Positions 1 to 64,000 of a stretch of DNA of 64,000 nt are shown piece by piece (the stretch's first letter is position 1; each line of letters begins with the position of its first letter). A program made the translations under genes and the position numbers. Below the pieces are notes generated by a model. The model made no database searches. It saw only the letters and a program-made list of their open reading frames with translations, and was not told the DNA's origin. Origin of the DNA: Paracoccaceae bacterium (lineage in GTDB: Bacteria > Pseudomonadota > Alphaproteobacteria > Rhodobacterales > Rhodobacteraceae). The DNA lies in the NCBI GenBank assembly GCA_002709405.1, contig PAQV01000056.1:1-64000 (forward strand), in the 5' to 3' direction.

Positions 1-264
1 GCCGCCCGCCCCCGCCGCCGCCCCGCTCGGACCGCCCGCAGGGTGGTCCGACACATGGCTGCAGAACAGCCGTCCCGCACACCGCCCGGGCCCCTGGGTG
101 CCGCCTATCACCCGAAACTTGCTCCCATTTGCCCGCGACCAGGCATTGGCATAGGCACGGGCACATCTCCAACCAGCCCGCCAAAATGGCCCCCCGGCCA
201 TCACGCCCCTTGCACGAGACCCGCGAGATCATACATTCTTCGTATTGATTAAAGGAGTTTCCCC
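1..264. other. Left edge, no confident gene
   Basis: No complete gene is visible before the PAAR gene. One frame is open from the left edge to a TAG at 152-154 and is rich in Pro and Ala, so it could be the 3' end of an upstream gene, but nothing in it is recognisable. The stretch just before the PAAR start is AT-richer and carries a strong ribosome-binding site, AAAGGAG, at 251-257. Confidence 0.3.
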
Positions 265-567
265 ATGGGTATGCCGGCCGCGCGCGTGACCGATATGCAT
301 GTCTGCCCGATGGTCACACCGGGCACCCCCCCGATCCCCCACGTGGGCGGACCGATCATTCCACCAACCTCGATGAACGTGCTGACCGTCGGCCTGCCGC
401 AGGCTCGGCTGGGCGACAAGGCCATGTGCGTCGGACCGCCCGACGTGCTGGTCAAGTGCTCGATGACGGTCATGGTCAACAAGATGCCCGCCGCCCGGCT
501 GGGCGACATGTTCGTCCATGGCGGCTCGGTCGTGGCCGGCGCGCCGACCGTGCTGATCGGCGGCTAG
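265..567 (+). CDS. PAAR-domain spike-tip protein
   Basis: A 100-residue protein made entirely of a PAAR-like domain: Gly/Pro-rich short repeats with the pattern PAARxxD at the start (residues 4-9) and again near residues 75-80 (PAARLGD), and conserved His and Cys residues that could hold a metal. PAAR proteins cap the VgrG spike of type VI secretion systems and related contractile systems and often carry or recruit cargo. The start is set by AAAGGAG at 251-257. It is followed after 20 bases by a same-strand gene that probably works with it. No other secretion gene is in the window, so this may be an orphan spike island or the edge of a cluster to the left. Confidence 0.85.
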   Translation: MGMPAARVTDMHVCPMVTPGTPPIPHVGGPIIPPTSMNVLTVGLPQARLGDKAMCVGPPDVLVKCSMTVMVNKMPAARLGDMFVHGGSVVAGAPTVLIGG

Positions 568-587
568 GCCGCACCCCGGACCGCCCG

Positions 588-1865
588 ATGGCCGGCTTCT
601 CCCCCGAGCAAGGGCCCGCCCTTGCCGCGATCCCGCCCGGCACCCCGATCTCGGTGACCGCCGTGCCGCCGCAACTGGCCCAGCTGTCGGCCCTTGCCAA
701 GATCGAGCCGCCGGCCGGCGGCACCGCCGCCCAGGACCAATCCCAGGACCAATCCCAGGACCAATCGCAGGGCCAGACCCAGGCGGCCACGCAGGCCCCC
801 GCCCCCCGGGCGGACCAGGCCCTGGCCCGCGACCTGCCCGACATGTCGCCCGAGGCCTGGACCCGCGCGACCCTGGCCGCCTCGGCCCCCGAAACGCCCC
901 TGCCCGCGCGCCTGCCCATGGGCCCCGGAGACCTCATCTCGGCCTGCATGAAACTGGCCCAGCTGGACGGCCAGTTCGCCCTGGACGACCCCGAAAAGAT
1001 GGTCGAACAGCTGCAGGCCGAAACCGAGGCCTTCCGCGAGGGGCCCGGCCAGGCGGCCTCGGCCCTGGTGGCCCTTGATACGCCCGACCTGCAACGGCTG
1101 ACCGAGGCCGCCCGGCTGACCCTCGACCTGCGGGCCGAGGGGCTGTGCCCGCTGGAGCTCACCGGCGTCGATCCGCGCTTTGCCCAGGTGGAAAACCTCG
1201 CCCCGGCCCGCCAGCGCTACCAGGAGATCCTGGCCAATGCCGCGGCCGCCGCCCAGGTCGCCCCGCCCGTCTTCGCCATGACCGACACCCAGGAGCAGCT
1301 GGCCAAGTTCCTGGCCTCCTTCGCCACGCTGCCCCAGCTGGGCGAGAAACTGGGCATCGTGCCGCCCAGCGATCCCGCCTTCCCCCAGGCCGCGATGAAG
1401 CTGCTGGCCGGGCTGGCGAAAATACCCGCGGCTGAAATCCCCTTCCCGGTCCAGGCCATGCTGCAACTGGCCTCGGCGGCCGAGGCGATCACCACGATCC
1501 AGAAGGCCTTTGGAGACGATGCCCTGACCCTGCCGGGGCTCTTGCGCGTGAACACCATGCTGGGCAAGCTGGCCCGCCTGTCGCTGCCCAAGCCCGGGCC
1601 GGCGGCCGCCGTGCAGGCCCGGATCGACGAGCTGCCCGCCTATGACGACATCCGCGCGGGCGCCCAGGCCGCCAAGGCCTCGGCCCCGACACTGGCCGCC
1701 TCGGCCGTCGAACAGCCGCCCGACCCGCCGATCATCGACCCGCTTCAGGCCCTGTCGGCCGTGTCCAAGGTGGTCATGCAATTGCTGGACCTGGACCCGC
1801 TGTCCCTGCTGATGCCCCCGCCGAAACCGCCCGAGGATCCTGCCGCCCCCCCGCCCCAGGCCTGA
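588..1865 (+). CDS. Uncharacterised Ala/Pro-rich protein paired with PAAR
   Basis: About 425 residues, not recognised. Start taken at the ATG at 588 because it follows the PAAR stop by 20 bases; the frame stays open upstream across the PAAR gene, but that part is a shadow. Residues 1-90 are low-complexity Pro/Gln/Ala and contain a tetrapeptide repeat of the QDQS type. The middle (roughly 110-400) is Ala/Leu-rich and predicted helical with no signal peptide or clear membrane span; the C-terminus is a Pro-rich tail. Position behind a PAAR gene suggests a chaperone, adaptor or cargo of a contractile secretion system. This is inference from position only; no toxin motif is visible. Confidence 0.7.
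   Translation: MAGFSPEQGPALAAIPPGTPISVTAVPPQLAQLSALAKIEPPAGGTAAQDQSQDQSQDQSQGQTQAATQAPAPRADQALARDLPDMSPEAWTRATLAASAPETPLPARLPMGPGDLISACMKLAQLDGQFALDDPEKMVEQLQAETEAFREGPGQAASALVALDTPDLQRLTEAARLTLDLRAEGLCPLELTGVDPRFAQVENLAPARQRYQEILANAAAAAQVAPPVFAMTDTQEQLAKFLASFATLPQLGEKLGIVPPSDPAFPQAAMKLLAGLAKIPAAEIPFPVQAMLQLASAAEAITTIQKAFGDDALTLPGLLRVNTMLGKLARLSLPKPGPAAAVQARIDELPAYDDIRAGAQAAKASAPTLAASAVEQPPDPPIIDPLQALSAVSKVVMQLLDLDPLSLLMPPPKPPEDPAAPPPQA
732..779 (+). repeat. 12-bp tandem repeat inside the PAAR partner gene
   Basis: Four tandem copies of a 12-bp unit (CAGGACCAATCC and variants), coding QDQS, QDQS, QDQS, QGQT. Copies one and two are identical and the last is degenerate. The unit length is a multiple of three, so copy-number change would lengthen or shorten a flexible linker without shifting the frame. 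Confidence 0.85.
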
Positions 1866-1953
1866 AACCCAAGCCTGAAAACCCAAGCCTGAAACTCAAG
1901 CCCATACTGGCCCGGACCAGAGGTGTTCCGCCGCGCAGGGTGCGCGTCGGCCG

Positions 1954-1976
1954 GCGCCGGCCCTGCGGGCCGGCGC
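1954..1976 (-). terminator. GC-rich hairpin after the pseudouridine synthase
   Basis: Perfect 10-bp inverted repeat (GCGCCGGCCC, loop TGC, GGGCCGGCGC) two bases past the stop of the minus-strand pseudouridine synthase gene. There is no T-run after it, so it may end or protect the transcript rather than act as a classical intrinsic terminator. Confidence 0.4.
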
Positions 1977-1978
1977 GG

Positions 1979-2644
1979 TCAGAACCCGGGCTTGGCGCGA
2001 AAGGCCATCATCCGCCCGCCATCGGGGTGTTTCACCTTCAGCTCTTCGGCATGCAGCATCATCCGGGGCGCCTCCAGCGCCGGGCCCGAGGCATAAAACG
2101 GATCGCCCAGGATCGGATGCCCCAGCGCCAGCATGTGCACCCGCAACTGGTGCGACCGCCCGGTCTGCGGCATCAGCTTGACCCGCGTCGTCTCGTCCTC
2201 ATAACGCTGCACCCGCCAGTCGGTCACCGCCTGCTTGCCCGTCTCGTGGCACACCATCTGCAGCGGCCGGTTCGGCCAGTCGACGATCAGCGGCAGATCC
2301 ACCGTGCCCGTCCGAGGCTCCAGCCGGCCCCAGACTCGGGCCACGTAGGTCTTCTTCGTCACCCGCTTTTCGAACTGCAGACCAAGGTGGCGCTGCGCAT
2401 GGGGTGTCCGCCCGAAGATCATCACCCCCGAGGTATCCCGGTCCAGCCGGTGCACCAGCAGCGCCTCGGGGAAGGCCGCCTGCACCCGCGAGAGCAGGCA
2501 ATCGGCCAAGTGTTCGCCCTTGCCCGGCACCGACAGCAAGCCCGCCGGCTTGTCGACCACCAGCAATTCGTGGTCGTCGTGCAGGATCGCCAGGGGCGTG
2601 TCGGGCGGGCAGTATTCTGTCTGGATCGGTCCGGAAGCGCTCAT
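1979..2644 (-). CDS. RluA-family pseudouridine synthase
   Basis: A 221-residue protein of the RluA family, which isomerises uridine to pseudouridine in rRNA or tRNA. It has the VDKPAGLL segment at about residues 29-37 and the catalytic motif HRLDRDTSG at 65-73, where Asp68 is the expected nucleophile. There is no S4 RNA-binding domain; the length fits the compact RluA/TruC-like branch, so the exact target cannot be told. The start is the ATG at 2644; the frame is open further upstream, but that part runs over the lipoate ligase gene. It follows the ligase gene on the same strand with a gap of about 70 bases. Confidence 0.9.
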   Translation of the reverse strand: MSASGPIQTEYCPPDTPLAILHDDHELLVVDKPAGLLSVPGKGEHLADCLLSRVQAAFPEALLVHRLDRDTSGVMIFGRTPHAQRHLGLQFEKRVTKKTYVARVWGRLEPRTGTVDLPLIVDWPNRPLQMVCHETGKQAVTDWRVQRYEDETTRVKLMPQTGRSHQLRVHMLALGHPILGDPFYASGPALEAPRMMLHAEELKVKHPDGGRMMAFRAKPGF

Positions 2645-2712
2645 GACGCCGCCATAGCCCCGCCCGCCCCCCGAAGGCAAGCCAAGCGACACCTCCCGGG
2701 CAAGCGACACCC

Positions 2713-3774
2713 CTAGGGCACGTGGGTCAACCAGGCCTCGGTGTCGAACTTCTCGGCCACCAGCGCCTTTGCCGCGGCCCATTCCTCGGCTGTCACCGCC
2801 CCCTCCGTGCCCCCGTTCAGCCGGGTGAAGGTGTCGATCATCCGCGCCGTCACGTCCTCGCGCGTCATGCCCGTCTGGCTGCGCACCGGGTCCACCCGCT
2901 TGGCCGCCGAGGCAATCCCCTTGTCGGAAATCTTCTCGCGCCCGATGCGCAGGACCTGTTCCATCTTCGCCCCGTCCATGTCGTAGGCCATCGTCGCATG
3001 GTGCAGCACTGCACCCCCGCCATAGCGCTTCTGCGCCGCCCCGCCGATCTTGCCCTTGGGCGAGGCGATGTCGTTGAGCGGCTTGCAATAGGCCTCGATC
3101 CCCAGCTCGTTCAGGGCCTGCAGCACCCAGTTGTCCAGGAAGGCATAAGACGCCGCGAAATCCATGCCCTCGACCAGCTCGCCGGGGGCGTAAAGCGAAT
3201 AGGTGATGGTCGAGCCCGGCTCGACGAACATCGCCCCCCCGCCCGTCACCCGGCGCACGACGGTCACGCCATGGGTCCGGCAGGCTTCCATGTCGACCTC
3301 GTTCTTCAGCGACTGGAAATTGCCGATGATGATCGCCGGCCGGTCCCATTGCCAGAACCTGAGCGTCGGCGCGCGCGTGCCCTTGGCCACCGCCCGCGCC
3401 AGCACCTCGTCCAGGGCCAGGTGCATGGCCGGGGCCACCGGCCCGGTGTCGACGATCTGCCATTCGAAATCGCGCCAGGTCCGGGCCACGCCCAGCGCCC
3501 GGCGCACCGCGATGGCAATCGATTCGACGCTGAAGCCCACCAGGGCCGTGCCCGCCGGGATGCCCTGGTCCAGCGCCGCGATCATGTCCTCGCTAGAGGC
3601 ATCGGCCGCCAGCCCGGTCAGGGCCGCGCAGATGTCGGTGATCGCCTCGCCCGGCTCCAGGAAGAAATCGCCCGAGATGCGGACGCCGTGCAACAGGCCG
3701 TCCACGACCTGAAGATCGGCCACCACCAGCTTGCCGCCGGGCACCTTGTATTCGCCATGCATCGGACTGCTCAT
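2713..3774 (-). CDS. lplA: Lipoate-protein ligase A, accessory domain N-terminal
   Basis: A 353-residue protein that should activate lipoate with ATP and attach it to lipoyl domains such as those of 2-oxoacid dehydrogenases and GcvH. The cofactor-transferase domain covers about residues 110-320, with RRVTGGGA at 174-181 and the expected catalytic Lys242 in GKIGGAAQ. Residues 1-95 (KVPGGKL near 10-15, ISGDFFLEP at 33-41) resemble the small accessory domain that follows the catalytic domain in Escherichia coli LplA and is the separate LplB subunit in some archaea. Here it comes first. The ATG at 3774 has AAGGAA just upstream. It is divergent from the SDR gene across 205 bases. Confidence 0.88.
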   Translation of the reverse strand: MSSPMHGEYKVPGGKLVVADLQVVDGLLHGVRISGDFFLEPGEAITDICAALTGLAADASSEDMIAALDQGIPAGTALVGFSVESIAIAVRRALGVARTWRDFEWQIVDTGPVAPAMHLALDEVLARAVAKGTRAPTLRFWQWDRPAIIIGNFQSLKNEVDMEACRTHGVTVVRRVTGGGAMFVEPGSTITYSLYAPGELVEGMDFAASYAFLDNWVLQALNELGIEAYCKPLNDIASPKGKIGGAAQKRYGGGAVLHHATMAYDMDGAKMEQVLRIGREKISDKGIASAAKRVDPVRSQTGMTREDVTARMIDTFTRLNGGTEGAVTAEEWAAAKALVAEKFDTEAWLTHVP

Positions 3775-3979
3775 CGGGGGAGTTCCTTTCCGCACACTGT
3801 CTGCCCCGGTGTCGGGGATCGGCCGCCAAGTTGCAAGCCATCCGCCCGCATCCCCCATGTGCCAAAAGGTTCCCGCAAAACCCTGATCATCAGCGCACAG
3901 GCCCCTGCGCGGATCGGGCCATTGCCCTGGCCCGCAAACGTTTACACCTACAGGGAAACGACCAGAAAGGACCCTCCCC

Positions 3980-4735
3980 ATGGATATTTCATTCAACGGG
4001 AAAACCGCCATCGTCACCGGCGCGGCCTCGGGCATCGGCCTGGCCATAGCCGAGGCCCTCGCCGCATCCGGCGCAACCGTCATCGTCGCCGATCTCAAGC
4101 AAGAGGACGCCCAGCGCGAAGCCCAGGCGATTACCGATGCGGGCGGCACGGCCTACGGCTTCGGGGGCAATGTCGCCGACCCGGCCAGTGTCGAGGCCAT
4201 GGTCGCCTTTGCCGAAGAAAAGACCGGCGCGCTGCACCTGCTGGTCAACAACGCCGGCATCAGCGGCCCGGCCGTCAAGACCGGAGACCACCCCATCGAC
4301 GCCTGGCAATCGGTCATCGACGTCAACCTGAACGGGGTGTTCTACGGCATCCGCTACGCGATCCCTGCGATGAAGCGGGCCGGAGGCGGGTCGATCATCA
4401 ACATTGCCTCGATGCTGGGGTCGGTGGGCTATGCCACCGCGTCGGCCTATGTGACGGCCAAGCACGGGGTCGTGGGGATGACGAAATCGGCGGCCCTGGA
4501 ACATGCCGAGGACAACATCCGCATCAATTCCATCGGCCCGGGCTTCATCAAGACGCCGCTGCTGGATGCCAACCTGGATGACGACACCAAGGCCTTCCTG
4601 TCGTCGCAGGCCGCCCAAAACCGCATGGGCACCCCGGACGAGGTCGCCAACCTGACCCTGTTCCTGCTGTCCGACAAGGCCAGCTTCATCACCGGGTCCT
4701 ACCACCTGGTCGATGGCGGCTACACGGCCAAGTAG
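3980..4735 (+). CDS. Short-chain dehydrogenase/reductase
   Basis: A 251-residue classical SDR, an NAD(P)-dependent oxidoreductase. Visible motifs are TGAASGIG (13-20) for the cofactor, NNAG (90-93), catalytic Ser144, and YVTAK (157-161) with Tyr157 and Lys161. An acidic residue at the end of the second strand (VADLK, 36-40) suggests NAD rather than NADP. The substrate cannot be read from sequence. The start has AGAAAGGA upstream. It stands alone, divergent from lplA; the intergenic region holds a small palindrome AAACGTTT at 3936-3943 that could be part of a LacI-type operator. Confidence 0.9.
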   Translation: MDISFNGKTAIVTGAASGIGLAIAEALAASGATVIVADLKQEDAQREAQAITDAGGTAYGFGGNVADPASVEAMVAFAEEKTGALHLLVNNAGISGPAVKTGDHPIDAWQSVIDVNLNGVFYGIRYAIPAMKRAGGGSIINIASMLGSVGYATASAYVTAKHGVVGMTKSAALEHAEDNIRINSIGPGFIKTPLLDANLDDDTKAFLSSQAAQNRMGTPDEVANLTLFLLSDKASFITGSYHLVDGGYTAK

Positions 4736-4930
4736 GCCCCGTGTCCGGGGACCCGTGTTCGGGGCCCGCGCGCGACGTCGGCGCGCCCCGGGCGTGACCA
4801 GGGCGGCCGCTGGACTGGCGCGGGTGCCGCCGGGCGTGGCATGAGCGGCCACTGCCGTAGCCTGAGTGTCGCTTGGCATGCCGTGGGCGTATCAGGGGCC
4901 GGCCGTTTACGCCGCGCGACGGGACGGGCC

Positions 4931-5008
4931 ATATCCTAACGAATGGTAAATCTGCCGCTGCAAGTGCTTGAAATCATTGCAGCGGCCCTCTGTCCCACGC
5001 GTGGGACA
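4931..5008. repeat. 78-bp intergenic repeat ending in an 18-bp palindrome (copy 1)
   Basis: The first of two copies. It begins at ATATCCTAAC and ends in the perfect palindrome TGTCCCACGCGTGGGACA at 4991-5008. By hand alignment it matches the copy at 32084-32161 without gaps at 56 of 78 positions, including all 18 palindrome bases. This copy also has an internal 9-bp inverted repeat, CCGCTGCAA/TTGCAGCGG. It lies two bases beyond the stop codon of the minus-strand amidohydrolase gene. Confidence 0.8.
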
Positions 5009-5010
5009 GG

Positions 5011-6450
5011 TTACTCGGCAGCCATCGCCTTGACCGGCGGAACCGCCTCGGCGGTCAGCGGGCAGATATAGCCCTCGGCCCCGCCCCGCGCCCGCAGATC
5101 GGCCCAGGCCCTTGCCCGCAGGTCGGCGTCCAGCAGGGCATCCACCCCGGTCATGGCCATCACCTGGGCGGCATGGATCATCCCCTTGGCGGCCGGCCCG
5201 CTCTTGCCCTGGGCGGTCATCTGCCAGGAATGCAGCTGGGTCCCGATGGCCGAGGTCGCATCCATCAGCTGGACGGTCGGCACCACCCAGGACACGTCGG
5301 CCACGTCGGTCGACCCGCCGAGCGGCATGGCCGGGGCATCGGCGGGCGGGATGAAATCGGCCAGCACCTTGCCGGGCTTTGGGGCCAGCCCCGCCGAGCG
5401 GTAGGCGTCGGCAATATCCTCGGGGCTAAGCGTCGCCTGGAAGCCCGCCGCGTAGGTCTCGTCCTCGGCATCGAAGGGCACCGGGCCCAGGGTCTCCAGG
5501 TTGCGGTACATCGCCTCGTAAAGGGGCGTGTTGGGCAGCAGGTTCGACACCGCGGCCAGGACCTCCTGGGTGACGCGCGTCTCGGTCATCAGGGCCGCGC
5601 CCTGCGCCACCTTGCCGACCCGGTCCAGCAGGCCCAGCATCTCGGGCACGGTGTCCGAGCGGACCACGTAGCGCACCTTGGCCCGGGCCTGCACCACGTT
5701 GGGGGAAATCCCGCCCCCGTCGATGATCGCGTAATGGATGCGCGCCGAATCCGGCATGTGTTCGCGCAGGTAGTTCACCCCGATGTTCATCAGCTCCATC
5801 GCGTCCAGGGCCGACCGGCCCAGGTGCGGCGCCCCGGCCGCATGGGCGGCCCGGCCCTCGAAGGTGAAATCGACCCGCGTGTTGGCCAGCGACGATCCCT
5901 TCAGGATGATCGGCAGCGAGTTGGGATGCCAGGTGATGGCGATGTCCACGTCCGAGAACAGCCCGTCGCGCACCATGAAGGTCTTGCCCGCCCCGCCCTC
6001 TTCGGCCGGGCATCCATAATAGCGCACGGTCCCCGGCGTGCCGGTCTGCTGCAGCCAGTCGCGCAGGGCCACCGCCGCCAGCATCGAGGCCGAGCCCAGC
6101 AGGTTGTGTCCGCAGCCATGGCCATTGGCCCCGTCGGCCACCGGGCTGGGCTCGGCCAGGTCGGCCTGCTGGCTGAGCCCGGCCAGGGCGTCGAATTCGC
6201 CGAGGAAGGCAATGACCGGCCCGCCCGCGCCCGCCTCGCCGATGACGGCGGTGGGGATGCCGGCGGGGTTCTCGGTGACCTCGAAGCCCTGGGCGCGCAG
6301 CTCGTCGGCATGGGCGGCGACGGATTGGCGCTCGGCATAGCAGGTTTCGGGCGTGGCCCAGACCCGGTGCGACAGGTCCACCAGCCGCGGGGCGGCCGCT
6401 TCGACCAGGGGCCAGATCGGATGGGCATTCGTGGACGGCGCGTCGGACAT
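5011..6450 (-). CDS. M20-family amidohydrolase (AbgB-like)
   Basis: A 479-residue zinc-dependent amidohydrolase of the M20 family, closest in layout to p-aminobenzoyl-glutamate hydrolase subunit B. It has the metal motif GHGCGHN at 110-116 and the catalytic/metal CPAEEGG near 147-153, then a lid/dimerisation domain and a C-terminal return to the catalytic fold. Such enzymes cleave amide bonds of acylated or aroylated amino acids; the exact substrate is unknown. The ATG at 6450 is preceded by AAGGAAG at good spacing. It lies downstream of rarD on the same strand with a 110-base gap; no AbgA or AbgT partner is adjacent. Confidence 0.85.
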   Translation of the reverse strand: MSDAPSTNAHPIWPLVEAAAPRLVDLSHRVWATPETCYAERQSVAAHADELRAQGFEVTENPAGIPTAVIGEAGAGGPVIAFLGEFDALAGLSQQADLAEPSPVADGANGHGCGHNLLGSASMLAAVALRDWLQQTGTPGTVRYYGCPAEEGGAGKTFMVRDGLFSDVDIAITWHPNSLPIILKGSSLANTRVDFTFEGRAAHAAGAPHLGRSALDAMELMNIGVNYLREHMPDSARIHYAIIDGGGISPNVVQARAKVRYVVRSDTVPEMLGLLDRVGKVAQGAALMTETRVTQEVLAAVSNLLPNTPLYEAMYRNLETLGPVPFDAEDETYAAGFQATLSPEDIADAYRSAGLAPKPGKVLADFIPPADAPAMPLGGSTDVADVSWVVPTVQLMDATSAIGTQLHSWQMTAQGKSGPAAKGMIHAAQVMAMTGVDALLDADLRARAWADLRARGGAEGYICPLTAEAVPPVKAMAAE

Positions 6451-6560
6451 GGGCTGAACTTCCTTGTGGGTCTTTTGGGTCGTGACCCCGCCAAGATAGA
6501 CCCTGGCCGCCCATGTGCAACGGCTGCCCTTGGGGGACAGATAACGGGCGGCCTCATGCC

Positions 6561-7499
6561 TCAGGATTGGGCGGTTGATGTTTCCCGCAGAAGCGACAGC
6601 GAATAAAGCCCCAGGGCCACCCAGATCATCGGCAGCGCAATCGCCCGGGACAGCCCCACGGGTTCGCCAAAGATGAACACGGCCGTCAGGAAGATCAGCG
6701 TGGGCGTGATGTATTGCAGGATGCCGATGGTCGACAGGCGCAACAGCTTGGCCCCGTTGGCATAAAGCATCAGCGGCGTGGCCGTGATCACCCCGGCAAG
6801 CATCAGCAGCAGAGTATCGGAAAGGTTGGCTCCGAAATGGCCCTCGCCCCGGAGCGCCAGCGTCCCGACCAGGGCCAGGGCGGGCCCGGTCAGGATCAGG
6901 ACCTCGAGCAGGAAACCCTGGTTCGGCCCCACCGGCAGGCGCTTCTTGAAATAGGCATAGAGCCCCCAGCTGAGCGTGATCCCCAGGGCCACCACCGGCA
7001 CCTGCCCTGCCCCCACTGACAGCACGATCACCGCCAGGGCGGCCAGCGCCACGGCCACGCCCTGCAGGCGGGTCAGCCGTTCGCCCAGCAGCGCCGCGCC
7101 GAGGGCAATGTTGAACAGCGGGTTGATGTAATAGCCCAGGGCCGCGTCCACCGCCCGGCCATGGAAGACCGCCCAGATGTAGACGCTCCAGTTGACCGTG
7201 ATCAGCCCCGCCGTCACCGCCGCCATCGCCAGGTAGCGCGGCGTGCACAGGGCCACCCGCAGGTCCTGCCAGCGCCCGGTCAGCCACAGCACCGCTCCGG
7301 CCACGGGCACGGACCACAGGACGCGGTGGGCCACGACCTCGGCCGCCGGCACGTGGTCGACCGCCTTGACATAAAGCGGCAGCACGCCCCAGGCCACGTA
7401 GGCCAGCACCGCGTAGACAAGCCCCGCCCGGCTGTCGCCCCCGGTCTTGGTCATATTCGGCTTGGTCATGTTCGACCCGGTCAAGTTCGGCCGGGTCAT
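6561..7499 (-). CDS. rarD: RarD family EamA transporter
   Basis: A 312-residue inner-membrane protein with about ten hydrophobic segments and RarD hallmarks (AYVAWGVLPLYVK near the N-terminus, NWSVYIWAV, GYYINPLF). RarD proteins are drug/metabolite-type transporters whose substrate is poorly known. Its start overlaps the stop of the preceding oxidoreductase gene by four bases (ATGA), which implies translational coupling. The first 20 residues come from a 15-bp imperfect tandem repeat that supplies three Met codons (7499, 7469, 7454), so the true start is uncertain; one of the later ones would give a more usual length. Confidence 0.85.
   Translation of the reverse strand: MTRPNLTGSNMTKPNMTKTGGDSRAGLVYAVLAYVAWGVLPLYVKAVDHVPAAEVVAHRVLWSVPVAGAVLWLTGRWQDLRVALCTPRYLAMAAVTAGLITVNWSVYIWAVFHGRAVDAALGYYINPLFNIALGAALLGERLTRLQGVAVALAALAVIVLSVGAGQVPVVALGITLSWGLYAYFKKRLPVGPNQGFLLEVLILTGPALALVGTLALRGEGHFGANLSDTLLLMLAGVITATPLMLYANGAKLLRLSTIGILQYITPTLIFLTAVFIFGEPVGLSRAIALPMIWVALGLYSLSLLRETSTAQS
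7454..7499 (-). repeat. 15-bp imperfect repeat at the rarD start
   Basis: Three imperfect 15-bp units with the pattern TCATGTTCGACCCGG on the plus strand span the beginning of rarD, each able to supply a start or near-start codon (Met1, Met11 and Met16 of the longest reading frame). The unit keeps frame, so gain or loss of a unit would only change the N-terminal tail. Confidence 0.6.
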
Positions 7500-9931
7500 G
7501 CCCGGACCCGAAGCGATTGCGGGTCGTAGAAGGGTTTCATCGACGCCCGCGCGGCCACCCGGGTCCCCGCCACGTCGATCTGGTAGTCCGAAGCAAGCAC
7601 CGCCTCGGCCGGTTCACCCCGGCAGGGCACGTAGCCCATGCCCACGGCGCATCCCAGGTGGTGCCCGAAGGCGCCCGAGGTCAGGTGGCCGACGATCTCG
7701 CCATCCCGCAGGATGGGCTCGTTGTGATACAGCAGCGGCTCGGGGTCGGTCAGGCAGAACTGCACCAGCCGCCGGTCAAGGCCGCGGTCCTTCTTGTCCA
7801 GCACCGCCTCGCGCCCGATGAAATCGGGTTTGGCGGTCTTCACCGCAAAGCCCAGGCCCGCCTCCAGCACGTGATCTTCGGGGGTGATGTCATGGCCGAA
7901 ATGGCGGAACCCCTTTTCGGCCCGGGCGCAATCCATCATGTGCAGCCCGCAAAGCCGCAGGCCCATATCCGCCCCGGCCTCGGCCAGGGTGTCAAAGGCA
8001 TGGGCGGCCATGTCGGCGGACACGTAGATCTCCCAGCCCAGCTCGCCCACGTAGGACACACGATGCACGCGGGCCAGGCCCAGGCCCAGTTCGACCTGAC
8101 GTGCGGTGCCAAAGGGATTGGCCGCGTTCGAGAAATCGTCCGGAGACACCGCCTGCATCAGCTTGCGCGCATCAGGGCCCATCACGGCCAGCACGCCCTC
8201 GGCCGCGGTCATGTCGGCGATCACGACGCGCGCCTCGCCCAGGTGGCGGCGCAGGCGGGTTTCGTCGGCCAGCCGGGTGGCCGCGGGCGTGACCACCAGG
8301 TATGCGGTTTCGGACAGGCGGGTGACGGTGACGTCCGCCTCGATCCCGCCGGCGGCGTTCAGCATCTGGGTATAGACGATCTTGCCCACCGGCACGTCCA
8401 TCTCGGCCCCGCACAGGCGGTTCAGGAAACCCGGGGCATCCGGCCCCTCGACCCGCAGCTTGCCGAAGGACGACATGTCGTAAAGCCCGACGCCCGTGCG
8501 CACGGCGCGCAACTCCTCGGCCACGTTGTCGAAGAAAGGCTGGCGGCCCCAGCTGTAGCGGTATTCGGCCGGCTGACCGGGCCGGGCGAACCAGTTGGCC
8601 CGCTCCCAGCCGGCGAGTTCGCCAAAGACCGCGCCTCGTTCGGCAAGCTGGGCATGGAACGGGCTGCGCCGGATGCCCCGGGCGGTGGCCTTCTGGCGGA
8701 ACGGGAAATGGTCGGCGTAAAGCAGGCCCAGGGTTTCCGTGGCCCGCGCACGCAGGTAGCGCCGGTTGCCCTGGAACTGTTCCATCCGCGCGATGTCCAC
8801 GTCGCCCAGGTCAAAGGGTTTCTCTCCGCTCTCCATCCACTGGGCCAGGGCCATCCCGGCCCCGCCGGCCGACTGGATGCCGATCGAGTTGAACCCGGCG
8901 GCCACCCAGACATTGTCCATCTCGGGGGCCAGGCCAAGGTGGTAGGCATCATCGGGGGTAAAGCTTTCGGGACCGTTGAAGAACGTGTGGATCCCGGCCT
9001 CGGCCAGCATGGGCATGCGGTGGATGGCCTGCTCCAGGATCGGTTCGAAATGGTCGACATCCTCCGGCAGCTGGTCGAACTCGAAATCCGGGCGGGGCGG
9101 GCCCCAGGGCTTGGCCACGGGTTCAAAGGCGCCCAGCAGGATCTTGCCCGCGTCTTCCTTGTAATAGGCGCATTCGTCCGGCACCCGCAGGACCGGCAGG
9201 CTGGACAGGCCGGGGATGGGCTCGGTGACGATGTAGAAGTGCTCGCAGGCCTGCAGAGGCACGTTGATGCCGGCCATGCGCCCCACCTCGTGGCCCCAGA
9301 GCCCGGCGCAATTGACGACCATGTCGCAGGTGATGCGTTGTGGTCCGTCGGCGGTGTCCACCTCGACCGCGCGCACCCGGCGGCCGGTCCGGACCATGCC
9401 CGAGACCCGCGCGCCTTCGGCAATCACCGCCCCCCGCGACCGGGCGCCCCGGGCCAGGGCCAGGGCGATATTGGCCGGATCCCCCTGCCCGTCCTTCGGT
9501 AGCCAGACCCCGCCGGTCACCCCGTCCAGGTTCAGGTGCGGATAGCGCGCGCCAATCTCGGACGGCGCAATCTCCTCCACCTCGACACCGAAGGCCCGGG
9601 CCATGGCCGCCGTGCGGCGCAGCTCTTCAAGGCGCTCCCCGGTCAAGGCGGCAGTGATCGATCCGACCCGCTTGAACCCGGTGGCCAGTCCGGTTTCCGC
9701 CTCCAGCCGCCCGTAAAGTTCCTGGCTGTACTTCGCCAGCCGCGTCATGTTGGCCGAGGACCTCAACTGCGCGATCAGCCCGGCCGCATGCCAGGTGGTT
9801 CCGGACGTCAGCCGCTTGCGTTCCAGCAGCACGACATCCGTCCAGCCAAGCTGGGTCAGGTGGTAGGCTACGGAACAACCGATGACGCCGCCCCCGATGA
9901 CGACGACACGCGCGTGAGACGGCAGGTTCAT
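7496..9931 (-). CDS. FAD/GcvT-type N-methyl amine oxidoreductase (dimethylglycine/sarcosine dehydrogenase-like), copy 1
   Basis: An 811-residue two-part enzyme. Residues 1-370 are a DAO-type FAD domain with the dinucleotide motif VVIGGGVIG near residues 10-18 and TTWHAAGL near 46-53, where the His of dimethylglycine dehydrogenase carries covalent FAD. Residues about 430-811 are a GcvT/aminomethyltransferase domain that in this family binds tetrahydrofolate and accepts the released one-carbon unit. The predicted reaction is oxidative N-demethylation of a compound such as dimethylglycine or sarcosine. ATG at 9931 is chosen because AGAGGT precedes it. The stop overlaps the rarD start. A paralogue lies directly upstream. 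Confidence 0.85.
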   Translation of the reverse strand: MNLPSHARVVVIGGGVIGCSVAYHLTQLGWTDVVLLERKRLTSGTTWHAAGLIAQLRSSANMTRLAKYSQELYGRLEAETGLATGFKRVGSITAALTGERLEELRRTAAMARAFGVEVEEIAPSEIGARYPHLNLDGVTGGVWLPKDGQGDPANIALALARGARSRGAVIAEGARVSGMVRTGRRVRAVEVDTADGPQRITCDMVVNCAGLWGHEVGRMAGINVPLQACEHFYIVTEPIPGLSSLPVLRVPDECAYYKEDAGKILLGAFEPVAKPWGPPRPDFEFDQLPEDVDHFEPILEQAIHRMPMLAEAGIHTFFNGPESFTPDDAYHLGLAPEMDNVWVAAGFNSIGIQSAGGAGMALAQWMESGEKPFDLGDVDIARMEQFQGNRRYLRARATETLGLLYADHFPFRQKATARGIRRSPFHAQLAERGAVFGELAGWERANWFARPGQPAEYRYSWGRQPFFDNVAEELRAVRTGVGLYDMSSFGKLRVEGPDAPGFLNRLCGAEMDVPVGKIVYTQMLNAAGGIEADVTVTRLSETAYLVVTPAATRLADETRLRRHLGEARVVIADMTAAEGVLAVMGPDARKLMQAVSPDDFSNAANPFGTARQVELGLGLARVHRVSYVGELGWEIYVSADMAAHAFDTLAEAGADMGLRLCGLHMMDCARAEKGFRHFGHDITPEDHVLEAGLGFAVKTAKPDFIGREAVLDKKDRGLDRRLVQFCLTDPEPLLYHNEPILRDGEIVGHLTSGAFGHHLGCAVGMGYVPCRGEPAEAVLASDYQIDVAGTRVAARASMKPFYDPQSLRVRA

Positions 9932-10091
9932 TGCTTCGACCTCTGTGCTGATGGGTGCGGCGGAATTTGCGTATTTGGGCAAAGATGAAGACAAGAGTTG
10001 CGCCAGGCGGCCCGGCCACTGCGAAGGGCCGCCAGTCCATATGCCCAGCGGTGCGGATCAATGTGCAGGGCTCGGAGCCTGCTCCCGCCTG

Positions 10092-10117
10092 CTGCTTCTT
10101 TCTCTTTCCAAATACCC
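10092..10117 (-). repeat. 3'-end motif, copy A
   Basis: Reads on the minus strand as GGGTATTT, GG, AAAGAGAAAGAAGCAG. It starts 55 bases after the stop of the second oxidoreductase gene (10173) and has the same orientation as that gene. It is a single copy with no facing partner. Confidence 0.85.
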
Positions 10118-10172
10118 CGGCCGAGCGGGTGACACCCGTCCCACCGCTCGACAAGGGCGCGCCGCTGCCACG

Positions 10173-12620
10173 TCATGCCCGCATCCGCGCGTTCGACGGG
10201 TCCCAGACGGCGCATTCCGGCTGGACCACCGCCCGATGCAATTTGCCGAAGCTCTCGACTTCCAGCTGGGCACCCGGCTTCGCCAGGTCAGCGCGCACCA
10301 TGGCCAGCGCCACCGACGCCCGGACCCGGTGGCCCCAGGCGGCCGAGGTGACCGCGCCCACTGTATCTCCATCATGTACCAGGGGCGACATGGAGGGGGG
10401 CTCGGCTGCGCCCGCATCGACGATCAGCGCGACGAACCGGCGGGCCGGGCCTCGGGTTTGGGTGTCGAGCAGGGCAGCGCGGCCCGGGAAGTGTTGGGGC
10501 TTGTCGAAGCGGATGAACCTTTGCAGGCCGGCCTCGATCAGGTCGTAGTCGCTGGACAGCTCGCCCTTCCAAGACCGGTAGCCCTTTTCGATCCGCAGCA
10601 CGTTCAGCGCCCACATGCCGAAGGGGGTTGCACCGGCCTCCAGCACGGCATCGTAGAGCGCCGGGATTGTGGCTTTGTCGGCGTGGATTTCCCAGCCGAG
10701 TTCTCCGGCGAAGGATACGCGGGCCAGCGTGCAGGCAATGCCCTGGACCCGCGCGGGCTGGACAGAGAGCCAGGGCAAGGCGAGGTCGGCCTCTGTGCCC
10801 AGAGCCTGGAACAGGGTCCGCGCAGTCGGGCCCGTCACCAGAAGGGTGGAGCGGTCGGTAGTGCGGTCGACCAGGGTCAGCCCCTCGGGCATGGTTTCAA
10901 GCAGCAGATCGCGGTCGTGCCATTGGGCCGCCGCCGCCGTGATCAGCGTGAACCGGTCGGGGGCCTCGCAGATGATGCTCATCTCGGTCCGGATCCGGCC
11001 GCGATCGTCGGGGAAATAGGCCAGGCCCATCCGCCCCGGCCTTGGCAACCCGCCCGCGATCCGGCCCAGCAACCATTCGCCCGCCCCTTGCCCCGTCATC
11101 TCGAACCGGGAAAATCCGGGCAGGTCGAGCACGCCCACATCACCGGCCACCGCCTCGCATTCGGCGCGGATGCGGTCGGCCCAGGGGCCGGCGCGCTCCC
11201 AGGTCTGGGTCGCCTCCCACGAGGTGTCATCGCCCGGCCCGGCGAACCAGTTGGCCCGTTCCCAGCCATTATACGCCCCCATCTGCCCGCCCATCGACAC
11301 CACCTTGTCGTGCACCGGAGACAGCTTGCGGTCCCGCCCGGCCGGCCAGGAGGCCCAGGGGAAATGCATGGCGTATTCGTGGCCGTAGATCTCCATCCCC
11401 TTGGCCACGCAATAGGCGTCATCCGTGTAGTCGGTGTAGCGCCGGGAATCGCAGGACCACATGTCCCATTCGGTCCGTCCTTCGGTCACCCATTCCGCCA
11501 GCACCTTGCCCGCGCCCCCCGCCTGGGCGATGCCGAAGGTGAAGACGCAGGCCTCGAAGGCATTGGGCACCCCGGGCATCGGCCCCAGCAGGGGCATGCC
11601 GTCCGGCGCATAGGGGATCGGCCCGTTGATCACCTTGTTGACCCCGACCGAGCCCAGCAGGGGCACCCGGGCCATGGCGTCCTCGATGTACCATTCCAGC
11701 CGGTCCAGGTCGTCGGGATAAAGCTGGAACGAGAAATCCTCGGGCATCGGGTCAGCCGGATCCACCCAGTGCGCCCGGCAATTGCGCTCGTAGGGGCCCA
11801 GGTTCAGCCCGTTCTTTTCCTGGCGCAGGTAGTAGGAGCTGTCGACGTCGCGCAGCAGGGGCAGCTTGTGCCCCGCGCCCTCGGACCAGTCCTGCAGCTC
11901 GGGGATCTCGTCGGTCAGCAGGTACTGGTGCGACATGACCATCATCGGCACGCGCCGCCCGCCGTAGGGCACGAACCACTCGCCCACCCGCTGGGCATAA
12001 TAGCCGGCCGCATTGACCACGATCTCGCAGCGGATCTCGCCCTTGGCCGTGGTCACGATCCACTCGCCATGCGCGCGCCGCACGCCTGTCGCCGGGCAGA
12101 ACCGTTCGATCCGCGCCCCCTTGTCGCGCGCGCCCTTGGCCAGGGCCTGGGTCAGTTGCGACGGGTCGATATCCCCGTCATTGGGATCGTACAGCGCGCC
12201 CTTCAGGTCATGCAGCTCGATAAAGGGATACATGGCCTTGATGTCGTCCGGACCGAGGATGTCGATATCCATGCCCTGGGCCCGCCCCATCGCCCGCGCA
12301 TGCAGGAATTCCTGCATCCTCTCGTGCGAATGGGCCAGCCGGATCGACCCGGTGACATGGTAGTTCATCGGATAATCGACCTCGGCCCCCAGCCGCCGGT
12401 ACAGCTCGGTCGAATAGCGCTGCAGGTTCATCACCGACCAGGCCGTCGAAAACGTCGGCACATTGCCCGCCGCATGCCAGGTCGACCCGGCTGTCAGCTC
12501 GTTCTTTTCCAGCAGCACGCAGTCGGACCAGCCCGCCTGGGCCAGGTGATAGAGGCACGACGCCCCCACCACGCCCCCGCCGATGATCACCACCCGGGCG
12601 GTTGTCGGAAACTCGGTCAT
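10173..12620 (-). CDS. FAD/GcvT-type N-methyl amine oxidoreductase, copy 2
   Basis: An 815-residue paralogue with the same two-part build: FAD domain with VVIIGGGVVG (about residues 9-18) and STWHAAGN (about 46-53), then a GcvT-type folate-binding half from about residue 430. The two copies share the overall architecture and the phrase GWERANWFA at the domain junction but differ widely elsewhere, including a long insert around YGHEYAMHFPW, so they probably act on different methylated amines. ATG at 12620 chosen; the frame stays open upstream over the Gfa gene. The Gfa-family gene ends four bases upstream. The 241 bases between the two oxidoreductase genes hold 3'-end motif copy A. Confidence 0.85.
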   Translation of the reverse strand: MTEFPTTARVVIIGGGVVGASCLYHLAQAGWSDCVLLEKNELTAGSTWHAAGNVPTFSTAWSVMNLQRYSTELYRRLGAEVDYPMNYHVTGSIRLAHSHERMQEFLHARAMGRAQGMDIDILGPDDIKAMYPFIELHDLKGALYDPNDGDIDPSQLTQALAKGARDKGARIERFCPATGVRRAHGEWIVTTAKGEIRCEIVVNAAGYYAQRVGEWFVPYGGRRVPMMVMSHQYLLTDEIPELQDWSEGAGHKLPLLRDVDSSYYLRQEKNGLNLGPYERNCRAHWVDPADPMPEDFSFQLYPDDLDRLEWYIEDAMARVPLLGSVGVNKVINGPIPYAPDGMPLLGPMPGVPNAFEACVFTFGIAQAGGAGKVLAEWVTEGRTEWDMWSCDSRRYTDYTDDAYCVAKGMEIYGHEYAMHFPWASWPAGRDRKLSPVHDKVVSMGGQMGAYNGWERANWFAGPGDDTSWEATQTWERAGPWADRIRAECEAVAGDVGVLDLPGFSRFEMTGQGAGEWLLGRIAGGLPRPGRMGLAYFPDDRGRIRTEMSIICEAPDRFTLITAAAAQWHDRDLLLETMPEGLTLVDRTTDRSTLLVTGPTARTLFQALGTEADLALPWLSVQPARVQGIACTLARVSFAGELGWEIHADKATIPALYDAVLEAGATPFGMWALNVLRIEKGYRSWKGELSSDYDLIEAGLQRFIRFDKPQHFPGRAALLDTQTRGPARRFVALIVDAGAAEPPSMSPLVHDGDTVGAVTSAAWGHRVRASVALAMVRADLAKPGAQLEVESFGKLHRAVVQPECAVWDPSNARMRA

Positions 12621-12624
12621 GGGC

Positions 12625-13017
12625 TCAGTCCTCTTGTGCCCGGTCCAGGCTGTCATCCAGCGGGTAATACCCCCCGGCATCGGCCGTGAAGATGTGCTTG
12701 ACCACCTTTCCCGGATGCGGCGGGGCAATGGCGCCCAGCGAGACCGAGATCTTGTCCTCGGCCCGTGGATCCCAGAACAGCACCGATCCGCAGGCCCCGC
12801 AGAACCCGCGCCGGGCCACGTCGCTGGCCGCGTACCAGCGCAGCTCGGCATCGCGGGTCAGGCGCAGGTTGGCCCGGGGGATATGGGTCGAGCTGTAGAC
12901 ATGGCTCGTCTGCTTGCGGCACTGGCTGCAATGGCACAGGGTTCCGGGGGCCAGGTCGCCGGCGATGTCAAAGGCGGTGGCCCCGCACAGGCAGGATCCG
13001 GTCAAAACGGTCGACAT
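12625..13017 (-). CDS. GFA/CENP-V family zinc protein
   Basis: A 130-residue protein of the glutathione-dependent formaldehyde-activating enzyme family. The zinc-binding cysteines are in place: Cys9 and Cys11 (GSCLCG), Cys28, Cys30 and Cys33 (CHCSQC), and Cys73 and Cys76 (FCGAC). Members speed capture of formaldehyde by glutathione or do related thiol chemistry. Next to two demethylating oxidoreductases, which can release formaldehyde when folate is short, a formaldehyde-handling role is attractive, but many relatives have no shown activity. It ends four bases before the oxidoreductase gene and begins five bases after the LysE gene, so all three are probably co-transcribed. Confidence 0.85.
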   Translation of the reverse strand: MSTVLTGSCLCGATAFDIAGDLAPGTLCHCSQCRKQTSHVYSSTHIPRANLRLTRDAELRWYAASDVARRGFCGACGSVLFWDPRAEDKISVSLGAIAPPHPGKVVKHIFTADAGGYYPLDDSLDRAQED

Positions 13018-13022
13018 GGGGG

Positions 13023-13643
13023 TCAGCCTTTCGTTGGGGTGGCGGAAAAGCCCAGAAGCAGGCCGTAGACGATGAAACACAGGGCCAGCACCCGGCGCAC
13101 CCAGACGTTGAACACCGCGACCAGGGCTGACCGGCCCATCAGGGCACCCAGCAGGGTGAAGCCGGAATAGCTGAGCGTGGTGATGGTCAGGGCGGTGGGC
13201 ACGATGATCAGCATCTGGTCCCATATTGGCACGTCCGGCTGCACGAAGGCCGAAAAGGCCGCCAGGTAGCCGGCCACGCTTTTGGGGTTGATCGTGGCCA
13301 CGGCCAGGGCGTGCAGGTAGATGTGGCTGGACGGTTTCGGATCCAGCCGGGCGGGCTGGCGCGCGCGCATCCAGGTGCGGATCCCGTTCCAGATCAGGAA
13401 CCCCGCGCCCACCAGCTTGGCCACGAAGAACGCCGTGGGCGAGGCCGCGATCAGGGCCGTCACCCCCAGCGCCGACAGCACCAGGAAACAGGTCGCCTGG
13501 GTCAGGATCCCCAGCACGCCCACGAAAGCCCGCCGGAACCCCAGCGTCATCCCGTTCTGGATGCAGTTCACCGCGTTCGGCCCCGGAGTGGTCACGAAGA
13601 CCACCCAGAACAGGGCAAACACGGTCCAGGCTTCGAAACTCAT
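13023..13643 (-). CDS. LysE-family amino-acid exporter
   Basis: A roughly 206-residue membrane protein with five to six hydrophobic segments and the family motif TTPGPN near residues 18-23. LysE/RhtB proteins export amino acids or derivatives. ATG at 13643 is preferred over the Met three codons earlier (13652) because AAGAAGGA sits eight bases before it and directly abuts the earlier one. Five bases separate its stop from the Gfa start, so it likely heads an operon with the Gfa and oxidoreductase genes; a role in clearing a methylated amino acid or its product is inference. Confidence 0.82.
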   Translation of the reverse strand: MSFEAWTVFALFWVVFVTTPGPNAVNCIQNGMTLGFRRAFVGVLGILTQATCFLVLSALGVTALIAASPTAFFVAKLVGAGFLIWNGIRTWMRARQPARLDPKPSSHIYLHALAVATINPKSVAGYLAAFSAFVQPDVPIWDQMLIIVPTALTITTLSYSGFTLLGALMGRSALVAVFNVWVRRVLALCFIVYGLLLGFSATPTKG

Positions 13644-13717
13644 GCGCGACATCCTTCTTTTGCGCTCCTGCCCTTAGCCCGCGGCATGTGCCACCCGATG
13701 TCATCCTGGCGCTCATC

Positions 13718-14326
13718 TCAATAGACCGGAGGCGCGATCACCCAGATCGCCACCGCCGGTTCCTCGTGCGGGTTTTCCCAGGCGAAAGGCTCGCCCCGGA
13801 TGCGGAAACTGTCGCCGGGCCCCAGGTCGAACACCCGCGCCCCGATCTCCAGCCGCAACCGCCCCGATATCATGTAGCCCACCTCCTGGGTGGGCCGCGT
13901 CACCGTCTCGCCGATGCGGGACTTCGGCTCGAACACGCTGTGGACCATCTCGAAATCGTCGGTCAGATCGGGCGACAGCAGCTCTTCCACCAGCCCCGCC
14001 TGGTCCGACCCGATCGCCCGCCGCGCCCCCTTGCGCACCACGTAACCGGCTTCCTCCGCCGGGGCGGCCGCCTGGCCAAACAGCATCGACACCGATACGT
14101 CCAAAGCCGCCGCCACGTGCCGCAGGTCGGTGATCGACGGGGCCGAGAGATCCCGTTCCACCTGGCTCAGCCAGCCCACTGACCGGTTCAGCCGGCCGGC
14201 CAGCTCTGCCAGGGTCAACCCCCGCGCCCGCCGCAAGGCCCGCAGATCCGCGCCCAGGGACGGGCCTATGGATTGGCCCACGGATTGGCCCCGCGACAGG
14301 TCCGGATCAGGCGGAATGGCCGTCAT
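13718..14326 (-). CDS. XRE-family regulator with cupin domain
   Basis: A 202-residue protein: helix-turn-helix of the XRE type at about residues 28-82 (LRALRRARGLTLAEL ... GWLSQVERDLSAPS) and a C-terminal cupin sensor domain around 115-200 (VGYMISGRLRLEIG, GDSFRI). Members such as PuuR-like regulators bind a small amine or amino-acid ligand in the cupin. It lies upstream of the LysE/Gfa/oxidoreductase run on the same strand and is the natural candidate to control it. Two inverted repeats of GTGAAA/TTTCAC lie directly before the start, suggesting autoregulation. No clear Shine-Dalgarno is visible at this ATG. Confidence 0.85.
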   Translation of the reverse strand: MTAIPPDPDLSRGQSVGQSIGPSLGADLRALRRARGLTLAELAGRLNRSVGWLSQVERDLSAPSITDLRHVAAALDVSVSMLFGQAAAPAEEAGYVVRKGARRAIGSDQAGLVEELLSPDLTDDFEMVHSVFEPKSRIGETVTRPTQEVGYMISGRLRLEIGARVFDLGPGDSFRIRGEPFAWENPHEEPAVAIWVIAPPVY

Positions 14327-14329
14327 GCG

Positions 14330-14393
14330 GTGAAATTCTTCGTCATGATTTCACGATGACGTCCGTATGTGAAAAATCAACAAATAATTTCAC
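14330..14393. promoter_or_regulatory. Two GTGAAA/TTTCAC dyads, candidate operators
   Basis: GTGAAAT (14330-14336) faces ATTTCAC (14348-14354) across 11 bases, and GTGAAA (14369-14374) faces TTTCAC (14388-14393) across 13 bases. Both pairs sit in an AT-rich patch between the XRE-cupin gene and the divergent STAS gene. Four copies of the same half-site in 64 bases are unlikely by chance in such GC-rich DNA. The likely binder is the adjacent XRE protein; that is inference. Confidence 0.5.
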
Positions 14394-14540
14394 CCGCCAG
14401 GTCACATGCCCCACCCGAACCGCCATCACACAACCCACAAGCGTTTCCCCCGGCCCAGGCACACTCCTGGCCATGCATGGATACGACTTGGTAACGATTG
14501 AGCCGTACTCTTTCGCCCACCCAAGGGATGGAGGACAGTG

Positions 14541-14879
14541 ATGACGCTCATCACGGCTGACAACGGGGCGACGCGGGTCGTCACAGTTCAGGACGAACGG
14601 ATCGACGCCGCGCTGGCCATCCGCTTCAAGGACGACATGCGCGCGGCAACCAATGGCGGGCCCGAACGCGTGGTGCTGGACCTCAGCCAGGTCGCCTTTA
14701 TCGATTCCAGCGGGCTGGGCGCCATTGTCGCCTCGATGAAACAGCTTGATCCGGCCCGCAAACTTGACCTGGCCGGGCTGACCCCCAACGTTGAAAAGGT
14801 GTTCCGCCTGACCCGCATGGACACGATCTTTACCCTTTATCCGACCCTGGAAAAGGCCCTGGGCGCCCCCGCAGATTGA
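14541..14879 (+). CDS. STAS-domain anti-sigma factor antagonist
   Basis: A 112-residue single-domain STAS protein like SpoIIAA/RsbV. The motif IDSSGLG at 54-60 contains the serine that the partner kinase phosphorylates (expected at the second Ser). Unphosphorylated antagonist binds the anti-sigma kinase and frees its target. ATG at 14541 fits the GGAGG site; a GTG directly before it is also in frame. The kinase-like gene follows after three bases. Confidence 0.9.
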   Translation: MTLITADNGATRVVTVQDERIDAALAIRFKDDMRAATNGGPERVVLDLSQVAFIDSSGLGAIVASMKQLDPARKLDLAGLTPNVEKVFRLTRMDTIFTLYPTLEKALGAPAD

Positions 14880-14882
14880 CCG

Positions 14883-15368
14883 ATGATCTTCACCAGTAGA
14901 AGGCGCGCGCAAATGCTCCACACCCGCGAGGTCCTGTCCCTGCAAAGCGAGGCCACACCCGAGGCCACGCGCGGGATGCTCTCGCGGGTCATGGCCGAGC
15001 TCAAGGACCTGATGACCGCTGAACGCGCCGGCATGATCGAGGTCGCCCTGGCCGAGATCGTCAACAATATCGTCGAACATGCCTATGCCGAGTGCCCGGA
15101 CGGCGAAATCCGCCTGACCGCCCTGGTGGACGACACCTTGCTGCGCTTTGAAATCCGCGACGACGGCCTGCCGCTGCCGGGCGGGACATTGCCACCGGGC
15201 CGACCGGCCGACCTGGGCGGCGGGCGCCAGGCCCTGCCCGAAGGCGGCTTCGGTTGGCTGCTGATCCGCTCCATCGCCCGCGACCTGTCTTATGCCCGCC
15301 AGGACGGGGTCAACCGGCTGACGGTCGACTTCGACCTCTCTCCGACCGGCGGCCGGGCCCGGCGCTAG
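14883..15368 (+). CDS. RsbW-type anti-sigma / serine kinase (HATPase)
   Basis: A 161-residue GHKL ATPase of the SpoIIAB/RsbW kind. The N-box is EIVNNIVEHAY at 58-68; a D-x-G element (RDDGLPLPGG) follows near 97-106; and the GGFGWLLIR segment near 131-139 corresponds to the G2 region. It should phosphorylate the STAS protein encoded just upstream and hold a sigma factor or other partner. No sigma factor or PP2C phosphatase gene is adjacent, so the partner is elsewhere or this is a non-sigma partner switch. Confidence 0.88.
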   Translation: MIFTSRRRAQMLHTREVLSLQSEATPEATRGMLSRVMAELKDLMTAERAGMIEVALAEIVNNIVEHAYAECPDGEIRLTALVDDTLLRFEIRDDGLPLPGGTLPPGRPADLGGGRQALPEGGFGWLLIRSIARDLSYARQDGVNRLTVDFDLSPTGGRARR

Positions 15369-15753
15369 GCCCGGGCCGCGCCGGGCCCGGCCGGGGATTC
15401 GCGCCCGTCTCTCTCCCAAACACGGCCCCTCCGGCCCGAATGTCCCGTTTCGGGCAATCCCCGGCCGGGCACAGCGCCCAAAAACGCGCCGAATGTGCCG
15501 ATCGTTTCAAAGTTAAACGTCCTGCCGCAAAAGCGTCTTATTCGCTCCGCATCCGTGCCCAGAACCGGCGGCACTACTGGTCTTGTAGCTGCACATAGCT
15601 TCCCCCGGCGTCGCGGTATCAACAGCCCCCACCCAGTTCGCGGCGCCGGGGCACTTTTCCGGAAAACCTGAGACAGGTCCCGGACCTGGCCCGCTTGGCA
15701 ATCACCGCCGCGCTGTCTAGGGTCCGCCGAAAAGGAAACAAGGGGTGCCCCAG
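15369..15753. other. Intergenic region before gamma-glutamyltransferase
   Basis: About 385 bases. The left part is very GC-rich with overlapping GGCCCGG/CCGGGCC inverted repeats after the anti-sigma gene, possibly a terminator. The right part holds the leader of the next gene with AAGGAAACAAGGGG before its start. No credible small gene or tRNA is visible. Confidence 0.5.
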
Positions 15754-17328
15754 ATGCGCGACTTTCACCAGCCCGGCCGTTCGGCCGTATTTGCAACCGA
15801 CGGCATGGTCGCGACCTCGCATCCCTTGGCGGCCGAGGCCGCGCTGGACATCCTCAAGCGCGGCGGCAACGCGATGGACGCCGCGATCTGCGGGGCGGTC
15901 CTTTTGGGCATTGCCGAACCGCAAATGACCGGGATCGGCGGCGATTGCTTCGTGCTCTACAGCCGCCCCGGCCAGCCGGTCAAAGCGCTCAACGGGTCGG
16001 GCCAGGCCCCTGCCGCGGCCTCTGCCGCCGCCCTGCGAGCGCAAGGCCTGACCGAGGTCCCCGTCTACAGCGCCCATGCCGTCACCGTGCCCGGCGCGAT
16101 CAACGCCTTCTGCCACCTGTCTGAAAGCGAAGGCAAAATCGGGCTGGACGCGATCCTGAGCCCGGCGATCCACTATGCCCAGAACGGCATCCCCGTGGCC
16201 CCGCGCGTGGCCTTCGACTGGCCCGGCGACGCCGAGAAGCTGACCGGCGCGGCCCGGATGCACTACCTGGTCAACGGCAAGGCCCCCACCCCGGGTCAGC
16301 TGTTCTCGGCCCCCGGCCAGGCCGAGGTCCTGCGCCGGGTGGCCCGCGATGGCGCCAAGGCCTTTTACGAGGGCGAGGTGGCCGAGGACATGATCGCCGC
16401 ACTGTCGGCCGAGGGCGGGCTGCACACGGCCGCCGATTTCGCGGCCATCTCGCACCGCAGCGACGCGCCGGTGCGCGGGACCTACAAGGCCAAGGACCTG
16501 ATCGAGCATCCGCCCAACGGCCAGGGGGCCACGGCCATCCTGATGCTGAACATCCTGTCGCGCTTCGATATCGCGGGCATGGATCCCTTCGGCAGCCAGC
16601 GCGCCCACCTGGAGGCCGAGGCCGCCAAGCTGGCCTATGACGCGCGCAACCGGTTCATCGCCGATCCCGACCGGACCACGGCCCTCGCCCACATGCTGTC
16701 CGACGACACCGCCGACAAGCTGGCCGCCCTGATCGACCCGGCCAAGGCCATGGCCGCCGCCGCTCCCCTGACCGAGGCGGTGCACAAGGACACGATCTAC
16801 ATCACCGTGGTCGACCGCGACCGCATGGCCGTGTCGCTGATCTACTCGATCTTCCACGGGTTCGGGTCCGGCATCGCCTCGGACAAGTTCGGCATCCTGC
16901 TGCAGAACCGGGGCGCCGGGTTCACCCTGGCCGAGGGCCACCCCAACGAGCTGACCGGGGGCAAGCGACCGATGCACACGATCATTCCCGCCATGCTGGC
17001 CACCGGCGATGCGGTCGAGATGCCCTTCGGCGTGATGGGCGGGGCCTACCAGCCCAACGGCCATGCCCGTGTGGTGTCGAACATGGTCGATTTCGGGATG
17101 GATCCGCAGGCGGCCATCGACGCGCCGCGCTGTTTCACCGATGCCGGAGAGATGAAGGTCGAGCGCGGCTATTCCGATGCCGTCCGGGCCGAGCTGGCCG
17201 AGATGGGCCACACGGTCATCATCCCCGACACGCCGATCGGCGGGGCCCAGGCGATCCGTATCCACGACAGCGGTGTGCTGGAAGGGGCCAGCGACCCCCG
17301 CAAGGACGGCTGCGCCTTGGGATTCTGA
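15754..17328 (+). CDS. Gamma-glutamyltransferase family protein
   Basis: A 524-residue Ntn-hydrolase precursor. Gamma-glutamyltransferases cleave themselves before a Thr, which becomes the N-terminal nucleophile of the small subunit; here that Thr is about residue 347 (DTIYITVVD), in the position of the usual TTHYSVVD. The neighbouring residues differ from the classical enzyme, and there is no signal peptide, so it belongs to the YwrD-like or cytoplasmic branch and the glutamyl substrate is uncertain. ATG at 15754 chosen with AGGGG eight bases before it; an in-frame GTG at 15745 is an alternative. Confidence 0.85.
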   Translation: MRDFHQPGRSAVFATDGMVATSHPLAAEAALDILKRGGNAMDAAICGAVLLGIAEPQMTGIGGDCFVLYSRPGQPVKALNGSGQAPAAASAAALRAQGLTEVPVYSAHAVTVPGAINAFCHLSESEGKIGLDAILSPAIHYAQNGIPVAPRVAFDWPGDAEKLTGAARMHYLVNGKAPTPGQLFSAPGQAEVLRRVARDGAKAFYEGEVAEDMIAALSAEGGLHTAADFAAISHRSDAPVRGTYKAKDLIEHPPNGQGATAILMLNILSRFDIAGMDPFGSQRAHLEAEAAKLAYDARNRFIADPDRTTALAHMLSDDTADKLAALIDPAKAMAAAAPLTEAVHKDTIYITVVDRDRMAVSLIYSIFHGFGSGIASDKFGILLQNRGAGFTLAEGHPNELTGGKRPMHTIIPAMLATGDAVEMPFGVMGGAYQPNGHARVVSNMVDFGMDPQAAIDAPRCFTDAGEMKVERGYSDAVRAELAEMGHTVIIPDTPIGGAQAIRIHDSGVLEGASDPRKDGCALGF

Positions 17329-17358
17329 GCGGGTTCTGAGGGGGTTCTGAGCCAGCTT

Positions 17359-17380
17359 GCGGGCTTCGGCCCGCCCTGTT
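17359..17380 (+). terminator. UUCG hairpin after gamma-glutamyltransferase
   Basis: GCGGGC, TTCG tetraloop, GCCCGC at 17359-17374, followed by CCTGTTT. It lies 30 bases past the stop and is a plausible intrinsic terminator with a weak T-tract. Confidence 0.55.
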
Positions 17381-17442
17381 TCCCCCGCAGCACGGTGCAA
17401 AGATGGGTCAAGACCCATCCTACGCAGCCGCCACGGCGGTAC

Positions 17443-17769
17443 TCAGTTCAGCTGGAAATGCAGCGGGTAGGACCCGTCCTCGAACGGGCCGAACATGTCG
17501 GCGATATCGGGATGGTCCACCGGCTCGCCCGAGTAATCGGCGATCAGGTTCTGCTCGGACACGTAGGCGATGTAATAGGTCTGATCGTTCTCGGCCAGCA
17601 GGTGGTAGAACGGCTGTTCCTTGTGCGGCCGGCTGTCCTCGGGAATCGAATCGTACCATTCCTCGGTGTTCGAAAATTCCGGATCCACATCGAAGATCAC
17701 CCCCCGGAAGGGATGCTTGCGATGACGGACTACCTGTCCAAGATGATATTTTGCGTTCGTTTTCAACAT
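17443..17769 (-). CDS. hspQ: Heat shock protein HspQ
   Basis: A 108-residue HspQ family protein (KYHLGQVVRHRKHPFRGV at the N-terminus, YYIAYVSEQNL near the C-terminus). HspQ is a small hemimethylated-DNA-binding-like protein that modulates Lon protease and is induced by heat in enterobacteria. The length is typical. It is a single gene, convergent with the gamma-glutamyltransferase gene, with a candidate heat-shock promoter upstream. Confidence 0.92.
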   Translation of the reverse strand: MLKTNAKYHLGQVVRHRKHPFRGVIFDVDPEFSNTEEWYDSIPEDSRPHKEQPFYHLLAENDQTYYIAYVSEQNLIADYSGEPVDHPDIADMFGPFEDGSYPLHFQLN

Positions 17770-17793
17770 CAGTCGTGCCCCTACCGCCCGTTT

Positions 17794-17821
17794 CTAATGG
17801 GGGCAAGCCGATCTGTCCAAC
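17794..17821 (-). promoter_or_regulatory. Candidate RpoH promoter for hspQ
   Basis: On the minus strand GTTGGAC (17815-17821) is followed after 13 bases by CCCATTAG (17794-17801), a fair fit to the RpoH pattern of TTG-type -35 and CCCAT -10. It would start transcription about 20 bases before the hspQ ATG. Based on sequence likeness only. Confidence 0.4.
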
Positions 17822-18026
17822 CCCTGTCCGGGAAATGCCGGAAACAGTGTGTGGAGCGAAGGTTAACCCGTTGGAATCCCCCGTGCTTTAGCAGGCCATC
17901 CGGGCCAGGTGAAATACGGGGGCCACGGTCCGGCGGTCTTTGGCCGGCAACAATCGAAATGTGATTCCACATTTGTGCCAGATCGCGTAAAATACTCTCT
18001 AATAACAATGACCGAGCAGTCAGATC

Positions 18027-18611
18027 ATGAACAGGTTTCCCTACGCCCTTGGCGTGGTGCTCTTTCTGGTGTCCTGCAGCACCGGTTACGAGACCCCGCC
18101 GGCGAACCTTGACGACGCGTGCAGCATCATTGCCCAGCGTCCCGAATACATGCGCGCCTTCCGCAAGGCCGAGCGCAAGTGGGGCGTTCCGGTGCACGTC
18201 CAGATGGCGACGATCTACCAGGAAAGCAAGTTCATCTCGAACGCGCGCACGCCCCATAAATACGTGCTGGGCGTGCTGCCGATGGGCCGGCAATCCTCGG
18301 CCTATGGCTATGGCCAGGCGCTGGACGGCACCTGGGACGAATACCGGCGGGTGACGGGCAACCGCGGGGCCAAGCGCAACAAGATCAACGATGCCACCGA
18401 TTTCATGGGCTGGTATTTCAACCGCACGCTCAAGACCAACGGCATTTCTCTGGACGATGCGGAAAACCAGTACCTGGCCTACCACGAAGGCCATTCGGGC
18501 TATGCCCGCGGGTCCTACAAGGCCAAGTCCTGGCTGGTCCGGGTGGCCAGCGAGGTCGACAACCGGGCCACGGTCTACGGGCTGCAACTGGCCGATTGCC
18601 GCCGGCGGTAA
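18027..18611 (+). CDS. Lytic transglycosylase-like (SLT) lipoprotein
   Basis: A 194-residue exported lipoprotein. The signal peptide ends in the lipobox LVSC with Cys17. The mature part is an SLT-type lysozyme fold: catalytic Glu66 in YQESKF, then SAYGYGQALDGTW near 91-103 and the YLAYHEGHSGY element near 147-157. Such proteins cut peptidoglycan between MurNAc and GlcNAc. It is a single gene; the convergent sulfotransferase gene ends four bases away. Confidence 0.85.
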   Translation: MNRFPYALGVVLFLVSCSTGYETPPANLDDACSIIAQRPEYMRAFRKAERKWGVPVHVQMATIYQESKFISNARTPHKYVLGVLPMGRQSSAYGYGQALDGTWDEYRRVTGNRGAKRNKINDATDFMGWYFNRTLKTNGISLDDAENQYLAYHEGHSGYARGSYKAKSWLVRVASEVDNRATVYGLQLADCRRR

Positions 18612-18615
18612 GGGC

Positions 18616-19434
18616 TCAGAACAGCAGGTTCCCCGGCCCGAACCTTTCCTGGTAAAGCGTGATGTCATCCGCATAAAGCCGGCGGACCAGCGCGATGGTC
18701 TCGTCGTCGTAAAGGCTGTCCGGCGCGGGCACCTGGCCCTGGTCCTTCAGGGCCCGGATCTGGTGGCCCGGGACGGCGGTGAACCGGCCCGAGATCTTGT
18801 CCAGGCCCGAGGTGTCATGACCCAATCGCCCCCGCGTGTCGATGATGTCGATCCCCTGAGCGGCCAGGGCGGCCTGGACCCTGCCGAACTCCTCCAGCGC
18901 GAAGTAATCGTCATAGTGCCGCAGCAGCAGGAAGTCGGATTGCGGGCGCCAGTGGCTGTCCATGTCGCGCGGCTCCTGCGCGGCGATGCGGCGCACGAAA
19001 TCGGCAAAGCTCAGCGACTGGACCTTGCGGGCCAGGGCCTGCCGGCCGAAGGCCCGGTGCAGGTAGTAGACCGGCGCGGGGAAGAGGTTGAGAAGGTGGC
19101 GCTCGCCGTCGACGATCTTGTCCAGGTAACACGACGCCAGGCGGCGAAAGGGGCAGCGCAGGACGACGAAGGCATAGGCGCAGGTCGCGACGAACTCGGG
19201 ATCGGCCACGAAGGTCGGGTTGTTGGCATGGATCCAGTTGACGTCCGATGCCGGGGTCAGGGCTCCGTTGGCCACGGCCAGTGAAAAGCGCAGTGTGGAA
19301 CAGGCGTTCTTGGGAATGAAGCTGTAAAGCACCCGCTGGCGGTAAAAGGCAAAGGCATGGGCGCGGGCGAACTGGTAGGGTTCGTTCCGGCCCAGAGCGG
19401 CGTTGGAGCCGTCTGCAAAATTGACAACACGCAA
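18616..19434 (-). CDS. Sulfotransferase family protein
   Basis: A 272-residue protein of the Sulfotransfer_2 type, which moves sulfate from PAPS to a carbohydrate or other acceptor. The 5'-phosphosulfate loop is IPKNACSTLR at 40-49 and the 3'-phosphate element is RCPFRRLASCY near 93-103. There is no signal peptide or membrane span, unlike the Golgi enzymes, so it should act in the cytoplasm. The acceptor is unknown; no glycosyltransferase cluster adjoins. It is convergent with the SLT lipoprotein gene and 76 bases downstream of lolA. Confidence 0.8.
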   Translation of the reverse strand: MRVVNFADGSNAALGRNEPYQFARAHAFAFYRQRVLYSFIPKNACSTLRFSLAVANGALTPASDVNWIHANNPTFVADPEFVATCAYAFVVLRCPFRRLASCYLDKIVDGERHLLNLFPAPVYYLHRAFGRQALARKVQSLSFADFVRRIAAQEPRDMDSHWRPQSDFLLLRHYDDYFALEEFGRVQAALAAQGIDIIDTRGRLGHDTSGLDKISGRFTAVPGHQIRALKDQGQVPAPDSLYDDETIALVRRLYADDITLYQERFGPGNLLF

Positions 19435-19510
19435 GACCGAAGTCTCCTGCGGAATCGGGACGATCCATGCATGTCACGATCCGCAGGCGGCGCGCAATCG
19501 CGCCGTTTGG

Positions 19511-20110
19511 TCAGCGGTCGCCCGAGTTTTGCCGGGCCGAGGCGGAAAACAGCCGGTCCGAAAGCGACATCCCGGTCTCCAGAGCGCCCAGGATGACCGT
19601 GGTCTTCGTGCCCGAGCCATCATGGATCACCCACTTGCGCAGCTCGACGGGCTTGTCGGTGAACATCAGCTCGATCCGGCCGTAATCCGGGTGGTCGGGA
19701 TCCTGGGCGGTCACGATCGTCGCGGTGCCATCGTGGGCATGGCCCACGACCATGTTGGCCCGGGCCAGGTCGACCTTGGGGGCAAGGATGATCGACAGGG
19801 GCGTGCGGTTCAGGGGATAGCTTTCCGCCGGCTGGTTCGACTTTGGATCGACAATCGCCACGACCCCGCCCCCGGCGATCACGCGCGCATCGCTCGGCGG
19901 ATCATACTCGAACCGCGCCCGTCCGGGGCGCTTGAGATACAACTGCCCGGTCGAAAGGGTTCCATCGTCACTGACCTGCGTGAACGGCGCCTTGGCGGTG
20001 CGCATCCCGTTCAGGTAATCCGACAAGGTTGGCAGGGACAGTTTCTCGGCAGCAACCGGACCAGCGGCACACAGCGCCGCGGTAATGGCAAGGAATTGAC
20101 GGCGTTTCAT
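19511..20110 (-). CDS. lolA: Outer-membrane lipoprotein carrier LolA
   Basis: A 199-residue periplasmic protein of the LolA family, which ferries lipoproteins from the LolCDE transporter to the outer membrane. It has a signal peptide ending near Ala22 and the LolA fold signature LKRPGRARFEYDPP (about residues 60-73). Start at 20110 rather than the ATG one codon earlier, because AGGT is better spaced. It lies downstream of ftsK on the same strand, an arrangement common in Alphaproteobacteria, with a strong hairpin between. Confidence 0.88.
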   Translation of the reverse strand: MKRRQFLAITAALCAAGPVAAEKLSLPTLSDYLNGMRTAKAPFTQVSDDGTLSTGQLYLKRPGRARFEYDPPSDARVIAGGGVVAIVDPKSNQPAESYPLNRTPLSIILAPKVDLARANMVVGHAHDGTATIVTAQDPDHPDYGRIELMFTDKPVELRKWVIHDGSGTKTTVILGALETGMSLSDRLFSASARQNSGDR

Positions 20111-20197
20111 CATGACCTGAATGTAAGCGTTGATCGGACCGGGCCCAAGCCGGCATTCGGAAATGTGAAACGCGCACCCGGCAAGTCCGTTCCGAAT

Positions 20198-20261
20198 GGG
20201 TATTTTTGAAGAGAAAGAAGCAGGAACGCTGTCTGCTGCTTCTTTCTCTTTCCAAATACCC
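20198..20261. repeat. 3'-end motif, facing copies B and C
   Basis: Copy B (plus, 20198-20224) and copy C (minus, 20236-20261) face each other with 11 bases between, giving an almost perfect hairpin of about 26 bp. Copy C begins 32 bases after the ftsK stop and reads in the ftsK direction. Copy B is the only one of the nine copies that does not follow a stop codon on its own strand. A transcript leaving ftsK would fold this into a long hairpin before lolA. Confidence 0.85.
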
Positions 20262-20293
20262 CGGCCGATGGCCTGCCAAGGCGCGCGACGCCG

Positions 20294-23200
20294 CTATTGT
20301 TGTTCAGGCACAAGGATTTCGCGCTTGCCCACGTGGTTGGCGGGGGAAACGAGGCCCTCGTCTTCCATCTGTTCGACCAGACGGGCGGCCTTGTTGTAGC
20401 CGATGCCCAGTTTCCTCTGGATGTAAGAGGTCGAGCACTTGCGGTCCTTGATCACGATCTGCACCGCCTGATCGTAAAGCGCGTCCTCGCCGTTGGTGTT
20501 TCCTCCCAGGCCCAGGACCGCGTCGATGTCGCTTTCGCGTTCCTCGTCGGGGCCTTCCAGAACATTGGCCATGTAGGTCGGGGGCCCGTAGGCCTTGAGA
20601 TGGTTGACCAGGTCCTCGACCTCTTCGTCCGATACGAAGGGCCCGTGGCAGCGGGTGATTTTCGCGCCGCCCGCCATGTACAGCATGTCGCCCATGCCCA
20701 GTAGCTGCTCGGCGCCCATCTCGCCCAGGATCGTCCGGCTGTCCACCTTCGAGGTCACCTGGAACGAGATCCGGGTGGGGAAGTTCGCCTTGATCGTGCC
20801 GGTGATCACGTCGACCGAGGGACGCTGGGTGGCCATGATCAGGTGGATGCCCGAGGCCCGGGCCATCTGGGCCAGGCGCTGGATGCAGGCCTCGATCTCC
20901 TTGCCCGCGACCATCATCAGGTCGGCCATTTCGTCGACGATGACCACGATATAGGGCATCTTCTCGGGGATGATCTCTTCGGTCTCGAACACCGGATCGC
21001 CGGTTTCATCGTCGAACCCCGTCTGCACCGTGCGCGAGAAGGTCTCGCCCTTGGACAGCGCGTCCTCGACCCGGGCGTTGTAGCCGTCGATGTTGCGCAC
21101 GCCCATCTTGGACATCTTGCGATAGCGCTCTTCCATCTCGCCGACGGTCCATTTCAGCGCGACAACGGCCTTTTTCGGGTCGGTCACCACCGGGGACAGC
21201 AGGTGCGGGATGCCGTCATAGACCGACAGTTCCAGCATCTTGGGGTCGATCATGATCAGCCGGCATTCATCCGGCGTCAGCTTGTAAAGCAGCGACAGGA
21301 TCATCGTGTTGATCGCCACCGACTTACCCGACCCCGTCGTCCCCGCGATCAGCAGGTGGGGCATCTTGGCCAGGTTGGCGACCATCGACTCGCCACCGAT
21401 ATCCTTGCCCAGGGCCAGCGGCAGGCGCATGTTCGAATCATCGAAATCGCGGCTGGCCAGGATTTCCCGCAGCACCACCATCTCGCGCTTGTCGTTGGGC
21501 AGTTCGATGCCGATGACCGACCGTCCCGGCACGGTCGAGACACGGGCCGACAGGGCCGACATCGACCGGGCGATGTCGTCGGCCAGGCCGATCACGCGGC
21601 TGGCCTTCAGGCCCGGGGCCGGTTCCAGTTCGTACATGGTGACCACCGGGCCGGGGCGGACCGAGACGATCTCGCCCTTGACGCCGTAATCATCCAGCAC
21701 GTTTTCCAGCATCCGGGCGTTTTCCTCCAGGGCCTCGTCGGACAGGTGGTGGCGCTGGATGCTGTCGGGGTTGGTCAGCAGGTTCAGGGGCGGCAGTTCA
21801 TAGCCCTGTTCGGCATCCTCGAAGGCCAGGCTGGGCTGGGCCTCGGCCCGGGCCCGTTTCGACGGCTGGGGCGGCTTGCGTGCCGGGTTCTGCACGACCT
21901 TCTTGGCCTCGGGCACCGGAATCGGCGGCGGCGCGGGGCGCGGGGCAACCGGAGCGGCCACGCGGGGGGCAACCGGAGCCGAATCTTCCCAGCTGTCCGA
22001 AGCCTCGATTTCAGGGGTTTCGACACCGGCCCGGGGATCGGCCCAGTCGATGATCTCGGCCTCATCCTCGGGCTCGACCTCGGCAAAGCCGGCCTCGAAC
22101 ATCTGCGGTTCTGCGATCTCCGGAGCCATTTCAGCAGCGGATCTTTGCGGTTCGGGTGCGCGCGGCAGGGCCTGCAGGGGCGCGGGCGCGGCAACGGGGG
22201 CCGCGCGCGGGGCTGCGACAGGGGCAACAGGGGTTGCAACGGCGGCGCGCGAGGCAGACAGAGGCGGCTCGGGCTTCAGGCCGGTCATCGCGGGGTGGCG
22301 CGACAGGGGCGGCTCGGGCGGCAGGGCCACTTCGTCATGGCCCCAGGTTTCAGCCTGATCCACCGCCATCGGGGCCTCGGCCTGCAAGGTGTCGGCGGCC
22401 CAAGGATCAATCGCGTGATCCATCTCGGGGTCGGCGGGGCGGGTGGTGTTGACGATCAGCGGTTGCGGGCGGCGTCCCCTGCCCCGGGTCAGGGGCTTGG
22501 TCGGATCGTCGACCGGGGCGACGGGTTCTCCGCGCTGGACCCGGCTGCGCACCACGTCGGCGATCTTGGCCCGGATGCGGTCGTCGGTGTAGCCCTCTCC
22601 GTCCAGCTCGGCCGGTTCGTCCTCGATCAACTCGGGTTCCGGCATGGGCGCGGGGTCGGCCCGGCGGATCAGGGCGGGCATGCGCGACAACAGGCCGCCG
22701 CGCTCGGCGGGCTGCGGGCTGGGCGCAGGTGGGGCAACCGGGGCCGCCGCCACGGCCGGAGCGGCCATCGCGGCAACAGGTGCGGCCGGAGCGCTCATCG
22801 GCGGCTCGGCCGTCATGCGGGGGGCACCCTGGGGAGCCGGGCGCGGCGCGTGTCCGGCCATCGGAGCCCGCACGACCATGTTCGAGGGCGCAGCCTGTGG
22901 TGCAGTGTAAGGTGCGGCCTCCGGTGCCCCATAATGCGCAGGCTCCGGTGCATTATTATACGCAGCCTCCGGTGCACCATAATGCGCAGCCTGCGGTGCA
23001 TGACCATGCGCAGCCTGCGGCAGATAACCATGCGCAGCCTTCGGTGCGACCGGCATCGTGGGCACAGCAGCAGCGGCGGCCCGGGCGGCTTCTTCGGCGA
23101 CAACGGCGGCTTCGGCCTTGCGCTGCGCGCGCATCTCGGCCCGCATCCGGGCGGCATCAGCCGCGCCACGCGCGCCCTTGCCCACCAGCGACAGCACTGC

Positions 23201-23824
23201 CGAATAGCCCATCACGATGCCCAGCAGCGCGGTGCGCAGCAGGCGCGACAATTCGGCCTTGGTGAACCCGAAGACGAACAGCGCAATGGCCAGCGACGCC
23301 AGACCCATCAGCAGCGAGGCCAGCTTGACCACCACGTGAGAGCCCATCGGCAGAAGCGTGAGCAGCGCGCCCATGGCGGTATCACCGAACAGCCCGCCCA
23401 GGCCAAAGCTGTGGGTGGCGTTCCACTCGGCCCCCGGCACCAGGGTCGCGGCATAGACCGACAGGATGGCCACGGCGATCGGCGCAAAGATCAGCCGGGC
23501 CACGGCCCGCTCCTCGCCCAGGTGCAGCAGGAAGCGGATGCCCCAGGCCAGGAAAATACCCGCAAACCCCAGCGCGCCCCAGCCCACGACCATGAACAGC
23601 GGCGCCGATATCGAGGCGCCCGGACGGCCCAGCCAGTTCTGCACCGGCGCATCGGTCGACACCATCCAGTTCGGATCGTCGGGCGTGTAGGACAGGATCA
23701 TCGCCGTGGCGGCGACACCCAGCCCGATCAGGGCAATGCCGATCAGCTCCTTGCCGCGGCGCTCGATGGCGGCCTGCGTCGTGCTGTCCAGAAGCGGATC
23801 GCGACTGCGGGTATTGTATGCCAT
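20294..23824 (-). CDS. ftsK: DNA translocase FtsK
   Basis: A 1176-residue cell-division DNA pump. The N-terminus has four to five membrane spans between residues 27 and 215. It is followed by a long Pro/Ala-rich linker to about residue 680 that includes six 8-residue repeats, then the RecA-like motor with Walker A GTTGSGKS near residue 828 and Walker [10 protein letters not shown] near 960. The last 65 residues are the winged-helix gamma domain that reads polarity sequences on DNA. It directs chromosome ends and dimer resolution at the septum. ATG at 23824 chosen; the frame continues upstream over the aminotransferase gene. That gene lies 17 bases upstream on the same strand. Confidence 0.95.
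22895..23038 (-). repeat. Six 24-bp repeats in the FtsK linker
   Basis: Six tandem units of eight residues (pattern AAHYGAPE with variation) cover FtsK residues 263-310. The 144 bp divide exactly into 24-bp units. It is a flexible linker that can change length without breaking the frame. Confidence 0.8.
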
Positions 23825-23841
23825 GCCTGACCTCGGTTCTT

Positions 23842-25023
23842 TTATGTGTATAGGCAGTCGCGAAGCGTGATCAGCCCGCGCTGCAAGACGTCTTTCGGGG
23901 CGACCATGGCCACCCGGATATACCCGGCGCCCGGATTGGCCCCGTCCACGGTCTGCGACAGATAGGCGCCGGGCAGGACCCGCACGCCGGTCTCCGTCCA
24001 CAATTTCAGCGCCGCCGCCTCGCCGTCCTCGACCGGCAGCCACAGGAAGAACCCGGCCTGCGGGCCCTCGTAGCCGGGCACGCCCGAAAAGATTTCGTCG
24101 GCCAGGGCGTATTTCTCGCCGTAAAGGCGGCGGTTCTCGGTGACATGCTGTTCGTCGGCCCAGACCTGGGCTGCAGCGGCCTGCAGGGGCCCGGGCAAGG
24201 GCGCCCCGGAATAGGCCCGCAACTGCTTGAGCCGCTTCATGTTTTCCGGCCCCGTTGCGACAAAGCCCGACCGCAGGCCCGGCAGGTTCGACCGTTTCGA
24301 CAGCGAATGGAAGGACAGCACCCGTTCGGGATCGGCCCCCATGGCATCGGCCACTTCCATCGCGCCCACCGGGGGCTCGTCCCGGTAGATCTCGCAGTAG
24401 CATTCGTCGGCGAAGACCCGGAAATCGTGCTTTTCGGCCAGGCCCAGCAGGGTTTCCCAATAGGCGCGCGAGGCCACCGCCCCCTGCGGGTTGGCGGGCG
24501 AGCAGATATAGGCCACCGCCGTGCGGTCCAGCAGGGCCGGGTCCAGCGAGGCGAAATCCGGCAGGTGCCCGGTCTCGGCCGTGGCCGCCACGAAGCGCGG
24601 CTCGGCCCCCACGGAAATCGCGGCGACCATGTAGACCTGGTAGAACGGGTTCGGAGCCAGCACCACCGGCCGCCCCCCGTTCTTGGTTTCAGGGCACAGG
24701 GCCATGGCCGCGTTATACAGCCCCTCGCGCGTGCCGTTCAGCGCCAGGATATGCTGATCCGGGTCGCGCACGACCCCGTAACGCCGCGAAATCCATTCGG
24801 AAATCGCGCCCAACAGCTCCGGAGACCCATCGTTGGGCGGATAGGAATTGAACCCGGCCGCGTTCTCGACAATCGCCTGGGTGACCCAGTCGGGAAAGGC
24901 GTGCTTGGGCTCGCCAATGGTCATATGCACCACGTCGCCGCCCGGCGCGTGGGGATCGAGAAGTGCCCGCAGACGCGGAAATGCGTACGCCGGCAGGTTC
25001 GAAAACCGCTCAGGAAAGTTCAT
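23842..25023 (-). CDS. dapC: PLP aminotransferase, succinyldiaminopimelate transaminase-like
   Basis: A 393-residue fold-type I aminotransferase resembling DapC, which makes succinyl-diaminopimelate in lysine and peptidoglycan synthesis. It shows the N-terminal MTIGEPKH (about 34-41), the cofactor contact [16 protein letters not shown], and the Schiff-base Lys in [10 protein letters not shown] near residue 236. ATG at 25023 is chosen because GAGG lies at proper distance; the Met two codons earlier is too close. Substrate assignment rests on resemblance. It is followed by ftsK 17 bases downstream. Confidence 0.82.
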
Positions 25024-25162
25024 CTGCATGCCTCGGATCGGGGTCGTAATCGCCCCGTTGCACACAGGATACCTACGGCCCACGCTCCCGTCCACAAAAA
25101 CGGGGTTAATAAGGCGTTAATGTGACTTTCCGGTCATTCGTCCCGCGCCCGGCCGCCCCACA

Positions 25163-25180
25163 CCGGCCCCGCAGGGCCGG
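25163..25180 (-). terminator. GC-rich hairpin after the amidase gene
   Basis: CCGGCCC, loop CGCA, GGGCCGG, 30 bases past the amidase stop. No T-run follows. Its sequence resembles the hairpin at 1954-1976. Confidence 0.35.
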
Positions 25181-25209
25181 CGCGGCAGGCGACGGGCCTG
25201 GCAACGGGC

Positions 25210-26538
25210 CTATCCCAGGGCGGCCTCGGCCGCGGCGCCCAGGCGCAACAGGGCCTCTTCCCCGCCCGGCTTGCCCATCAGCATCACCCCGCAGGACGGC
25301 GTTCCGGTCGGCAGGGTCAGGGCGCTCAGCCCCATCAGGTTGCCGATGCGCGTGTTGCGCAGGGCCAGCAGGTTTTCCACCTTGTAATATTCCGCATCCT
25401 CGATCAGCCGCTTCAGGTTCGGCGGCAGGATCGGGGCCGACGGGATCAGCACCGCATCATAAGCCGCCGTCGCCTCGGCCCAAATCGCCCGGTAGCGCTC
25501 CAGGTCGGCCCAGGCCGCGACATAGTCGGGGGCCGAGACCTCTGCCCCCGCCCGGAACCGCTCCAGGATCTGCGGGTACATCTTCTCGGGCGCGGCCTCG
25601 ATCACGTCGCGCCACTGGCCATAGGCCTCGGGCGCATAAAGCTGGCCCGACAGGCCCATGGCATCGGCCAATGCGGGCACCTCCAGGGGGATCATCCGCG
25701 CGCCGGCCTGTTCCAGCCGCCCCCGCGCGTGATCGAAGGCCGCCGCCGGGGCGTCGCGCAGATCGTCCTGGGCCACGGTTTTCAGCACCGCAATGCGCGC
25801 CCCGCCCAGGCTGGCCCCCCGCAGGTCCGGCGCGGCCCGGCCTTCCAGCGCGGCCAGCGACTCGGCCGCGTCCTCGACCGACCGGGCCAGCGGGCCGATG
25901 GTGTCGAACTTCAGGCACAGCGGCACCACGCCCTCCAGGCTGACCCGCCCGGACGTCGTCTTCAGCCCCACCAGGTCGTTCCAGGCCGCCGGCACCCGCA
26001 CCGACCCGCCGGTGTCCGACCCGATCGCCAGGGGCGCCAGGTTGAACGCCACCGAGGCCGCCGCCCCGGACGAGGACCCGCCGGGCACCGCCTCCAGGTC
26101 GTTCACGTTGGGCGGCGTGCCCGTGACCGGGTTGTAGCCCAGCCCCGAAAACGCCAGTTCCGACAGGTGCGTCTTGCCCAGGCACACCGTGCCCTTCGCC
26201 GTGGAATTGCGCAAAACTTCGGCATCGCGGGCCGGGATGCGGTCCTTCAACAGGGCCGAGCCCGCCTCGGTCGCCACGCCGGCGCTGTCGACCAGGTCCT
26301 TCCAGCTGACCGGCACCCCGTCCAGGGACGACAGCCGCCGGCCCTCGACGGCCCGCGCGCGTGCGGCCTCGGCCTCGGCCCGGGCCCGGTCGCCGGTGAC
26401 CCGCGCATAGATCCGGTCGCGATAGGGGTGGGCGTCGATGGCCTCCAGGTATTTCTCGGTCAGATCCACCGGGTCGATGCGCCCGGCGGCGATGCCCCGG
26501 CCCAGGTCGGTTGCGCTCATCGTCAGCCAGTCGCTCAT
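25210..26538 (-). CDS. Amidase-signature family amidase
   Basis: A 442-residue amidase-signature enzyme with the Ser-cisSer-Lys triad: Lys in VSWKDLVDS near residue 75, the Gly/Ser-rich GGSSSGAAAS near 149-158, and the nucleophile Ser in DTGGSVR near 174. These enzymes hydrolyse amides or act in GatA-type transamidation. No GatB/GatC neighbours exist, so it is a stand-alone amidase of unknown substrate. The ATG at 26538 is the conserved start; it is divergent from the monooxygenase gene with 87 bases between. Confidence 0.88.
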   Translation of the reverse strand: MSDWLTMSATDLGRGIAAGRIDPVDLTEKYLEAIDAHPYRDRIYARVTGDRARAEAEAARARAVEGRRLSSLDGVPVSWKDLVDSAGVATEAGSALLKDRIPARDAEVLRNSTAKGTVCLGKTHLSELAFSGLGYNPVTGTPPNVNDLEAVPGGSSSGAAASVAFNLAPLAIGSDTGGSVRVPAAWNDLVGLKTTSGRVSLEGVVPLCLKFDTIGPLARSVEDAAESLAALEGRAAPDLRGASLGGARIAVLKTVAQDDLRDAPAAAFDHARGRLEQAGARMIPLEVPALADAMGLSGQLYAPEAYGQWRDVIEAAPEKMYPQILERFRAGAEVSAPDYVAAWADLERYRAIWAEATAAYDAVLIPSAPILPPNLKRLIEDAEYYKVENLLALRNTRIGNLMGLSALTLPTGTPSCGVMLMGKPGGEEALLRLGAAAEAALG

Positions 26539-26625
26539 GTCGGTCTTTCCTTTGCCTTCGTCGCCGCGACGGTAGCGACAGCAACGACCGTGGACAATCC
26601 CGAAGCCATCGCCATATTGCAGGCC

Positions 26626-27852
26626 ATGACGGATGATTTCGACCTGCTCATCGTGGGTGGAGGCCTGACCGGCCCCGCCCTCGCCCTGGCCGCCGCCCAG
26701 GCCGGGCTGCGCTCTGCCGTGATCGACGCCCTGCCCGCCGCGACGCTGCAGGATCCGGGGTTCGACGGCCGGTCCTATGCGCTGGCCCTGGCCTCGCAGC
26801 GGATGCTGAAGGCGCTGGGGGTCTGGGACGACGTGGCAGGCGAAGCCCAGCCGATCCTCGATATCTCGGTGTCGGACGGCCAGGTGGGCCAGGGGCCGGG
26901 GCCGTTCGGGCTGGCCTTCGATCACGCCGAAATCGAGGACGGCCCCATGGGGTTCATGTCCGAAGACCGCCACCTGCGCCCGGCCCTCCTGCGCGCCATG
27001 GCGGCCGAGCCTCGCGTGAGCGTCCTGAACGGGCTGGCGGTCACGGACCAGGCGGTCACCCCGGGCCAGGCCCGGGTCACCCTGTCGGACGGGTCCAAGC
27101 TGGCGGGACGGCTGCTGATCGGCGCCGACGGCCGGCGCAGCGGAACGGCCCGGCGGGCCGGGATCGGGCGGCTGGAATGGAGCTACGGGCAAACGGCCCT
27201 GGTCTGCGCGCTGTCCCACGAGCTGCCCCACAACGGCATCGCCCGGCAGATCTTCCTGCCCCAGGGGCCACTGGCCATCCTGCCCCTGACGGGCAAGCGG
27301 TGCTCCATCGTCTGGAGCGAGGACACAAAGCTGGCCGCCGAGATCCAGGCGATGACCCCCGACGCCTACCTCGCCGCCCTCGCCCCCCGCTTCGGAGACG
27401 TGCTGGGCGGGCTGTCCCTGGCCGGAGACCGCTTCACCTACCCGCTGAACCTGACGCTCGCCCGCCAGATGACCGGCGAGCGGCTGGCCCTTGTGGGGGA
27501 CGCCTCTCACGGAGTGCACCCGATCGCAGGCCAGGGCCTGAACGCCGGCTTCCGGGACGTCGGCGCGCTCGCCCAGGTCCTGGCCGAAGCCACCCGCCGC
27601 GGCGAAGACATCGGCGCCCCCGACGTCCTGACCCGCTACGCCCAATGGCGCCGCGCAGATACCACCAGCCTGGCCCTCGCGACGGACGCCTTCAACCGAC
27701 TGTTTTCCAACGATAACCCCCTCCTGCGCGCGGGCCGGGGCCTTGGCATGGGCCTGGTCAACGCCCTCCCCCCGCTGCGCCGCACCCTGATCAGGGAAGC
27801 CGCGGGCATCGCCGGGGACGTCCCTGACTTGCTACGTGGGAAACCACTCTGA
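26626..27852 (+). CDS. UbiH/COQ6-family FAD monooxygenase
   Basis: A 408-residue flavoprotein hydroxylase of ubiquinone synthesis. The FAD-binding GGGLTGPA is near residues 11-18, a DG motif (ADGRRSG) is near 162-168, and the family signature GDASHGVHPIAGQGLNAGF is near residues 286-304. It should hydroxylate a ring carbon of the quinone precursor at the membrane; whether it acts at C5, C6 or more than one position cannot be told. ATG at 26626 opens the conserved FAD domain. Confidence 0.88.
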   Translation: MTDDFDLLIVGGGLTGPALALAAAQAGLRSAVIDALPAATLQDPGFDGRSYALALASQRMLKALGVWDDVAGEAQPILDISVSDGQVGQGPGPFGLAFDHAEIEDGPMGFMSEDRHLRPALLRAMAAEPRVSVLNGLAVTDQAVTPGQARVTLSDGSKLAGRLLIGADGRRSGTARRAGIGRLEWSYGQTALVCALSHELPHNGIARQIFLPQGPLAILPLTGKRCSIVWSEDTKLAAEIQAMTPDAYLAALAPRFGDVLGGLSLAGDRFTYPLNLTLARQMTGERLALVGDASHGVHPIAGQGLNAGFRDVGALAQVLAEATRRGEDIGAPDVLTRYAQWRRADTTSLALATDAFNRLFSNDNPLLRAGRGLGMGLVNALPPLRRTLIREAAGIAGDVPDLLRGKPL

Positions 27853-27881
27853 CGGGATGCCATCTGGCCCGCGTCGGAATT

Positions 27882-27908
27882 GGGTATTTGTGAAGAGAAA
27901 GAAGCAGC
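27882..27908 (+). repeat. 3'-end motif, copy D
   Basis: GGGTATTT, GTG, AAGAGAAAGAAGCAG, starting 29 bases after the stop of the plus-strand monooxygenase gene and reading in its direction. It faces copy E, 84 bases further on. Confidence 0.85.
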
Positions 27909-27991
27909 AGATGGCGCCTTGCTTCAATCGGGCTCATGCACCCCCGACACCATGACCAAGGCGCGCCGGCCTTCGAATAAGAGCCGGTCTC

Positions 27992-28017
27992 CTGCTTCTT
28001 TCTCTTTGAAAATACCC
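27992..28017 (-). repeat. 3'-end motif, copy E
   Basis: Minus-strand copy ending 22 bases before the stop of the Trm112-like gene and reading in that gene's direction. With copy D it brackets the gap between two convergent genes as an inverted pair. Confidence 0.85.
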
Positions 28018-28039
28018 AAATCCGGGGCCCACCAAGGGC

Positions 28040-28228
28040 TCAGCAGTCGAGTTTGCGCGCTTCGTCCACCAACATGATCGGAATGCCGTTGCGGATCGGG
28101 AATGCCAGCTTGCCGGGCTTGGAAATCAATTCCTGGGCCGCGGCATCATATTCCAGAACCGATTGGGTGAGCGGGCAGACCAGCGCTTCAAGCATGTGGC
28201 GGTTGGCCCCGCCGGGTTCGGTGGTCAT
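28040..28228 (-). CDS. Trm112-like small protein
   Basis: A 62-residue Trm112/YcaR family protein ([16 protein letters not shown], then [13 protein letters not shown]). Eukaryotic and archaeal Trm112 activates methyltransferases; bacterial members are small partners of unclear role. Two Cys remain (in VCPL and at the C-terminus), fewer than in the zinc-binding members. Its start overlaps the LON gene stop by four bases (ATGA), so the two are translationally coupled. Confidence 0.88.
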
Positions 28229-28869
28229 TGCAAGGTCTCCTCGGCCCCGCCGCGCAGGGTGAATTCGATCAGTGTCACAAGTGTCTCGCGCCGGGTCGAC
28301 AGCGAGGGTGCTTCCAGCAGGGCCTGCTTGTCTTCGGCGTCGAAGTCCAGCAGCATCGAGAGCGAGTTGATCAGCAGCTCGTCCTCGGCCTCTTTCAGCG
28401 TGTCCCAGTCGGTGCTCAGCTTTTGCGAGGCGAAGAACCGTTCCAGCAGGCCCAGGAAGGCCTTGCGGTCGAACTGGGTGTCCTTTTCCGGCGCGCCAAG
28501 ATCGCGGTCGAACCCGGCCCAGTCGACCTCGCAGCGGCGATAGGGCGTGAAGCCCTGCACCTCCTGGCGCACCCGGAACCGCGACACGCCTGTCAGGGTG
28601 ATCAGGTAGCGCCCGTCCTCGGTTTCCGAGAACTGGGTGATCCGCCCGGCACAGCCAATGGTATAAAGCCCGCTGCCCTCTTCACGCCCGGGTATCGTGT
28701 TCGGCTGCACCATGCCGATCAGCCGTTCCCGCGTTTTCAGCGCGTCTTCCAGCATCTGCAGGTAGCGCGGTTCAAAGATGTGCAACGGCAGGCGCGACCG
28801 GGGCAGCAGCAGCGCCCCGGGCAGGGGAAAGACGGCAAGGGTCTCGGGCAGGTCCGCGGGCTTGATCAT
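28225..28869 (-). CDS. LON substrate-binding domain protein
   Basis: A 214-residue protein consisting of the N-terminal (PUA-like) domain of Lon protease alone, with [23 protein letters not shown] at the start (about residues 14-36). There is no ATPase or protease part. Stand-alone LON-domain proteins are common, but their job is unknown. It overlaps the Trm112-like gene and follows the thioredoxin gene by 27 bases on the same strand, which makes a three-gene transcription unit likely. Confidence 0.88.
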
Positions 28870-28896
28870 GATCGCAAACCTAGCCCTCCGGACCGC

Positions 28897-29817
28897 TCAG
28901 GCAAATATCATCGAGCTCAATTTCCGGCGCCCGTTCAGCACCACCGGATCATTGGGCTTGAGCGCGTCGAAGATCGTGAACAGCTGCGCCTTGGCCGCCC
29001 CCTCGTTCCACTCGCGGTCACGCCGGAAGAGGGTCAGCAGCTGGTCCACCGCCTCCTCGACCTTGCCGTTGGCATGCAGCGCCAAAGCCAGGTCATAGCG
29101 CGCCTGGTGGTTGTCGGGATCAGCCTCGACCGCCGCCATCAGCTCGCCCAGGGGGCCCGCCCCGGCCGCCTGTTTCGCCAGCTCCAGCTGGGCATGGGCG
29201 GCCTCCAGCGGCGCCGAATCGGAAATCTCGGCCGGAGCGCCATTCAGCACCGCCTCGGCCTGGTCCAGGTCATCCATCGCGATATGCGCCCGCACCAGCC
29301 CGCCATAGGCCGCCGCATGGGTCGGCTCCTCGCCCAGCACCGCCGCAAAGGTCTGCGCCGCGTCCACCGCCGCGCCCTCGGCCAGCATCGCCTCGGCCGC
29401 CTCGACCGCATCATCCAGACCCGCACCCGGAGCCTCGCCGCCCGCGGCCGCGATCACCCGTTCCACGAAGGCATCGATCTCTGATCCGGGCAAGGCCCCC
29501 TGGAACCCGTCCACCGGCTGGCCCTGCCAGAAGGCATAGACCGTCGGGATCGACTGGATCTGCAGCTGCCCCGACAGCATCTGGTTCTCGTCGACATTGA
29601 TCTTGACCATCTTGACCGCGCCCTTGGCCCCGGCCACGGCCTTTTCCAACGCCGGTCCCAGCGTCTTGCACGGCCCGCACCAGGGGGCCCAGAAATCGAC
29701 GATCACCGGCACGGTCTGCGACTGTTCGACCACGTCGGCCATGAAGGTCGCTTCGCTGCTGTCCTTGATCAGGTCTTCGGCAGGGGCGCCCCCGGCGCCG
29801 GACATCAAATCCATCAT
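28897..29817 (-). CDS. Thioredoxin-domain co-chaperone (CnoX/YbbN type)
   Basis: A 306-residue protein: thioredoxin fold at residues about 20-130 with the intact active site WCGPC (near 46-50), then a helical tetratricopeptide-like region from about 140 to the end. This is the CnoX/YbbN layout, a holdase that protects proteins from oxidation and passes them to GroEL or DnaK. An intact CxxC suggests redox activity as well. Start at 29817 with GGAGAG seven bases before. Confidence 0.88.
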   Translation of the reverse strand: MMDLMSGAGGAPAEDLIKDSSEATFMADVVEQSQTVPVIVDFWAPWCGPCKTLGPALEKAVAGAKGAVKMVKINVDENQMLSGQLQIQSIPTVYAFWQGQPVDGFQGALPGSEIDAFVERVIAAAGGEAPGAGLDDAVEAAEAMLAEGAAVDAAQTFAAVLGEEPTHAAAYGGLVRAHIAMDDLDQAEAVLNGAPAEISDSAPLEAAHAQLELAKQAAGAGPLGELMAAVEADPDNHQARYDLALALHANGKVEEAVDQLLTLFRRDREWNEGAAKAQLFTIFDALKPNDPVVLNGRRKLSSMIFA

Positions 29818-29890
29818 GAGCGTTCTCTCCTTCGCGCTTGCCCCCTATATGCAGGTGACGGGCGTGGAAACCAAGGGGCGGGTGCACCGA

Positions 29891-30442
29891 ATGGCCTGGG
29901 ATCTCTTTGCACTATCCGAACGGGCCATGGCCATGGACGATGCCGCCTGGGCCCGCCATGCCAGCCCGGCCTCTGTCTGGTCGCGCTTCACCGTCGTGCC
30001 CCTGCTCAGCCTGGCCATCCTGTCCCGCGCCTGGCTGGGCGCCTGGGCCCTTGTGCCCGTTGCCCTGGTGCTGGCCTGGACCTGGGCCAACCCCCGCCTG
30101 TTCCCCGCCCCCGCCGACCGCACCAGCTGGGCCGCCCGGGGCACCGGCGGAGAACGCCTGTACCTCAACCGCGCCACCCGCCCGGTGCCCGCCCATCACG
30201 CCCGCTGGATCCGGGCCCTGGCGACCCTGTCGGCCCTTGGGCTTTTGCCCTGGGCCTGGGGGCTCTGGACCATGCAGCCCTGGCCCACCCTCTTCGGCAT
30301 GGCCCTGATCATGGGCGGCAAGGCCTGGTGCGTCGACCGCATGGCCTGGATGTATGACGACATGATGCGCGAGAAACCGGACGCCGAAGCCACCCGGAGG
30401 CCTCAAAGACTGGTGCTGATGAAGGCGATCAGGAAGTCATAG
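29891..30442 (+). CDS. DUF6653 family membrane protein
   Basis: A 183-residue protein with two hydrophobic hairpins (about residues 32-60 and 108-145). It fits the DUF6653 pattern: RHASPASVWSRF near the N-terminus, then WANPRLFPAP and RGTGGERLYL. Function unknown. ATG at 29891 has GGGGCGGG upstream; an earlier in-frame ATG at 29816 is possible. Its 3' end overlaps the convergent gene's 3' end by 40 bases. Confidence 0.72.
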   Translation: MAWDLFALSERAMAMDDAAWARHASPASVWSRFTVVPLLSLAILSRAWLGAWALVPVALVLAWTWANPRLFPAPADRTSWAARGTGGERLYLNRATRPVPAHHARWIRALATLSALGLLPWAWGLWTMQPWPTLFGMALIMGGKAWCVDRMAWMYDDMMREKPDAEATRRPQRLVLMKAIRKS

Positions 30443-30918
30443 ACCTCCTCTCCCAGCGGGGTCAGCACGACCGTCCAGCACCCCGTCACGTCCTCGTGCA
30501 GGTCCTGGATTCGGGCCAGCTCCTCTGGGTTTTCGGTCACCGACAGCACGCCAAGCTCGTCCAGCCGCAGCAGCCGCGCCGTTTCCGCTTCCAGGCCGGG
30601 ATAGTCGCAGGTGTTAAGGGTAGAGTCGGCCCGTTCCAGCACCGTGGCGATGTCCTCGCCATTCATGTCCGCAAGGGCCGCGCGCACCGGTCCGGACGGG
30701 ACCTGGCCGATTTCCTTTTCTAATTCGACTTTCAGATCGCCAATTTCGATGACATTCGCCCGGCCCATCAATTCCGGCACCGAATCCACCGCTGTGGTCA
30801 CCGGCTCCAGGAAGAACCACAACAGGAAAGCCGCGAAACAGGGCCAGACGAGCCCGCCGATGAATTCCAGCACGGCAATGACCACATCCTTGCCGTTGGT
30901 TGCCGCGTCCTCTGCCAT
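30403..30918 (-). CDS. Hypothetical protein with one membrane span
   Basis: About 171 residues, not recognised. A single hydrophobic segment lies at about residues 12-38 (VLEFIGGLVWPCFAAFLLWF); the rest is soluble, acidic and probably cytoplasmic, ending in a compact region with LDELGVLSVTENPEEL. ATG at 30918 is preferred over 30966 because a GGGGCGGAG site precedes it, though spacing is short. It overlaps the DUF6653 gene tail to tail by 40 bases. Confidence 0.7.
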   Translation of the reverse strand: MAEDAATNGKDVVIAVLEFIGGLVWPCFAAFLLWFFLEPVTTAVDSVPELMGRANVIEIGDLKVELEKEIGQVPSGPVRAALADMNGEDIATVLERADSTLNTCDYPGLEAETARLLRLDELGVLSVTENPEELARIQDLHEDVTGCWTVVLTPLGEEVYDFLIAFISTSL

Positions 30919-31050
30919 GGCTCCGCCCCTGCCCGTTGCAGGAGGGATGCTAGCACGCCGGGTCATCGCCCCCTAGCGCGCTCTCTGCCCCCGGCCGGTC
31001 TGCCCCGGCCGAAAGCCCGTTCTTCAGTCGTTCGTCACGCGGCCGTCAGA

Positions 31051-31242
31051 TCACGCCGGCGGCAGCGGAGCACAGACCAGGGCGCCGCTTTCCAGCGTCG
31101 ACAGGACATAGCCTGCCGAACAGGTCGGCTCTCCGGCTTTGCCTTCGTAGATCGGTTGCAGGTAGACCGGCTCGGGTTCCGGCTGGGCACAGGCGGCGAC
31201 GGTCAGCGCCAGACCAGCGGCGGCAATGTGGAACGGTTTCAT
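31051..31242 (-). CDS. Small predicted lipoprotein
   Basis: A 63-residue protein with a signal peptide and the lipobox VAAC at about residues 16-19. The mature part is about 45 residues with two more Cys (PTCSAGY and LVCAPL) that could form a disulfide. No family recognised. It stands alone with about 130 bases on either side. Confidence 0.7.
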   Translation of the reverse strand: MKPFHIAAAGLALTVAACAQPEPEPVYLQPIYEGKAGEPTCSAGYVLSTLESGALVCAPLPPA

Positions 31243-31381
31243 GTCTGGTTTCCCCCGTTTGGTTGCATGTGGGCCAAAGCCTAGGGCAGATCCGGGCGCT
31301 GCCAACCGGGCGTCCCCCGGGCCGGGCCCCGTCGGCAAGGGACAGCCGGTTTGATGCCGCGCTGCCCCCGGGATGAGCGGT

Positions 31382-31837
31382 TCAGCCCTGCTCGCGAGGG
31401 GGAAGGCGGCGTATCTGGAACCCGGTCTTGCTCTGCTCGAACCCTGCCGCGCGGTAAAACCCCAGGGTCGAGTCCCGTTGCGATCCGGTCATCAGCATGA
31501 CCTTGTAGCACCCCGCCGCCCAGGCGCGGCGGGCGACCTCGGCCAGCATCGCCTTGCCGATGCCCTGCCCGCGGTGGTCGGCATGGGTGACGACGTTTTC
31601 CACCAGCACATAGGGCGCGCCGCCCCGGGTCAGGTTGGGCACAAGGATCATCGTGACCGAGCCGACAATGGCGTCTCCCCTGGTCGCCACGAGGATGCCG
31701 CTGCCGGGATAGGCCCCGATCCGGTCGAAATTCTTTAGCGCCGTGGAGACATCGCAGGGCGCGTCCTCGGGGCTCAGATGGCGGTACAGGCCCAGCAAGG
31801 CTGGCACCTCGTCGCGCAAGGCCATCCTGATGTCCAT
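31382..31837 (-). CDS. GNAT family N-acetyltransferase
   Basis: A 151-residue acetyltransferase with the acetyl-CoA motif HRGQGIGKAML near residues 88-98 and the C-terminal FYRAAGF. Substrate unknown; GNAT enzymes acetylate amines on proteins, amino acids or antibiotics. ATG at 31837 chosen because GAGAGGTGA precedes it. Confidence 0.88.
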   Translation of the reverse strand: MDIRMALRDEVPALLGLYRHLSPEDAPCDVSTALKNFDRIGAYPGSGILVATRGDAIVGSVTMILVPNLTRGGAPYVLVENVVTHADHRGQGIGKAMLAEVARRAWAAGCYKVMLMTGSQRDSTLGFYRAAGFEQSKTGFQIRRLPPREQG

Positions 31838-32183
31838 CGTGTCACCTCTCACCCTATGCACCTGTCACCTACCGCCGCGAACCGACTGGACCTCATCCTT
31901 TCAGGCGCAGGGTCGCGGGGCGGGCGGAAGCTGCTCACCCGATACCCCCGCCCCCAAAACCGCGAAACAACCGGGGCCTGTCCCCTCGGTCACCAAGGGC
32001 AGCGCGGGTGCGCGGGGTGGGTGGGCGGGAGCGCTCCCGCGCTGCCCGGCCCGCCACACCGCGCACCCACCAGGCAAACGCCGATACCCTAACAAGACGT
32101 AAATCCGCCCCTGTAACCCATTGGAATCCCTCACCCGGCGCGATGTCCCACGCGTGGGACATCCGCGGGGTCACAGGTCGGCG
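31838..32183. other. Intergenic region between GNAT and exonuclease III genes
   Basis: About 346 bases with no credible gene. It holds the GNAT leader on the minus strand at its left end, a Cys/Pro-biased GC-rich middle, and the second copy of the palindrome repeat at its right end (32084-32162). Confidence 0.6.
32084..32162. repeat. 78-bp intergenic repeat with palindrome (copy 2)
   Basis: Begins ATACCCTAAC and ends in ATGTCCCACGCGTGGGACAT, here a perfect 20-bp palindrome at 32143-32162. It has the same spacing as copy 1 (60 bases from the start of the conserved part to the palindrome). It lies 22 bases beyond the exonuclease III stop on the minus strand. Confidence 0.8.
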
Positions 32184-32972
32184 TCACAGGTCGAAGGTCG
32201 CAAAAACCGGCACGTGATCCGAAGGCTTTTCCCACCCCCGAACGGCCCGCAGGATCCGGCTGGAATGGCCCGCATTCGAAATGTCCGGAGTCGCCCAGAC
32301 ATGATCCAGCCGCCGCCCCTTGTCCGCCGCATCCCAGTCCGGAGACCGGTAGGACCACCACGAATAGAGGTTCCCCTCGGGCAGATCCTGCCGGGTGATG
32401 TCCACCCATTTGCCGGCCTCCTGGGTCTCGGCCAGGTGCTCAACCTCGATCGGCGTGTGGCTGACCACCTTCAGCAACTGCTTGTGATTCCACACGTCAT
32501 CCTTGCGCGGGGCAATGTTCAGATCGCCCACCAGGATCGCCTTCTCGGGCGTCTCCGCGCGGAACCAGTCCCGCATGTCGGTCAGGTAGTCCAGCTTCTG
32601 CCCGAATTTCTCGTTCACCTCGCGGTCCGGCTTGTCGCCCCCCGCCGGCACGTAGAAATTGTGGATCGTCACCCCGTTTTCCAGCCGCGCCGCGATGTGG
32701 CGGGCATGGCCGAGCCCGGCGAAATCCTTGTCGCCCGCCTCTTCGATCGGCAGCTTCGACAGGATCGCAACCCCGTTATAGCCCTTCTCTCCCCGCGCCA
32801 CCATGTGGGTGTACCCCAGAGCCTCGAACAGCCCCACCGGGATCTTCTCGACCGGGGACTTGCATTCCTGCAGGCACAGCACGTCGGGCGCCTCGTCCCG
32901 CATCAGCTGCGTGACCAGGCCCGCGCGCAGGCGGACCGAATTGATGTTCCAGGTGGCGATGGTGAAAGGCAT
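32184..32972 (-). CDS. xth: Exonuclease III family AP endonuclease
   Basis: A 262-residue exodeoxyribonuclease III, which nicks DNA at abasic sites and degrades 3' ends. Motifs in order: TWNINSVR (7-14), LQECK (34-38), the VGDLNIAP loop near residue 150, and the closing SDHVPV near 253-258. The length is typical. ATG at 32972; the longer open frame upstream is not conserved-looking. Confidence 0.93.
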   Translation of the reverse strand: MPFTIATWNINSVRLRAGLVTQLMRDEAPDVLCLQECKSPVEKIPVGLFEALGYTHMVARGEKGYNGVAILSKLPIEEAGDKDFAGLGHARHIAARLENGVTIHNFYVPAGGDKPDREVNEKFGQKLDYLTDMRDWFRAETPEKAILVGDLNIAPRKDDVWNHKQLLKVVSHTPIEVEHLAETQEAGKWVDITRQDLPEGNLYSWWSYRSPDWDAADKGRRLDHVWATPDISNAGHSSRILRAVRGWEKPSDHVPVFATFDL

Positions 32973-33112
32973 GGGAGGTCTCCGGAAAAGCCCCCCTGCC
33001 CTACCGCAGGACGCGGACCTTTCCAACCGGCTTGACGCCCCCCCGGCGCCAGCCCGCCCGTGCCATTCAGGACAGGTGATGGCGCCACTATGACACAGCC
33101 TGCCGGACCACG

Positions 33113-33139
33113 AAAAAAGGCCGGGCACTAAGCCCGGCC
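33113..33139 (-). terminator. Intrinsic terminator of the response-regulator gene
   Basis: On the minus strand GGCCGGGC, loop TTAGT, GCCCGGCC is followed directly by TTTTTT (33113-33118). A classical rho-independent terminator about 100 bases past the regulator's stop. Confidence 0.88.
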
Positions 33140-33238
33140 AGGTCCAACAGGGAGGTACATGCCAATACCCGGGCATGCGCGGGTTCCCTATAAATTACAC
33201 TAAAATTGCTACCAATTCCTTAATCAATACGTAGCACT

Positions 33239-33925
33239 TTAGGCGACAAGGCGATATCCACCACTTTCTGTGACCAAAAGGCGCGCATTTGACGGATCCG
33301 GCTCAATTTTCTGGCGCAACCTGTAGATGTGCGTTTCCAGCGTATGTGTCGTCACACCTGCATTATATCCCCAGACCTCGTGCAGCAGCACGTCGCGGGC
33401 CACCACGCCGTCGGTCGAGCGATAGAGGAACTTGAGGATATTGGTCTCTTTCTCGGTCAGGCGAATCTTGCGGTCGTCCTCGGTGATCAGCAGCTTCATC
33501 GAGGGCTTGAACGTGTAGGGCCCAAGCTGGAAAACCGCGTCTTCGGATTGCTCGTGCTGGCGCAGCTGGGCGCGGATCCGGGCCAGCAGCACCGGGAACT
33601 TGAACGGTTTGGTCACGTAGTCATTCGCGCCTGCGTCCAGGCCAAGGATCGTATCGGCATCGCTGTCATGTCCGGTCAGCATCAGGATCGGCGCCTTGAC
33701 CCCCTGCTTGCGCATCAGGCGGCACAATTCGCGCCCGTCGGTGTCCGGCAGCCCCACATCAAGAATGATCAGGTCGTACAGGGCCTCTTTCGCGCGTTCC
33801 ATCGCGCTGTGACCGTCGCCGGCCTCGAAGACGTCGAAATCCTCGGTCATGACCAGCTGCTCGCTCAGCGCGTCGCGCAGGTCGTCGTCATCGTCCACGA
33901 GCAGAATTTTCTTCAGCTGAGCCAT
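33239..33925 (-). CDS. OmpR/PhoB-family response regulator
   Basis: A 228-residue two-domain regulator. Receiver: acidic pocket DDDDD at 11-15, phospho-acceptor Asp56 (LILDVG), Thr84 and Lys106. DNA-binding winged helix at about 132-228 (LTEKETNILKFL, LETHIYRLRQKI). The first residues, MAQLKKILLVDDD, recall the essential CenR-type regulator of Rhodobacter, but that name is not certain. No histidine kinase gene is adjacent, so it is an orphan here. ATG at 33925 chosen. Confidence 0.9.
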   Translation of the reverse strand: MAQLKKILLVDDDDDLRDALSEQLVMTEDFDVFEAGDGHSAMERAKEALYDLIILDVGLPDTDGRELCRLMRKQGVKAPILMLTGHDSDADTILGLDAGANDYVTKPFKFPVLLARIRAQLRQHEQSEDAVFQLGPYTFKPSMKLLITEDDRKIRLTEKETNILKFLYRSTDGVVARDVLLHEVWGYNAGVTTHTLETHIYRLRQKIEPDPSNARLLVTESGGYRLVA

Positions 33926-34088
33926 GATGTGTTCTCCTGTTTGATACCCAGATGGAAGCCCTTGGCAGCAGGGCAAGATTTCCTGCAAAGGCCTCACGCC
34001 GTCGTGTGCACTGCGTGGGTTTTGTTTCACTTCCGTTGCATTATGGCGTAGCTGAAAGCGCGAAATCAGATCTGCTTGGTGGCTCGCC

Positions 34089-35177
34089 TTGACCCTATCA
34101 CTCTCCATGCCCGAACGACTGGCCCGCGCGCGGGCCGACATGCGGATGGGCGTGCCGGTGGTCATGCACCACCAGGATCGGGCCGCCTTGGCCGTGCCCA
34201 CCGAAACGCTGACTTCCGAGCGGTTGGCGGAATTGCGGGCCATGGGCGAGGCGGTCGTGGCCGTCACCGACCGGCGGGCTGAAACGCTTAAGGCCCGGGC
34301 CTATGACGGGGACGTGGCGCGCGTGGCCCTGCCCCGGGATGCCGATCTTAACTGGGTGCAGGCGGTGGCCGATCCGGCAGACGACCTGCGGGTGCCGATG
34401 AAGGGCCCGCTGACGACGCTGAGGCGCGGAGCGGCGGATCTGCACCGGGCGGCCTTGCAACTGGCGAAGTCGGCGCGGCTTTTGCCCGCCTGCCTGATGG
34501 TCCCGGTCGAAGACGGCCCGGCCCTGGCCCAACAGGCCGGCCTGACGCTGATCGACCTGGCCGAGGCACGGGGTCACCTCGGGTTCAGCTCTCCGGTGCA
34601 TGATATTGTCAGCGCGCGCCTGCCGATGGAGGTCTCGGAGGCCGGCCGCCTGCATGTCTTCCGGCCCGAGGACGGGGGAGAGGAACATTATGCCATCGAG
34701 ATCGGCCGCCCCGACCGGGCCAAACCGGTGCTGGCGCGGCTGCATTCGGCCTGTTTCACGGGCGACCTGATGGGATCGCTGAAATGCGATTGCGGGCCGC
34801 AGCTGCGCGGGGCGCTGGCGATGATGGGGGACGAGGGCGAAGGCGTTCTGCTGTACCTCAACCAGGAGGGGCGCGGCATCGGGCTGGCCAACAAGATGCG
34901 GGCCTATTCCCTGCAGGATCAGGGCTTTGACACGGTCGAGGCCAACCACCGGCTGGGCTTTGAAGACGACGAGCGCGACTTTCGGCTGGGGGCCGAGATC
35001 CTGAAAGAGCTTGGCTTTTCCGCCGTCCGGCTGCTGACGAACAATCCCGGCAAGATCGCGATGATGGAAAAGGCCGGGGTTGCGGTGACGGAACGTGTGC
35101 CCCTGAAGGTCGGCGAAACGGCGCATAACAGGGCCTACCTGGAGACCAAGGCGGCCAAATCGGGCCACATGCTGTGA
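34089..35177 (+). CDS. ribA: GTP cyclohydrolase II
   Basis: A 362-residue riboflavin-synthesis enzyme. The C-terminal half (about 170-362) is GTP cyclohydrolase II: zinc ligands Cys222, Cys233 and Cys235 (CFTGD ... KCDCG), then NQEGRGIGL and LLTNNPGK. The N-terminal 165 residues resemble a degenerate DHBP-synthase (RibB) domain without its acidic metal motif and are probably structural. Start at TTG 34089 is taken because GGTGG lies six bases before it; ATG 34107 has no such site. It overlaps the next gene by four bases. Confidence 0.9.
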   Translation: MTLSLSMPERLARARADMRMGVPVVMHHQDRAALAVPTETLTSERLAELRAMGEAVVAVTDRRAETLKARAYDGDVARVALPRDADLNWVQAVADPADDLRVPMKGPLTTLRRGAADLHRAALQLAKSARLLPACLMVPVEDGPALAQQAGLTLIDLAEARGHLGFSSPVHDIVSARLPMEVSEAGRLHVFRPEDGGEEHYAIEIGRPDRAKPVLARLHSACFTGDLMGSLKCDCGPQLRGALAMMGDEGEGVLLYLNQEGRGIGLANKMRAYSLQDQGFDTVEANHRLGFEDDERDFRLGAEILKELGFSAVRLLTNNPGKIAMMEKAGVAVTERVPLKVGETAHNRAYLETKAAKSGHML

Positions 35178-35668
35178 CCCCGCGCGACCTGGTCCTGACG
35201 CCCCTGGGGCTGCGTGTCCTTGGGCGGGTGCTGCCCTGTTCCGTCGGGCGCGGCGGGGTGTCGAATGACAAGCACGAAGGCGATGGGGCAACGCCAACGG
35301 GCACGCATCGGATCGTCGGCGTGCTCTACCGGCCCGACCGGGTGCAGGCCCCCGTGCCCTGGGCCCGGCCGATCCTGCCCGGAGACCTCTGGTCCGACGA
35401 CAGCGGCGACGTGGCCTACAACCACATGGTGCGCGCGCCCTATGCGTCCAGCCACGAATGCCTGCGCCGGGCCGATCCGCTTTATGATATCGTGCTGGTC
35501 ACCGACTGGAACTGGCCCGAGGCGACGCCCGGGCGCGGGTCGGCGATCTTCATCCACCAATGGCGGCGCCCGGGGTATCCGACCGAGGGCTGCATTGCCC
35601 TGCGCCGGGATCACCTGGCGTGGCTGGCCGCGCGGATCAGCCCCGACACGCGCCTGATCGTGGGCTAA
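35174..35668 (+). CDS. YkuD-type L,D-transpeptidase family protein
   Basis: A 164-residue YkuD-domain protein with the expected catalytic His128 (FIHQW) and Cys140 (TEGCIAL). L,D-transpeptidases cross-link peptidoglycan or attach lipoproteins to it and normally act in the periplasm, but no signal peptide is visible here. It starts at GTG 35174 inside the ribA stop (GTGA), so it is coupled to ribA. The convergent yggS-type gene ends three bases after it. Confidence 0.85.
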   Translation: MTPRDLVLTPLGLRVLGRVLPCSVGRGGVSNDKHEGDGATPTGTHRIVGVLYRPDRVQAPVPWARPILPGDLWSDDSGDVAYNHMVRAPYASSHECLRRADPLYDIVLVTDWNWPEATPGRGSAIFIHQWRRPGYPTEGCIALRRDHLAWLAARISPDTRLIVG

Positions 35669-35671
35669 CCC

Positions 35672-36331
35672 CTACCCCGCCGGCGGTACCCGATCCCCGA
35701 AAATGGCCGAGCCCACGCGGACATGGGTCGCCCCCAGGGCAATGGCCGATTCGAAATCGGCGCTCATGCCCATCGACAGGCCGGGCAGGCCGTTGCGCTC
35801 GGCGATCTTGGCCAGCAGCGCGAAATGCAGGCTGGGTTCCTCGTCGACCGGGGGGATGCACATGAGCCCCTGGACCGGCAGATCAAGGCCCCGGCATTCG
35901 GCGACAAAGGCATCCGCGTCGGCGGGCAGGATCCCGGCCTTCTGGTCTTCCTCACCGGTGTTGACCTGGATGAACAGGTCCGGGCAGGCTCCGGTTTCCT
36001 GGGCAATGCGCGCGATGGCCTTGGCCAGCTTGGGCCGGTCGACGGAATGGATCGCGTCGGCAAGCTCCATCGCCTGGCGGGTCTTGTTGCTTTGCAGCGG
36101 TCCGATCAGGTGCAATTCGATCCCGTCGTAGCGGGTGCGGAAGTCCGGCCACTTGCCGGCGGCCTCCTGCACCTTGTTTTCCCCGAAGATCCGGTGGCCC
36201 TGGTCCAGCACGGCCTCGACCCGGTCCAGCGGCTGCACCTTGGACACCGCGATCAGCTTGACCGATCCGGCCGTTCGGCCTGCATCGGCCTCGGCCCTGG
36301 CAATCCGGTCGCGAATATCCTCAAGCGGCAT
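35672..36331 (-). CDS. YggS-type pyridoxal-phosphate homeostasis protein
   Basis: A 219-residue single-domain PLP-binding protein of the YggS/PROSC family, with the PLP lysine Lys31 in IAVSKVQP, the FGENKVQE motif near 49-56 and the closing SADFESAI and RVGSAIFG. It carries PLP rather than catalysing a known reaction and affects B6 and amino-acid balance. It is single, convergent with the YkuD gene. Confidence 0.92.
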   Translation of the reverse strand: MPLEDIRDRIARAEADAGRTAGSVKLIAVSKVQPLDRVEAVLDQGHRIFGENKVQEAAGKWPDFRTRYDGIELHLIGPLQSNKTRQAMELADAIHSVDRPKLAKAIARIAQETGACPDLFIQVNTGEEDQKAGILPADADAFVAECRGLDLPVQGLMCIPPVDEEPSLHFALLAKIAERNGLPGLSMGMSADFESAIALGATHVRVGSAIFGDRVPPAG

Positions 36332-36450
36332 GGGGTCTGCTCCTGTCCCGGTGGTCGGGGCGACAAAACACCGATGCGGCGGAAATTGGAAGGCCGGGCG
36401 GGCACGTGGCGGCGCAAATCCCCGGGATCACGCCGGGGGAGCTACAAACG

Positions 36451-36478
36451 AAAAGGGCGTGCTCGGATGAGCACGCCC
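36451..36478 (-). terminator. Intrinsic terminator of porin gene 1
   Basis: GGGCGTGCTC and GAGCACGCCC with a four-base loop, followed on the minus strand by TTTT. It lies 27 bases past the porin stop. Confidence 0.82.
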
Positions 36479-36505
36479 AAATCTGACGGTTGTCAGGTTC
36501 AACTA

Positions 36506-37411
36506 TTAGAAGTTGAAGCGGACACCCAGGTCACCCACGGTGTTGTCGGCGTTGGAGCCGATACCGCCGCGCAGCGTAACACCGCCGCCCAGGTCGTGGA
36601 TGAAGCCGATGCCGTAGCCTTCGGTGTCGGTCGAGCCTTCGCCGTCGCCGTAGGAGGCAACGATCGAGGTGGCTGCGCCAACGTCGAAGGACAGCGACAG
36701 ACCGTAGACGGTGCCGTCGTTGGTGGCGCCAGCGCCCAGATCTTCGTCACCGACGAACGCGGTGCCCGAGAAGCGGTCGAAGTCGGCGCCCAGGGTCAGG
36801 ACGACCAGGCTCTGGTCGGCTTCGTTTTCACCGTAAGCAACAGCTGCGGTGAAGTTGTTGAAGGCATACGAAGCGCCAATGTCCCAACGGTCGTTGCCGC
36901 CGACTGCGTCGGGGTCATACGATGCGCCGAAGTTGAAGCCGCCAGCAGCGTAGTTCGCGTACACGGCGTTCGAGCCGACACGGCCGTTGTCGTCGAATGC
37001 CAGGAACGAGTAGTCAACACCGACGTACTGACCGGTGAAGGCTTCCAGGCCGGGCTCGTTACCGTAGTAGTTTGCCAGGTTGTCGAAGGCACCCGAGACG
37101 TTGCCGGCGTCAACACGCAGGCCGCCGTAGATCACCGAGAAGCGTGCACCGCCGAGGCGGCCGGCTGCTTGCTCGTTGATGCCCGGGGTGTCGTCAGCTT
37201 GCAGACGGACACGAGCCGAGAACTCGACGCCGCCGTCGGTGACAGCGTTTGCGTCGATGTTGATCCGCAGACGCGAGACCAGCGCGGTCTCTTCGGCGCG
37301 ACCTTCGTTGTAGCCCAGACCAAAACGGCCATAGCCGCTGAAAGACACCTGTGCTGCGGCTGCGCCAGCCAGCAGGACCAGAGCGGTCGAGGTGATAAGG
37401 GTCTTTTTCAT
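36506..37411 (-). CDS. Porin, Rhodobacter type (porin 1)
   Basis: A 301-residue outer-membrane porin. Signal peptide with cleavage after AAAAA near residue 20, then an antiparallel beta-rich chain opening with QVSFSGYGRFGLGY and ending in the outer-membrane signature Phe (GVRFNF). It has the acidic eyelet region and the Gly/Asn/Asp richness of Rhodobacter porins, which form trimers for small solutes. The start is ATG 37411 with AGGGAA upstream. It is a tandem paralogue of the next gene. Confidence 0.9.
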   Translation of the reverse strand: MKKTLITSTALVLLAGAAAAQVSFSGYGRFGLGYNEGRAEETALVSRLRINIDANAVTDGGVEFSARVRLQADDTPGINEQAAGRLGGARFSVIYGGLRVDAGNVSGAFDNLANYYGNEPGLEAFTGQYVGVDYSFLAFDDNGRVGSNAVYANYAAGGFNFGASYDPDAVGGNDRWDIGASYAFNNFTAAVAYGENEADQSLVVLTLGADFDRFSGTAFVGDEDLGAGATNDGTVYGLSLSFDVGAATSIVASYGDGEGSTDTEGYGIGFIHDLGGGVTLRGGIGSNADNTVGDLGVRFNF

Positions 37412-37769
37412 GATGTTCCCTCGGTTTAAGATTTCGCGGCCCAAACGAATGCGGACAGGCACGAGCTTGGGTATGCACACCGTGTCGCTCTTTTGAGGGG
37501 GTTTGTACAAGGTAGCGCATCGGAACCCGCAGCAATCCCCCCGAAATTGGTGCAAGGATGCCACAGTGATCCGAAGGGGCCGCCCCGCTTGGGCGTGGGC
37601 CGCGCGAAGTCCCTGTAATCAAGGCCCGCCGGGCATGCTTTTGCCCCGGGTATTAAGGTTCCGTTAGGCCCTCGCCAGGACAGGTCCCGAAGGCGGAAGG
37701 CGCAGGCGGCGCGCACGAGGTCAGCGCGCCGCCGAATCCAGTCGCCGCAGGGGCGCCCAGATTGCTGGC
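37412..37769. other. Intergenic region between the porin genes
   Basis: About 358 bases holding the leader and promoter region of porin gene 1 at the left and a hairpin after porin gene 2 at the right. No credible gene. A long leader for porin mRNA is common, but no specific regulatory site is recognisable. Confidence 0.5.
37705..37733 (-). terminator. Hairpin after porin gene 2
   Basis: Perfect 10-bp arms GGCGGCGCGC and GCGCGCCGCC with a nine-base loop, 36 bases past the stop. No T-run follows on the minus strand, so it may stabilise the 3' end rather than stop transcription by itself. Confidence 0.45.
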
Positions 37770-38690
37770 TTAGAAGTTGAACCGCACGCCGAGGTCGGCG
37801 ATCAGGTTGCTGTCGCCATTCTTGGGGCCCGACGCGCCGATCCCGCCGCGCAGCGAGACACCGCCGCCCAGGTCGTGGATGAAGCCGGCTGCATAGGCTT
37901 CGGTATCCGCGTCGCCGTCACCGCTACCATAGGACACTTGCAGCTGTGTGGCCGCACCGATGTCCATCGCGCCGGACACACCGTAGACAACGCCTTCGTT
38001 GGCGGGCGAACCGGCCAGTTCTTCGTTGCCGACAAAGCCATTCACGGCGAACCGGTCGAATTCGGCACTGACGACACCGATCAGCAGGCTTTCGTCCGCT
38101 TCGTTTTCACCGTAGCCCACGTAGACCGAGAAGCCCTGCGGGAAGTAATAGGTGAACGCGGCATCCCAGCGGTCGTTTCCGCCCACCGCATCCGGATCGT
38201 AGGACGCGCCGACCTGGAAGTTCTCTCCTTCGTAGAACGCGGCCACGGCGTTCGCGCCGGGTCCGGTGCTGGTGTATTCGAGGAATTGATAGTCGACACC
38301 GACATACTGGCCGGTGAATTCCTCGAGGCCCGGTTCGAACCCGAAGTAGGCCCCGGATTCGTCGAAGGCACCCGACACGTTGCCGACATCAAGGCGGAAG
38401 CCCTGGTAGATGGTCGAGAAGCGTGCCCCGTTCAGGGTGGCGCCCTGCTGTTCGTTGATGTTCGGCGAATCGTCGGCCTGCAGGCGGACACGGGCCGAGA
38501 ATTCAACGCCACCGTCAGTCACGGCATTGGCGTCGATGTTCAGGCGGAACCGCGACACCAGGGCGGTATCTTCGGACACGCGGTCTTCTTCATAGCCAAG
38601 GCCGAAGCGGCCATAACCGCTGAAGCTCACCTGGGCTGCGGCGGCGCCGGCAACGAGGACCAGGGCCGATGAGGCGAGAAGAGTTCTCAT
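37770..38690 (-). CDS. Porin, Rhodobacter type (porin 2)
   Basis: A 306-residue porin, paralogue of porin 1: both share QVSFSGYGRFGLGY, NIDANAVTDGGVEFSARVR (across about residues 51-69) and the end GVRFNF, while the middle strands and loops differ. Signal peptide ends near residue 20. The two may form trimers with different selectivity or be expressed under different conditions. Confidence 0.9.
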   Translation of the reverse strand: MRTLLASSALVLVAGAAAAQVSFSGYGRFGLGYEEDRVSEDTALVSRFRLNIDANAVTDGGVEFSARVRLQADDSPNINEQQGATLNGARFSTIYQGFRLDVGNVSGAFDESGAYFGFEPGLEEFTGQYVGVDYQFLEYTSTGPGANAVAAFYEGENFQVGASYDPDAVGGNDRWDAAFTYYFPQGFSVYVGYGENEADESLLIGVVSAEFDRFAVNGFVGNEELAGSPANEGVVYGVSGAMDIGAATQLQVSYGSGDGDADTEAYAAGFIHDLGGGVSLRGGIGASGPKNGDSNLIADLGVRFNF

Positions 38691-39053
38691 GGCGATCTCA
38701 TTCTATGTAACGGAATTGTAAAGGTTTATGGCGCCCGAGCGGGATTTTGGACGTCTCGTCCGGGTGTGACACCGATATGGGATTGTTCCCCGGTGAACGG
38801 AAGAAAGCGGCGGCAAATTACATTTCAAAACTCGCATGTGATGCAATTTTGCCACATTTCAACTTTTTCTCACATTGGTGTGAACGGGGTTGTTTCGAAA
38901 GGGCGGCACACCGGGTGCAGCAAGGGCTACGGACCAGGCACCACAGGCCGGTGAATGGCCGCATGCGCCCCGGGGGACTTGTTGTGCTGCGCGGGCTTCT
39001 CTAGAGATGTGTCGAAACGAACCCGGCATGCGCATTTCGAAAGACGAGAAAAG
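38691..39053. other. Intergenic region between porin 2 and the DUF3576 gene
   Basis: About 363 bases. An unusually AT-rich patch around 38810-38880 probably holds divergent promoters for porin 2 (minus) and the DUF3576 gene (plus). No credible gene and no recognisable operator. Confidence 0.5.
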
Positions 39054-39527
39054 ATGAGCTGGCAGAAGATCATGGCAAGCCTGGCCCTTGCGGGCGTGGT
39101 AGCGGGATGCGGCAATAGCGCGTCGACGACGGCAGCGACCGGCAGTCCGGCCGCCACGCGGGAAGAGATCGAGAACGGAGAGGGCGAGGACTCGATCTGG
39201 ACCCTGTTCAACCGCCCCGACGCCGAGGCCACCGTCCAGGTCAACCGCTACCTGTGGTTCGCCTCGCTGGATATTCTCAGCTTCCTGCCGGTTGAAACCG
39301 TCGATCCCTTCACAGGATTGATCGTCACCGGCTACGGCACCCCGCCGGGCGGGGGCACCTCCTACCGCGCAACGGTGCACGTGACCGATCCGGCGCTGGA
39401 TGCCCGGGCCTTGTCGGTGTCGTTGCAGACCCGCAGCGGGCCCGTCAACGCGGCCACCACGCGGGCCGTCGAAGACGCCATCCTGTCACGCGCGCGCCAG
39501 CTACGCATCGAAGACGACAAGTTCTAG
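39054..39527 (+). CDS. DUF3576 lipoprotein
   Basis: A 157-residue predicted lipoprotein of the DUF3576 family, lipobox VAGC near residues 16-19. The conserved core is SIWTLFNR and VNRYLWFASLDILSFLPV (across about residues 47-82), then GLIVTGYGTPP. Function unknown; the family is found in Alphaproteobacteria. It is followed by a hairpin and then leuS. Confidence 0.85.
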   Translation: MSWQKIMASLALAGVVAGCGNSASTTAATGSPAATREEIENGEGEDSIWTLFNRPDAEATVQVNRYLWFASLDILSFLPVETVDPFTGLIVTGYGTPPGGGTSYRATVHVTDPALDARALSVSLQTRSGPVNAATTRAVEDAILSRARQLRIEDDKF

Positions 39528-39563
39528 ACCCACTGGCGCAGCCGCCGTTTTCCCCCTATCACG

Positions 39564-39592
39564 ACGCCGGGCCGCACAAAGCCCGGCGTTTT
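39564..39592 (+). terminator. Intrinsic terminator before leuS
   Basis: ACGCCGGGC (39564-39572), eight-base loop, GCCCGGCGT (39581-39589), then a T-run of four (39589-39592). It is 36 bases past the DUF3576 stop and only 22 bases before the leuS start, leaving no room for a separate downstream leuS promoter. Confidence 0.72.
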
Positions 39593-39614
39593 GCATTGCA
39601 AGGACCAAGAATCC

Positions 39615-42179
39615 ATGTCGCGTTACTCCGCAGCCGAGATCGAGGCCAAATGGCAGGAAGCCTGGAACAAGGCCGATGTCTTCAAGGCCGAACGCCAGCC
39701 CGGCAAACCCAAGTACTACGTGCTCGAGATGTTCCCCTATCCGTCGGGCCGCATCCACATGGGCCACGTGCGCAACTACACGATGGGTGACGTGATTGCC
39801 CGCTACAAGCTGGCGACCGGGCATTCGGTGCTGCACCCGATGGGCTGGGACGCCTTCGGGATGCCGGCGGAAAACGCGGCCATGGCCAGCGGCGGCCACC
39901 CCAAGGACTGGACCTACGGCAACATCGCCCAGATGAAGGACCAGATGAAACCGCTGGGCCTGTCGATCGACTGGTCCCGCGAATTCGCCACCTGCGACCC
40001 GGAATATTACGGCCAGCAGCAGGCGCTGTTCCTCGATTTCCTTCAGGCCGGGCTGGTCTACCGCAAGAATGCCGTGGTGAACTGGGACCCGGTCGACATG
40101 ACCGTTCTGGCCAACGAACAGGTCATCGACGGCAAGGGCTGGCGGTCCGGGGCGGATGTCGAACGGCGCGAGCTGACCCAGTGGTTCTTCAACATCTCGT
40201 CGATGGCCGGGGAATTGCTGGATGCAATCGACGGACTGGACAGCTGGCCGGCCAAGGTCAAGCTGATGCAGCAGAACTGGATCGGCAAATCGCGCGGCCT
40301 GCAATTCGCGTTTGAACGCACCGATGGCGGCGAGATCGAAGTCTATACCACCCGCCCCGACACCCTGATGGGCGCGTCCTTCGTGGGCATCTCGCCCGAC
40401 CATCCGATTGCCAAGCAGCTTGAGGCCGAAAACCCGCAAGTCGCTGAATTCGTGGCCAAATGCCGCAAGGGCGGCACCACGGAAGAGGCACTTGAGAAGG
40501 CCGAAAAACTGGGGCTCGACACCGGGCTGCGGGTCAAGCACCCGCTGAACCCCGGCTGGGAGCTTCCGGTCTGGATCGCCAATTTCATCCTGATGGATTA
40601 CGGCACCGGCGCCATCTTCGGCTGCCCGGCCCACGACCAGCGCGACCTGGATTTCTGCCGGAAATATGACCTGCCGGTGGTCGACACCTTCTTTGCGCTC
40701 GACAACCCGACGCCGGTCGGAACCGAGGCCTTTGTCCCCGCCAAAACCGAGAAGGTGAAATGGGTCGACCATTTCGCCGGGCTCGACGAGGCCACGGGAC
40801 AAGAGGCCATCGACGCCACCATCGACTTTGCCGAGACCGCCGGCTGGGGCAAGGGCGTGACCAATTTCCGCCTGCGCGACTGGGGCCTGAGCCGCCAGCG
40901 CTACTGGGGCTGCCCGATTCCGGTCGTGCATTGCGACGATTGCGGCGTGGTGCCCGAGAAGAAGGAAAACCTGCCCGTCCAGCTGCCCTACGACGATGGC
41001 AACGGCACGCCGATCGACTTTTCGATCCCCGGCAACCCGCTGGACCGGCATCCGCATTGGCGCGACACCGCCTGCCCCGCCTGCGGCAAGCCGGCCAAGC
41101 GCGAAACCGACACGATGGACACCTTCGTGGACAGCTCGTGGTATTACGCGCGGTTCACCGCGCCCCGGGCCGACACGCCGACCAACATGGAAGACGCCGC
41201 CTACTGGATGAACGTCGACCAGTATATCGGCGGGATCGAGCACGCGATTCTCCACCTGCTGTATTCGCGCTTCTTCGCCCGGGCGATGAACATCACCGGC
41301 CACCTGCCCGACAGCGCGCGCGAGCCCTTCGATGCGTTGTTCACCCAGGGCATGGTGACCCATGCGATCTACCAGACCACGGGCGACAACGGCCGGCCGG
41401 TCTATCACTATCCCGAACAGGTCGACCTGAAGGACGGCAAGGCGTTCCTGAAGGACACCGGCGCCGAGGTCGAGATCATCCCCTCGGCCAAGATGTCGAA
41501 GTCCAAGAACAACGTGGTCGACCCGCTCAACATCATCTCGTCCTTCGGGGCCGACACCGCCCGCTGGTTCGTGCTGTCCGACAGCCCGCCGGAGCGGGAC
41601 GTGGAATGGACCGCCTCGGGGGCCGAGGCCGCGTCCAAGCACCTGGGCCGGGTCTGGTCGCTGTCGGTGAAGATCTCTGACATGGCCGAGGGCCCGGGCA
41701 AGGACGACGAGGCCCTGATCCGCGCCACCCACAAGGCGATCTTCGACGTGACCCAGGGCATCGAAAGCTTTGGCTTCAACGCGGCGATCGCCAAGCTTTA
41801 CGCCTTCACCAACCTGCTGTCGAAATCCAAGGCCGGGAAAGAGGCCCAATCCTTCGCGGTCCGGACCCTGGCCCAGCTGATGGCACCGATGACGCCGCAC
41901 CTGTCCGAGGCCATCTGGGAGGCCCAGGGCGGCGAGGGCATGGTCGTCACCGCACCCTGGCCCGTGGCCGAAGACGCCTACCTGGTCGAAGACACCGTCA
42001 CCCTGCCCGTGCAGGTCAACGGCAAGCGGCGGGCGGAAATCCAGGTGGCCAAGGACGCCGACAAGGCCGATGTCGAGGCGATGGCCATAGCGGAAGAGGC
42101 CGTGCAGAAGGCGCTTGACGGCAACACGCCCAAGAAGGTCATCGTCGTGCCGGGCCGGATCGTGAATGTGGTGGTCTGA
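39615..42179 (+). CDS. leuS: Leucyl-tRNA synthetase
   Basis: An 854-residue class I leucyl-tRNA synthetase. HIGH-type motif HMGH at 48-51, the CP1 editing domain from about 225 to 420 with the conserved [16 protein letters not shown] segment region, and KMSKSKNN near residues 624-631, followed by the anticodon-binding and C-terminal domains. The length is typical of bacterial enzymes. ATG at 39615 has AAGGA upstream; a TTG eight codons earlier lies in the terminator. It overlaps lptE by 14 bases. Confidence 0.95.
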
Positions 42180-42699
42180 CCGCAGGTCGCTGCTGCTGGC
42201 CCTGCCGCTTCTGGCGGCGGGCTGCGGCTTTACGCCGGTCTACGGGCCGGACGGAATCGGCACGACCCTGCGGGGCGCGATTATCGCCGACGCGCCCGAC
42301 AGCCAGGAAGCCTACATGCTGGTGCGCCGGCTGGAAGAGAAACTCGGCCGGCCGGCCAACCCGACCTACCGGCTGGCCTACACGATCTCGACCCTGGAAT
42401 CCGGCCAGGCCGTGACCGCCGCGGGCGACATCACGCGCTACAACCTGAACGGGGTCGTGCGCTACCAGCTGATCCGCCAGGCCGACGAGGCCATCGTGCT
42501 GGCCGGCAACGTGCGCAATTTCGCGGGCTACTCGGCTTCCGGTTCACCGGTCGACACGCTGTCGGCAGAACGCGATGCGATGCGCCGGCTTATGGTGATC
42601 CTGGCCGACCAGCTGGTGGCCGAGCTTTACACCTCGCAGGAACTGCCCGCCGGGTTCACGGCGACACCGCAGGCCGCCAGCCCGGACCAGCCGTCATGA
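42166..42699 (+). CDS. lptE: LPS-assembly lipoprotein LptE
   Basis: A 177-residue outer-membrane lipoprotein, lipobox AAGC at about residues 17-20 followed by GFTPVYG. LptE plugs the LptD barrel that inserts lipopolysaccharide. It has the conserved leuS-lptE-holA order of Alphaproteobacteria. Its start lies inside leuS (14-base overlap) and its end overlaps holA by four bases, so the three genes are one translationally coupled operon. Confidence 0.9.
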
Positions 42700-43724
42700 A
42701 ACTGTCGGCCCGGGATGCGGATGCGTTCTTTGCCCACCCCGACCCGGGCCGGTCCGGCCTGCTGATCTATGGCCAGGACGGCATGCGCGTGGCGCTGAAA
42801 CGGCAACAGCTGCTCAAGGCCCTGCTGGGCGAGACTGCCGAGGAAGAGATGCGCCTGACCCGCCTGCCCGGGGCCGATCTGCGCAAGGACCCGGCCCAGC
42901 TTCTGGATGCGGTCAAGGCCACCGGGTTCTTTCCCGGCCAGCGCGCGGTCTTTGTCGAGGACACCCCCGACGCCGCCCACGTGGCCGTGGCCCAGGCGCT
43001 GGAAGACTGGGCGCCGGGCGATGCCTTCGTGCTGGTCACGGCGGGCGCGCTGAAACCGGCATCAAAACTGCGCAAGCTGTTCGAGGGCCACAGCCGCGCC
43101 GCGGTGGCCGCCATCTACGACAATCCGCCCACCCGGGCGGAAATCGAACGCGTTCTGGGCGAGGCCGGCCTGCGGGACATCCCCTCGGACAGCGCGGGCG
43201 TGCTGGCTGACCTGGCGCAAGAGCTCAGCCCCGGCGATTTCGCCCAGACCGTCGAGAAGATCGCGTTGTACAAGCGCGGTGACACCACGCCCCTGGGCCT
43301 GAACGATATCGAAGCCTGCGCCCCCCGGTCCACCGAGGCCGGCACCGACACCCTGATCGAGGCCGTGGCCAGCGGCCAGGGCGGCGACATCGGCCCCCTG
43401 GTCCGGCGCCTGCAGGGCCAGGGGATCAACGCGGTCACCATCTGCATCGCGGCGATGCGCCATTTCCGCCTGCTTTACACAGCGGCGGCGGACCCCGGCG
43501 GGCCGGCGGCCGGCGTCGGTCGTCTGCGCCCGCCGCTCTACGGGCCGCGCCGGGACAAGGTCGTGCGCCAGGCCCAGGCCTGGGGACCGGACAAGCTGCA
43601 GACCGCCCTGACGCTTCTGACCGACACCGACCTTGCCCTGCGCTCGGCCGGGCAGACCACCCCGGCGATGGCCGTCGTCGAACGCGCCCTGATCCGGCTC
43701 GCCATGCTGTCGCGCACGCGTTAA
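42696..43724 (+). CDS. holA: DNA polymerase III delta subunit
   Basis: A 342-residue clamp-loader subunit that opens the beta clamp. The N-terminal P-loop-like fold is degenerate, as expected for delta; the segment LLIYGQDGMRV at about residues 22-32 is typical. It is third in the leuS-lptE-holA run and starts at ATG 42696 overlapping the lptE stop (ATGA). Confidence 0.9.
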   Translation: MKLSARDADAFFAHPDPGRSGLLIYGQDGMRVALKRQQLLKALLGETAEEEMRLTRLPGADLRKDPAQLLDAVKATGFFPGQRAVFVEDTPDAAHVAVAQALEDWAPGDAFVLVTAGALKPASKLRKLFEGHSRAAVAAIYDNPPTRAEIERVLGEAGLRDIPSDSAGVLADLAQELSPGDFAQTVEKIALYKRGDTTPLGLNDIEACAPRSTEAGTDTLIEAVASGQGGDIGPLVRRLQGQGINAVTICIAAMRHFRLLYTAAADPGGPAAGVGRLRPPLYGPRRDKVVRQAQAWGPDKLQTALTLLTDTDLALRSAGQTTPAMAVVERALIRLAMLSRTR

Positions 43725-43769
43725 CCTTTCTTGCGACGGGGTGGTGGCCCCGATGCTCTGGGAGGCAAC

Positions 43770-44357
43770 ATGTACACGCTATACGGCAATCTGGCATCGC
43801 GGGCATTCCGCGTGATGTGGGCGATGGAGGAAATGGGGCTAGACTACACGCTGGTCGATGCCGGGCCGCAAAGCGACGCCGTGCGCGCGGTGTCGCCCCT
43901 GGGCAAGATCCCGGCGCTGGATGTCGACGGCACGATCCTGACCGATTCGGTGGCCATCATGACCTACCTGGCCGACCGCCACGGGGCGCTGACCTATCCG
44001 GCAGGCACCCTGGATCGGGCGCGGCAAGACGGCTTTACCGAGCGGGTGAACGATGAATTCGACGCGCTGCTCTGGATGTCGGCGCGGCACAGTTTCGTCC
44101 TGCCGAAGGAACACCGCGTGCCCGAGGTAAAGCCCTCGTTGAAATGGGAATTCGAGCGCAACCTGGACCGGCTGGCGCAGGAATTCGAGGGCCCTTTCCT
44201 GATGGGCGAGACAATGACGATCCCCGACATCCTTCTGGGCCATTGCCTGGGATGGGCGGTGATGGCGAAACTGCCGGTCGAAAACCCGAAGATCGAGGCC
44301 TATGGCAAGGCGCTGCGCGCGCGCGAGGCCTACAAGGCAGCCCGGGCCAAGGGCTGA
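43770..44357 (+). CDS. Glutathione S-transferase
   Basis: A 195-residue GST: thioredoxin-like N-terminal domain (residues 1-78, with SRAFRVMWAMEE and KIPALDVDG and the TDSVAIMTYL glutathione contact) and a helical C-terminal domain with FLMGETMTIPDILLGHCL. It probably conjugates or binds glutathione; the substrate is unknown. ATG at 43770 has GGAGG close upstream. It is 45 bases behind holA and may be in the same transcript. Confidence 0.88.
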   Translation: MYTLYGNLASRAFRVMWAMEEMGLDYTLVDAGPQSDAVRAVSPLGKIPALDVDGTILTDSVAIMTYLADRHGALTYPAGTLDRARQDGFTERVNDEFDALLWMSARHSFVLPKEHRVPEVKPSLKWEFERNLDRLAQEFEGPFLMGETMTIPDILLGHCLGWAVMAKLPVENPKIEAYGKALRAREAYKAARAKG

Positions 44358-44388
44358 AAGACGGCCATGGGCCGAGGCGCGGAAGGGA

Positions 44389-45585
44389 TCAGTCTTGCGT
44401 TGCCAGCCAGCGCAAGGCCCCCTGCCCCGCCCAGGCCCCGGTGGCCAGGCAGGCGGTCAGAAGGTAGCCGCCGGTCGGGGCTTCCCAGTCCAGCATCTCT
44501 CCGGCGGCGAAGGTGCCGGGGCGCGCGCGCAGCATCAGGCTGTCGTCCAGCCCTGCGCGCTGCAGGCCTCCGGCGGTCGAGATCGCCTCGTCCATCGGGC
44601 GCAATGCCGCTCCGGGGATCGGCAGGGCCTTGATCAGCCCGGCCAGGTCCTGCGGATCGCCTGGCAACGGGCGGGCGCATTCCATCAGAAGGGCCCGCTT
44701 GACCGGGTCAAGCCCAAGCGCCTTGCGCAGGTGGTTCGACAGGCTGGTCTTGCCGCGCGGCCGGGCCAGGCGGGCGGACAGGCTGTCCGCCTCCAGGTCC
44801 GGGGCGAGATCGACGTGCAAGACGGCCCCGTCGCGCAGGCCCCGACTGACCGCGTAGATCCCGCCGCCTTCCAGCCCGCGGGCTGACAGGATGGCCTCGC
44901 CCCGTGACACGAACCGGCCGGCCCGCCAGCAGACCCCCTTGATCGGCTGGCCGAAATGCGGGGCCATGTGCGTGGACCAGGGCACCGACAGGGCGGCATT
45001 GGCCGGGGCAAACGGGGTCAAGGGGGCGCCCTCGCGGGCCAGGACCGGCGCCCAGAGCCCATCGGCCCCAAGGCGCGCCCAACTGGCGCCGCCAGGTGCC
45101 AGGACAGTGACATCGGGGGCAAGGCGGTCCGGGCCAGCCGGCGTGTCGAAGCACAGGGCCTCTCCATCCCATCCCGTCCAGCGCCAACGCGTGCGGATCG
45201 TCACGCCGGCCGCGTCCAACCGGGCCAGCCAGGCCCGCAACAGGGGCGAGGCCTTCATGGCCCGGGGAAAGACCCGCCCGCTGGACCCCGTGAACATTGG
45301 CTGGCCCAGGTCTTCGGCCCAGCGGCGAATGGCGTCGGGGCCGAAGGCGGCGATCATCGGGGCCAGCCACTCGGCGGCCTCGTCATAGGCGGCCAGAAAG
45401 GCGGACGGGTCCTCGTCCTTGGTCAGGTTCAGACCGGATTTCCCGGCCATGAGCAGCTTGCGCCCGACGGATGGCCGGGCCTCGCAGACCACGACAGAGA
45501 CACCCCCCCGGGACAGGATTTCCGCGGCCATCAGCCCGGCCGGGCCGCCGCCGATCACGCAGGCTGTCTTGAGGGGCGTTGTCAT
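44389..45585 (-). CDS. BaiN/YhiN-type flavoprotein
   Basis: A 398-residue FAD protein of the BaiN/TIGR03862 family. The FAD motif VIGGGPAGLMAA sits at about residues 10-21, the KLLMAGKSGLNLT signature near 43-55, and the closing TAGGL, FAAGEMLDWEAPTGGYLL near 335-380. Members are NAD(P)/FAD oxidoreductases of unknown substrate. It is convergent with the GST gene and divergent from the HNH gene. Confidence 0.88.
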   Translation of the reverse strand: MTTPLKTACVIGGGPAGLMAAEILSRGGVSVVVCEARPSVGRKLLMAGKSGLNLTKDEDPSAFLAAYDEAAEWLAPMIAAFGPDAIRRWAEDLGQPMFTGSSGRVFPRAMKASPLLRAWLARLDAAGVTIRTRWRWTGWDGEALCFDTPAGPDRLAPDVTVLAPGGASWARLGADGLWAPVLAREGAPLTPFAPANAALSVPWSTHMAPHFGQPIKGVCWRAGRFVSRGEAILSARGLEGGGIYAVSRGLRDGAVLHVDLAPDLEADSLSARLARPRGKTSLSNHLRKALGLDPVKRALLMECARPLPGDPQDLAGLIKALPIPGAALRPMDEAISTAGGLQRAGLDDSLMLRARPGTFAAGEMLDWEAPTGGYLLTACLATGAWAGQGALRWLATQD

Positions 45586-45645
45586 GGCTTGCCTTTGCTG
45601 GATGCGGCCTCATGTATGGGGCAATCACCGGCGAGGAAAGGGACG

Positions 45646-45939
45646 ATGCGCGATCCGGACTGCCCGCTGTGCGGCCGCCCCATTCCGCCCGAGGCCCGGC
45701 AAAGCCTGCACCACCTGGTGCCGAAGCTGAAGGGGGGCAAGGGCGGGCCGGTCGTCCTGTTGCATCACATCTGCCACCTGGAGATCCACGCCACCCTGAC
45801 CGAGGCCGAACTGGCGACGCAGTACGATACGGTAGAGAAACTGCGCGCACATCCCCGGCTGGCGAAATTCATAGCGTGGGTCGCAAAGCGTCCGCCCGGA
45901 TTTCATTCCAAGGTGCCGGGCCGGCGCCGGAAACGGTGA
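45646..45939 (+). CDS. Small HNH-motif protein
   Basis: A 97-residue protein with a zinc-like CPLCG near the start, LHHLVPK in the middle and HHICHLEIH near residues 40-48, the pattern of an HNH nuclease fold. It has no other domain. Such stand-alone HNH proteins may be nucleases of unknown target. ATG at 45646 with AAAGGGA upstream. Copy F of the 3'-end motif follows its stop after 28 bases. Confidence 0.8.
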   Translation: MRDPDCPLCGRPIPPEARQSLHHLVPKLKGGKGGPVVLLHHICHLEIHATLTEAELATQYDTVEKLRAHPRLAKFIAWVAKRPPGFHSKVPGRRRKR

Positions 45940-45967
45940 CGCTGCGCCAGTGGATGGGGCGGGACCG

Positions 45968-45994
45968 GGGTATTTGAGAAGAGAAAGAAGCAGG
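45968..45994 (+). repeat. 3'-end motif, copy F
   Basis: GGGTATTT, GAG, AAGAGAAAGAAGCAG, 28 bases after the HNH gene stop and in its direction. No facing copy exists on the other side, although the enoyl-CoA hydratase gene converges. Confidence 0.85.
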
Positions 45995-46092
45995 ATCGCT
46001 CGCGCGGCCCGGTCCAAGGCGCGGGGTGGGCGGGTGGGCGCGTCCTTGGAGCGGGGTGCGGGAGCGATCTGGGGCCGGGTGTGGGAACAGGC

Positions 46093-46701
46093 TTATTGGC
46101 AAAGGGCCTTGATCGCGGCGCGGATGTCGGGGGAGGCAGCCACGCTGTCGGCGGCGATGTCGAGGGCGGTGGGGAGCAGCGCGTCGGGCTCGACGATGCG
46201 GTCTATGAGACCGAAGGCCAGGGCTTCGTCGGCGGGGATTTTCTGGCCACCCATCAGGATCAGCTTGGTCCGGGCCGGTCCGATCAGCGCGGCCATCCGC
46301 CCGGGGTCCGAGGGTTGCGGCAGGAAGCCAAGCTTCATCACCGGGTAGAAGACCTTGGCGCTCGGAACGGCCAGCCGGAGATCACAGGCCAGGGCCATGC
46401 CCATGGCCCCTCCTGCCAGGGTGCCGTTGAGTGCGGCGATGCTCAGGCATGGCAGGGCGGCCACCGCGCCCGACAGCCTTTCCCAGATGTCCGAGGTCGC
46501 CAGGCCGGCGCGAGCCTCGTCCAGGTCGGCTCCGGCCGAGAACACCTTGCCGGTGCCGGTCAGGATCACGGCGCGGGCCTCGGTGGCGGCTTCCATGGTG
46601 TCGGCCAGTTCGGTCAGCATGGCCAGGGTCAGGGAATTGGCCTTGTCGGGACGGTCGATGGTGACAGTCCAGATGCCGTCGGTCGTGTCGCAGCGAATCA
46701 T
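46093..46701 (-). CDS. Enoyl-CoA hydratase/isomerase family protein
   Basis: A 202-residue crotonase-fold enzyme, shorter than the usual 255 residues. It shows FSAGADLDE near residues 53-61 and the oxyanion-hole NGTLAGGAMGMALACD near 90-105. One of the two usual catalytic Glu positions appears as Asn/other residues, so it may be an isomerase or a non-hydratase member. ATG at 46701 with GGAG upstream. Confidence 0.85.
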   Translation of the reverse strand: MIRCDTTDGIWTVTIDRPDKANSLTLAMLTELADTMEAATEARAVILTGTGKVFSAGADLDEARAGLATSDIWERLSGAVAALPCLSIAALNGTLAGGAMGMALACDLRLAVPSAKVFYPVMKLGFLPQPSDPGRMAALIGPARTKLILMGGQKIPADEALAFGLIDRIVEPDALLPTALDIAADSVAASPDIRAAIKALCQ

Positions 46702-46953
46702 GGGGGCTCCGGGGATGGGATGCGCGGGAAGGGGCGAGGGCCCCGAGGGACCGGGGACAGAATGCGGCCCGCCCGGGCGATTGCAAGACCCTAGCGGCAA
46801 GCCTGGGTCTCCCGCCGGCCCGGCCCGCCCCATGGCGAGGGGCTGTCACGGCAATGTTCCGTCCGCCCGGCCCGCCGCCCTGGCTGGGCGGTTGACGCCG
46901 CTACCCGTACAACCGACCATACGCCATCCATGAAGGAAGGATCCTTTTTCAAG

Positions 46954-48480
46954 ATGAGACATTTTACAGCCACCTGCGCAGTTTCCGCGCTGATCGCGGC
47001 CGGATTTGCCCAGACCGCCGCCGCCGACATCACCGCCGAAGAGGCCTGGGGATCGCTGCGCGACCTGCTGACCGGGTCGGGCTACGAGGGCACCGCCTCG
47101 GAGACCCGCGAGGGCGACACGCTGGTGGTCGGCGATGCCGTCTTCACCATGCCCGCGACCGCCGCCCAGGGCAGCACCTCCATCGACTTCGGCACCCTGC
47201 GCTTCACCGAGACCGGAGACGGCAGCGTGGCCGTCGAGATGCCCGATGTCATGCCGATCACCTCGGGGTTCACCGATCCGGACACCGGGATCGCGATGTC
47301 GGTTGTCGTCGAGGTGACCCAGAGCGGGGCCGACCTGGTCCTGTCGGGCACGCCCGAGCGCATCACCCAGACCTACACTGCCCAGGCGGTGGACGTGGCG
47401 CTTGCGTCCATCGACGCGCCCGACGATGCCCTGCCCCCCGATGCCATCCGGATGACCATGCAGCTGGCCGGGCTGAGCTCGACCAACACCATCGAGCAGG
47501 GCGATCCGCGACCCATGGCGGGCACCGCCAGCGCCGAGACGGCCAGCTTCGACATGGCCTTTGCCGTGCCGGGCGAAGGCTCGGGCGCGGCCTCGGGCGA
47601 GATCCGGGGGATCAGCTTTGAAGGCACGGCCACCATGCCCATGGACACCTCTGCCGGGGACCTGCACACGCTGATGCAGGCCGGCTACGGCTTTGACGGC
47701 ACCTTTTCGCACCAGGGCGCCTCGATGACCCTGACCGGAGAGGAAGAGGGCAGCACCTTCCAGGCGGACACCGGGGCGGCCTCGGGCACGTTCGACATGG
47801 CGATGAGCGGCGAGTCGCTGAGCTACACGGCCAGCCAGACGGCCGTGACCATTGCCGCGATGCTGTCGGACCTGCCCTTCCCGCTGTCGATCCAGGCCCA
47901 GGCGCTGGATGCGGGCGTGACCCTGCCGGTGGCCAAGTCGGACGAGGCCGAGGAGTTCTCTCTGCTGGTGAACCTGCAGGACTTCGAGATGTCGGACATG
48001 GTCTGGGCCCTGCTCGACCCGCAATCCGTGCTGCCCCGCGACCCGGCGAAGCTGCTGGTGGATCTCAGCGGCAAGGCCAAGGTCTTCTTCAACCTGCTGG
48101 ACCCGCAATCGACCGAAGCGCTGGCCGCATCAGGTGATGCCCCGGGTGAGCTGGAAGCGCTCGACATTAACGCGGTCGAGCTGAAACTGGCCGGGGCCGA
48201 GCTGAACGGGTCCGGGGCCTTCACCTTCGACAACACCGACCTGGCCACCTTCGGCGGGTTTCCCAAGCCCACCGGGGCGCTGGAACTGCACCTGGCCGGG
48301 GGCAACGCCCTGTTGGAGAAGCTGGCCCAGATGGGGATGATCGGGCCGCAGGAAGCCGGGGTCGCGCGGATGATGATGGGCATGCTGGCCGTGCCGGGTG
48401 ACGCGCCGGACACCCTGAACTCCAAGCTGGAGATCAACGCCGAGGGCCACATCCTGGCCAACGGTCAGCGCATTCAGTAG
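46954..48480 (+). CDS. DUF2125 family exported protein
   Basis: A 508-residue periplasmic protein of the DUF2125 family found in Alphaproteobacteria. Signal peptide residues 1-24 ending in AAA. The mature chain is a long run of beta-type repeats rich in Gly, Ala, Asp and Thr, suggesting an elongated beta structure. Function unknown. ATG at 46954 is chosen because it directly opens the signal peptide, though GGAAGGA is 12 bases away; ATG 46930 is an alternative. Confidence 0.85.
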   Translation: MRHFTATCAVSALIAAGFAQTAAADITAEEAWGSLRDLLTGSGYEGTASETREGDTLVVGDAVFTMPATAAQGSTSIDFGTLRFTETGDGSVAVEMPDVMPITSGFTDPDTGIAMSVVVEVTQSGADLVLSGTPERITQTYTAQAVDVALASIDAPDDALPPDAIRMTMQLAGLSSTNTIEQGDPRPMAGTASAETASFDMAFAVPGEGSGAASGEIRGISFEGTATMPMDTSAGDLHTLMQAGYGFDGTFSHQGASMTLTGEEEGSTFQADTGAASGTFDMAMSGESLSYTASQTAVTIAAMLSDLPFPLSIQAQALDAGVTLPVAKSDEAEEFSLLVNLQDFEMSDMVWALLDPQSVLPRDPAKLLVDLSGKAKVFFNLLDPQSTEALAASGDAPGELEALDINAVELKLAGAELNGSGAFTFDNTDLATFGGFPKPTGALELHLAGGNALLEKLAQMGMIGPQEAGVARMMMGMLAVPGDAPDTLNSKLEINAEGHILANGQRIQ

Positions 48481-48497
48481 GCACCAGAGCAACGACA

Positions 48498-48528
48498 GGG
48501 GCCGCCGCGCATCCGGGCGGCCCCGTTT
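48498..48528 (+). terminator. Hairpin after the DUF2125 gene
   Basis: GGGGCCGCC (48498-48506) pairs with GGCGGCCCC (48516-48524), followed by GTTT. It is 18 bases past the stop, a plausible intrinsic terminator with a short T-tract. Confidence 0.6.
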
Positions 48529-48732
48529 CGGCCGGACCCGCGCCAACCGGGCGGCGCGGATCTTGCGGCAGGGCGCCGGACGGGCTACCTGACGCAAGGG
48601 GCCGGTTCGGGACCGGCGGACGTACCCGCAAGGCGTGCCCCCCGGTTGACGGCCCCGAAACGACGAGCTCCGGACGACCAGAAACGGGCCGCGCTTGGCC
48701 CCCTGTAAAGAAAAGACCGTTATAGACGCGCC

Positions 48733-50079
48733 ATGACCCAGGATCTTGCCACATTCGCCCATGCCCTTCTGGACGCCGCCCGCAAGGCCGGGGCCGAGGC
48801 TGCCGACACCCTGGCCATCGAGGGCCGGTCGGTGTCCATCGACGTGCGCGAGGGCGTGCTGGAACAGGCCGAACGGTCGGAAAGCGTCGACCTGGGCCTG
48901 CGGGTCCTGGTGGGGCGGAAACAGGCGATCGTGTCGGCCTCGGACACCCGGCCCCAGACGCTGGCCATGATGGCCGAACGGGCCGTGGCCATGGCCCGCG
49001 AAGCGCCCGACGATCCCTATTGCGGCCTGGCAGAACCGGGCGAGCTGGCCTCTGACCTGGATGCCTCGGCTCTGGACCTGGCCGACCCAGCCCCCGAACC
49101 CGCGCCCGAGACCCTGCGCGACATGGCCCTGGAAGCCGAGGCCGCCGCCAAGGCCATCGAGGGCGTCAGCCAGGTGCAATCGGCCGGCGGGCATTACGGC
49201 ATGAACCGGGTCCACCTGGCCGCGACCAACGGCTTTTCGGCCGGATACACGCGCACGGCGACCTCGGTGTCCTGCGTGGCCATCGCCGGGACCGGCAGCG
49301 GGATGGAGCGCGAATACGACGGCGACAGCCGCACCTTTGCCGCCGACCTGCGGGCCCCGGACGAGATCGGGCGCATCGCCGGGGAACGCGCGGTGGCCGC
49401 CCTGAACGCCCGCCAGCCGGCCACCGGCACCTACCCGGTGCTGTTCGACGAACGCATTTCCAGCTCGCTGGTCGGGCACCTGCTGGCGGCGATCAACGGG
49501 GCCTCGGTCGCGCGCGGGTCGTCCTGGCTGATGGACGGGCTGGACACCCAGGTCCTGCCCGACACGCTGTCGCTGATCGAAGACCCCCACCGCCCGCGCA
49601 TCGGCGGCTCGCGCCCCTTCGATGCCGAGGGCCTGCCCACCCAGCGCCGGGCCATCGTCGACAAGGGCGTGTTGACCGGCTGGACGCTGGACCTGGCCTC
49701 GGCCCGCAAGCTGGGGCTGGCCTCGACCGGCAATGCCACGCGGGGGCCGTCCTCGCCCCCTTCGCCGTCGAACTGGAACATCGAACTGACGCCCGGCACG
49801 CAAACCCGCGCAGACCTGGTCCGCGACATGGGCACCGGGCTGCTCGTGACCTCGATGATCGGGGCGACCATCAACCCCAATACCGGCGATTACAGCCGGG
49901 GGGCCTCGGGGTTCTGGGTGGAAAACGGCGAAATCGCCTTTGCCGTCAACGAATGCACCATCGCGGGCAACCTGCGCGACATGCTGCTGCGCATCCAGCC
50001 CGCCAACGACGCCCGGGGCTATCTCAGCCGCGTGGTGCCCTCGCTGCTGATCGACGGGATGACCCTTGCCGGCAGCTGA
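48733..50079 (+). CDS. pmbA: PmbA/TldE metalloprotease subunit
   Basis: A 448-residue TldD/PmbA family protein, the partner of TldD in a heterodimeric protease that matures peptides such as microcins and degrades antitoxins. The C-terminal half contains the family SSWLMDG, GLASTGNATRGPSSPPSPSNW segments and GASGFWVENGEI. PmbA itself lacks the HExxH metal site, which is on TldD; that gene is not in this window. It overlaps the next gene by 14 bases. Confidence 0.9.
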   Translation: MTQDLATFAHALLDAARKAGAEAADTLAIEGRSVSIDVREGVLEQAERSESVDLGLRVLVGRKQAIVSASDTRPQTLAMMAERAVAMAREAPDDPYCGLAEPGELASDLDASALDLADPAPEPAPETLRDMALEAEAAAKAIEGVSQVQSAGGHYGMNRVHLAATNGFSAGYTRTATSVSCVAIAGTGSGMEREYDGDSRTFAADLRAPDEIGRIAGERAVAALNARQPATGTYPVLFDERISSSLVGHLLAAINGASVARGSSWLMDGLDTQVLPDTLSLIEDPHRPRIGGSRPFDAEGLPTQRRAIVDKGVLTGWTLDLASARKLGLASTGNATRGPSSPPSPSNWNIELTPGTQTRADLVRDMGTGLLVTSMIGATINPNTGDYSRGASGFWVENGEIAFAVNECTIAGNLRDMLLRIQPANDARGYLSRVVPSLLIDGMTLAGS

Positions 50080-50845
50080 CCTGGAGCTTCTGATCCGGGC
50101 CGCCCGGGCGGCCGGCGATGTCGCGCGGCGCTTTTCCGGCCCGACGGCCAAGCGCTGGGACAAGCCCGACGGGGCGGGCCCGGTGACCGAAGCCGACCTG
50201 GCCGTCAACGACACCCTGGCCGCGATCCTGCGCCCGGCCCGACCCGGCTATGGCTGGCTGTCCGAGGAAAGCCCCGACAGCACCGACCGGCTGGGGGCCG
50301 AGCATGTCTTTGTCGTCGATCCCATCGACGGCACCCGCAGCTTCATGGAAGGCTCGGACACCTGGGCCCACGCCCTGGCCGTCGTGCACCAGGGCCAGGT
50401 CATTGCCGGGGTGATCTACCTGCCCATGAAGGACAAGCTTTACGCCGCCGCCCTTGGCGAGGGGGCCACGCTGAACGGCGGCCACATCGCGCCCAGCCCG
50501 CGCGACACCCTGGACGGGGCCGAGGTACTGGCTGCGCGCCCCGCCATGGAGCCCCGGCACTGGCCCGGGGGCGTGCCTCCGGTCAAGCGGGTCTACCGGG
50601 CCTCGCTGGCCTATCGGATGGCCACCGTGGCCGAAGGCCGGTTCGACGCCATGCTGACCCTGCGCCGCAGCTGGGAATGGGACGTGGCCGCCGGCGAGCT
50701 GATCCTGCGCGAGGCCGGCGCCCGCGTGACCGACCGCAGCGGCCAGCCCCTGCGTTTCAACAATGCCGAACCTCTGGTCGACGGGGTGGTCGCGGGGGGA
50801 AACCTTGTCCATGCCGGCCTGCTGGACCACCTTGCGGGAACATGA
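50066..50845 (+). CDS. Inositol-monophosphatase family phosphatase
   Basis: A 259-residue Mg-dependent phosphatase of the IMPase/CysQ fold, with the metal motifs EES (near 72-74), DPIDGTRSF near 87-95 and WEWDVAAGE near 209-217. The substrate could be 3'-phosphoadenosine 5'-phosphate (CysQ) or inositol phosphate. It begins at TTG 50066 inside pmbA. It is the second gene in the run to lpxK. Confidence 0.88.
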   Translation: MPAADLELLIRAARAAGDVARRFSGPTAKRWDKPDGAGPVTEADLAVNDTLAAILRPARPGYGWLSEESPDSTDRLGAEHVFVVDPIDGTRSFMEGSDTWAHALAVVHQGQVIAGVIYLPMKDKLYAAALGEGATLNGGHIAPSPRDTLDGAEVLAARPAMEPRHWPGGVPPVKRVYRASLAYRMATVAEGRFDAMLTLRRSWEWDVAAGELILREAGARVTDRSGQPLRFNNAEPLVDGVVAGGNLVHAGLLDHLAGT

Positions 50846-50929
50846 CGCGCCCGGTCCGGCCCGGCCCGCCTTGACCTGCGCGCGCCCATCCGTAGGTTCG
50901 CCGCACTCGCTATGCAAAGGGAGGCCACC

Positions 50930-51172
50930 ATGGCCCAACGCCTGCACCTCGTCTTCGGCGGAGAACTGACCGACCCCTCCAAGACGGCCTTCAAGGATGT
51001 CGACGATATCCACGTGGTCGGGATCTTCCCCGATTACCAGACCGCCTATGATGCCTGGAAGGCCGAGGCTCAGCGCACGGTCGACAATGCCCACATGCGC
51101 TATTTCATTGCCCACCTGCACCGGCTGCGCGACGAAGAGGCCGAAGCCTCCTCGACCGAGGAGCTGAGCTGA
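50930..51172 (+). CDS. DUF4170 family protein
   Basis: An 80-residue protein of DUF4170 (HLVFGGEL, VVGIFPDYQTAYDAWKA, RYFIAHLHRL). Function unknown; in this group it is regularly next to waaA and lpxK, which hints at a link with lipid A synthesis. ATG at 50930 has GGGAGG upstream. It sits 84 bases after the phosphatase gene and 4 bases before the next gene. Confidence 0.88.
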   Translation: MAQRLHLVFGGELTDPSKTAFKDVDDIHVVGIFPDYQTAYDAWKAEAQRTVDNAHMRYFIAHLHRLRDEEAEASSTEELS

Positions 51173-51176
51173 ACCC

Positions 51177-52418
51177 TTGATCCGGCCGCTCAGCCTGACG
51201 GCGTACCGGGCCCTGTCGGCCCGCAAGCCCCCGACCGGCATCGCGGTGGCCGGACCGCGCCCCGACCGACCGGTGATCTGGTTCCATGCTACCACCGACC
51301 TGCGCGCGGCCGCCCTTCTGGACCTGGCCGACCGCCTGCAATCCAACCGGCCCGAGCTTCCGGTGTTGCTGACCTTCGACCGGCGCGAGCTGACCGGGCC
51401 GCGCCCGGCCAGCCACCAGGGCAATGTCTATGAAATCCCCCTGGACGGAGACCATCCCGGCGCCGTGACAGAGTTCCTCGACCACTGGCGCCCGGCGGTC
51501 GGGCTGTGGACCGGCGGCAACCTGATGCCCAACCTGCTGTCGACGGCCGATGCGCGCGGCGTGCCCCTGATCCTGGCCGATATCGACGAATCCGGCCTGG
51601 GCCGCGAGGTCCTGCCCTGGCTGCCGGATGCCGAGCGGGCGGTGCTGCGGGTCTTTCGCCGGGTCTTCGCGCTCGACATCGCGACCTTTACACGGTTGCA
51701 ACGGATCGGGTTGCCGTCCGACAGCCTGCAAGTCGCGCCCCGCCTGCAGGACAGCCTCGCCCCGCCCCCCTACCCCGAGGAAGAGCTGACCGAAACCGGA
51801 GAGACCCTCGCCGGCCGCCCGGTCTGGTTCGCCGCCGGCCTGTGCGCCTCCGAGGCCGTGGGCCTGCTGACCGCCCATCGCCAGACGGTCCGGCTTGCCC
51901 ATCGGCTGCTGCTTGTGATCACACCGGCGGACGGGTTCGACCGGTCCACGCTGCATGCCCTCTTGGACGGTGCCGGCCTGCGCTATGCCGACTGGGACCC
52001 GGGCGATCCGATCGACGAATTCGCCCAGGTGCTGGTCGCCTGCGATCCCGACAGCCCTGCGCTCTGGTTCCGGCTGGCCCCGATCAGCATCATGGGTGGC
52101 ACGCTCAGCGCCGACGAAGACCCCACCATCCATCCGTTCATCCCCGCCGCCCTTGGCTCGGCCATCCTGCACGGCAGCCACACCGGCCCTTTCGCCGCCA
52201 GCTACGAACGACTGGCCCAGGCCGGAGGCACACAGCTGGTCCGTGGTGCCCAACACCTGGGCGATGTGGTGCTGCGCCTGATCCAGCCCGAGGAATCGGC
52301 CCGTATGGCCCTGGCGGGCTGGGACGTCGTGACCGAGGGCGCCTGGCTGGTCGATCGCCTGTCCGACCTGGTCCAGGACTTCTACGACAAGACCGAGACC
52401 GCCGATGAAACCGCCTGA
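51177..52418 (+). CDS. Divergent Kdo transferase (WaaA/KdtA-like)
   Basis: A 413-residue protein with the GT30 layout, N-terminal domain opening RPVIWFHA (about 31-38) and a C-terminal nucleotide-sugar half. WaaA transfers Kdo from CMP-Kdo to lipid A. Two usual landmarks are altered: the SVGE-type loop that carries the catalytic Glu reads ATTDLRA here, and the GGHNPLEPA-type motif is replaced by [13 protein letters not shown]. So it may be a paralogue with a changed or lost activity. Start at TTG 51177; position in front of lpxK supports a lipid A role. Confidence 0.75.
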
Positions 52419-53406
52419 TTTCTGGACAAACGACCCCGCCCGCCCCGGCGCCCTGGCCCGCCTGCTGTCACCGCTGGGACGGATCTATGCAGGGGCCACC
52501 GCCCGCCGGCTGGCCCGCGACCCCGGCCTGCGCCTGGGCGTGCCCGTGATCTGCGTCGGCAACCTGAACGCCGGCGGAACGGGCAAGACGCCCACCGTCA
52601 TCTGGCTGATCGACGCCCTCGCCCGGCTTCACCACCGGCCCGTCGTCGTCACCCGCGGCCACGGCGGGTCGCTGGAAGGGCCGGTGCTCGTGGACCCCTC
52701 CCGCCACGACGCGGCCCAGATCGGAGACGAAGCCCTGCTGCTCGCCGCCTTTGCAGAGGTCATCGTCGCCCGCGACCGGGCCGCCGGAGGCCAGCTGGCC
52801 GAACAGACCGGCGCGACAGTGATCCTGCTGGACGACGGCTTCCAGAACCCGGGCCTTCAGAAGGACCTGTCGCTTGTGGTGGTCGATGCGGAAACAGGCT
52901 TTGGCAACGGGCTGTGCCTGCCCGCCGGCCCCTTGCGCGAACCCGTGGGCACCGGACTGCCCCGCGCCGATGCGGTCCTGTCGCTCGGCCCGGCCCCGGC
53001 GCAGGCCCGGTTCGCCGAACGCTGGGGTCACAATATCCCGTGCCCACAGCTCACCGGCCAGCTCGTCCCCCTGAACACCGGCATGGACTGGTCCACCACC
53101 CGAGCCCTCGCCTTTGCCGGCATCGGCCGGCCCGAGAAGTTCTTTGCCACGCTGCGAGGCCTCGGAGCCGACCTTGTCCGCACCGAAGCGTTGGACGACC
53201 ACCAACCGCTCGGCCCGGCCCTTCTCGGACGGCTCGAACAGGATGCGATGTCGCTTGGTGCCCAGTTGGTGACAACCGAAAAGGACGCCGTTCGACTGCC
53301 CAGAGAGTTTCGGTTCAAGGTAATCACACTGCCGGTGCGCCTGATTATCGACAAGCCAGACTGGCTCGAGTCTCGCCTGGCCGAGGTCACGCCACAACCG
53401 CGCTAG
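52405..53406 (+). CDS. lpxK: Tetraacyldisaccharide 4'-kinase LpxK
   Basis: A 333-residue membrane-associated kinase that adds the 4'-phosphate of lipid A. The P-loop is [10 protein letters not shown] near residues 56-65, followed by VTRGHGG and the DDGFQN catalytic segment near 142-147. It overlaps the previous gene by 14 bases. Two facing 3'-end motifs follow. Confidence 0.92.
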
Positions 53407-53425
53407 CGCGCGATGCCTTCGGCGA

Positions 53426-53449
53426 GGGTATTTGCAAAGAGAAAGAAGC
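53426..53449 (+). repeat. 3'-end motif, copy G
   Basis: GGGTATTT, GC, AAAGAGAAAGAAGC, 19 bases after the lpxK stop and in its direction. The final AG of the motif is replaced by CA here. Confidence 0.82.
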
Positions 53450-53463
53450 CAAAGTCTGCCCTG

Positions 53464-53489
53464 CTGCTTCTTTCTCTTTCTAAATACCC
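53464..53489 (-). repeat. 3'-end motif, copy H
   Basis: Minus-strand copy 39 bases past the CaiB-family stop and in its direction. With copy G it forms an inverted pair only 14 bases apart between convergent genes, giving a long hairpin on either transcript. Confidence 0.85.
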
Positions 53490-53528
53490 AAAACGGAACA
53501 TTGCCGCCCGCGCCCGGTCGGGGGGGGG

Positions 53529-54662
53529 TCAGTGCAATCCGTTGTCCTCGCCCAGTTTCGGGGCCGGCCGGGTCAGGGCGAGGTCGGCGTCAGAGAAACG
53601 GAACGGCGCGCGCACGCCGGGCACGCCATCGAGCGTGATCTGCATTCCGCGCGCGACGACTTGCGGGTCTGCCATCACCCGGTCGAGGGTATTGATCGGA
53701 CCAGCGGGTACCCCTTGTGCTTCGCAGGCTGCGAGCAGGTCATCCATGGTGCGCCTGGCCGTTGCGCCGTTCAGTCGGGCGATCATCACCCGGCGGTTGG
53801 CGATGCGGTCCTTGTTTTCCAGGTAATCGGGATCTTCGGCCATGTCGCCCAGGTCCAGCAGGCGGCACAGCCGTTGGTATTGGGCATCGTTGCCGGTGGC
53901 GATGATGATGTGGCCGTCCGAGCAGTCGAACACTTCGTAGGGCGTCAGGTTCATGTGGGCATTGCCCATACGCCCCGGGGCCACTCCTGTCGTGAGATAG
54001 TTCAGCGCCTGGTTTGCCGTGACTGCCACGGCAACGTCGAGCAGGGCCATATCCACGTGCTGTCCCTTGCCGATCCGGTCCCTCATCTGCAGGGCGGCCA
54101 GGATGGCCGTGACCGAGTAGACGCCGGTGAAGATATCCGTGATTGCCACGCCGGCCTTTTGCGGCTGCCCCTCCGGTTCGCCGGTGATCGACATCAGCCC
54201 CGACATGCCCTGGATGATGAAATCATAGCCCGCCCGGTGGGCATAGGGCCCGTCCTGGCCGAAACCGGTGATCGAGCAATAGACCAGCCGCGGGTTCACC
54301 TGGCTTAGCGAGGCGTAGTCCAGCCCGTACTTGGCCAGGCCGCCGACCTTGAAGTTCTCGATGACCACGTCCGCATCGGCCACCAGCTCGCGCACTTTCG
54401 CCTGGCCTTCGGGCGTCGCGAAATCGACGATGATGGAGGCCTTCCCGCGGTTTGCCGAATGGTAATAGCTGGCCGAGACATCCTCGTCCCGGGTCACGAA
54501 GGGCGGGCCCCAGCGGCGGGTGTCGTCTCCGCGCGGGGCTTCCAGCTTGATGACCTCGGCACCGAGATCGGACAAGGTCTGACCGGCCCAGGGGCCGGCC
54601 AGGATACGGGCCATCTCGATGACCTTCAGACCCTCGAGCGGGGCCTGTTTCCTGTCTGTCAT
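53529..54662 (-). CDS. CaiB/BaiF family CoA-transferase
   Basis: A 377-residue class III CoA-transferase. N-terminal GLKVIEMARILAGPWAG (about 11-27), LSDLGAEVIK, the IENFKVGG loop and the catalytic Asp expected at 176 (AITDIFTG). It swaps CoA between carboxylic acids by a ping-pong route. The substrate is unknown; no partner acyl-CoA enzyme adjoins. Its start overlaps the dsbA-like stop by four bases, so these two unrelated genes are translationally coupled. Confidence 0.9.
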   Translation of the reverse strand: MTDRKQAPLEGLKVIEMARILAGPWAGQTLSDLGAEVIKLEAPRGDDTRRWGPPFVTRDEDVSASYYHSANRGKASIIVDFATPEGQAKVRELVADADVVIENFKVGGLAKYGLDYASLSQVNPRLVYCSITGFGQDGPYAHRAGYDFIIQGMSGLMSITGEPEGQPQKAGVAITDIFTGVYSVTAILAALQMRDRIGKGQHVDMALLDVAVAVTANQALNYLTTGVAPGRMGNAHMNLTPYEVFDCSDGHIIIATGNDAQYQRLCRLLDLGDMAEDPDYLENKDRIANRRVMIARLNGATARRTMDDLLAACEAQGVPAGPINTLDRVMADPQVVARGMQITLDGVPGVRAPFRFSDADLALTRPAPKLGEDNGLH

Positions 54663-55345
54663 TCCTCGCCCAACTTCTCGTCGAACAGCGCCTTGAAATC
54701 GGCATAGGGCTGGTTGGTCACCTTTTCGCCGTCGACCACGAAGCTGGGCGTGCCGGTCACGTCGTCGGCCTCGGCGTTTTCCTGGAACCAGGCCACGAGA
54801 GTACGGGCCTTGTCACCATCCTGCAGGCAGCTGTCCAGCGCGGCATCGTCCAGCCCGGCCATGCGGCCCATCTTCTTCAGCTCGGCGACGATGGCCTGGA
54901 CGTCTCCGGCCTTGGTCCATTCGCCTTGGGTCGAGTAGATCAGGTCGTTCATGCCGAAGAACCGGTCGGGGCCGGCGCAGCGGGCGATCATCGAGGCCCA
55001 GAGCCCGTAGCGGTCGAAATAGACCTCGCGGTAGATGAATTTCACCTTGCCCGTATCGATGTAGTTCTTCTTGATTTCCTTGAACGGGCCGGCGTGGAAG
55101 GCCGCACAATGGGGGCAGGTGTAGGACGCGTATTCGATCATGGTGATCGGCGCGTCTTCGGCCCCGATGGTCATCTCCATGATGGTCGAGGTGTCGACGT
55201 CGGCCTCGGTCGACTCTTGTGCCATGGCGGCGCCGGGCAGCACGAGTGTTTCGCCGGTGCGGGCGGTCGGCATGGCCAGGAACATGTAGGCGGCCGACAG
55301 CATGAGGGCTGAGCCCCCGGCGGACAGGAGGGTGCGGATGATCAT
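54659..55345 (-). CDS. DsbA-family thiol oxidoreductase
   Basis: A 228-residue exported thioredoxin-fold protein. An N-terminal signal/membrane segment covers about residues 8-25, the active site is CPHC at 77-80, and the cis-Pro loop is GTPSFVVDG near 197-205. It introduces or reshuffles disulfides in the periplasm; the closest resemblance is to the DsbA/BdbD-like proteins of Alphaproteobacteria. ATG at 55345. The DciA-like gene ends seven bases upstream. Confidence 0.88.
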   Translation of the reverse strand: MIIRTLLSAGGSALMLSAAYMFLAMPTARTGETLVLPGAAMAQESTEADVDTSTIMEMTIGAEDAPITMIEYASYTCPHCAAFHAGPFKEIKKNYIDTGKVKFIYREVYFDRYGLWASMIARCAGPDRFFGMNDLIYSTQGEWTKAGDVQAIVAELKKMGRMAGLDDAALDSCLQDGDKARTLVAWFQENAEADDVTGTPSFVVDGEKVTNQPYADFKALFDEKLGEE

Positions 55346-55352
55346 GTCTCTC

Positions 55353-55859
55353 TCAACTTCTTGATTTCGCGAGTACGTTCTGTGCAAGGGTTTCCAGGGC
55401 CTGGCGCAGCCCGTCGTCAGAGACCCCGTTGGCCGTGGCCTGGGCCGCGCGGCGGATCTCGGGGTCTGGCGCGGCGGGCGGCCTCTTGGGGGCCGGGGCG
55501 AAGGCCACCTTGCCGTCGGAGAACCCGGTGGGCGCGGTCTGGGTGATGCGGATATGGGCGATGGCGTCATAGCCGTAGGCGGCGTTCACCCGGTCGCGGA
55601 TCTGGGCCTTTTGCATGTCCAGTATCGGGGCATTGGCCCCGGTGGTCAGCAGGGTCAGCGTGGCGCCGAACTTCTTGCCCTTGTAGCTGATGTCCACGGG
55701 CTTGGAGATGGCGGCGATGTCGGGCCCGGCGACCTCTTCCCAGTGCACCAGGACGCGCGACACGGCAAAGCCCCGGCTTTCGCTGGCCTTGCGGATGCGG
55801 CTGGTCAGCAGCGACGATGTCTGCTTGAAGCCGTATGTGGTGGTCTGACGCCGCGCCAT
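55353..55859 (-). CDS. DciA/DUF721 family protein
   Basis: A 168-residue protein with the DUF721 domain in the first 100 residues (RVLVHWEEVAGPDIA, LTLLTTGANAPILDMQK) and a disordered Pro-rich tail. DciA-type proteins load the replicative helicase in bacteria that lack DnaC or DnaI. ATG at 55859 chosen; the longer frame upstream is a shadow of mutY. It is divergent from mutY by 81 bases. Confidence 0.85.
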   Translation of the reverse strand: MARRQTTTYGFKQTSSLLTSRIRKASESRGFAVSRVLVHWEEVAGPDIAAISKPVDISYKGKKFGATLTLLTTGANAPILDMQKAQIRDRVNAAYGYDAIAHIRITQTAPTGFSDGKVAFAPAPKRPPAAPDPEIRRAAQATANGVSDDGLRQALETLAQNVLAKSRS

Positions 55860-55940
55860 GGTTGTCGTTGTCTCCTTGGGCTCCATTCTATGCGTTTGAA
55901 CGGGGGGAACCAGCGGAACCGCCACAGGAGGGCATAAAAG

Positions 55941-56996
55941 TTGCGTGACGAGACAGGCGATCTGATCGGGCCGGCGCTGTTGGACTGGTATGACGATCAT
56001 GCGCGCGCCCTGCCCTGGCGGGTGAGCCCGGCCGACCGGGCGGCCGGCGTGCGGCCCGATCCCTACCGGGTGTGGTTGTCGGAAATCATGTTGCAGCAGA
56101 CCACGGTGGCGGCGGTGAAGGACTACTTTACCCGGTTCACCCTGTTGTGGCCCGACGTGGGAGCCCTGGCCGGGGCCGAGGACGCGGTGGTGATGGGCGA
56201 GTGGGCCGGCCTGGGGTATTATGCCCGGGCGCGCAACCTGCTGAAATGTGCGCGGGCGGTGGTGTCGGATCACGGCGGGCGGTTCCCCGAGGAGCACGAC
56301 GCGCTGCTGGCGCTTCCGGGGATCGGACCTTACACGGCGGCGGCGATCTCGGCCATTGCATTCGACCGGTCCGAGGTGGTGATGGACGGCAATGTCGAGC
56401 GGGTCATGGCCCGGCTGTTCGACATCCACGCCCCCTTGCCCAGATCGAAACCGGTGTTGAAAGAGCGCGCAGCCTGGCTGACCCCCGACGCCCGGCCCGG
56501 GGACCACGCCCAGGCAGTAATGGACCTGGGCGCGACGATCTGCACGCCGCGCGGTCCGGCCTGCGGCATCTGCCCTCTGAGAGACCCCTGCCTGGCTCGG
56601 GCCAATGGGACGGCGCCGGACTTGCCGAAGAAGGCCCCGAAGAAGGCCAAGCCGGTGCGGCGGGGGTACCTGTATATCGGCCAGCGGGCGGACGGCGCGA
56701 TACTGGTCGAAACCCGGCCAGAGAAGGGGTTGCTGGGAGGCATGCTTGGCTTTCCGGGGTCCGATTGGTCCGACACCCCCGAAGCGGCCCCGCCGGCGCA
56801 GGCCGAGTGGCAGGAGCTGGGCGGAGAGGTGCGCCATACGTTCACCCATTTCCACCTGATCCTGACGGTGTTTCAGGCAAAGCTGGGCCGTGATGAGGTA
56901 CCGAACCGGGGGTATTTCATCGAGCGGCATGCCTTCAGGCGGTCGGATCTGCCGACGGTGATGCGCAAGGCCTTCGACCTTTGGCGCGGGGCCTGA
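55941..56996 (+). CDS. mutY: A/G-specific adenine glycosylase MutY
   Basis: A 351-residue DNA repair enzyme that removes A opposite 8-oxoG. Catalytic Glu48 in WLSEIMLQQT, helix-hairpin-helix LPGIGPYTAAAI near residues 115-126, the VMDGNVERV Asp, and the iron-sulfur cluster Cys set C-x6-C-x2-C-x5-C (CTPRGPACGICPLRDPC, about 195-211), then a NUDIX-like C-terminal domain. Start is TTG 55941, supported by the strong GGAGGG eight bases before it; no other start is near. Confidence 0.93.
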   Translation: MRDETGDLIGPALLDWYDDHARALPWRVSPADRAAGVRPDPYRVWLSEIMLQQTTVAAVKDYFTRFTLLWPDVGALAGAEDAVVMGEWAGLGYYARARNLLKCARAVVSDHGGRFPEEHDALLALPGIGPYTAAAISAIAFDRSEVVMDGNVERVMARLFDIHAPLPRSKPVLKERAAWLTPDARPGDHAQAVMDLGATICTPRGPACGICPLRDPCLARANGTAPDLPKKAPKKAKPVRRGYLYIGQRADGAILVETRPEKGLLGGMLGFPGSDWSDTPEAAPPAQAEWQELGGEVRHTFTHFHLILTVFQAKLGRDEVPNRGYFIERHAFRRSDLPTVMRKAFDLWRGA

Positions 56997-57007
56997 GCGC
57001 GGGATTT

Positions 57008-57034
57008 GGGTATTTGGAAAGAGAAAGAAGCAGG
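57008..57034 (+). repeat. 3'-end motif, copy I
   Basis: GGGTATTT, GG, AAAGAGAAAGAAGCAG, only 11 bases after the mutY stop and in its direction. The next gene is on the same strand 213 bases further on, so this copy is not part of a convergent pair. Confidence 0.85.
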
Positions 57035-57247
57035 AGTGCGGGACATGGCCGGGCGGGGCGAAAGGTCTGAGGGGCCGACGGGCATGGCGGGCCCGGGTGG
57101 GCTCTTGATACGGTGCCAACTGTGTAAGCTGCTAGACAGGGTGGGAGGCCCGGCTTGCCCGGCGGTCGCGGGCAGATTTAGTGCTGGCGGGCGGATTCCC
57201 CAAGGCAACAGACCGCGTTAGACTATGCTGAACCCCGGATCCCGACC

Positions 57248-58393
57248 ATGACCGCGCCATATCTTTCGTCTGCCCGTCTGCACAGCTTGCGTCACGCCGC
57301 ACCGTTCTGGATTTCCTTCCTGTTGCCCCCGCTGGCGGTGGTCGCCGCGGTGCACGGGGGATGGACCTTGCCGTTGCTGCCGTTCTGCGCTTGGTGGCTG
57401 TTCTGGGGGCTGGACCTGGCGACAGGGCTGGAAAAGGCCAATGCCGACCCCGACACACCAGACAATGCGCTTTGGGGCTACCGCTTGCTGACCACCTTGT
57501 GGGTGCCGGTTCAATTCGTCACGCTGTTCGGGCTGATCTGGTATGCGGCAGCGGTGCCGCATCTGACCGGGGGCGAGAAGGCCTGGCTGTTTTTTGGGGT
57601 GGGCATCCTGACGGGCACGGTGGGGATCAACTATTCCCACGAGCTGATGCATCAATCCGACCGGTTCGAGCGCAACCTGGCCGATCTGTTGTTGGCCATG
57701 GTGCTTTACTCCCATTTCCGGTCCGAACACCTGCTGGTCCATCACCGCTATGTCGCCACCCCTCGGGACGCCGTCACCGCGCGCTACAACGAAGGGTTTC
57801 ACCGCTATTTCCCAAGGGTCCTGCGGCAGTGCCCCGGGTCGGCCTTTGCCGCGGAAAAGGCGATGCTGGCCCGCAAGGGCCTGGGTTGGCATCACCGGTC
57901 GAACCCCTTCTGGCGCTATGCCGCCCTGCAGGGCGGGATGCTGGCCCTGGCCGCTCTGCTGGGTGGCTGGGCCGGGCTGGGCTTGTTCCTGCTGCAGGCG
58001 TTCACCGCGATCTGGCAGCTGGAACTGGCCAATTACGTCGAACATTACGGGCTGACCCGCCGCCACCTGGGCGACGGCCGCTACGAGCACGTCCGGCCGC
58101 ATCATTCGTGGAACAATGCCCACAAGGCCTCGAACTGGCTGCTGATCAACCTGCAGCGCCATTCCGATCACCATTACAAGCCCGACCGGCGGTTTCCGCT
58201 GTTGCAGAATTACGACGAGGACGACGCCCCGCAGCTGCCCTTTGGCTACCCGGTGATGACCGTGGCCGCGATGATCCCGCCGCTGTGGCGGCGGGTCATG
58301 AACCCGCGCGTCCGGGCCTGGCGGCGGCAGCATTACCCGGACATCGAGGACTGGAAGCCCTATTTCAAGGGCGGCCTGCCCCTGCCCCGCTGA
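57248..58393 (+). CDS. alkB: AlkB-type alkane 1-monooxygenase
   Basis: A 381-residue integral-membrane di-iron hydroxylase. It has the histidine boxes HELMH (131-135), EHLLVHH (160-166), LQRHSDHH (302-309) and the HYG motif NYVEHYGL (262-269). AlkB oxidises the end carbon of alkanes or related chains. The second box has Val where typical AlkB has Gly, marking a divergent branch. No rubredoxin or reductase gene adjoins, so electron partners must be elsewhere. Confidence 0.85.
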   Translation: MTAPYLSSARLHSLRHAAPFWISFLLPPLAVVAAVHGGWTLPLLPFCAWWLFWGLDLATGLEKANADPDTPDNALWGYRLLTTLWVPVQFVTLFGLIWYAAAVPHLTGGEKAWLFFGVGILTGTVGINYSHELMHQSDRFERNLADLLLAMVLYSHFRSEHLLVHHRYVATPRDAVTARYNEGFHRYFPRVLRQCPGSAFAAEKAMLARKGLGWHHRSNPFWRYAALQGGMLALAALLGGWAGLGLFLLQAFTAIWQLELANYVEHYGLTRRHLGDGRYEHVRPHHSWNNAHKASNWLLINLQRHSDHHYKPDRRFPLLQNYDEDDAPQLPFGYPVMTVAAMIPPLWRRVMNPRVRAWRRQHYPDIEDWKPYFKGGLPLPR

Positions 58394-58423
58394 ACGCGGG
58401 GGGGGCGGGACAGGCCAGGTGGC

Positions 58424-60073
58424 TCAGCGGTCGTTGATGGCCTTGAGCCAGGCGCACATGTCCTGCAGGCGGGTCACGGTGACGTCGCAATATTCCATCG
58501 CGCGCAGGTAGCCGTGGATCAGGCCCTCGCCGGGGTCGCGGATGACCTCGACGCCGGCTGCCTCCATCGCGTCGGCATAGGCCACGCCGCTGTCGCGCAG
58601 GGGGTCGTTCTGGGCCACGGCGACATAGGCGGGCGGCAGGCCGGCATGGCTGTCGGCAGCCAGCGGGGCGATGCGCCAGTCGCTGTTCAGCTGCGTTTCA
58701 TCGGGACAATACAGCGCGTTGGTCGCGGGCATCGTGGCGACCTTCAGCAACGGCCCTTCGGCGTTTTCGATGTAACTGGGCCGGGTGCGGTCGAAATCGC
58801 AGGCCGGGTAGATCAGCAACTGGCCGGACAGGGGCACGCCTTCGTCGCGGCAGGCCAGGGCCACGGCGGCGGCCAGGTTGCCCCCGGCCGAATCGCCTCC
58901 GATCGCGATCTTGCCTGGGTCGATGCCCAGCTCGTCGGCCTTGTCGTGGGCCCATTTCGCCACCGCCAGCACCTGAAGGTAGCCTTCGGGGAAGGGATGT
59001 TCGGGGGCCAGCGCGTAGTCGACCGAGATCACCGTCTGCTGGTTCCAGGCCGCGATGCGCGCGGTGATGTCCCAGTGGGTTTCGGGCGAGCCCTGCATCC
59101 AGCCGCCGCCATGCATGTAGATCAGCGCGGGCTGGGTGCCCCCAACCGCATGGCGGAAGATGCGCACGCGCACCGGGCCGCCGTCGCTGTCGATCCAGTG
59201 CTCGTCATGGGTTTCCACGTCGGCGGGCGTGGGCAGGCGCATGTCGCGGGCGACGCCCTCGAAATGCAGGCGCCGGTCGGCCGGAGTGGCTCCGGCCGCG
59301 AGCGTTGCCCATTTGCCGTCCCAGATTTCAAGGAACTTGTGGATGTCGGGGTTGATCATGCGGGTCTCCTCCCGTTGTCTTGGTAAATCGCTTTCGGCTG
59401 ACACGCCGGGCTTCATCACCAGCCCCAGGATCATGTCGCCCACTTGCCGGCGCAGCATCTGCTGGCCGCGGTCGGTGAACAGGTCGTCTCCGAAGATCCG
59501 CGAGAAGGTCGCGCGGTTGGACACGTTGAAGACCGAGGCAGCCGAGATGTGCCAGTGCAGCTGCACGGCCGTCAGTCCGCGGCGGAAATAGCCGGCCTCG
59601 ACCCCGCGGCTGTAGATGTCCTCCAGCAGGCGGATCACCGACGAATTCTGCCCGGCCATGTTCTGCGAGGGCGGCATGTGATCGCCCCGGTGGATGTTTT
59701 CGATCATCACGAGGCGGACGAAATTGGTGGCCCGGCTGTGGTGGTCGAAGGTGAATTCGGCCAATTGCCGCAGCGCAGCGACGGGGTGCAGCTGGCCAAG
59801 ATCCAGCGCGTCCTCGCCTTTCCGCATGCCCTGGTAGGCATCTTCCAACACCGCCCGATACAGCGATTCCTTGTCGCCGAAGTAATAGTAGATCATCCGC
59901 TTGGACGTCTTGGTCCGGGCCGCTATCTCATCCACGCGGGCGCCGGAAAGTCCGTGTTCCGCAAAGACTTCGCGCGCCGCTTTCAGGATGTTGCCGCGCA
60001 CCGCATCGGGGTTCTGCTTCCACCCTCCGCGCGGCTGGTCGCCCGCTCCGGCGCCGCTTGCCTGTTCGCTCAT
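58424..60073 (-). CDS. TetR regulator and alpha/beta hydrolase in one continuous frame
   Basis: A 549-residue open frame with no stop between two complete domains. Residues 1-238 are a TetR-family regulator: helix-turn-helix with VDEIAARTKTSKRMIYYYFGDK (about residues 45-66), then a ligand-binding helical part. Residues 239-549 are a hormone-sensitive-lipase type esterase with HGGGW (83-87 of that part), nucleophile Ser157 in GDSAGGN, and a later Asp and His (LIHGYL). A strong internal site, GGGAGGAG at 59366-59373, sits just before ATG 59359, so the hydrolase can also be made alone (58424-59359, 311 residues). Start 60073 has a matching GGAGGAG. It may be a true fusion or a TetR gene that lost its stop. 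Confidence 0.8.
   Translation of the reverse strand: MSEQASGAGAGDQPRGGWKQNPDAVRGNILKAAREVFAEHGLSGARVDEIAARTKTSKRMIYYYFGDKESLYRAVLEDAYQGMRKGEDALDLGQLHPVAALRQLAEFTFDHHSRATNFVRLVMIENIHRGDHMPPSQNMAGQNSSVIRLLEDIYSRGVEAGYFRRGLTAVQLHWHISAASVFNVSNRATFSRIFGDDLFTDRGQQMLRRQVGDMILGLVMKPGVSAESDLPRQREETRMINPDIHKFLEIWDGKWATLAAGATPADRRLHFEGVARDMRLPTPADVETHDEHWIDSDGGPVRVRIFRHAVGGTQPALIYMHGGGWMQGSPETHWDITARIAAWNQQTVISVDYALAPEHPFPEGYLQVLAVAKWAHDKADELGIDPGKIAIGGDSAGGNLAAAVALACRDEGVPLSGQLLIYPACDFDRTRPSYIENAEGPLLKVATMPATNALYCPDETQLNSDWRIAPLAADSHAGLPPAYVAVAQNDPLRDSGVAYADAMEAAGVEVIRDPGEGLIHGYLRAMEYCDVTVTRLQDMCAWLKAINDR
59357..59373 (-). promoter_or_regulatory. Internal ribosome-binding site of the hydrolase part
   Basis: GGGAGGAG at 59366-59373 six bases before ATG 59359 (minus strand), as strong as the site before the TetR start. 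It suggests the hydrolase part was, or still is, a separate gene. Confidence 0.65.
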
Positions 60074-60186
60074 GGTCTCCTCCCTCTGCCGGTCCGCTTG
60101 CCCTCTTACCCTGCGCGCGGCCGGACGCAAATCCATGCATTGGCAGCATGGCTCCTTTGCACCTGCAGAATTTTAACTGATCAAAA

Positions 60187-60213
60187 CATTTCGTTGACAC
60201 AATTAACCGAATG
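60187..60213. promoter_or_regulatory. 27-bp dyad, candidate TetR operator
   Basis: CATTNNGTT (60187-60195) faces AACNNAATG (60205-60213) across nine bases. It lies between the TetR ORF and the divergent dehydrogenase gene and overlaps a TTGACA box, which is the usual place for a repressor site. Confidence 0.5.
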
Positions 60214-60222
60214 GAACATTAC
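60194..60222 (+). promoter_or_regulatory. Candidate promoter of the dehydrogenase/TRAP operon
   Basis: TTGACA at 60194-60199, 17 bases, then CATTAC at 60217-60222 as a weak -10. About 50 bases before the dehydrogenase start. The -35 lies inside the dyad at 60187-60213. Confidence 0.4.
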
Positions 60223-60271
60223 TGCGTCAAGAGCCCAGATAACGGGCCGAACGACCGGAGGAGACCCAACC

Positions 60272-61141
60272 GTGACAAAGCCGCTTAGCGTGGATGCATC
60301 CGAGCGCCCGACAACCATCGGGCTGCTGGGCGCCGGCATTTCCGGGTCGCGCACACCGCGCATGCACATGGCCGCGGCCGAGGCGCTGGGGCTGCCCTAC
60401 GCCTACCACCTGGTCGATGCCACCGCGCGGGACCTGCCCGAAGATCCGGCCGCCATTCTCGACTTGCTCGAAGCCGAGGGCTTTGACGGGCTGAACGTGA
60501 CCTACCCGTTCAAGCGGGCCGTGCTGGCCGTGCTGGACGACGTGTCCGAGGCCGCCCGCAAGGTCGGTGCGGTCAACACGGTCATCTTGCGGGGGGCCAA
60601 GCGGATCGGGCACAACACCGACCATTGGGGCTTTACCGAAAGCCTGCGCCGGGGCCTGCCAGAGGCCAAGCGGGACGCGGTGCTGCAACTGGGGGCCGGC
60701 GGCGCTGGCGGGGCCGTGGCCCATGCGCTGCTGGACGATGGCGTGTCCAGGCTGATGGTGCGCGACGTGAGCGAAGAGGCCGCAGAAGCGCTCGCCCAGC
60801 GTCTGTGCGACACCTATGGCGCCGGGCGGGCCGAGGCCGTGACCGACGTGATGGCCGCGGCCGGCGAGGCCAACGGCATCGTCAACTGCACCCCGGTCGG
60901 CATGGAAAAGCACCCCGGCCTGCCGCTGAGCGCCGCGGCCATCGACCCGCGCCAGTGGGTGGCCGACATCGTCTATTTCCCGCTGGAAACCGAGCTGCTG
61001 GCCACGGCTCGGGCGCTTGGATGCGCCGTTTTGCCCGGGTCGGGCATGGCGCTGTACCAGGCGGTGCGGGCGTTTGAACTTTTCACGGGACAGGAACCGG
61101 ACGTCGAGCGGATGCAGGAGGCATTCGACTCGTTCGATTGA
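60272..61141 (+). CDS. Quinate/shikimate-type dehydrogenase
   Basis: A 289-residue member of the shikimate dehydrogenase family. Catalytic Lys81 (NVTYPFKR), Asp117 (HNTDHWGF), the nucleotide loop GAGGAGGA near 145-152, and the Gln in MALYQAVRAFE. The substrate loop reads SRTPRMH (26-32) instead of the SLSP type of biosynthetic AroE, as in catabolic quinate/shikimate dehydrogenases. Start at GTG 60272 with GGAGGAG upstream. It heads an operon with TRAP transport genes, so uptake and oxidation of quinate, shikimate or a related acid is a fair guess. Confidence 0.85.
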   Translation: MTKPLSVDASERPTTIGLLGAGISGSRTPRMHMAAAEALGLPYAYHLVDATARDLPEDPAAILDLLEAEGFDGLNVTYPFKRAVLAVLDDVSEAARKVGAVNTVILRGAKRIGHNTDHWGFTESLRRGLPEAKRDAVLQLGAGGAGGAVAHALLDDGVSRLMVRDVSEEAAEALAQRLCDTYGAGRAEAVTDVMAAAGEANGIVNCTPVGMEKHPGLPLSAAAIDPRQWVADIVYFPLETELLATARALGCAVLPGSGMALYQAVRAFELFTGQEPDVERMQEAFDSFD

Positions 61142-61182
61142 GTGGCGGGCAACCGCCGGGTGAATGCATCAGGGAGGATCGC

Positions 61183-62169
61183 ATGACCAAGAAGACCTGG
61201 AACTTCGGAGTGAAGGCCCTGCTGGCCGCGGGCGCCATGTGCCTGGCAGGCGGCGCGGCGTCGGCTCAGGTGGAAATCATCTATTCCGACACCGTGCAGG
61301 AAACCGACCGCCGGTCGGGCATCCTGAAGGAAGCCTTCGCGGGCTGCCTGGGCGATGCGTTCGACTTCAAACCCTATTTCGGCGCGACCCTGTTCAAGCA
61401 GGGCACCGAGCTGACCGCCATGCAGCGCGGCAACCTCGACATGGCCAACCTGGCGATCTTCGATTTCTACAACCAGGTGCCCGAGGTCTCGATCCTGGGC
61501 ACGGCCTACCTGTGGCGCGACTACGACCACATGCGCGCGACCTTCAACAGCGACGTGCTGGACGGGCTGGTCGACAAGATGGAAGAGGCCACCGGCATCA
61601 AGGTGCTGGCCTGGCCCTATATCGGCACCCGCCACGTCAACATCCGGGGCGACAAGGAAATCATGACCCCGGCCGACATGGAGGGCATCAAGCTGCGCAT
61701 GCCCGGGGGCGAGGGCTGGCAATTCGTCGGCGAAGCGCTTGGGGCCAACCCGACGCCGCTGGCCTTCACCGAGGTCTACACCGCCCTGCAGACCGGCGCG
61801 ATCGACGGCCAGGACAACCCCCTGCCCGCCGATAAGCAGATGAAGTTCTACGAGGTGACCGACCAGATCATCCTGACCGGCCACCTGATCGCGTCCAACA
61901 CCTTCGCCATGTCCTCGCAAAAGTGGAACAGCCTGACCGAGGACCAGCAGGCCAAGGTGCAGGAATGCGCGATCTCGTTCCAGGACGCCATGGACGCCAA
62001 CACGATCCAGCAGGAAGCGGAACTGGTCAGCTTCTTCGAGGGCGAGGGCCTGAAGGTCTATACCCCCGACACCGAAGCCTTCCGCAACCACGTGCTGGAG
62101 GTCTTCAAGGCGTCGAAATTCTCCAAGGACTGGCCCGAGGGCGTCCTTGACCAGATCAACGGCCTCTGA
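61183..62169 (+). CDS. TRAP substrate-binding protein DctP, copy 1
   Basis: A 328-residue periplasmic binding protein of the TRAP-T DctP family. Signal peptide to about residue 27 (ASA cleavage), then the family motifs TELTAMQRGNLDMA, PYIGTRHVN, GIKLRMPGG and the QTGAIDGQDNPL ligand loop. It delivers an organic acid to the DctQM permease. It lies 41 bases after the dehydrogenase gene and is followed by a hairpin and a paralogue. Confidence 0.9.
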   Translation: MTKKTWNFGVKALLAAGAMCLAGGAASAQVEIIYSDTVQETDRRSGILKEAFAGCLGDAFDFKPYFGATLFKQGTELTAMQRGNLDMANLAIFDFYNQVPEVSILGTAYLWRDYDHMRATFNSDVLDGLVDKMEEATGIKVLAWPYIGTRHVNIRGDKEIMTPADMEGIKLRMPGGEGWQFVGEALGANPTPLAFTEVYTALQTGAIDGQDNPLPADKQMKFYEVTDQIILTGHLIASNTFAMSSQKWNSLTEDQQAKVQECAISFQDAMDANTIQQEAELVSFFEGEGLKVYTPDTEAFRNHVLEVFKASKFSKDWPEGVLDQINGL

Positions 62170-62177
62170 GCCCGAAC

Positions 62178-62203
62178 GGCGGCCCTGCGCCTGCCGGGCC
62201 GCC
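62178..62203 (+). other. GC hairpin between the two dctP genes
   Basis: GGCGGCCC (62178-62185) pairs with GGGCCGCC (62196-62203). It lies eight bases after the first dctP stop, with no T-run. It may protect the upstream mRNA end and so raise binding-protein output. Confidence 0.5.
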
Positions 62204-62232
62204 ACTTCCGAGACAGAAGGATACCAGAGACC

Positions 62233-63204
62233 ATGACACCCAAACACGCCCTGGCCGCCGTCGCGGCCGCCACCCTCTGGGCCGGCGCGGCATGTGCCGA
62301 CACCCCCGGCCTGATCTATTCCGACACCGTTGCCGCGGCGGATCCGCGCTCTGCTGTGCTGGACGAGGGCTTTGCCAACTGCCTTGCCGACACGTTCGAG
62401 TTCCAGCCCTACCACGGGGCGACCCTGGTCAAGCAGGGCACGGAACTGACGGCCATGCAGCGCGGCAACCTCGACATGGCCAACCTGGCCATCTTCGATT
62501 TCTACAACCAGGTGCCCGCGACCTCGATCCTGGGCACGGCCTACCTGTTCCGCGATGTCGACCACATGCGCCAGGTCTACAAGTCCGACGTGCTGGATGA
62601 CCTGGTTGCCGAGATCGAAGAGAAGACCAACATCAAGGTCCTGGCCTGGCCCTATATCGGCACCCGCCACGTCAACATCCGGGGCGACAAGGAGATCAGG
62701 ACGCCCGCGGACCTGGACGGCATCAAGCTGCGGATGCCCGGGGGCGAAGGCTGGCAGTTCCTGGGCGAAGCCCTTGGGGCCAACCCGACGCCGCTGGCCT
62801 TCACCGAGGTCTACACCGCCCTGCAGACCGGCGCGATCGACGGGCAGGACAACCCCCTGCCGACCGACAAGTCGATGAAGTTCTACGAGGTCACCGACCA
62901 GATCGTCCTGACCGGTCACCGCATGTCGAACAACGTCTTCGCCGTGTCCAAGATCAAGTGGGACAGCCTGACCGAAGACCAGCAGGCCAAGCTGCAATCC
63001 TGCGCCGACCAGTTCGAAGACGACATGGCCAGCTATGTCCTGGAACAGGAAGAGGCCCTGGTGTCCTTCTTCGAGGGCGAGGGCCTGAAGGTTTATTCGC
63101 CGGACACCGAAGCGTTCCGCGACCACGTCCTTGGCGTCTATAAGACGTCGAAGTTCTCCAAGGACTGGCCCGAGGGATTGCTGGAGAAAATCAACGGCCT
63201 CTGA
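62233..63204 (+). CDS. TRAP substrate-binding protein DctP, copy 2
   Basis: A 323-residue paralogue, very like copy 1 over most of its length (shared TELTAMQRGNLDMANLA, PYIGTRHVNIRGDKEI, PLAFTEVYTALQTGAIDGQ) but with a different signal peptide and N-terminal 40 residues. The ligand loop around the conserved Arg is kept. Two binding proteins for one permease would widen the substrate range or double the supply. Confidence 0.9.
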   Translation: MTPKHALAAVAAATLWAGAACADTPGLIYSDTVAAADPRSAVLDEGFANCLADTFEFQPYHGATLVKQGTELTAMQRGNLDMANLAIFDFYNQVPATSILGTAYLFRDVDHMRQVYKSDVLDDLVAEIEEKTNIKVLAWPYIGTRHVNIRGDKEIRTPADLDGIKLRMPGGEGWQFLGEALGANPTPLAFTEVYTALQTGAIDGQDNPLPTDKSMKFYEVTDQIVLTGHRMSNNVFAVSKIKWDSLTEDQQAKLQSCADQFEDDMASYVLEQEEALVSFFEGEGLKVYSPDTEAFRDHVLGVYKTSKFSKDWPEGLLEKINGL

Positions 63205-63229
63205 GGTCACTCATACAGGCAAACAAGGG

Positions 63230-63253
63230 ACCCGGCCGCTTCCCCGGCCGGGT
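63230..63253 (+). other. GC hairpin between dctP copy 2 and dctQ
   Basis: ACCCGGCCG (63230-63238) pairs with CGGCCGGGT (63245-63253), loop six bases, no T-run. Same position relative to the stop as the hairpin after copy 1; fits differential mRNA stability between abundant binding proteins and scarce permease. Confidence 0.55.
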
Positions 63254-63279
63254 TCCGCAAACGCAATCCGGGGGCATGA

Positions 63280-63801
63280 ATGGATCGCCTGCGCACATCA
63301 ATAAACTGGCTCGGCCGCCGCGCCGAGAATTTCCTGGCCCTCGTTCTGGGTGCGCTCTTCATGAGCTTCCTGATCCAGATCGTGTTCCGCTACCTGCTGA
63401 ACCTGCCGCTGGGCTGGACGGTCGAGTTCGTGTCGATCGCCTGGCTGTGGGGGATCCTGTTCGGCTATGCCTTCGTGGTGCGCGAAAGCGACGTGATCCG
63501 GCTGGACATCATCTATGAAAACCTGCCGCGCGCCGCGCGCCGGGCCCTGGACGTGATCACCGGGTCGATCTGCGCCGGGATCTTCATCTGGACCCTGCCG
63601 AAAGTGTGGGGCTACATCGACTTCATGGCGATCGAGAAGACCGCCTACATGAAGATCCGCTTCGACTACGTCTTCGCCATCTACATCCCCTTTGCACTGT
63701 CCGTCATCATCCGCTGCGGGATGAGCATCTGGCGCGGCATCACGGGCTCTGGCCCGGCCTTCCACACTCCGGACTCGGCGGGAACGCACGACTATGACTG
63801 A
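63280..63801 (+). CDS. TRAP small permease DctQ
   Basis: A 173-residue membrane protein with four spans (about residues 17-40, 46-66, 87-108, 128-148), the DctQ subunit that couples the binding protein to the large permease. WTVEFVSIAWLW is typical. It overlaps the next start by eight bases. Confidence 0.9.
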   Translation: MDRLRTSINWLGRRAENFLALVLGALFMSFLIQIVFRYLLNLPLGWTVEFVSIAWLWGILFGYAFVVRESDVIRLDIIYENLPRAARRALDVITGSICAGIFIWTLPKVWGYIDFMAIEKTAYMKIRFDYVFAIYIPFALSVIIRCGMSIWRGITGSGPAFHTPDSAGTHDYD

Positions 63802-64000
63802 TCCCTTTACCGTTGCGATCGTCCTGATCGCCTTCCTCGCCTTCGGCGGGCTTTCGATGGGCCTGGCGATGATCTGCGGCTCGTCCGTCTACCTGATGAT
63901 GAAGGGCTTCGACCCGTCCATCGCGGCGGAAACGCTGCTGCAGGGCCTGTTCAACAGCTACACCCTGCTGGCCATTCCCCTGTTCATCCTGGCCGCCGAC
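63794..64000 (+). CDS. TRAP large permease DctM, 5' part
   Basis: The first 69 residues of the DctM subunit, cut by the window edge. It starts MTDPFTVAIVLIAFLAF and has the early membrane hairpins and LLAIPLFILAAD of the family. DctM forms the sodium-driven transport channel. Confidence 0.9.
   Translation, partial: MTDPFTVAIVLIAFLAFGGLSMGLAMICGSSVYLMMKGFDPSIAAETLLQGLFNSYTLLAIPLFILAAD

Follow-up and report, generated by a model that had tools for sequence, protein, structure and literature searches.

The closest described counterparts of the element treated here are the RIB-type IHF-binding elements of Escherichia coli, on which Boccard and Prentki reportedly worked in 1993. The copy number of RIB/BIME-1 elements in E. 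coli is of the same order as that of the element that we describe in Marinibacterium. A comparable arrangement around an IHF bend is found in the P1 parS partition site, which has ParB boxes on both sides of the bend. BIME-1, in the part of the source that concerns it, is made of two opposite REPs separated by an inter-REP sequence that interacts with IHF (PMC2817692). CtrA full sites, which have the form TTAA-N7-TTAA, are described in the relevant excerpt as usually lying at promoters (PMC6180460).

Judged by its sequence, the Marinibacterium element appears to resemble E. coli RIB, RIP and BIME-1 in being repeated, extragenic and placed at gene 3′ ends, and in joining a palindrome to an IHF-like site. 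Where RIB/BIME-1 has two opposed REP hairpins flanking the IHF site, it has a single perfect 18-bp palindrome to one side of that site and a CtrA-like box to the other, and no GTAG-type head was seen. No RAYT gene accompanies it, its sequence is unrelated, and the palindrome of another genus is a different one. Because it has one palindrome and not two REPs, no RAYT and a CtrA-like box, we do not file it as a member of RIB/BIME-1. It is neither a gene, nor an RNA, nor an active transposon; on balance, and with some reserve, we take it to be an IHF-bent extragenic nucleoprotein site that probably marks the ends of transcription units, RIB/BIME-1-like in its working and unrelated in sequence.

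The window, that is, the whole stretch of 64,000 nucleotides analysed, belongs to a genome of 5.39 Mb in 103 contigs (G000) and contains two copies. An earlier note had located them at 4931-5008 and 32084-32161, with 56 of 78 positions identical, just 3′ of minus-strand genes; positions, identity and gene context are all correct, the two ORFs ending at 5011 and 32184. Outside the palindrome, 38 of 60 positions agree between the copies, compared with a mean of 16.8 (SD 3.7) for random 60-mer pairs from the window, none of 20,000 of which reached 38. The palindrome, TGTCCCACGCGTGGGACA, has two occurrences in the window at up to three mismatches, and shuffles average 0.04.

Sites in both copies were read at fixed windows relative to the palindrome, using as the yardstick for IHF-like windows what we take to be the IHF consensus, WATCAANNNNTTR. 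Copy 1 has a CtrA-like full site, CTAA-N7-TAAA, at 4936..4950 (plus strand, window -55), an IHF-like site, CAAGTGCTTGAAA, at 4961..4973 (minus strand, window -30), and the 18-bp palindrome, to which no strand is assigned, at 4991..5008. It abuts the 3′ end of a called M20-family amidohydrolase gene (5011..6450, minus strand; Pfam PF01546 and PF07687), the palindrome being 2 bp from the stop codon. Copy 2 has the same CtrA-like full site, CTAA-N7-TAAA, at 32089..32103 (plus strand, window -55), the IHF-like site TAACCCATTGGAA at 32114..32126 (minus strand, window -30) and, by sequence match, the strandless palindrome at 32144..32161; the 3′ end of a called exonuclease III-like gene (32184..32972, minus strand; PF03372) lies 22 bp from it. 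An inverted repeat, GCCGCTGCAA..TTGCAGCGGC, spans the IHF-like site of copy 1 at 4955-4987 and is kept in the corresponding copy of the congeneric strain La 6 (G150), and it is not general among the aligned congeneric copies. Beyond copy 2, Rfam matches the SorX small RNA (RF02784; 90.6 bits, E 3.3e-21) at 33113-33185 on the minus strand; an OmpR-type regulator ORF (33239-34267, minus strand) lies on one side of it and the exonuclease III gene on the other.

The genome as a whole harbours ~50 copies of ~80 bases each. Its exact 18-mers number 44, and at up to three mismatches TGTCCCACGCGTGGGACA is found at 52 places, compared with 15 for a reversed control pattern; the copy set used below comprises the 50 listed places with 0 or 1 palindrome mismatch. 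In all 50, the same ordered flank is present on one side only (25-40 of 41 positions on the best side, 14-19 on the other), and reading towards the palindrome a CtrA-like box (TTAA-N7-TTAA) is followed in it by a CGCC-n-CTG linker and then by the IHF-like site. When a 45-bp model of the flank alone was run over the genome, 51 matches reached at least 27 bits and the next fell to 12 bits; 50 of them were the palindromes already fetched, and the 51st, on contig 83, lies beside a one-mismatch palindrome. Because all 51 clear matches adjoin a palindrome, flank and palindrome form one unit, and the idea that the palindrome often occurs without the flank, which would make the flank match chance, fails in this genome. 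Chance palindromes without the flank do occur in unrelated bacteria, Streptomyces, Kitasatospora and Sphingobium among them. The conserved spacing proposed earlier is near-fixed rather than strictly fixed, since 39 copies have 15 bp between flank core and palindrome and the other 11 have 14 bp.

Adding the copies of Marinibacterium profundimaris 22II1-22F33 (G149) and of strain La 6 gave a congeneric set of 142 (50 + 64 + 29 gathered, less one M. profundimaris copy with 16-bp spacing), of which 115 have the 15-bp and 27 the 14-bp spacing. The palindrome is identical in 135 of the 142, and would be of the right size for a site of a dimeric DNA-binding protein; mean core identity among copies of one genome is 0.68. 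The 27 copies with 14-bp spacing (e.g. L004, L010, L034 and L039) have CCGAAAA ahead of the palindrome in common, and spacing may vary between species at one and the same site.

In the 115 aligned 15-bp-spacing copies, at windows chosen after inspecting the Marinibacterium copies, the IHF-like window scores on average 8.54 of 9 and is perfect in 70, compared with 2.17 for random 13-mers; the site lies about 32.5 bp from the palindrome centre. The CtrA-like window, chosen in the same way, agrees with at least six of the eight positions of TTAA-N7-TTAA in 110 of the 115 (background 0.13%) and perfectly in three. This left box thus looks like a CtrA full site held at a fixed place, and it is unlike the usual ones in lying mostly at gene ends and in being absent from the elements of another genus (G003, below). 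None of 2,820 column pairs of the 115 aligned flanks covaried above expectation (largest z 3.4), which therefore favours DNA-protein contact over RNA structure. Rfam has no family match at either window copy, and a structured RNA or riboswitch was rejected on this and on the absent covariation.

The position of the copies relative to genes, as called by our own hexamer-based caller, bears on two further readings. The statement that copies lie 3′ of genes holds for 40 of the 50 on the palindrome side and does not for the other 10, where a gene start is found there. In 31 of the 50, a gene 3′ end is within 35 bp (0-34 bp after the stop). On the left side, there are 26 gene 3′ ends, 17 starts and seven uncalled neighbours. 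The gaps that hold an element are convergent in 19 cases, tandem in 23 and divergent in one, compared with 41, 130 and 69 among element-free gaps of the genus (p 1e-5), an enrichment in convergent gaps; in M. profundimaris, the corresponding element gaps number 33, 24 and two (p 4e-10). Two CoA-ligase alpha-subunit paralogues of G000, L017 and L043, each end at an element.

The proximity to stop codons is what would be expected if the palindrome were a transcription terminator or an mRNA-protecting 3′ hairpin with an incidental flank. As RNA, the palindrome gives a hairpin with a stem of 7 bp and a CGCG loop (-9.4 kcal/mol), and in 21 of the 27 copies with 14-bp spacing the six nucleotides after the hairpin on the gene strand include at least four T; such a T-run is found in only seven of the 115 with 15-bp spacing, however, and a terminator scan around copy 1 found none. 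A terminator needs neither an invariant stem sequence nor a near-fixed flank of 41 bp, that flank is without covariation, and the 10 gene starts on the palindrome side do not suit it. Termination may be a role of the 14-bp subtype, though not of most copies; as an account of the element as a whole, we find this reading unlikely.

The element might instead be an operator or promoter that serves a regulon under CtrA/IHF control, or unseen small RNAs whose start lies inside it. CtrA-like and IHF-like sites are features of alphaproteobacterial promoters, and gene starts make up 17 of the 43 called left neighbours, but the other 26 are gene 3′ ends. Of the 50 palindrome-side proteins, 40 were scanned; they are of mixed housekeeping kinds (39 with Pfam matches) and share no theme, so that a regulon defined by neighbour function was rejected for these 40. 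Around copy 1 there is no sigma-70-like promoter, and the absence of an Rfam family at either window copy also speaks against small RNAs. We regard an operator or promoter as improbable, and return to a nucleoprotein site at transcription-unit ends as the preferred reading.

Comparison with the two congeners indicates how the copies have fared over time. The flank model matched 78 places in M. profundimaris (E no greater than 1, lowest score 14 bits) and 74 in strain La 6. From a sample of 64 M. profundimaris copies and about 30 of the 74 in strain La 6, at least 35 of the 50 G000 copies adjoin an orthologous gene in one or the other; L043 was left out of the 35, being a paralogue whose M. profundimaris counterpart is the element that L017 also matches. 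The 26 and 14 pairs compared at shared sites have core identities of 0.70 and 0.80, respectively, against 0.68 between unrelated copies, and ungapped left-flank identity is 0.33 (26-29 pairs) and 0.29 (14 pairs), which is background (0.28 for unrelated copies). Twenty of the 26 pairs and eight of the 14 agree in spacing. The elements look maintained at their positions, because the element is kept beside the same gene while the neighbouring intergenic DNA no longer aligns. Both window genes have orthologues in strain La 6 that also end at an element (each 88% identical), copy 2 thus being common to that strain; the M. profundimaris orthologue of the amidohydrolase (87% identical) has no element at its end, and copy 1 is absent there. 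Taken together, the three ordered sites, the near-fixed spacing, the near-invariant palindrome and the retention among congeners argue for the structured unit, and putative protein-binding site, that the earlier note had suggested.

That note had also offered a short mobile repeat. A REP- or MITE-like repeat, mostly fixed by now, would fit the about 50-78 intergenic copies per genome and their patchy occurrence among genera. Moreover, three copies are reversed in the same intergenic gap between G000 and M. profundimaris (L005/L144, L007/L072 and L011/L137), and one gap examined in M. profundimaris, too diverged to align, holds no element. The element shares with REP/REPIN sequences its many extragenic palindromes and species-specific sequences, but differs from those with a RAYT in its near-invariant palindrome, its rigid one-sided flank, the positions common to several species and the absence of a Y1/RAYT transposase (Y1_Tnp, PF01797) from three of three congeneric genomes, in a search whose positive control matched five of 14 known genomes. 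The copies, moreover, differ from one another in their core while the palindrome hardly varies. Viral contigs contain no exact match to the palindrome, and a phage-borne element was accordingly rejected. A plasmid-borne one was likewise set aside: the copy-1 query of PLSDB yielded a single real relative, next to hutU on pLA6_002, a plasmid of strain La 6, and five other matches that are short and weak. The lack of a RAYT and of a viral match, and the sharing of at least 35 of the 50 positions with a congener, leave present mobility unsupported, and a mobile repeat seems to us a poor prospect as a general explanation; the three reversed copies and the one empty gap indicate that it may have moved in the past. 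Given no REP transposase, a near-invariant palindrome, a CtrA-like box and positions held across species, it seems to be selection rather than mobility that keeps the element.

Strain La 6 shows how the copies are distributed over a genome. Its 5.56-Mb chromosome has 71 and the other 1.24 Mb three of the 74, where ~13.5 would be expected by length, an under-representation on plasmids with p 3e-4 (from rounded sizes). Gaps along the chromosome have a CV of 0.95 compared with 0.98 for random placement, so that spacing is not regular, and counts per decile from the origin (6, 8, 8, 7, 10, 10, 8, 4, 6 and 4) show no significant origin or terminus bias (KS p 0.09). As the copies are neither regularly spaced nor biased in this way, there is therefore no direct support for a chromosome-wide organising role. 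Of the 71 chromosomal copies, 26 are oriented with replication (p 0.03), which is what a dependence on gene direction would produce.

These data weigh on a partition, nucleoid-occlusion or similar segregation site, with dispersed palindromes of the P1 parS or Noc kind. In favour of such a function, the element may be likened to P1 parS, with putative protein boxes around an IHF bend, in that the IHF-like site lies between the palindrome and the distal box, and a similar length; it is rare on the plasmids of strain La 6, and an extra TGGGACA-like half-site is present at -63 to -66 in six of eight analysed copies of Pararhodobacter and a RHODO2 metagenome-assembled genome (MAG). Unlike P1 parS, it is scattered over the chromosome in tens of copies, which lie at gene ends; these do not cluster at the parS-marked origin, their depletion near the terminus is non-significant, and the extra half-site is rare in Marinibacterium (none of 50 copies in G000, two of 63 in M. 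profundimaris and five of 29 in strain La 6). The element is not the ParB/parS system itself, as canonical parS exists separately in two sites, at 5.334 and 5.336 Mb, which mark the origin. We consider a segregation site very unlikely, and retain the architectural site at transcription-unit ends as the better account.

Beyond the genus, the palindrome GTCCCAYGCRTGGGAC was found in three of 248 family genomes (48 in G000, 73 in strain La 6 and 44 in G040, a member of another genus; controls 0), and this pattern did not detect the element in the other 245 of those sampled. Within two mismatches, it is present 14 times in Pararhodobacter aggregans, 10 times in a Roseicyclus MAG and 21 times in the RHODO2 MAG (controls 0, 0 and 1), with flanks that are diverged but recognizable. 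In G040, an IHF-like site lies on the plus strand at -18/-19 in eight of 20 copies and on the minus strand at -29 to -31 in five of 20, both as raw counts with no control set; the two positions are about one helical turn apart. The flank model, run over 41 genomes, matched the three congeners strongly and nine others weakly (E 0.0012 to 0.084), and the full element was not found at the inspected loci of those nine.

A second class of palindrome came from a de novo search for repeated palindromes, for which 400 kb were taken from each of G003, G013 and G018, and 200 kb from G009. G003, from another genus, has a different palindrome, ATTAAACCGGTTTAAT, at 30 places genome-wide within two mismatches (control 0). 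With one of these, ATGAAACCGGTGTAAT, dropped from the distribution test, 28 of 29 adjoin a gene 3′ end and 16 lie in convergent gaps, compared with 17 of 167 background gaps. Among the first 15 copies, seven have an IHF-like site of at least eight of nine within 60 bp, compared with 2.8% of controls; its distance to the palindrome centre is mostly 33-35 or 45-46 bp, close to the Marinibacterium distance of 32.5 bp or a helical turn beyond it. Because the Marinibacterium windows were picked after looking, only the G003 test set amounts to a prediction. In 14 unseen copies, which exclude L341, seen beforehand, and in which ATGAAACCGGTGTAAT counts as a miss, the single best site fell at the predicted offsets (33-35 or 45-47 bp) in seven; three were ties including those offsets and four were misses (chance about 0.18 each, p 0.006). 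A CtrA-like box was not found in the G003 elements (best scores 4.7, background 4.0), and this box therefore stands outside any wider architecture.

In the other genomes searched, G018 has an unrelated paired palindrome, GGAAATCGCGCGATTTCC-gtgcac-GATTTCCGCGCGGAAATC, together with a version centred on ATAT, and most of these lie next to gene 3′ ends (on contig C1, for example, L311 at 810-850, L316 at 3852-3892 and L314 at 9544-9653). The 400 kb of G013 contained canonical parS twice and no such palindrome class, and the 200 kb of G009 no repeated palindrome. The case for a wider class is based on one extra palindrome family, that of G003, and on the palindrome shared by G040, Pararhodobacter, Roseicyclus and RHODO2. 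It would be a Rhodobacteraceae architecture in which the ends of chromosomal transcription units are marked by an IHF bend, helically phased with a genus-variable palindrome that a fast-evolving, putative nucleoid protein reads, and which CtrA would link to the cell cycle in Marinibacterium; we advance this extension tentatively and think it rather doubtful.

For Marinibacterium itself, we infer from the order and phasing of the sites how the element might work. IHF would bend the middle of the element sharply and so bring the left site to the palindrome. An OmpR-type response regulator such as CtrA on the left site and a putative dimer on the palindrome could then assemble into a single complex where a transcription unit ends. 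For transcription that converges or reads through, such a complex may form a local boundary, architectural or topological in kind.

Our full-text search covered a PMC library with few subscription papers and returned no description of the element or its palindrome. The grouping of sites for several putative DNA-binding proteins suggests a chromosome landmark in Rhodobacteraceae for which no earlier description was found. The element also touches on an old open question raised by the RIB/BIME elements of E. coli, namely why dozens of palindromic, IHF-linked elements persist at gene ends, and the element described here makes that question testable.
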